DNA of 16,354 nucleotides from Pseudomonas sp. (lineage in GTDB: Bacteria > Pseudomonadota > Gammaproteobacteria > Pseudomonadales > Pseudomonadaceae). This document shows, one piece after another, positions 1 to 16,354 of this stretch (position 1 is its first letter; the number at the start of each line of letters is the position of its first letter). The notes under the pieces were generated by a model. The model was not told the origin of the DNA, made no database searches, and saw only the letters and a program-made list of their open reading frames with translations. Made by a program: the position numbers and the translations under genes. The stretch is taken from contig DQGF01000071.1 of the NCBI GenBank assembly GCA_003525045.1, positions 22,946 to 39,299 of the forward strand, written 5' to 3'.

Positions 1-16
1 CAGGCTCGCTCCCACA
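1..16 (+). repeat. REP element, cut by the window edge
   Basis: The first 16 bases (CAGGCTCGCTCCCACA) match the right half of the REP repeats at 4043-4070 and 12116-12140. The left half lies outside the window. It sits downstream of zapE, in the intergenic position usual for these repeats. Confidence 0.7.
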
Positions 17-78
17 GGGGATGTGGTGTGCCAGATAGTTTGGGCTGCCCGTTCCCCCACAGGATTCTGCGGCGCACA

Positions 79-108
79 AAAAAGGGCCTGCATTTGCGGG
101 CCCTTTTT
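79..108 (-). terminator. Rho-independent terminator of zapE (possibly bidirectional)
   Basis: AAAAAGGGCC at 79-88 pairs perfectly with GGCCCTTTTT at 99-108. On the minus strand the GC stem is followed by a run of T. It starts about 17 bases past the zapE stop. The A/T symmetry would also let it stop transcription arriving from the other side. Confidence 0.9.
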
Positions 109-124
109 CATTTTCCGAAATGTC

Positions 125-1219
125 CTACGGCTTATGCGCCCGCGACAGAAACTCGTGGGACTGCATTTCCAGCAGACGGCTGAGCGTGCGCTGGAACTCG
201 AAGTTCAGGCGACCGCCGGTGTAGAGGTCTTTAAGCTCGACTTCGGCAGAGATGATCAGCTTCACATTACGGTCGTAGAACTCGTCGACCATGTTGATAA
301 AACGTCGGGCGATGTCGTCGGTGGTGACGCTCATCTGCTCGACGCCGCTGAGCAACACGGCGTGGAAGATCTTGCCCAGTTCGATGTAATCGTTCTGGCT
401 GCGCGGGCCGTCGCACAGTTCGCGGAAGTCGAACCAGGCCACGTCATCACAGGTGCGCAAGGCACGGATCTCGCGGTTCTCGATCATCAGCACGTCGTTT
501 TCGATGGCGGCCGTGCATTCCGGTGTCAGGGCGCGAAAGCTCTTGCGCAGGCTCTCGTGGGACGCCTCGTCCAGCGGGAAGTGGAACAGTTCGGCTTGTT
601 CGAGGTGACGCAGACGGTAATCGACACCGCTGTCGACGTTGACGATCTCGGTGTTCTGCTTGATCAGCGCAATGGCCGGCAGGAAACGCGCACGTTGCAG
701 ACCATCTTTGTACAGGCCGTCTGGCACGATGTTCGACGTTGCGACCAAGGTCACCCCGTTTTTGAACAGTTCTTCCATCAACGTGCCGAGGATCATCGCG
801 TCGGTGATGTCGGACACGAAAAACTCATCGAAGCAGATCACCCGTGCTTCGTCGGAAAAACGTTTGGCGATAATGGTCAGCGGGTTTTTCTCGCCGCCCA
901 GGGTCTTCATCTCTTCATGCACGCGCTTCATGAAGCGGTGGAAGTGGGTGCGGACCTTTTCCTTGAACGGCAGCGCTTCAAAGAAGGTGTCGACCAGGTA
1001 GGTCTTGCCGCGACCAACGCCGCCCCAGAAGTACAGGCCCTTGACTGGCGCCTGTTCTTTCTTGCCAAACAGTTTGCCGAGCAGGCCCGGCTTGTTGTTC
1101 GACGCAGCGACCAGATCGTCGTACAGGCGCTGCAGATGGCGCACCGCAGTTTCCTGCGCGGCGTCATGGAAAAATTCCGGGCGTTTCAGATCAGCTTGAT
1201 ATCGTTCTAGGGGCGTCAT
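125..1219 (-). CDS. zapE: Cell division protein ZapE (AFG1/LACE1-like AAA+ ATPase)
   Basis: This 364-residue protein is a full-length member of the AFG1/LACE1 ATPase family. Walker A is GGVGRGKT at residues 66-73, Walker B is ICFDEF near residues 128-133, and a sensor-like ATSN follows near 160. The C-terminal YTGGRLNFEFQRTLSRL is characteristic of the family. In E. coli, ZapE (YhcM) interacts with FtsZ at the septum and is needed under heat or low oxygen; that role is transferred from the family. The ATG at 1219 has no strong Shine-Dalgarno sequence, but the protein begins MTPLERYQADL as expected. It lies downstream of trpS and has its own promoter candidate. zapG/yhcB, its neighbour in E. 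coli, is about 2.2 kb away here. Confidence 0.95.
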   Translation of the reverse strand: MTPLERYQADLKRPEFFHDAAQETAVRHLQRLYDDLVAASNNKPGLLGKLFGKKEQAPVKGLYFWGGVGRGKTYLVDTFFEALPFKEKVRTHFHRFMKRVHEEMKTLGGEKNPLTIIAKRFSDEARVICFDEFFVSDITDAMILGTLMEELFKNGVTLVATSNIVPDGLYKDGLQRARFLPAIALIKQNTEIVNVDSGVDYRLRHLEQAELFHFPLDEASHESLRKSFRALTPECTAAIENDVLMIENREIRALRTCDDVAWFDFRELCDGPRSQNDYIELGKIFHAVLLSGVEQMSVTTDDIARRFINMVDEFYDRNVKLIISAEVELKDLYTGGRLNFEFQRTLSRLLEMQSHEFLSRAHKP

Positions 1220-1252
1220 AATTCGTTAGCAAGGCAACAAAAACGGGCCGCC

Positions 1253-1281
1253 ACTGTAGCGACGGTCCGGGGGAATGGCAA
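1253..1281 (-). promoter_or_regulatory. Sigma-70 promoter candidate for zapE
   Basis: On the minus strand, TTGCCA (1281-1276) and TACAGT (1258-1253) are separated by exactly 17 bases. They match the consensus at 5/6 and 4/6 positions. Transcription would start near 1246, about 27 bases before the zapE ATG. The -35 box lies inside an inverted repeat with 7-bp arms, CGGTCCG (1263-1269) and CGGACCG (1294-1300). Confidence 0.6.
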
Positions 1282-1309
1282 TCGGCCCTTGGTCGGACCG
1301 AGCCGTTGA

Positions 1310-2665
1310 TTATTCCTGAACCGGGGTCAGGGCAACCCGCAAGGTGTCGATGGCGACGTCGCGAGCGGCGTTGTCAGCAAATGTCGGGCTGTCGGCCACA
1401 CACTCGCCTTCCAGCCAGACGCTGAAGCTCATTTCTTCACTGCGCACATCCAACGGCTGACCCGATTGCAACTGCTTGGTCACTTGACCTGCGGTTTTGC
1501 CGTCGGCGAAGTTGCGCGACAGCAGCAGTTGCTCGCCATCGGCCGCCAGCAGACGGAAACGGAAACTGCTGTCTTCTTCGCGGAAACTGACGAAACGCGC
1601 GGCTTTCGCAGCTTTCTTCTTGGTGGTCGCTGTAACTTGGGTCTGGGCGACGAAAGAACGCAGGCCAACCGCTTCACGCAGTTCGTGGAGGAATGGCGTG
1701 GCGACCGAACGGGCCTTTTTCGCACCGATTTGCAGGATGTCTTCCAGGTCTGCCGGACGTTCGATCAGCTGGTAGTAACGCTCGCGGGACTCGCCCAATT
1801 CGCTGTCGAGCAGTTGGAACAGACGATTCTTCGCCTCGCCCCAACCCAGGCCCTGCAACAGTTCGCTGCGGAATTCGGCGGACTGCGCCGGGGTCGCGAA
1901 CGCCTGGAACAAGGTGAACAGGTGCGAGTTATCCGGATCTTTCGCTTCGCCCGGCGCACGGGAGTCGGTGACGATCCGTGAGATCGCGTCCTTCATTTCC
2001 TTGGCGCTGCTGAACAACGGAATGGTGTTGTCGTAGCTCTTCGACATTTTGCGACCGTCGAGGCCTGGCAGCGTGGCGACGCTTTCTTCGATCAGCGCCT
2101 CGGGCATGGTGAAAAACTCTTTGCCCTGGCCGAACAGGTGGTTGAAGCGCTGGCCGATGTCCCTGGCCATTTCCACGTGTTGGATCTGGTCACGACCCAC
2201 CGGCACCTTGTGGGCGTTGAACATCAGAATGTCCGCCGCCATCAGCACCGGGTAGCTGTACAGGCCCATGGTGATGCCGGCGTCCGGGTCTTCGCCGGTC
2301 TCGACGTTCTTGTCCACCGACGCCTTGTAGGCGTGGGCGCGGTTGAGCAGGCCCTTGGCCGCAACGCAGGTCAGCAGCCAGGTCAGCTCAGGAATTTCCG
2401 GAATGTCGGACTGGCGATAGAAGGTCACGCGGTCGACATCCAGGCCACCGGCCAGCCAGGTCGCGGCGATTTCCAGACGCGAGCGCTGGATGCGCAGCGG
2501 GTCATCGCATTTGATCAGGGCGTGGTAGTCGGCCAGGAAGTAGAACGAATCGGCATTGCTGTCGCGACTGGCAAGGATTGCCGGACGGATGGCGCCGGCA
2601 TAGTTGCCCAGGTGCGGCGTGCCGGTGGTGGTGATGCCGGTGAGGATACGGGTACGAGTCGTCAT
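1310..2665 (-). CDS. trpS: Tryptophanyl-tRNA synthetase, long form with C-terminal extension
   Basis: TrpS charges tRNA-Trp in the cytoplasm. The class I signatures are clear: the HIGH-equivalent PHLGN at residues 17-21 and KMSKS at 206-210, within a Rossmann core ending near residue 336. A Lys/Ala-rich linker (about 348-356) leads to an extra domain at roughly 358-451 that typical TrpS of about 330 residues lacks. Within it, the stretch from SSFRFRLL to TAGQVTKQLQ looks like the small YegP/DUF1508 fold, by eye only. The start is placed at ATG 2665 because MTTRTRILTG is the family N-terminus. A TTG at 2689 would add eight residues with no support. The gene follows the hydrolase with about 24 bases between stop and start, so the two are probably co-transcribed. 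Confidence 0.96.
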   Translation of the reverse strand: MTTRTRILTGITTTGTPHLGNYAGAIRPAILASRDSNADSFYFLADYHALIKCDDPLRIQRSRLEIAATWLAGGLDVDRVTFYRQSDIPEIPELTWLLTCVAAKGLLNRAHAYKASVDKNVETGEDPDAGITMGLYSYPVLMAADILMFNAHKVPVGRDQIQHVEMARDIGQRFNHLFGQGKEFFTMPEALIEESVATLPGLDGRKMSKSYDNTIPLFSSAKEMKDAISRIVTDSRAPGEAKDPDNSHLFTLFQAFATPAQSAEFRSELLQGLGWGEAKNRLFQLLDSELGESRERYYQLIERPADLEDILQIGAKKARSVATPFLHELREAVGLRSFVAQTQVTATTKKKAAKAARFVSFREEDSSFRFRLLAADGEQLLLSRNFADGKTAGQVTKQLQSGQPLDVRSEEMSFSVWLEGECVADSPTFADNAARDVAIDTLRVALTPVQE

Positions 2666-2689
2666 GGGTAATCGCTTGTCAGACTGCAA

Positions 2690-3319
2690 TCAATTCGAAA
2701 GACGCGGCAGGATCAGATCCTTGAGATCGGTCAGCTTGCCATGAAAAAAGTGTCCGCATTCTGCCACTTTCAGCAGCTCATGGGGGCGCTCGAGTTTCCC
2801 GGACCAGTCGTAGACCACTTGCGGATCGATGACTTCGTCGGTTTCCGGCTGGATCAGGGTCAGCTCTCCTTGCTGCGGCAGTTGATCCTGATCACCCAGG
2901 CGCATGACCGCGGGCGCGATCATGAACAGGTGCTGGAGCTGCTCGCCTTGGGCTTCCAGGCGTCCGCCGAGACTTGCTGCAACAAAACCGCCGAAAGAAA
3001 AACCGAACAGGGTCAGGGGCAAGTCAGGATGTTTGGCTCGCAGCCATTCGGCGGCGGCCTGGGCATCGTCGACTTCGCCGGTGCCCATGTCGTGGCTGCC
3101 TTCACTGGCACCGACGCCACGGTAGTTGAAGCGCAAGGTAATCAAACCGCCGTCGCGGGCGGTGCGCTGCAGGGTCGAGACCACTTTATTGAGCATGGTG
3201 CCGCCCTGCACCGGGTTCGGATGACAGATCAGCGCCAGGCCGCGGGGCTGCTCGTTGTCAAGGTAGAGGGCTTCCAATTGACCCACCGGGCCATCAATCA
3301 CTACAGGGGTTTCGCGCAT
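2690..3319 (-). CDS. Small alpha/beta hydrolase (COG2945-like)
   Basis: A 209-residue alpha/beta hydrolase. It shows the early CHPNPVQGG segment (32-40), FNYRGVGASEG (64-74), the nucleophile elbow GFSFGG (106-111, Ser108), an acid candidate at Asp161 or Asp165, and the terminal ECGHFFHG with His190. This matches the COG2945 group of predicted hydrolases, whose physiological substrate is not known. Two starts are plausible. ATG 3319 has no good ribosome site, while TTG 3325 has GGAG eight bases upstream and would add two residues. A longer reading overlapping zapG at 3472 is unlikely. It probably leads a transcript with trpS. Confidence 0.85.
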   Translation of the reverse strand: MRETPVVIDGPVGQLEALYLDNEQPRGLALICHPNPVQGGTMLNKVVSTLQRTARDGGLITLRFNYRGVGASEGSHDMGTGEVDDAQAAAEWLRAKHPDLPLTLFGFSFGGFVAASLGGRLEAQGEQLQHLFMIAPAVMRLGDQDQLPQQGELTLIQPETDEVIDPQVVYDWSGKLERPHELLKVAECGHFFHGKLTDLKDLILPRLSN

Positions 3320-3324
3320 AAGCA

Positions 3325-3340
3325 AGGAAGGAACTCCGTG
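3325..3340 (-). promoter_or_regulatory. Ribosome binding site favouring a TTG start for the hydrolase
   Basis: On the minus strand GGAG is followed by eight bases and then TTG (3325-3323). The in-frame ATG at 3319 sits 14 bases from the same GGAG, too far for normal spacing. The start codon is therefore undecided between TTG 3325 and ATG 3319. Confidence 0.4.
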
Positions 3341-3404
3341 ACCTCGAATCGGGTCGACTCGTCTAGCAAATTGTCTGTGCCAATCTATTGCGAGTGAATC
3401 GCGG

Positions 3405-3410
3405 TATACA
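3405..3410 (+). promoter_or_regulatory. Possible -10 box of zapG
   Basis: TATACA stands 54 bases before the zapG start in the divergent region shared with the hydrolase. No matching -35 hexamer is visible at 16-18 bases, so this is only a weak candidate. Confidence 0.25.
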
Positions 3411-3463
3411 GCGCAGGTTCGAGCCGTTAACGTAAAGCAAAGCCGTTTATAGAGGAAGGACTC

Positions 3464-3898
3464 GTGGAACACTCGCTCTTAGTTTGGTTGTTGCCGACTC
3501 TTGCCCTGGTTGTGGGTGTCGCCATTGGATTCCTGATCGCTCGCCTGGTGCCGAATGCCGCGCCTAACCGCACGCAACGTCAGCTGGATGACGTTCAGGA
3601 ACGTTTCGACAGTTATCAGAACGAGGTGGTTACCCACTTCAACAGCACTGCAACACTGGTCAAGAAACTGACTGCGAGCTATCAGGAAGTGCAGGATCAT
3701 CTCGCCGAAGGTGCCAACCGTCTGGCCCTGGACGAGCAGACTCGCCAACGCTTGCTGGCCGCCCTGCACGCCGACGCGTCGCAGGCTCCACGGGAACGCC
3801 TGACGCCCCCGCGCAATCAGGAGCCGCCTCGCGATTATGCACCGAAAGCCCCGAATGCGCCGGGTATGCTCGATGAGCATTATGGCCTGAAGAAGTAA
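3464..3898 (+). CDS. zapG: DUF1043 inner-membrane protein, YhcB/ZapG
   Basis: A 144-residue protein with one N-terminal transmembrane helix (about residues 6-28, PTLALVVGVAIGFLIARLV). A cytoplasmic coiled-coil stretch follows (about 38-100), then a Pro-rich disordered tail ending in EHYGLKK. This is the layout of DUF1043/YhcB (132 residues in E. coli), an inner-membrane protein linked to divisome function, envelope biosynthesis and cell shape. Start is GTG 3464, preceded by AGGAAGGA at 3453-3460. It is transcribed alone: the hydrolase-trpS genes diverge from it and a terminator follows. Its closeness to zapE mirrors the yhcB-yhcM neighbourhood of E. coli. Confidence 0.9.
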   Translation: MEHSLLVWLLPTLALVVGVAIGFLIARLVPNAAPNRTQRQLDDVQERFDSYQNEVVTHFNSTATLVKKLTASYQEVQDHLAEGANRLALDEQTRQRLLAALHADASQAPRERLTPPRNQEPPRDYAPKAPNAPGMLDEHYGLKK

Positions 3899-3917
3899 TC
3901 AGGTTTCGCGCGACATG

Positions 3918-3956
3918 AAAAAGCCCTCGGATGAGTGATTGTCCGGGGGCTTTTTT
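3918..3956 (+). terminator. Rho-independent terminator of zapG
   Basis: GCCCTCGGA (3923-3931) pairs with TCCGGGGGC (3942-3950) with one G-T wobble, flanked by A5 on the left and T6 at 3951-3956. It begins about 20 bases after the zapG stop. Confidence 0.92.
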
Positions 3957-3990
3957 GTTTCTGATGGTTAGGCTTGCCTGATCCGGCCTC

Positions 3991-4011
3991 TTCGCGAGCA
4001 GGCTCCACACA
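3991..4011 (+). repeat. REP element, degenerate (internal deletion)
   Basis: The sequence begins as a full REP (TTCGCGAGCAGGCT) but goes straight to CCACACA, missing about five bases (CGCTC) found in the intact copies. With the reverse copy at 4043-4070 it makes a REPIN-like inverted pair with one damaged arm. Confidence 0.75.
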
Positions 4012-4042
4012 GGTGACCGCGTATTTATCAAGCACTCGGTCC

Positions 4043-4070
4043 AATGTGGGAGCGAGCCTGCTCGCGAAGG
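4043..4070 (-). repeat. REP element, intact
   Basis: This is an intact reverse-orientation copy of the Pseudomonas REP: TGTGGGAGCGAGCCTGCTCG lies within it, followed by CGAAGG. It contains the CGAGCCTGCTCG imperfect hairpin typical of the family. Confidence 0.85.
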
Positions 4071-4110
4071 CGTTGTGTCAGACAACTTTCATGTCGACTG
4101 ACACGCCCCC

Positions 4111-4134
4111 TTCGCGAGCAAGCCCGCTCCCACA
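4111..4134 (+). repeat. REP element, variant
   Basis: TTCGCGAGCAAGCCCGCTCC followed by CACA is a forward REP with substitutions in the hairpin (AAGCCCG instead of AGGCTCG). It lies 19 bases beyond the 3' end of the OmpA-like gene, where no ordinary terminator is visible, so it may protect or end that transcript. Confidence 0.8.
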
Positions 4135-4152
4135 GTTTTTATTGCGCGGGTG

Positions 4153-4881
4153 TTACGGGTATTGCTGAACGGTGCCTTGCTGCTGGCTACCATATTGCTG
4201 ACCCGGAATCGCCTTGAGGTTAACCTCGACACGGCGATTTTGCGCTCGGCCATTGACGTCACCGTTGCTGGCAACGGGGTTATCCGGACCGGCACCACGG
4301 GCGCTCAAGTTGGTACCGCTGACACCCTGGGAGGTCAGGTAAGTCGCCACGCTTTGGGCGCGACGCTGGGACAGGTCCATGTTGTGCTGGCGGCTGCCGG
4401 TGCTGTCGGTGTAGCCGACGATCTCGATCTGGTTCTGACTGAATTCCTTGAGCGAGCCCGCCAGGTTGTTCAGCGGCTGATAGAAGCTCGAGGCGATGTT
4501 CGCCGAATCAGTGGCGAAGGTGATGTTGCCCGGCATGATCAGCTTGATCTGATCGCCCTCACGCTGCACTTCAACCCCAGTGTTGGCCATGCTGGCCCGC
4601 AGTTTTTTCTCTTGCTGGTCGGCGTAGTAACCATACCCGGCAGCGGAAGCACCCACCACGGCGGCACCGATCAGCGCGCCCTTGCCACGGTTGTTATGGT
4701 CGATGGCGGCGCCAGCCAGCGCACCGGCCAGGGCGCCGAGCCCGCCGTATTTGGCGGTTTTACTCATACCCGTGGAACCACTCTCGGCCTGGCCCTGGTT
4801 GTCGTAAGGGTTAGGCGAGGCGCAGCCAGACAGCAAGGCCACAGCCGTAGCGACAATAATCAAACGTTGCTTGGTGAACAT
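4153..4881 (-). CDS. OmpA-family outer-membrane lipoprotein (YiaD-like)
   Basis: A 242-residue lipoprotein. The signal peptide ends in the lipobox LLSGC, with the acylated Cys at residue 20, followed by ASPN (no Asp at +2, consistent with outer-membrane sorting). A glycine-zipper segment at about 45-86 precedes the C-terminal OmpA domain (about 118-224). That domain shows ITFATDS, GYTDSTGS, N167, LSQRRAQSV and the closing NRRVEVNL; Asp159 and Arg174 are the expected contacts to diaminopimelate in peptidoglycan. Zipper plus OmpA matches YiaD of E. coli rather than the shorter Pal or YfiB. ATG 4881 has GGAG seven bases upstream. It should anchor the outer membrane to the wall. A Gln-rich tail (228-242) is unusual but short. 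Confidence 0.88.
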   Translation of the reverse strand: MFTKQRLIIVATAVALLSGCASPNPYDNQGQAESGSTGMSKTAKYGGLGALAGALAGAAIDHNNRGKGALIGAAVVGASAAGYGYYADQQEKKLRASMANTGVEVQREGDQIKLIMPGNITFATDSANIASSFYQPLNNLAGSLKEFSQNQIEIVGYTDSTGSRQHNMDLSQRRAQSVATYLTSQGVSGTNLSARGAGPDNPVASNGDVNGRAQNRRVEVNLKAIPGQQYGSQQQGTVQQYP

Positions 4882-4996
4882 TAATAGCTCCTACTTTTAT
4901 GCATTCTGTGGTGCAACGGACCAAGGCGTCAGCCTTTGCGGGCGTTGGATCATTTTTATCTGAAAAAATTCCACCCTGGCTTTTCTCAAATACAGG

Positions 4997-5641
4997 TCAA
5001 GCGCGCACAAATGGGTTCTCGCGCATCTCCTCGCCCAGGCGAGTGTCAGGACCATGCCCCGTCACCACCGTCGCTTCTTCATCGAGGGTATACAGCCGCT
5101 GCTTGATCGAGCGCACGATGGTCGCCTGATCGCCACCCCACAAATCCGTACGCCCTACTCCGCGCCGGAACAAGGTGTCACCGGCAATCAGCAATTTGGC
5201 TTCGGCAAACCAGAAACTCATGGAACCCGGGGTATGCCCCGGCGTGTGCAATGCGACGCCACAGCCGCAAGCCAGTTCTTCATCATCGGCCAACCAGCGA
5301 TCCGGCGACGGCACCGGCGTGTAGGGCACACCGAACATCTGGCATTGCATCTCCAGGTTGTCCCAGAGGAATTGATCTTCCTTGTGCAAATGCAGGGTCG
5401 CGCCGGTTTTCTCTTTCAACTGACCGGAGGCCAGGAAGTGATCCAGATGCGCGTGGGTGTGAATGATGCTGACGACCTTCAGGCCCAGGGCATCGAGGCG
5501 TGCCAGGATCAATTCATGATTGCCGCCCGGGTCGACCACGATGGCTTTTTTCGTGATCGGGTCGCCGATGATTGTGCAGTTGCACTGCAAGGGGCCGACG
5601 GGGAAGGTTTCGCGGATGAGGGCTGTATTCGGGGTTTGCAT
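4997..5641 (-). CDS. gloC: Metallo-beta-lactamase-fold hydrolase, glyoxalase II type (GloC/YcbL)
   Basis: A 214-residue MBL-fold enzyme with the full binuclear metal set: HTHAHLDH at 61-68, His136 in TPGHTPGS, Asp155 in AGDTLF and His196 in TGHGPDT. It lacks the C-terminal helical domain of classical GloB and has the length of E. coli YcbL (GloC, about 215 residues), which hydrolyses S-lactoylglutathione in methylglyoxal detoxification. A broader thioesterase role cannot be excluded. ATG 5641 is chosen because AGGA stands eight bases upstream and MQTPNTALIRETFPVGP suits the family; an in-frame reading from 5689 lacks support. It is divergent from the kinase operon across 104 bases. Confidence 0.88.
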   Translation of the reverse strand: MQTPNTALIRETFPVGPLQCNCTIIGDPITKKAIVVDPGGNHELILARLDALGLKVVSIIHTHAHLDHFLASGQLKEKTGATLHLHKEDQFLWDNLEMQCQMFGVPYTPVPSPDRWLADDEELACGCGVALHTPGHTPGSMSFWFAEAKLLIAGDTLFRRGVGRTDLWGGDQATIVRSIKQRLYTLDEEATVVTGHGPDTRLGEEMRENPFVRA

Positions 5642-5745
5642 GGGTTTAATCCTGATGCCAAGGCTGGGTACTGCGGTTGTGATCCGCAAAATTGATAGGT
5701 TATCCTCGCGCCGCGCCTATTTTGAAACAAGACGGCAGGAAGCCA
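5642..5745. promoter_or_regulatory. Divergent promoter region, gloC and kinase operon
   Basis: These 104 bases must carry the start signals for both directions. A short inverted repeat, TGCGG (5672-5676) and CCGCA (5684-5688) with a 7-base gap, lies near the middle. No convincing sigma-70 pair is visible. TTGTGA (5677-5682) with TTATCC (5700-5705) has 17-base spacing toward the triad but a poor -10. Confidence 0.35.
5737..5742 (+). promoter_or_regulatory. Ribosome binding site that decides the kinase start
   Basis: AGGAAG ends three bases before ATG 5746. It is too far (17 bases from AGGA) from the next ATG at 5758, and the upstream TTG at 5692 has no such site. This fixes the start at 5746. 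Confidence 0.7.
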
Positions 5746-7644
5746 ATGCCCCCTTCAATGGAACACGTGCTCGTCGATAAAAGCGTCCTCTTTCTGGACC
5801 CGGACATTATCAACCGCATTCGCGGCAAGAATGGTCTGCCCTTTATCGCCCACTCCGATCTTCTGGAGCTTCAGTCCCTGACAAAAGGACACGAGCAGGT
5901 CCACAAAAACGCTCGACAATTTTTCCAGCTTTTCGCCGGCCAGCCTTCGCGACCGCACCGCGCGCTCCCCAAAGGTACAGCACTGCGTCCCGGCGATTTA
6001 CTGGCCGAATGCGCTTTCGATGGCCAACCGATCTTCGCGCTCAAGCGAACGACGGCACCACAAGACCAGACCAAGTCGGATGACGCCGTCGACTTGTGCC
6101 GTCACTACGACCTGCTGTTACTGACTTGCGATGAGGCGCAACTCATTCAGTGCAAAGCCGCTGATGCCCGAGCCATACGCTGGGTCGGCCGCGCGCCGCT
6201 CATGCCTTTCGACCAGCCCAAGACGCCCCTCGCCACTGCCGATCGTCTTATCCAGAATAGAGGCACAATTGTCACAGAAGGTTCGGTGGTAACAACGTCA
6301 AGCGGCCGCCGATTGACACTTGGCAAGTCCATCAGCTCCGGTGGCGAAGGGACGATTTACGCCGTGGTAGGCAACGCTGAAGTGTGCAAGATTTATCACA
6401 CCGGAAAGCTCAGTATCCGGCGCCGCGAGAAGATCGAGCTCATGGTGACACGCCGTATCGTTGAGCCTGGTATTTGTTGGCCGACCGAACTGGTTTTCAA
6501 TGCTGATCAAGAGTTTGTTGGCTATGTGATGCCTCGAGCAGAAGGGAAAACCCTTCAGACCTCGGTATTCGTCAAACCGTTATTGGCGAAAACGTTCCCG
6601 CACTGGACGCGACGAGATCTGGTGAATGTCGCGATTGCGTTTCTGAAACAGGTGCAATACCTGCATTCGCTGAACATCATTGTGGGCGACATCAATCCCA
6701 TGAACTTGCTCGTCACTCCAGATAGCAACAAGGTCTGGATGGTCGATACAGACAGCTTTCAGATCGATCATTTTCCCTGCGAAGTTGGCACCGTGCCTTT
6801 CACCGCGCCTGAGATTCAGGGGAAAGAATATGGCAAATACCTGCGTACAAAAGATCACGAGCTGTTCGCCGTCGCCACCATGCTGTTCATGATCCTGCTG
6901 CCAGGCAAACCACCCTATTCTCAACAAGGTGGCGGAACGGCGTCCGACAACATCAGGAACATGAACTTCCCCTATCGATTCAAAAAGGACAGCGGCAAAG
7001 GCAAGGTAAGCGTCACCCCGGTGGGCACCTGGCAGAATATCTGGAGTCATTTGCCGTACCTGCTCAAAGAGGCGTTCAGCAACACATTCGAAGATAATCA
7101 GCGTCGACCGATCGGTGACTGGTTGACGCTACTGGCTCAGTACGGCGAAGAGTTGCGCAAGGGCAAGCATTCCGATGAGCTGTTCCCCCCCGCTTTTCGT
7201 ATCACCGACCCGGTTGAGGCTGTCTGCGGTAGCTGTAAAAAAACCTACACCGAATCCAAGGCCTGGCTTAAGAAAATGCAGGCTTCGGGTAAATCGACTC
7301 GATGCGCGGACTGTCAAAAGGCGTCCAAACTGAAGCACCTGGCCAGTGAAAGCCAAAAGAAAACCGAGCAGGCAGTGCAGCGTGTGGCGCCACCTCCAGC
7401 GGCCGCCATGCCTCGCCCCAACCCGCCGCCGGTACGTAACATGACAGCAACTGCACCTGTACCTAAACGCACCGTGCCTGCTTCTGCGCCAGCGCCTGCC
7501 CCCGTGCGCCAGACGCCGACAAAACCGCAGCAGCAACCTACTTCCGCCCGACCGCAACCGTACCGATCCGCGCCAGCACGCCCGCTCAACCAAGAGAGCA
7601 TCGTTGTGCGCTGGCTCAAACGACTCTTGAAGCGTTTTTTGTAA
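5746..7644 (+). CDS. PIN-like domain fused to Ser/Thr protein kinase with zinc ribbon (TerY-P/YegI-type)
   Basis: A 632-residue multidomain protein. Residues 6-147 read as a PIN-like nuclease: VLVDKSVLFL (Asp11), IAHSDLLELQSL (Glu41), a DDAVDLC segment (Asp112/113) and LLLLTCDEAQL (Asp129) fall where PIN domains place their metal-binding acids. The kinase spans about 190-470: loop SGGEGTIY (198-205), Lys215 in VCKIY, catalytic loop VGDINPMNLL (Asp315, Asn320), a DFG equivalent VDTDS (Asp334), and GTVPFTAPE before the C-lobe. Then come a zinc ribbon (Cys494, 497, 520, 523), a Pro/Ala-rich linker (547-612) and a basic amphipathic tail, VVRWLKRLLKRFL. Kinase and ribbon match the kinase of TerY-P/Yeg triads; the PIN assignment is by eye. 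It heads an operon with VWA and PP2C genes. GC is lower than in the flanking core genes. Confidence 0.88.
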   Translation: MPPSMEHVLVDKSVLFLDPDIINRIRGKNGLPFIAHSDLLELQSLTKGHEQVHKNARQFFQLFAGQPSRPHRALPKGTALRPGDLLAECAFDGQPIFALKRTTAPQDQTKSDDAVDLCRHYDLLLLTCDEAQLIQCKAADARAIRWVGRAPLMPFDQPKTPLATADRLIQNRGTIVTEGSVVTTSSGRRLTLGKSISSGGEGTIYAVVGNAEVCKIYHTGKLSIRRREKIELMVTRRIVEPGICWPTELVFNADQEFVGYVMPRAEGKTLQTSVFVKPLLAKTFPHWTRRDLVNVAIAFLKQVQYLHSLNIIVGDINPMNLLVTPDSNKVWMVDTDSFQIDHFPCEVGTVPFTAPEIQGKEYGKYLRTKDHELFAVATMLFMILLPGKPPYSQQGGGTASDNIRNMNFPYRFKKDSGKGKVSVTPVGTWQNIWSHLPYLLKEAFSNTFEDNQRRPIGDWLTLLAQYGEELRKGKHSDELFPPAFRITDPVEAVCGSCKKTYTESKAWLKKMQASGKSTRCADCQKASKLKHLASESQKKTEQAVQRVAPPPAAAMPRPNPPPVRNMTATAPVPKRTVPASAPAPAPVRQTPTKPQQQPTSARPQPYRSAPARPLNQESIVVRWLKRLLKRFL

Positions 7645-7668
7645 CGCTCAGCTCAAAAGGATAATCCC

Positions 7669-8343
7669 ATGCAAGAAGACTATCTCCTCCGTCAGGAAGA
7701 TCTGGCCGAAAACCCGACCACACGCGTGCCCGTGTGCCTCGTGCTGGACGTCAGCGGATCAATGGAAGGCGAGCCCATCGCGGAACTGCATTCCGGCGTT
7801 CAGATGTTTTTCGAGGCGATTCGTGACGATGAGGTGGCGCAATATGCCGCTGAAATCTGCATCGTGACCTTCGGCGGGACGGCGCAAAAAGTGCTGGATT
7901 TCAGCTCCATCAATCGTCAGGACGTCCCTCCGTTGGTGGCATCGGGCATGACACCGATGGGGCACGCCGTGAGCATCGCTTTGGACTTGCTGGAAGCACG
8001 CAAGGAAGATTATCAACGTGCCGGCGTTGATTATTTCCAGCCCTGGATGGTCCTAATGACCGATGGCGAACCGACAGATGATATTGGCGAGGCGACCGCT
8101 CGCGTGGCCAGCATGATCAGCAAACGCAAATTGACCGTTTTCCCGATCGCGATCGGTGCGGCGGCGAACTTACAGTCGCTGGCCCAGTTTTCTCCTACGC
8201 GCCCGCCCCTGCGCCTCAAAGGTTTGCACTTCAAAGCGTTCTTTGACTGGCTGAGCCGAAGTGTTTCGCGAGCGTCTCAATCGACACCTGGTGACGCGGT
8301 GGCGCTTGACATTAAAGGTATCGAAGCTTGGGCACAGGTCTGA
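7669..8343 (+). CDS. von Willebrand factor A domain protein (TerY/YegL-like)
   Basis: A 224-residue cytoplasmic protein that is almost entirely one VWA domain. The metal-ion-dependent adhesion site is complete: DVSGS at 27-31, Thr95 in SGMTPMG and Asp132 in LMTDGEPTDD. The length matches E. coli YegL (219) and TerY-type proteins. It has no signal peptide or membrane segment. In TerY-P triads such VWA proteins are predicted to be metal-binding adaptors between kinase, phosphatase and substrate; no enzymatic role is expected. ATG 7669 follows AAGGA by seven bases and lies 24 bases after the kinase stop. The PP2C gene starts three bases after its own stop, so the three proteins are probably made together and act in one complex. 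Confidence 0.92.
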   Translation: MQEDYLLRQEDLAENPTTRVPVCLVLDVSGSMEGEPIAELHSGVQMFFEAIRDDEVAQYAAEICIVTFGGTAQKVLDFSSINRQDVPPLVASGMTPMGHAVSIALDLLEARKEDYQRAGVDYFQPWMVLMTDGEPTDDIGEATARVASMISKRKLTVFPIAIGAAANLQSLAQFSPTRPPLRLKGLHFKAFFDWLSRSVSRASQSTPGDAVALDIKGIEAWAQV

Positions 8344-8346
8344 ATC

Positions 8347-9165
8347 ATGCCTGAGATCCCGGTAGACCTAAGCTGCAAAACGGCCTGCGCGTTTGTGGCA
8401 GGACGCTCGCACCTCAAGACTCAAACGCCTTGCCAGGACTATGTCGCGGCCAGAGAGTCCAACGAGGTGACCTGCATTTCATTGGCCGATGGGGCTGGCT
8501 CCAGAGCCAGATCCGAAATCGGCGCACACGTAGCGGTCACGGCTACCTTGGCCTTTGTCTGCAAAAACTTTGAAAGCCTGTGGCAAAACATGGACAAACA
8601 CAATGCGAAGGCAGCCCAGCGACTGGTTAATCGCTGCTTGGATGCGTTCAAACGCAAATCTGCAAAGCTCGGCGGCGATATCAACGACTTTGCCTGTACC
8701 TTGTCGTTCGTCGCTTACTCTCGCGGCCGCTACCTGGCAGGCCACTTGGGCGATGGCGTCATCGCAAGCGTTGATGCAGACGGACAACTTCAGGCCCTTT
8801 CTCATCCAGAAAATGGCGAGTTCGCCAATACCACCCTGTTTCTAACTGACCATAAAGCGGCGTCGCGGCTCAGGTTGTACCGTGGGCAAATCGAAGCCAA
8901 GACTGGCTTCGCGATCATGAGCGACGGCACCGCAGAAAGTCTCTATCACAAATCCAGCGGCGTCCCCGCCCCTGCGATCCAAAAATTGCTGGAGTGGAAT
9001 GCAACGTTACCCAGAAAAAAAATGAGGGAAGTGTTGGGTGACAACCTGCAACAGTCCATTGCCAGTAAAACCGGAGATGACTGCTCCATAGGCTTACTGT
9101 CGCTCCTGAAGCGCTCCATCGACGTGGGGCAGGCATCCGGAGTGACTGTTTCAGAGGAGAAATGA
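8347..9165 (+). CDS. PP2C-family protein Ser/Thr phosphatase (YegK/PphC-like)
   Basis: A 272-residue PP2C phosphatase. The metal-binding aspartates are visible: Asp48 in LADGAGS, Asp136 in GHLGDGVI, Asp193 in IMSDGTAESL and Asp244/245 in TGDDCSIG. The variant DGAGS (not DGMGG) and the early CQDY (29-32) are typical of the PP2C_2-like proteins of kinase/VWA triads, including E. coli YegK (PphC, 253 residues). It should remove phosphate from the triad's kinase and substrates in a Mn/Mg-dependent way. Its ATG is three bases from the VWA stop and lacks a strong ribosome site, which suggests translational coupling. The last 15 or so residues are probably disordered. Confidence 0.92.
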   Translation: MPEIPVDLSCKTACAFVAGRSHLKTQTPCQDYVAARESNEVTCISLADGAGSRARSEIGAHVAVTATLAFVCKNFESLWQNMDKHNAKAAQRLVNRCLDAFKRKSAKLGGDINDFACTLSFVAYSRGRYLAGHLGDGVIASVDADGQLQALSHPENGEFANTTLFLTDHKAASRLRLYRGQIEAKTGFAIMSDGTAESLYHKSSGVPAPAIQKLLEWNATLPRKKMREVLGDNLQQSIASKTGDDCSIGLLSLLKRSIDVGQASGVTVSEEK

Positions 9166-9202
9166 CCGAAATCCTTTGACGGCAAGGCCCACCTTGTTTC
9201 GG
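9166..9202. terminator. Weak hairpin between the convergent PP2C and luxR genes
   Basis: Immediately after the PP2C stop, CCGAAA (9166-9171) can pair with TTTCGG (9197-9202), and an inner hairpin CAAGG-CCCA-CCTTG occupies 9183-9196. There is no T run, so it is at best a weak bidirectional terminator or an mRNA end protector. Confidence 0.35.
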
Positions 9203-9219
9203 AGGTCTTCGAACGGCGA

Positions 9220-11952
9220 TTATTGCAATACACCCAACTCTTTCGCCCTGGCGACCGCTTGCGTTCGCCGTTCAACCCCAAGTTTGCTGTTGATATGGCT
9301 GGCATGAGTTTTCACCGTGTGTAGCGAGATAAACAGCTGATCGCTGATTTCCTGATTCGAACAACCCTGGGCGATCAATCGCAGGACGGCCATTTCCCGC
9401 GTACTGAGTTGTTCCGCGGCGGTGGATGACTCCGCTGCGGGACGGGCTGCCACTGCCGGAAGTTTTTCTGAAAGGCTCAATGAAACGGGGGTCGGCGCAC
9501 CGAGTTGAAGTTGCCCACGCAGCCAGTCCGGCTGTTCAGTCAACAACCCGTCAAACGGTTGCAGCACTCCACCGGCCGCCGCTTCCAGTGCCTGACTCAA
9601 GGCCTTGCGGGCTTCGGGTTCGCGCCCGCCCCCCAGCAATAACGTCACTTTCTGAGTCAGCGCCATCACGCTGAGCAACTGCCGACCGGTTTGCTGTCCA
9701 TGCTCGATCAACGCATTCAAACGCCCTTCGGCCAGCATCGGCTGGCCCTGGATCACTTCCAGCAAGGCCTGCTGCAACTCGATGTGCAGTGGCAGGTGCG
9801 GATGGAATTCCGGAGGCGCAGCCGCCTGCTCGCCGTTGTAGGTCTGGCCCAATCGCGCCAGCCAGGCGCCGGCCAGATCGGTACGGCCCTGAGCCAGCCA
9901 GAGCTCGCATTTGACCAGGGTGATCATCGCCAGATAGTAGATCGGCGGCACGTCCCAGATGTGCATCAGGCGTTCGGCTTCGGCGAGTTCGGCAAAGGCT
10001 TTGGCGAATTCGCCGCTGCTGCCTTCAAGCCTGGCGATCACGCAATGGCCGATCAACACGCTGATATCGCGACAGGCGCGCGCCTCGGTCAATCCCGTCT
10101 GCAATCGCGCCCGTGCTGCCTGGGGTTGCAAGCGCAGGGCCAGCAAGAAACCCTCGTACAACATCAGGCGAGCGCGTACGGCAAACAGCCGTTGCGGGGA
10201 TAACCCTTGCAGGCGTTGCAGCCCTTGATGGACTTCTTCCAGTGAACGCAGGATCTCCCCACGCGCTTGCAACACTCGGGCGCGGTCGTAATGGGCCAGC
10301 GCTTCGAACAACGGATTGCCGACCCGTTGTGCCAATTCCAGGGAATCTCGGTTCAAGCCTCGTGCGCGCCACAGGTCACCGTCGGCAATGGCCAGGTTGG
10401 ACAAGGTCGAGAGGCACATCAAGCGCTGGCCGTAACGCCTGGAGGGAAGGCTTTCCAGCGCTTCGCTGCAATAGAGCAGGGTCAGCTCGCGATTGCCGCG
10501 GCCGCGGGCGATGATTCCGCTCAAGGCCAGCCATTGCGCCAGCATGGATTTCTGCGCGGTGGCCGACGGGGCCGGCAGGAAGCGGCTCAAATGACTCGCC
10601 AGCTCCTCGGCGGCGTCCAGCTGACAGGCCAGCCCCAACGCCCAGCTGTACAGCACGATCAGCCGTGGCGTGCTGATCAGCAGGCTGTCGGGCAAGTCCA
10701 TTTTCCAGCGCAGCAACATGCCGACGTTCTGTTCGGCCAGCAGTTGCTCTTCCGAGAGGTTTTGCACCAGATTGGCCGCGACATCCAGGTGGCCGGCACG
10801 CAACGCCTGCTCCACCGCCTCATCGAGCAGTCCCTGGGCGTTGAACCAGCGACAGGCGCGCAGGTGCAGGCTCGCCGTCGGCACTATCGACTGTGCGGTA
10901 GGCCGCGTGCGCAGCAGGTCGGAAAACAAATGGTGATAGCGATACCAGTGACCCTGTTCGTCCAGCGGTACCAGGAATATCTGATGGGCCAACAGAAAGC
11001 GCAGGATTTCGGCGCTGTCATGGGCTTCGCGAACCGCGTCGCACAGCTCGCTGCAAAAGCGTTCCTGAGGCGCGGTGTCGTAGAGGAATGCCTGCACTTC
11101 GGCGGGCAGGCAATCGATGACCTCTTCGAGCAGGTAATCGCGGATCAGCCCTTCCCCACCGTGCAAGGACTGGGGAAAAGCGCCGTTGGTGCCCGCTTCG
11201 GAGGCCGCCAGCAGCCAGAAACGCAGCCCGGCGACCCAGCCTTCGCTGCGCTGGATCAGGTTCTCCAGCGCTTCACCGCGCAAGGAGGTGCTGTGCCGAT
11301 CGAGCAGGGTCAAGGCTTCATCGTGGGTCAGGCGCAGGTCCTGCTCATGCAACTCGAGCAGTTGCCGCGACAGCCTCAGGCGCGCCAGATGCCAGTCCGG
11401 ACGCTGGCGACTGGTGACCATCACGAGCAAGCCGTCGGGAAGATGATTGAGGAAAAATTGCAGGCAACGATCGAGCACCGGGCCCTGGGCCAGATGGTAG
11501 TCATCCAATACGAGTAGCAGCGGCGCCGTCGGCAACAAATGCACGGCCAGCTCATCGAGCAAGCCGTCCAGCCATTCTTCGAAGGCAAAGGGTTGATGCC
11601 GCTGGCGCATTTTCAGCAGTCCCAGGGACTGTCTGCCCAGTTGCGGAAAATATTCCTGGAGGCCTTCGAGCAACCGCTCAAGAAAACGCCCGGGATCGCT
11701 GTCTCGCGGACTGAGCCCCAGCCAGAGGCTGTGCCAATGGGCCGGCAATCCCTGGCAGAACTCTACGGCCAATGAACTCTTGCCAAACCCGGCCGGAGCG
11801 CTGACCAACAACAGCCTGCCGCCGAGACCGGCACTCAAGCGCTCGCACAAACGAGGCCGCAGCACATGGCCGTCAGGCAACGGAGGCCGAAAAAAGCGCC
11901 CGTCCAGTGCCGTGACGCTTGCAGGGCCTGGGAGTGGGGACAGATCAGTCAT
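9220..11952 (-). CDS. MalT-like LuxR-family ATP-dependent transcriptional regulator
   Basis: A 910-residue STAND-type regulator of the MalT size class (MalT is about 901). Near the N-terminus lie the family motif LDGRFFRPPLP, a Walker A loop SAPAGFGKSS (51-60) and Walker B LLLVLDDYHL (145-154). A long helical sensor region with TPR-like repeats follows. The C-terminal LuxR helix-turn-helix spans about 849-910 (LSTREMAVLRLIAQG...SNQEI...TVKTH...LGV). Such proteins form ATP- and inducer-dependent oligomers on promoters. Next to DUF1302/DUF1329 and acyl-CoA synthetase genes, it most likely activates that operon; the inducer is unknown. ATG 11952 has a modest AAGAG upstream. No frameshift is seen. 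Confidence 0.92.
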   Translation of the reverse strand: MTDLSPLPGPASVTALDGRFFRPPLPDGHVLRPRLCERLSAGLGGRLLLVSAPAGFGKSSLAVEFCQGLPAHWHSLWLGLSPRDSDPGRFLERLLEGLQEYFPQLGRQSLGLLKMRQRHQPFAFEEWLDGLLDELAVHLLPTAPLLLVLDDYHLAQGPVLDRCLQFFLNHLPDGLLVMVTSRQRPDWHLARLRLSRQLLELHEQDLRLTHDEALTLLDRHSTSLRGEALENLIQRSEGWVAGLRFWLLAASEAGTNGAFPQSLHGGEGLIRDYLLEEVIDCLPAEVQAFLYDTAPQERFCSELCDAVREAHDSAEILRFLLAHQIFLVPLDEQGHWYRYHHLFSDLLRTRPTAQSIVPTASLHLRACRWFNAQGLLDEAVEQALRAGHLDVAANLVQNLSEEQLLAEQNVGMLLRWKMDLPDSLLISTPRLIVLYSWALGLACQLDAAEELASHLSRFLPAPSATAQKSMLAQWLALSGIIARGRGNRELTLLYCSEALESLPSRRYGQRLMCLSTLSNLAIADGDLWRARGLNRDSLELAQRVGNPLFEALAHYDRARVLQARGEILRSLEEVHQGLQRLQGLSPQRLFAVRARLMLYEGFLLALRLQPQAARARLQTGLTEARACRDISVLIGHCVIARLEGSSGEFAKAFAELAEAERLMHIWDVPPIYYLAMITLVKCELWLAQGRTDLAGAWLARLGQTYNGEQAAAPPEFHPHLPLHIELQQALLEVIQGQPMLAEGRLNALIEHGQQTGRQLLSVMALTQKVTLLLGGGREPEARKALSQALEAAAGGVLQPFDGLLTEQPDWLRGQLQLGAPTPVSLSLSEKLPAVAARPAAESSTAAEQLSTREMAVLRLIAQGCSNQEISDQLFISLHTVKTHASHINSKLGVERRTQAVARAKELGVLQ

Positions 11953-11999
11953 GGCCGGCTCTTGTTTGAAATGCTGTTGGCGGCGTTGCAGATGTCCGC

Positions 12000-12028
12000 A
12001 GACTAGCGGTAAACGAAGAGGGAATGAA
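12000..12028 (-). promoter_or_regulatory. Weak promoter candidate of the LuxR-family regulator
   Basis: On the minus strand, TTCATT (12028-12023) and TAGTCT (12005-12000) are 17 bases apart but match the consensus only 3/6 each. A promoter this poor would fit dependence on an activator bound just upstream. Confidence 0.3.
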
Positions 12029-12036
12029 GGTTATTG

Positions 12037-12061
12037 CTACAAATGGCTACAAAAAGTCTAC
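12037..12061 (-). promoter_or_regulatory. Three CTAC repeats phased at one helical turn
   Basis: CTACAAA occurs at 12037 and 12047, and CTACGAG at 12058, giving spacings of 10 and 11 bases. On the minus strand they read as (T)TTGTAG units starting about 9 bases upstream of the weak -35 box, where an activator would bind. Confidence 0.4.
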
Positions 12062-12115
12062 GAGCAGAAGTTGCGGGCTCGGGATGCAGCTTTTTTTGAC
12101 AGACCGAGTCGTCCC

Positions 12116-12210
12116 CTTCGCGAGCAGGCTCGCTCCCACATTGGATCTGCGACCTGCACAAACTGTGTGTTCACCCCGAAATTCAATGTGGGAGCGAGCC
12201 TGCTCGCGAA
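12116..12210. repeat. REPIN: two REP elements in inverted orientation
   Basis: A forward REP (12116-12140) and a reverse REP (12186-12210) are perfect inverted copies separated by 45 bases, giving a symmetric element of about 95 bp. This is the REPIN form described in P. fluorescens, mobilised in trans by a RAYT transposase. No RAYT gene is present in the window. Confidence 0.85.
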
Positions 12211-12257
12211 AAGGCCATCGCGGGCACCGAAGATTCACCGGCCAAATCCCGGGCAAA

Positions 12258-12288
12258 AAAAACGCCCCGAACCAGTCGGGGCGTTTTT
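12258..12288 (-). terminator. Rho-independent terminator of the DUF1302-DUF1329 operon
   Basis: A perfect 13-bp stem is formed by AAAAACGCCCCGA (12258-12270) and TCGGGGCGTTTTT (12276-12288), with a 5-base loop. On the minus strand it is followed by eight T. It begins about 30 bases after the DUF1329 stop. Confidence 0.95.
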
Positions 12289-12317
12289 CGAGGATGCGGC
12301 CTCTGTTTCAGCACACG

Positions 12318-13682
12318 TTAGCGAACACCATCCTGACGCAACGCCGCCGGAGTGAAGTCGCTGGTGGTCGCGGTGAAGCCGAAGTCATACGCCGACTTCT
12401 CTTCGTTCTTCATCCCCAGCGCCAGGTAACGACCCGATTGCAGGTCATACAAGGTTTCCAGGGTGTACCACGGTACCTGGACGTTGTAGTAGTTCTGGGA
12501 GTGAGCTTCCGCCACACGCCAGAGTTGATTGCGACCGTCGTAGTGGTCGATCACCGCGGCTTGCCAGGTGTCTTCGTCGATGTAGAAGTCACGCTTGGCG
12601 TAGATGTGACGCTGACCTTCCTTCAGGGTAGCCACCACATGCCAGACCCGGCGCAGCTCGTAACGAGCCAGGTCCTGGTTGATGTGACCGGCCTTGATGA
12701 TGTCGGCGTACTTGAGTTGCGGCGAGTCGAGCTTGTAGCTGTCGGAGGCGATGTACATCTCTTTCTTGCCTTCGAGCTTCCAGTCGTAACGATCCGGCGC
12801 ACCGTTGTACATGTCCAGGTTGTCGGAGGTCCGCAGGCCATCGGCAGCGGTACCAGGCCCGTCATAGGACACTTGCGGCGCACGCCGCACACGACGCTGA
12901 CCGGCATTGTAGACCCACGCCGAACGTGGCTCTTTAACCTGGTCGAGGGTTTCGTGCACCAGCAGCACACCACCGGCCAGACGTGCCGGCGCAGTCACTT
13001 TCTGCTTGAAGTAGAACAGGATGTTGCCCGGGTTCGCCGCATCGTAGTCCTTCATCTTGTCGCGGAACACGAACTGATCCTGGAAGTACACCAGGCTGTA
13101 CGAGCCGTTCGGCTGCGGCGTGGCCTGGGTTACCAGACGGGTCACACTGCCACCGCGGTAGCGGGTGATATGGTTCCAGATGACTTCCACACCGGTTTTC
13201 GGAATCGGGAACGGTACCGCGGTTTCGAAGTTCTCCAGACCGTTGCCGCCGGACACCAGGTTGGTGCTGGTGGCGTTTTTCTTGATGGAGGCAAACACGG
13301 CATCCGGCACGGTGGCGCCGCGATGGGACGGGTAAACCGGCATCTTGAAGGTTTCCGGGTAGCGCTTGAACATCGCGTACTGGCCCGGGGCAAGCTTGTC
13401 CTTGTACTGGTCGACGTTCTGCGCCGTGATGGTGAACAGCGGTTTTTCACTGGCGAACGGGTCGGACAGGAAACCTTTGCTGTCGACGGAGCCGGCGTTT
13501 TTCGCCATCGGTTTCCAGGCCGGAATCGAACCGTCGGCGTTGCCGGCCATTTCGGCCCCCATCGGGGTCAGGCTCTTGCCCAGCTTGTCCGCTTCGGCCG
13601 CAGGGACCGCAGCCATCACGCCGGTCGCCAGCAGCGAAAGCCCCAGAACACCGACGTGGAACAGACTCTTTGTTATTTTCAT
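12318..13682 (-). CDS. DUF1329 family exported protein
   Basis: A 454-residue protein with a Sec signal peptide: MKITKS, a hydrophobic core LGLSLLATGVMA, and likely cleavage near residue 24. The mature N-terminus (LGKSLTPMGAEMAGNADGSIPAW) is characteristic of DUF1329, as are the YRGGSVTRLVTQ and Trp/Tyr-rich segments. The fold is thought to be LolA/LolB-like, which suits binding or transport of hydrophobic molecules in the periplasm; the biochemical function is not established. It follows DUF1302 by 28 bases and ends at a strong terminator. AGGA stands 11 bases before ATG 13682. The DUF1302 partner and the nearby acyl-CoA synthetase point to lipid or fatty-ester handling. Confidence 0.88.
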   Translation of the reverse strand: MKITKSLFHVGVLGLSLLATGVMAAVPAAEADKLGKSLTPMGAEMAGNADGSIPAWKPMAKNAGSVDSKGFLSDPFASEKPLFTITAQNVDQYKDKLAPGQYAMFKRYPETFKMPVYPSHRGATVPDAVFASIKKNATSTNLVSGGNGLENFETAVPFPIPKTGVEVIWNHITRYRGGSVTRLVTQATPQPNGSYSLVYFQDQFVFRDKMKDYDAANPGNILFYFKQKVTAPARLAGGVLLVHETLDQVKEPRSAWVYNAGQRRVRRAPQVSYDGPGTAADGLRTSDNLDMYNGAPDRYDWKLEGKKEMYIASDSYKLDSPQLKYADIIKAGHINQDLARYELRRVWHVVATLKEGQRHIYAKRDFYIDEDTWQAAVIDHYDGRNQLWRVAEAHSQNYYNVQVPWYTLETLYDLQSGRYLALGMKNEEKSAYDFGFTATTSDFTPAALRQDGVR

Positions 13683-13710
13683 ATATGTGTTTGTCCTGAA
13701 AATACAGTGC

Positions 13711-15648
13711 TTAGAAGTTCACGCCGAAGCTGAGCGCAACAAAGTCGCGGTCATCCGTGGTTGTGTACTTGCCGTCGAAGAAGTTGGTGTAGGCCAGGCT
13801 CGCGGTGTAGGTGTTCTGGTACTCGGCATCGACGCCCAGGCTGACCGCTTTACGACCTTCCTCGAAGTTGCCGCCAGGGCCTGGCGAGTAACCTTCCACG
13901 TCATGGGACCAGGCCACGTTCGGCTTGAGGTTCACACCAGCGAATACGTCGTTGTAGTCCCAGATGGCACGACCGCGGTAACCCCAGGAGTTTGCGGTGG
14001 TAAAACCATCGTTTTCGCAATAGCGACTGACGTTGTTTTGCGCTCCGCCTGCCAGGGTAGAAGTGTTCAATGCCACGCACTGGCCACCGGGCAACGGACC
14101 AGGGCCATAGCTCGGGTCACGGCCGTAACGCGCCTTGGAAGTGCTTTCCAGGCCGCCGACGTGAGTAAAGCCGATCTCGCCAACCAGGGTTAGTCGCTCG
14201 GCGCCCATCACCTGGTCGAAGAAGTGGGTCAAGGTGGTCTGCAGCTGCGTCACTTCCTTGCGACGATAGCCTTGTTGATCCTGTCCTGGCTGTCCTTGCA
14301 GCACGGAAACGTTAGGGTTAAGCGGCGTCAGACCGGAAAAGAGGATGTCGGTGGTGTTGAGCTGAACCGGAGCATTCGGCCGGTAGCTGACTTCACCACT
14401 CCACGCAGTACCTGTAGGCAATGTGGTGGAGAAGCTCAGACCATACAGGCGAATATCTTCAGGGTACTCGACGTAGTAGCTGGAGTTACCCGCCACCACC
14501 AACGGCAGCAAAGTTGGAGCCAGGCCAGTCGCGACACCGAGCGGAACACCGGCCCCCACCAGTGAGCCCACCAGGGCCTGCGGGCTATACGCGCCCGCCG
14601 GCGCACCATGGCCACTGAAAATCGGCGCACGGCTGTGGTAGTTCATGAAATAAGCGCCGAACTCGGTGTCCAACGGATCGAACATGTATTTGAAGGACAC
14701 GCCGAATTGGCCGCTGTCACGTGCATCACGGTCCGGACCGCGACGAACGATGACGCCTTCATCCGGGTCGCCCCAGGCCACGCCCCTGGCAGCGAGTGTG
14801 TTGATGCTGGCATTACGCAGCCCAGCCGGCAGCCCCGCAGCCGCCAGTGCACCGTTGAGGCCGTTGCGGGTGCGCAGTACCGCGAGGTTGTTGTCGCAGC
14901 CGTCGGAGATCACATCCGGTTGCGAGAAGAAAGTGCCGCAGTTGTCGGTAACTGTCTGGTCCCATTCCAGTTGATAGAAGGCTTCGGCCGAGAGGTTCTC
15001 GGTGAGGCTCTGGGACACATAGAACATGTTGACCGGGATCAGGCCTTCCTTGATCTCGGCACCCGGACGACGGAAAGCGGAAACGTCGATCGGGTTGATC
15101 GAGTTGATGCCGCCGCCGATGAAGGTACTTTCACCCCAGCTCACGACCTGTTTGCCCAGACGCACCGAACCCGGCTGATCGGCAATCGCGTAGTTGTGGT
15201 AGACGAAGGCATCGAGGATTTGGCCGCCGGCGGACTTGGCGCCTTCCTTGCGGTTGCTGTCGCTGATGTCCTTGAAGTCGCGGCTTTCGTCCTTGAGTTC
15301 GAAGTCGTACCAGTATTTGCCACGGACGAAAACGCCGGTGTCGCCGTATTTCAATTCAAGGTCATGGATACCCTTGAAGATCTTCGAGAAAGTTTCCCCG
15401 CTCTTGAAGTTCAAGTGACCATCATCGGAGGTCTGGGACAGGCCGTGACCACCGTTGTTGACGCCGATGAGATTCTTGTTGGCACTCTCGGTAGACCAAC
15501 TGGCCCCGATCGACAGCGATGAGTCGAACTGACCTTCGATTTCACCAACGTTGAAACTGACGCCGAATGCTGGCCCGGCGAGCGTAGAGGCAAGACTGAC
15601 CGCCAGGGGCAGTTTCGCCCTGCGCCAGAACTGGTTTACTGATGTCAT
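13711..15648 (-). CDS. DUF1302 family outer-membrane protein
   Basis: A 645-residue protein. A signal peptide (RRAKLPLAVSLASTLAGPAFG, probable cleavage near residue 29) is followed by VSFNVGEIEGQFDSSLSIGASW, the DUF1302 opening. The sequence then alternates aromatic/polar beta strands and ends VALSFGVNF, with the terminal Phe needed for BAM-dependent barrel insertion. It is therefore very likely an outer-membrane beta-barrel. DUF1302 and DUF1329 genes travel as a pair in proteobacteria, often near fatty-acid, alkane or sterol genes. ATG 15648 has GGAG eight bases upstream. It is the first gene of its transcript after a 337-base gap from the acyl-CoA synthetase. Confidence 0.9.
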   Translation of the reverse strand: MTSVNQFWRRAKLPLAVSLASTLAGPAFGVSFNVGEIEGQFDSSLSIGASWSTESANKNLIGVNNGGHGLSQTSDDGHLNFKSGETFSKIFKGIHDLELKYGDTGVFVRGKYWYDFELKDESRDFKDISDSNRKEGAKSAGGQILDAFVYHNYAIADQPGSVRLGKQVVSWGESTFIGGGINSINPIDVSAFRRPGAEIKEGLIPVNMFYVSQSLTENLSAEAFYQLEWDQTVTDNCGTFFSQPDVISDGCDNNLAVLRTRNGLNGALAAAGLPAGLRNASINTLAARGVAWGDPDEGVIVRRGPDRDARDSGQFGVSFKYMFDPLDTEFGAYFMNYHSRAPIFSGHGAPAGAYSPQALVGSLVGAGVPLGVATGLAPTLLPLVVAGNSSYYVEYPEDIRLYGLSFSTTLPTGTAWSGEVSYRPNAPVQLNTTDILFSGLTPLNPNVSVLQGQPGQDQQGYRRKEVTQLQTTLTHFFDQVMGAERLTLVGEIGFTHVGGLESTSKARYGRDPSYGPGPLPGGQCVALNTSTLAGGAQNNVSRYCENDGFTTANSWGYRGRAIWDYNDVFAGVNLKPNVAWSHDVEGYSPGPGGNFEEGRKAVSLGVDAEYQNTYTASLAYTNFFDGKYTTTDDRDFVALSFGVNF

Positions 15649-15797
15649 CGACGCTACTCCATGTGCATTATTGTTATGGCAATTAGCACTCTTAAAAACG
15701 CTGTGGATGACTGGGCGCCAAGGGTGTCCCTAAGTCATTCCAAAGTTGCATCGCCCCGGTTTGTGCGTTTGCTCCGTTCTTAAAAATCCTTGAGCGG

Positions 15798-15826
15798 ACT
15801 ATAGCCAGCAGGTAGTACTGCTTGAT
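15798..15826 (-). promoter_or_regulatory. Candidate DUF1302 promoter with internal inverted repeat
   Basis: TATAGT on the minus strand (15803-15798) is a good -10 box, but the hexamer 17 bases upstream (ATCAAG) is a poor -35. The gap between them holds AGCAG and CTGCT arms (15807-15811, 15818-15822) with a 6-base spacer, a possible operator. The predicted leader would be about 145 bases. Confidence 0.3.
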
Positions 15827-15933
15827 CCCTCTAAAGTGTGATTTGCAGCTGCCAACCACTCTGGAACAGTCCTTTTGCCAATCCGACACTTGTCGGCCCG
15901 GCAAGGATGGCTGAAAATTCGGATTTCACAAGC

Positions 15934-15943
15934 CAAGCGCTTG
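15934..15943. promoter_or_regulatory. Palindrome CAAGCGCTTG, TetR-type operator candidate
   Basis: This perfect 10-base palindrome sits in a longer imperfect one; the minus strand reads ACCAAGCAAGCGCTTGG before the symmetry fades. It resembles operators of TetR-family lipid regulators, but it lies just after the synthetase gene, about 290 bases from the DUF1302 start. Confidence 0.25.
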
Positions 15944-15952
15944 CTTGGTGGG

Positions 15953-15980
15953 CCTGGCGTGCCCTTTCGAGCACGCCAGG
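15953..15980 (-). terminator. Hairpin after the acyl-CoA synthetase gene
   Basis: CCTGGCGTGC (15953-15962) and GCACGCCAGG (15971-15980) form a perfect 10-bp stem with an 8-base loop, five bases past the synthetase stop. On the minus strand it lacks a T run, so termination may be partial. Confidence 0.6.
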
Positions 15981-15985
15981 GGCGT

Positions 15986-16354
15986 TTAAAGCGTCGAGAG
16001 GAAGGTGCTGTTAGTGGCTTGCCATTCGATGATGTCGACGCGAATTCGCTTCTTGTCGAGTTTGCCGACACTGGTCTTGGGAATTTCAGTAACAAGGGCG
16101 ATCTGGCTCGGGATGGCCCACTTGCTCAGGTGCCCCAGCTCCACGAATGGCTTGAGGTGCTCCTTGAGTTCTTTGGCCCCGATAACCTGGCCTTCGCGAA
16201 TCACCAGCAAGGCAAACGGCCGCTCGCCCCACTGCGGATCGGCAATGCCCACCACTGCTACTTCGCGTACCGCGGGGTGGCGACTGATCAGGTCTTCCAG
16301 GTCCAGGGAGGAAATCCACTCGCCACCGGTCTTGATCACATCCTTGATCCGGTC
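15986..16354 (-). CDS. Acyl-CoA synthetase (AMP-binding), C-terminal part only
   Basis: The last 122 codons of an ANL-superfamily acyl-CoA synthetase; the rest lies beyond the window. The frame enters with DRIKDVIKTGGEWISS, the hinge (A8) motif that joins the mobile C-terminal domain. It continues with AVREVAVVGIADPQWGERPFA and ends with PKTSVGKLDKKRIR, where the Lys of VGKLDKK is the adenylation-essential residue (A10). These motifs match medium- and long-chain fatty acyl-CoA synthetases of the AlkK type. The enzyme activates fatty acids to CoA thioesters in the cytosol for beta-oxidation. It shares direction with DUF1302/DUF1329, and similar clusters with a LuxR-type regulator are known in pseudomonads. 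Confidence 0.9.
   Translation of the reverse strand, partial: DRIKDVIKTGGEWISSLDLEDLISRHPAVREVAVVGIADPQWGERPFALLVIREGQVIGAKELKEHLKPFVELGHLSKWAIPSQIALVTEIPKTSVGKLDKKRIRVDIIEWQATNSTFLSTL

Follow-up and report, generated by a model that had tools for sequence, protein, structure and literature searches.

Within the window, by which we mean the entire 16,354-nucleotide stretch of DNA analyzed here, lies an operon that couples the kinase component of a kinase/VWA/PP2C triad, whose purpose remains unsettled, directly to an RNase-type domain, and the question it raises is what that domain does there. A preliminary description proposed that the kinase begins with a PIN-like nuclease domain and that phosphorylation gates its activity as an RNase effector. 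We favor, with moderate confidence, a different reading, in which the operon would be a switch of the TerY-P/Yeg class whose PIN domain has turned into a ligand-binding regulator of a membrane-held kinase and which may serve as an accessory stress or anti-phage alarm. The same description considered the PIN-kinase architecture unusual and undescribed, which agrees with our literature search, given that no description of such a fusion was found at the title and abstract level; Anantharaman 2012 and Gao 2020 lay outside that search.

An intact triad inserted among chromosomal genes

The kinase, VWA, and PP2C genes run in the same direction with intergenic gaps of 24 and 3 bp in the open reading frame list, and all three have Pfam matches (Table 1), which bears out the close packing and the PP2C phosphatase described previously. 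Frame damage was ruled out (3/3 frames open), as was a misread kinase start codon, given that the ribosome site agrees with ATG 5746. No match to Rfam was found at gathering scores, and promoter and terminator scans gave scores not above those of shuffles. The VWA protein carries DVSGS, T95, and MTDG, and the window and 6/6 other loci checked (L004 to L009) have the full set of MIDAS motifs (DxSxS, T, and D), in line with the complete MIDAS reported earlier; the PADLOC TerY model gave a partial match to the window (E = 0.027).

In the kinase, the four cysteines of the previously proposed zinc ribbon and the residues K215, D315, N320, and D334 were invariant in 49/49 rows of alignment A2. Ten of 121 rows, all with a degenerate PIN, escaped a strict pattern for the kinase motifs; nine of these have Ala in place of the Pro of GDINPxN and keep the Asp and Asn, and the remaining row, P0075, had no match to the VDxDS pattern. 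A hydrophobic C-terminal tail was present in 121 of 124 kinases. Its helix block had a pLDDT of 39 to 51 in the structure model, and the last 17 codons had a dN/dS of 0.63, the weakest constraint among the parts measured in one genome pair; both values count against our main explanation. The C-terminal amphipathic helix probably anchors the kinase to the inner membrane, and the family-wide tail represents a testable location for the kinase. The operon itself is an insertion of ~3.5 kb amid ordinary chromosomal genes; neither a clear junction nor a target duplication could be made out where it begins and ends.

Table 1. Features of the operon in window coordinates
Feature	Position	Strand	Evidence
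Approximate insertion extent	5663..9219	.	Comparison with genomes in which the metallo-beta-lactamase-fold and MalT-LuxR flanking genes are adjacent
Ribosome-binding-like AGGAAG upstream of ATG 5746	5737..5742	+	By-eye reading
PIN-kinase gene, 632 aa	5746..7644	+	ORF; Pkinase PF00069, E 3.6e-8
PhoH2-type PIN domain (residues 1-150) with most of the active-site signature gone	5746..6195	+	Alignment and model
Ser/Thr kinase domain, ~residues 190-475; K215, D315, N320, D334 kept	6313..7170	+	Pfam, alignment, model
Zinc ribbon C494, C497, C520, C523 and following helix, ~residues 485-545	7198..7380	+	Alignment and model
Pro/Ala-rich linker, residues 561-618, predicted disordered	7426..7599	+	pLDDT <50 at 561-618
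Amphipathic, basic C-terminal helix (residues 619-631), a likely membrane anchor	7600..7638	+	Low-confidence model helix
VWA gene, MIDAS complete	7669..8343	+	ORF; VWA PF00092, 4e-10
PP2C phosphatase gene, metal-site motifs present	8347..9165	+	ORF; PP2C_2 PF13672, 6.9e-48

A PIN domain at the kinase N terminus

Structure prediction upheld the proposed PIN fold in residues 1 to 150, as did family alignment, and a chance resemblance was rejected. Homologues of the PIN-kinase numbered 756 at E 0.001, of which the best 120 were retrieved. PIN_4 was matched in 41/70 rows of alignment A1; the N terminus of the window kinase had no PIN match in Pfam or NCBIfam, and its identity as a PIN comes from family and fold only. 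The PhoH2-type PIN was recognized in three relatives, namely, L065 (PHROG PhoH family, 2.3e-9, residues 16 to 185), P0082, and P0013 (NF053827, 4.8e-5 and 0.0021, respectively, both far below its whole-protein cutoff), and the window was assigned to this type only via alignment with them. Protein searches with the N-terminal region returned 7 close proteins only, and a search from the N-terminal region of P0013 returned 10 proteins, all of which were already known PIN-kinases.

Relatives suggest a link to phage defense

An ordinary TerY-P/Yeg stress switch (metal or envelope) with no phage role, in which the PIN domain would be an RNA-binding accessory, is a real possibility, if one that in our view falls somewhat short of even. 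The makeup of the triad fits such a switch, the genes flanking the operon are not a defense island, given that a PADLOC scan of ten flanking proteins gave no credited defense gene, and the expression conditions of yegI and pphC are described as not known in PMC13232886. However, one intact triad, whose PIN still seems to have a working active site, sits on a viral contig next to a type VI retron, and a PIN-less kinase-VWA pair adjoins AbiE and an integrase-like gene. Copies also occur on plasmids, and among PADLOC models PD-T4-6 matched the window kinase best (4.3e-8, over the kinase domain). The antiphage idea of the preliminary description draws on the retron-side triad and the AbiE-side pair, with the operon's flanking genes counting against it, and a defense role is suggested by relatives only.

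Scans of viral sequences with P0013 and P0008 found no relative; those with alignments found two loci each, and contig IMGVR 3300048579_000191 was found three times. Phage records held 4 partial matches to P0013 and 3 to the VWA protein, and a single-protein scan of genome contigs yielded one locus. Among the proteins flanking the operon, a ZorB match of an OmpA-like protein (8.6e-16) was not credited, being of OmpA/MotB type only, and neither was a weak CARF3 match of the LuxR end (1.6e-8).

The PIN active site looks lost in the window and kept in many relatives

The full acidic quartet was present in 75/121 aligned N termini, with Asp43, Lys46, and Asn110 in 75/75 of these rows and Thr12 in 70/75, and the PINs of many relatives seem to keep a working nuclease site; L065 and the Massilia protein P0028 are among the quartet bearers. 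For the window, the proposed site comprised Asp11, Glu41, Asp112/113, and Asp129. Asp11, Glu41, and Asp129 are retained and align with catalytic positions, but the third catalytic Asp of the family aligns with Ser111, and Asp112/113 sit 1 to 2 residues off-register, such that four acidic residues in register were not found. Moreover, the window has K12, Q43, T46, K110, and S111 in place of T12, D43, K46, N110, and D111. Across the nearest nine rows (the window, P0001 to P0007, and P0009), D11 was conserved in 9/9, E41 in 7/9 (Lys in P0005 and P0007), and D129 in 8/9, whereas the third position fails outright (position 111 acidic in 0/9, position 113 in 8/9). The preliminary description had named a lack of conservation of its four acids as grounds for rejecting the proposal, and this holds in part. 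By this alignment, the nuclease active site of the window copy looks lost; the kinase, VWA MIDAS, and PP2C motifs remain intact despite this loss. Loss is clustered on the tree, with at least 5 state changes compared to 29 to 40 in shuffles; the count was 8 with L005, L006, P0034, and P0112 taken as degenerate and 5 after setting rows aside. The phosphorylation-gated RNase effector envisaged earlier is unlikely in the window copy because the nuclease signature is lost, and it is plausible for the family as a whole because 75/121 rows keep the quartet.

We consider it unlikely that the window PIN would still be an RNase in which Asp113 (or 112), one or two residues further on at the start of the helix, took over as third metal ligand, with RNA cleavage under the control of phosphorylation. 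Three of the four acids remain and the acidic residue 113 (Asp or Glu) in 8/9 near rows could be a shifted third ligand, both of which count against our main explanation, and quartet bearers are the majority of relatives. However, T12, D43, K46, N110, and D111 are all lost; the change of E41 to Lys, which also occurs in L008, and that of D129 to Asn in P0009 share one clade (L008 placed by position and identity); and position 113 alternates between Asp and Glu, whereas Asp111 is invariant in quartet rows.

A second conserved set persists in the degenerate PIN

The window lineage keeps the PIN fold and a second conserved set (D84, R101, Y121, W146, and F155), and six residues are common to the degenerate rows of several clades (41/41). 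Given that the nuclease site is lost but the fold and this second set are kept, the window PIN is most likely ligand-binding. Its dN/dS was 0.23, above that of the kinase, VWA, and PP2C in one genome pair (the zinc ribbon was not computable), which would also fit slow relaxation and so counts against our main explanation. That the PIN is a functionless vestige drifting on a working kinase is very improbable, for although this ratio and the annotation of the close homologue P0008 without a PIN favor it, purifying selection on the PIN is still clear, the six residues are shared across clades, and the P0008 start may reflect an annotation error or frame break.

Proposed mechanism and significance

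Under our preferred reading of a PIN turned kinase regulator, the degenerate domain would have RNA or a partner protein as its ligand and would control the kinase rather than cleave RNA, and the kinase would be the output of the switch. The PP2C would reset the kinase by dephosphorylation (compare PphC on YegI), and the VWA protein may be a metal-dependent adaptor that recruits the substrate or builds the complex. Since PINs with the quartet and degenerate ones coexist in one family, they represent a natural experiment on RNA cutting, RNA sensing, or phosphorylation alone in TerY-P/Yeg switches. A bolder proposal, which we advance tentatively and regard as doubtful, is that a widespread, unnamed family of membrane-tethered PIN-kinases could constitute single-chain kinase-nuclease anti-phage alarms in kinase/VWA/PP2C operons on phage-like elements and plasmids, in which intact members would cleave RNA under the control of phosphorylation and the nuclease of several lineages, that of the window among them, would have become a pseudo-nuclease sensor driving the kinase, a role-reversed bacterial counterpart of IRE1/RNase L.

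Comparison with known systems

The earlier assignment to a TerY-P/Yeg-like triad held. PMC11090510 describes the TerY-P triad of Anantharaman 2012 as a TerY-like VWA protein, a PP2C, and a Ser/Thr kinase with a C-terminal zinc ribbon; the window has a VWA with MIDAS, a PP2C, and such a kinase, but its kinase adds an N-terminal PIN, a Pro-rich linker, and a hydrophobic C-terminal tail. The same paper presents an antiphage TerY-P-like module, STK_OB, from Gao 2020, with an OB fold at the kinase C terminus. The three-gene set is likewise present in the window, whereas its kinase C terminus is modeled as a zinc-ribbon-like part followed by disorder; the STK_OB model covers kinase residues 288 to 363 only, and no OB fold was seen in the model. 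In E. coli, YegI is a membrane-bound kinase with the PP2C partner PphC(YegK), according to PMC13232886. The window resembles YegI/PphC(YegK)/YegL in its PP2C partner and its probably membrane-held kinase, and two annotated yegI records are 27.3% and 26.6% identical to P0013 over 47% of its length, but this kinase-region match excludes the PIN. Inspection by eye of a Yeg-like kinase in L009 showed parts resembling transmembrane segments and a helix-hairpin-helix motif, and one record bears the latter name.

PhoH2 (PIN-PhoH) shares its PIN subtype with the PIN-kinase family, but a protein kinase stands where the PhoH ATPase would, and the window PIN is without the signature. The likeness to the PD-T4-6 kinase is confined to the kinase part, whereas the window also has a PIN, a VWA, and a PP2C. 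IRE1 and RNase L, by analogy, have an RNase and a kinase-type domain on a single polypeptide; their nuclease is unrelated, and in the window it is the nuclease, not the kinase, that is the degenerate part.

PIN-kinase triad and its insertion site

The PIN-kinase triad, in which the kinase carries a PhoH2-type PIN domain at residues 1-150, represents a variant form within the TerY-P/Yeg type. In the window its three genes are co-directional and separated by only 24 bp (kinase-VWA) and 3 bp (VWA-PP2C), and AGGAAG precedes the kinase ATG.

Genes of the window triad
Gene	Coordinates	Pfam match
Kinase	5746-7644	Pkinase 3.6e-8
VWA	7669-8343	VWA 4e-10
PP2C	8347-9165	PP2C_2 6.9e-48

The triad is flanked by genes for a metallo-beta-lactamase-fold protein and a MalT-LuxR regulator, both assigned by Pfam, and by an OmpA-like gene identified by eye. 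These flanks do not form a defence island; PADLOC analysis of ten flanking proteins matched only the OmpA-like protein to ZorB (OmpA/MotB-type) and the LuxR end to CARF3 (weakly). The triad is an insertion of ~3.5 kb: among 29 other relatives with a MalT locus examined, 7 have the metallo-beta-lactamase-fold and MalT genes next to each other with 48-120 bp between them, one of these 7 being the genome whose MalT gene is closest to the window's, and 2 of 18 longer Pseudomonas stretches have empty sites. P. neuropathica carries the same triad at the same site. No integrase gene was found among the triad's three genes, and the insertion ends showed no readable duplication. Other genes occupied 2.1-6.8 kb in 7 of the 18 stretches, so the intergenic site (window 5663-9219) appears to be a variable location; 9 of the 18 yielded no metallo-beta-lactamase-fold gene. 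The kinase is rare among related genomes, with a full-length match in 1/57 and 1/194, both the window's own; partial matches of lower strength were present in 2 and 8 further genomes, respectively. Across the phylum, matches for the homologue P0013 (E 1e-30) numbered 2/398, the window's own and one partial.

Active site and retention of the PIN domain

The N-terminal alignment had 121 rows: the window, loci L004-L006 and 117 of the listed homologues, which are the best 120 of 756 matches; the region is missing from P0008, P0111 and P0116. The kinase catalytic Lys, Asp and Asn were kept in 121/121, and the PIN acidic quartet (positions 11, 41, 111 and 129) was present in 75 of the 121 rows. Five of the remaining 46 were set aside (L004-L006, poorly aligned with the acids present by eye; P0034 and P0112, gapped at the first position), and 41 were counted as degenerate. 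E41, D43, K46, N110 and D111 were each found in 75/75 quartet rows and T12 in 70/75, versus 9, 1, 2, 4, 1 and 9 (T12) of the 41 degenerate rows. Since D43, K46, N110 and T12 played no part in sorting the rows, their loss independently supports degeneration. The window PIN retains D11, E41 and D129 and has K12, Q43, T46, K110 and S111 at other signature positions, and it is a probable pseudo-nuclease. The preliminary description was borne out for the triad and its domains but not for the active site, as its proposed Asp112/113 lie one and two positions past the catalytic place. Position 113 is nevertheless acidic in 8/9 near rows (the window, P0001-P0007 and P0009), which counts against loss of the active site.

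Degenerate PINs fell into a few clades of a kinase-domain-only tree (quick method, support by SH-aLRT only). For 118 labelled rows (the 116 sorted rows plus, by eye, P. neuropathica and viral contig L065), the minimum number of state changes was 5 versus 29-40 in 20 shuffles, or 8 when poorly aligned rows were scored degenerate. The tree itself is blind to gain versus loss; we infer loss because distant members and PhoH2-type relatives carry the signature. D11, D84, R101, Y121, W146 and F155 were kept in 41/41 degenerate rows. For the single genome pair of the window and P. neuropathica, dN/dS was 0.23 for the PIN, 0.14 for the kinase, 0.09 for VWA and 0.13 for PP2C. The linkers gave 0.31 and 0.46, and the last 17 codons gave 0.63; no value was computable for the zinc ribbon. 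Together, the kept residues and these values argue for a PIN that would be retained in a non-cutting role.

Sel1 repeats (PF08238) occur in a PIN-kinase subgroup (P0082, P0095, P0097, P0099, P0105, P0106 and others), preceding the PIN in P0082. Upstream of the Fusobacterium PIN-kinase (L005), a gene at 4430-5335 has an HTH and, by eye, what resembles a second, partly degenerate PIN, and is a possible regulator. In a Lysinibacillus plasmid (L006), a fourth gene past the triad (9526-10182) has a DnaJ-like C-terminal domain (E 9.4e-4, under the cut-off).

C-terminal tail of the kinase

The preliminary description did not mention the kinase tail, which we surveyed in 124 kinases (the window, the best 120 of 756 homologues and L004-L006). 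At least five of the last 13 residues were bulky and hydrophobic in 121/124, and Phe or Trp lay within the last four in 115/124. The tails held 249 basic versus 36 acidic residues, and bulky residues averaged 0.54 in the tail versus 0.11 in the 40 residues ahead of it. The window kinase ends in VVRWLKRLLKRFL, with a helix predicted at 619-631 behind a disordered linker (model, low confidence). Transmembrane-like segments replace the tail in some relatives (by eye), and a short G-F-F type tail occurs in P0016, P0023, P0046 and P0103 of one degenerate-PIN clade. This composition, together with the statement in PMC13232886 that YegI is membrane-bound, makes it likely that the tail is a membrane tether. 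With the last 17 codons so weakly constrained between the window and P. neuropathica, a role that depends on exact sequence is disfavoured, but general amphipathicity is not.

Mobile elements and known systems

Plasmid copies occur. Viral contig L065 (7965-14502) carries a quartet-bearing PIN-kinase, VWA and PP2C downstream of GTA-like tail and lysozyme-like genes, directly adjoining the RT and HTH genes of a type VI retron, which run on the opposite strand (RT_VI 2.1e-76, HTH_VI 2e-34). In viral contig L070 (5796-10959), an integrase-like gene and AbiEi/AbiEii (4.2e-55, 7.1e-58) precede a PIN-less kinase and VWA; the kinase-VWA module may pair with other effectors. The evidence for a defence role of these kinase modules is circumstantial, coming from these two loci with chance neighbourhood uncontrolled. 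The earlier interpretation is partly supported: the PIN fold and the triad type agree with it, and a gated RNase is plausible for the family but unlikely in the window copy. On viral contig L066, phage-like genes surround a Yeg-like kinase and a PP2C (by eye only). The unannotated faecal phage record MT836238.1 (5431-7767) matches both the VWA (38% identity) and the kinase region (27%), and would be a further phage-borne kinase/VWA module. A Photobacterium plasmid (L007, 4278-11123) encodes a short kinase lacking the PIN alongside VWA and PP2C; genes for radical SAM and HD-domain proteins follow further downstream.

We found no description of a PIN-kinase in the literature searched, judged by titles and abstract starts. 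Published work describes TerY-P make-up and an OB-fold antiphage variant (PMC11090510), an actinobacterial zinc-ribbon kinase beside PP2C and VWA (PMC7159879), larger phage bursts from a PIN-PhoH mutant (PMC5490813) and PIN systems in defence (PMC13092281).
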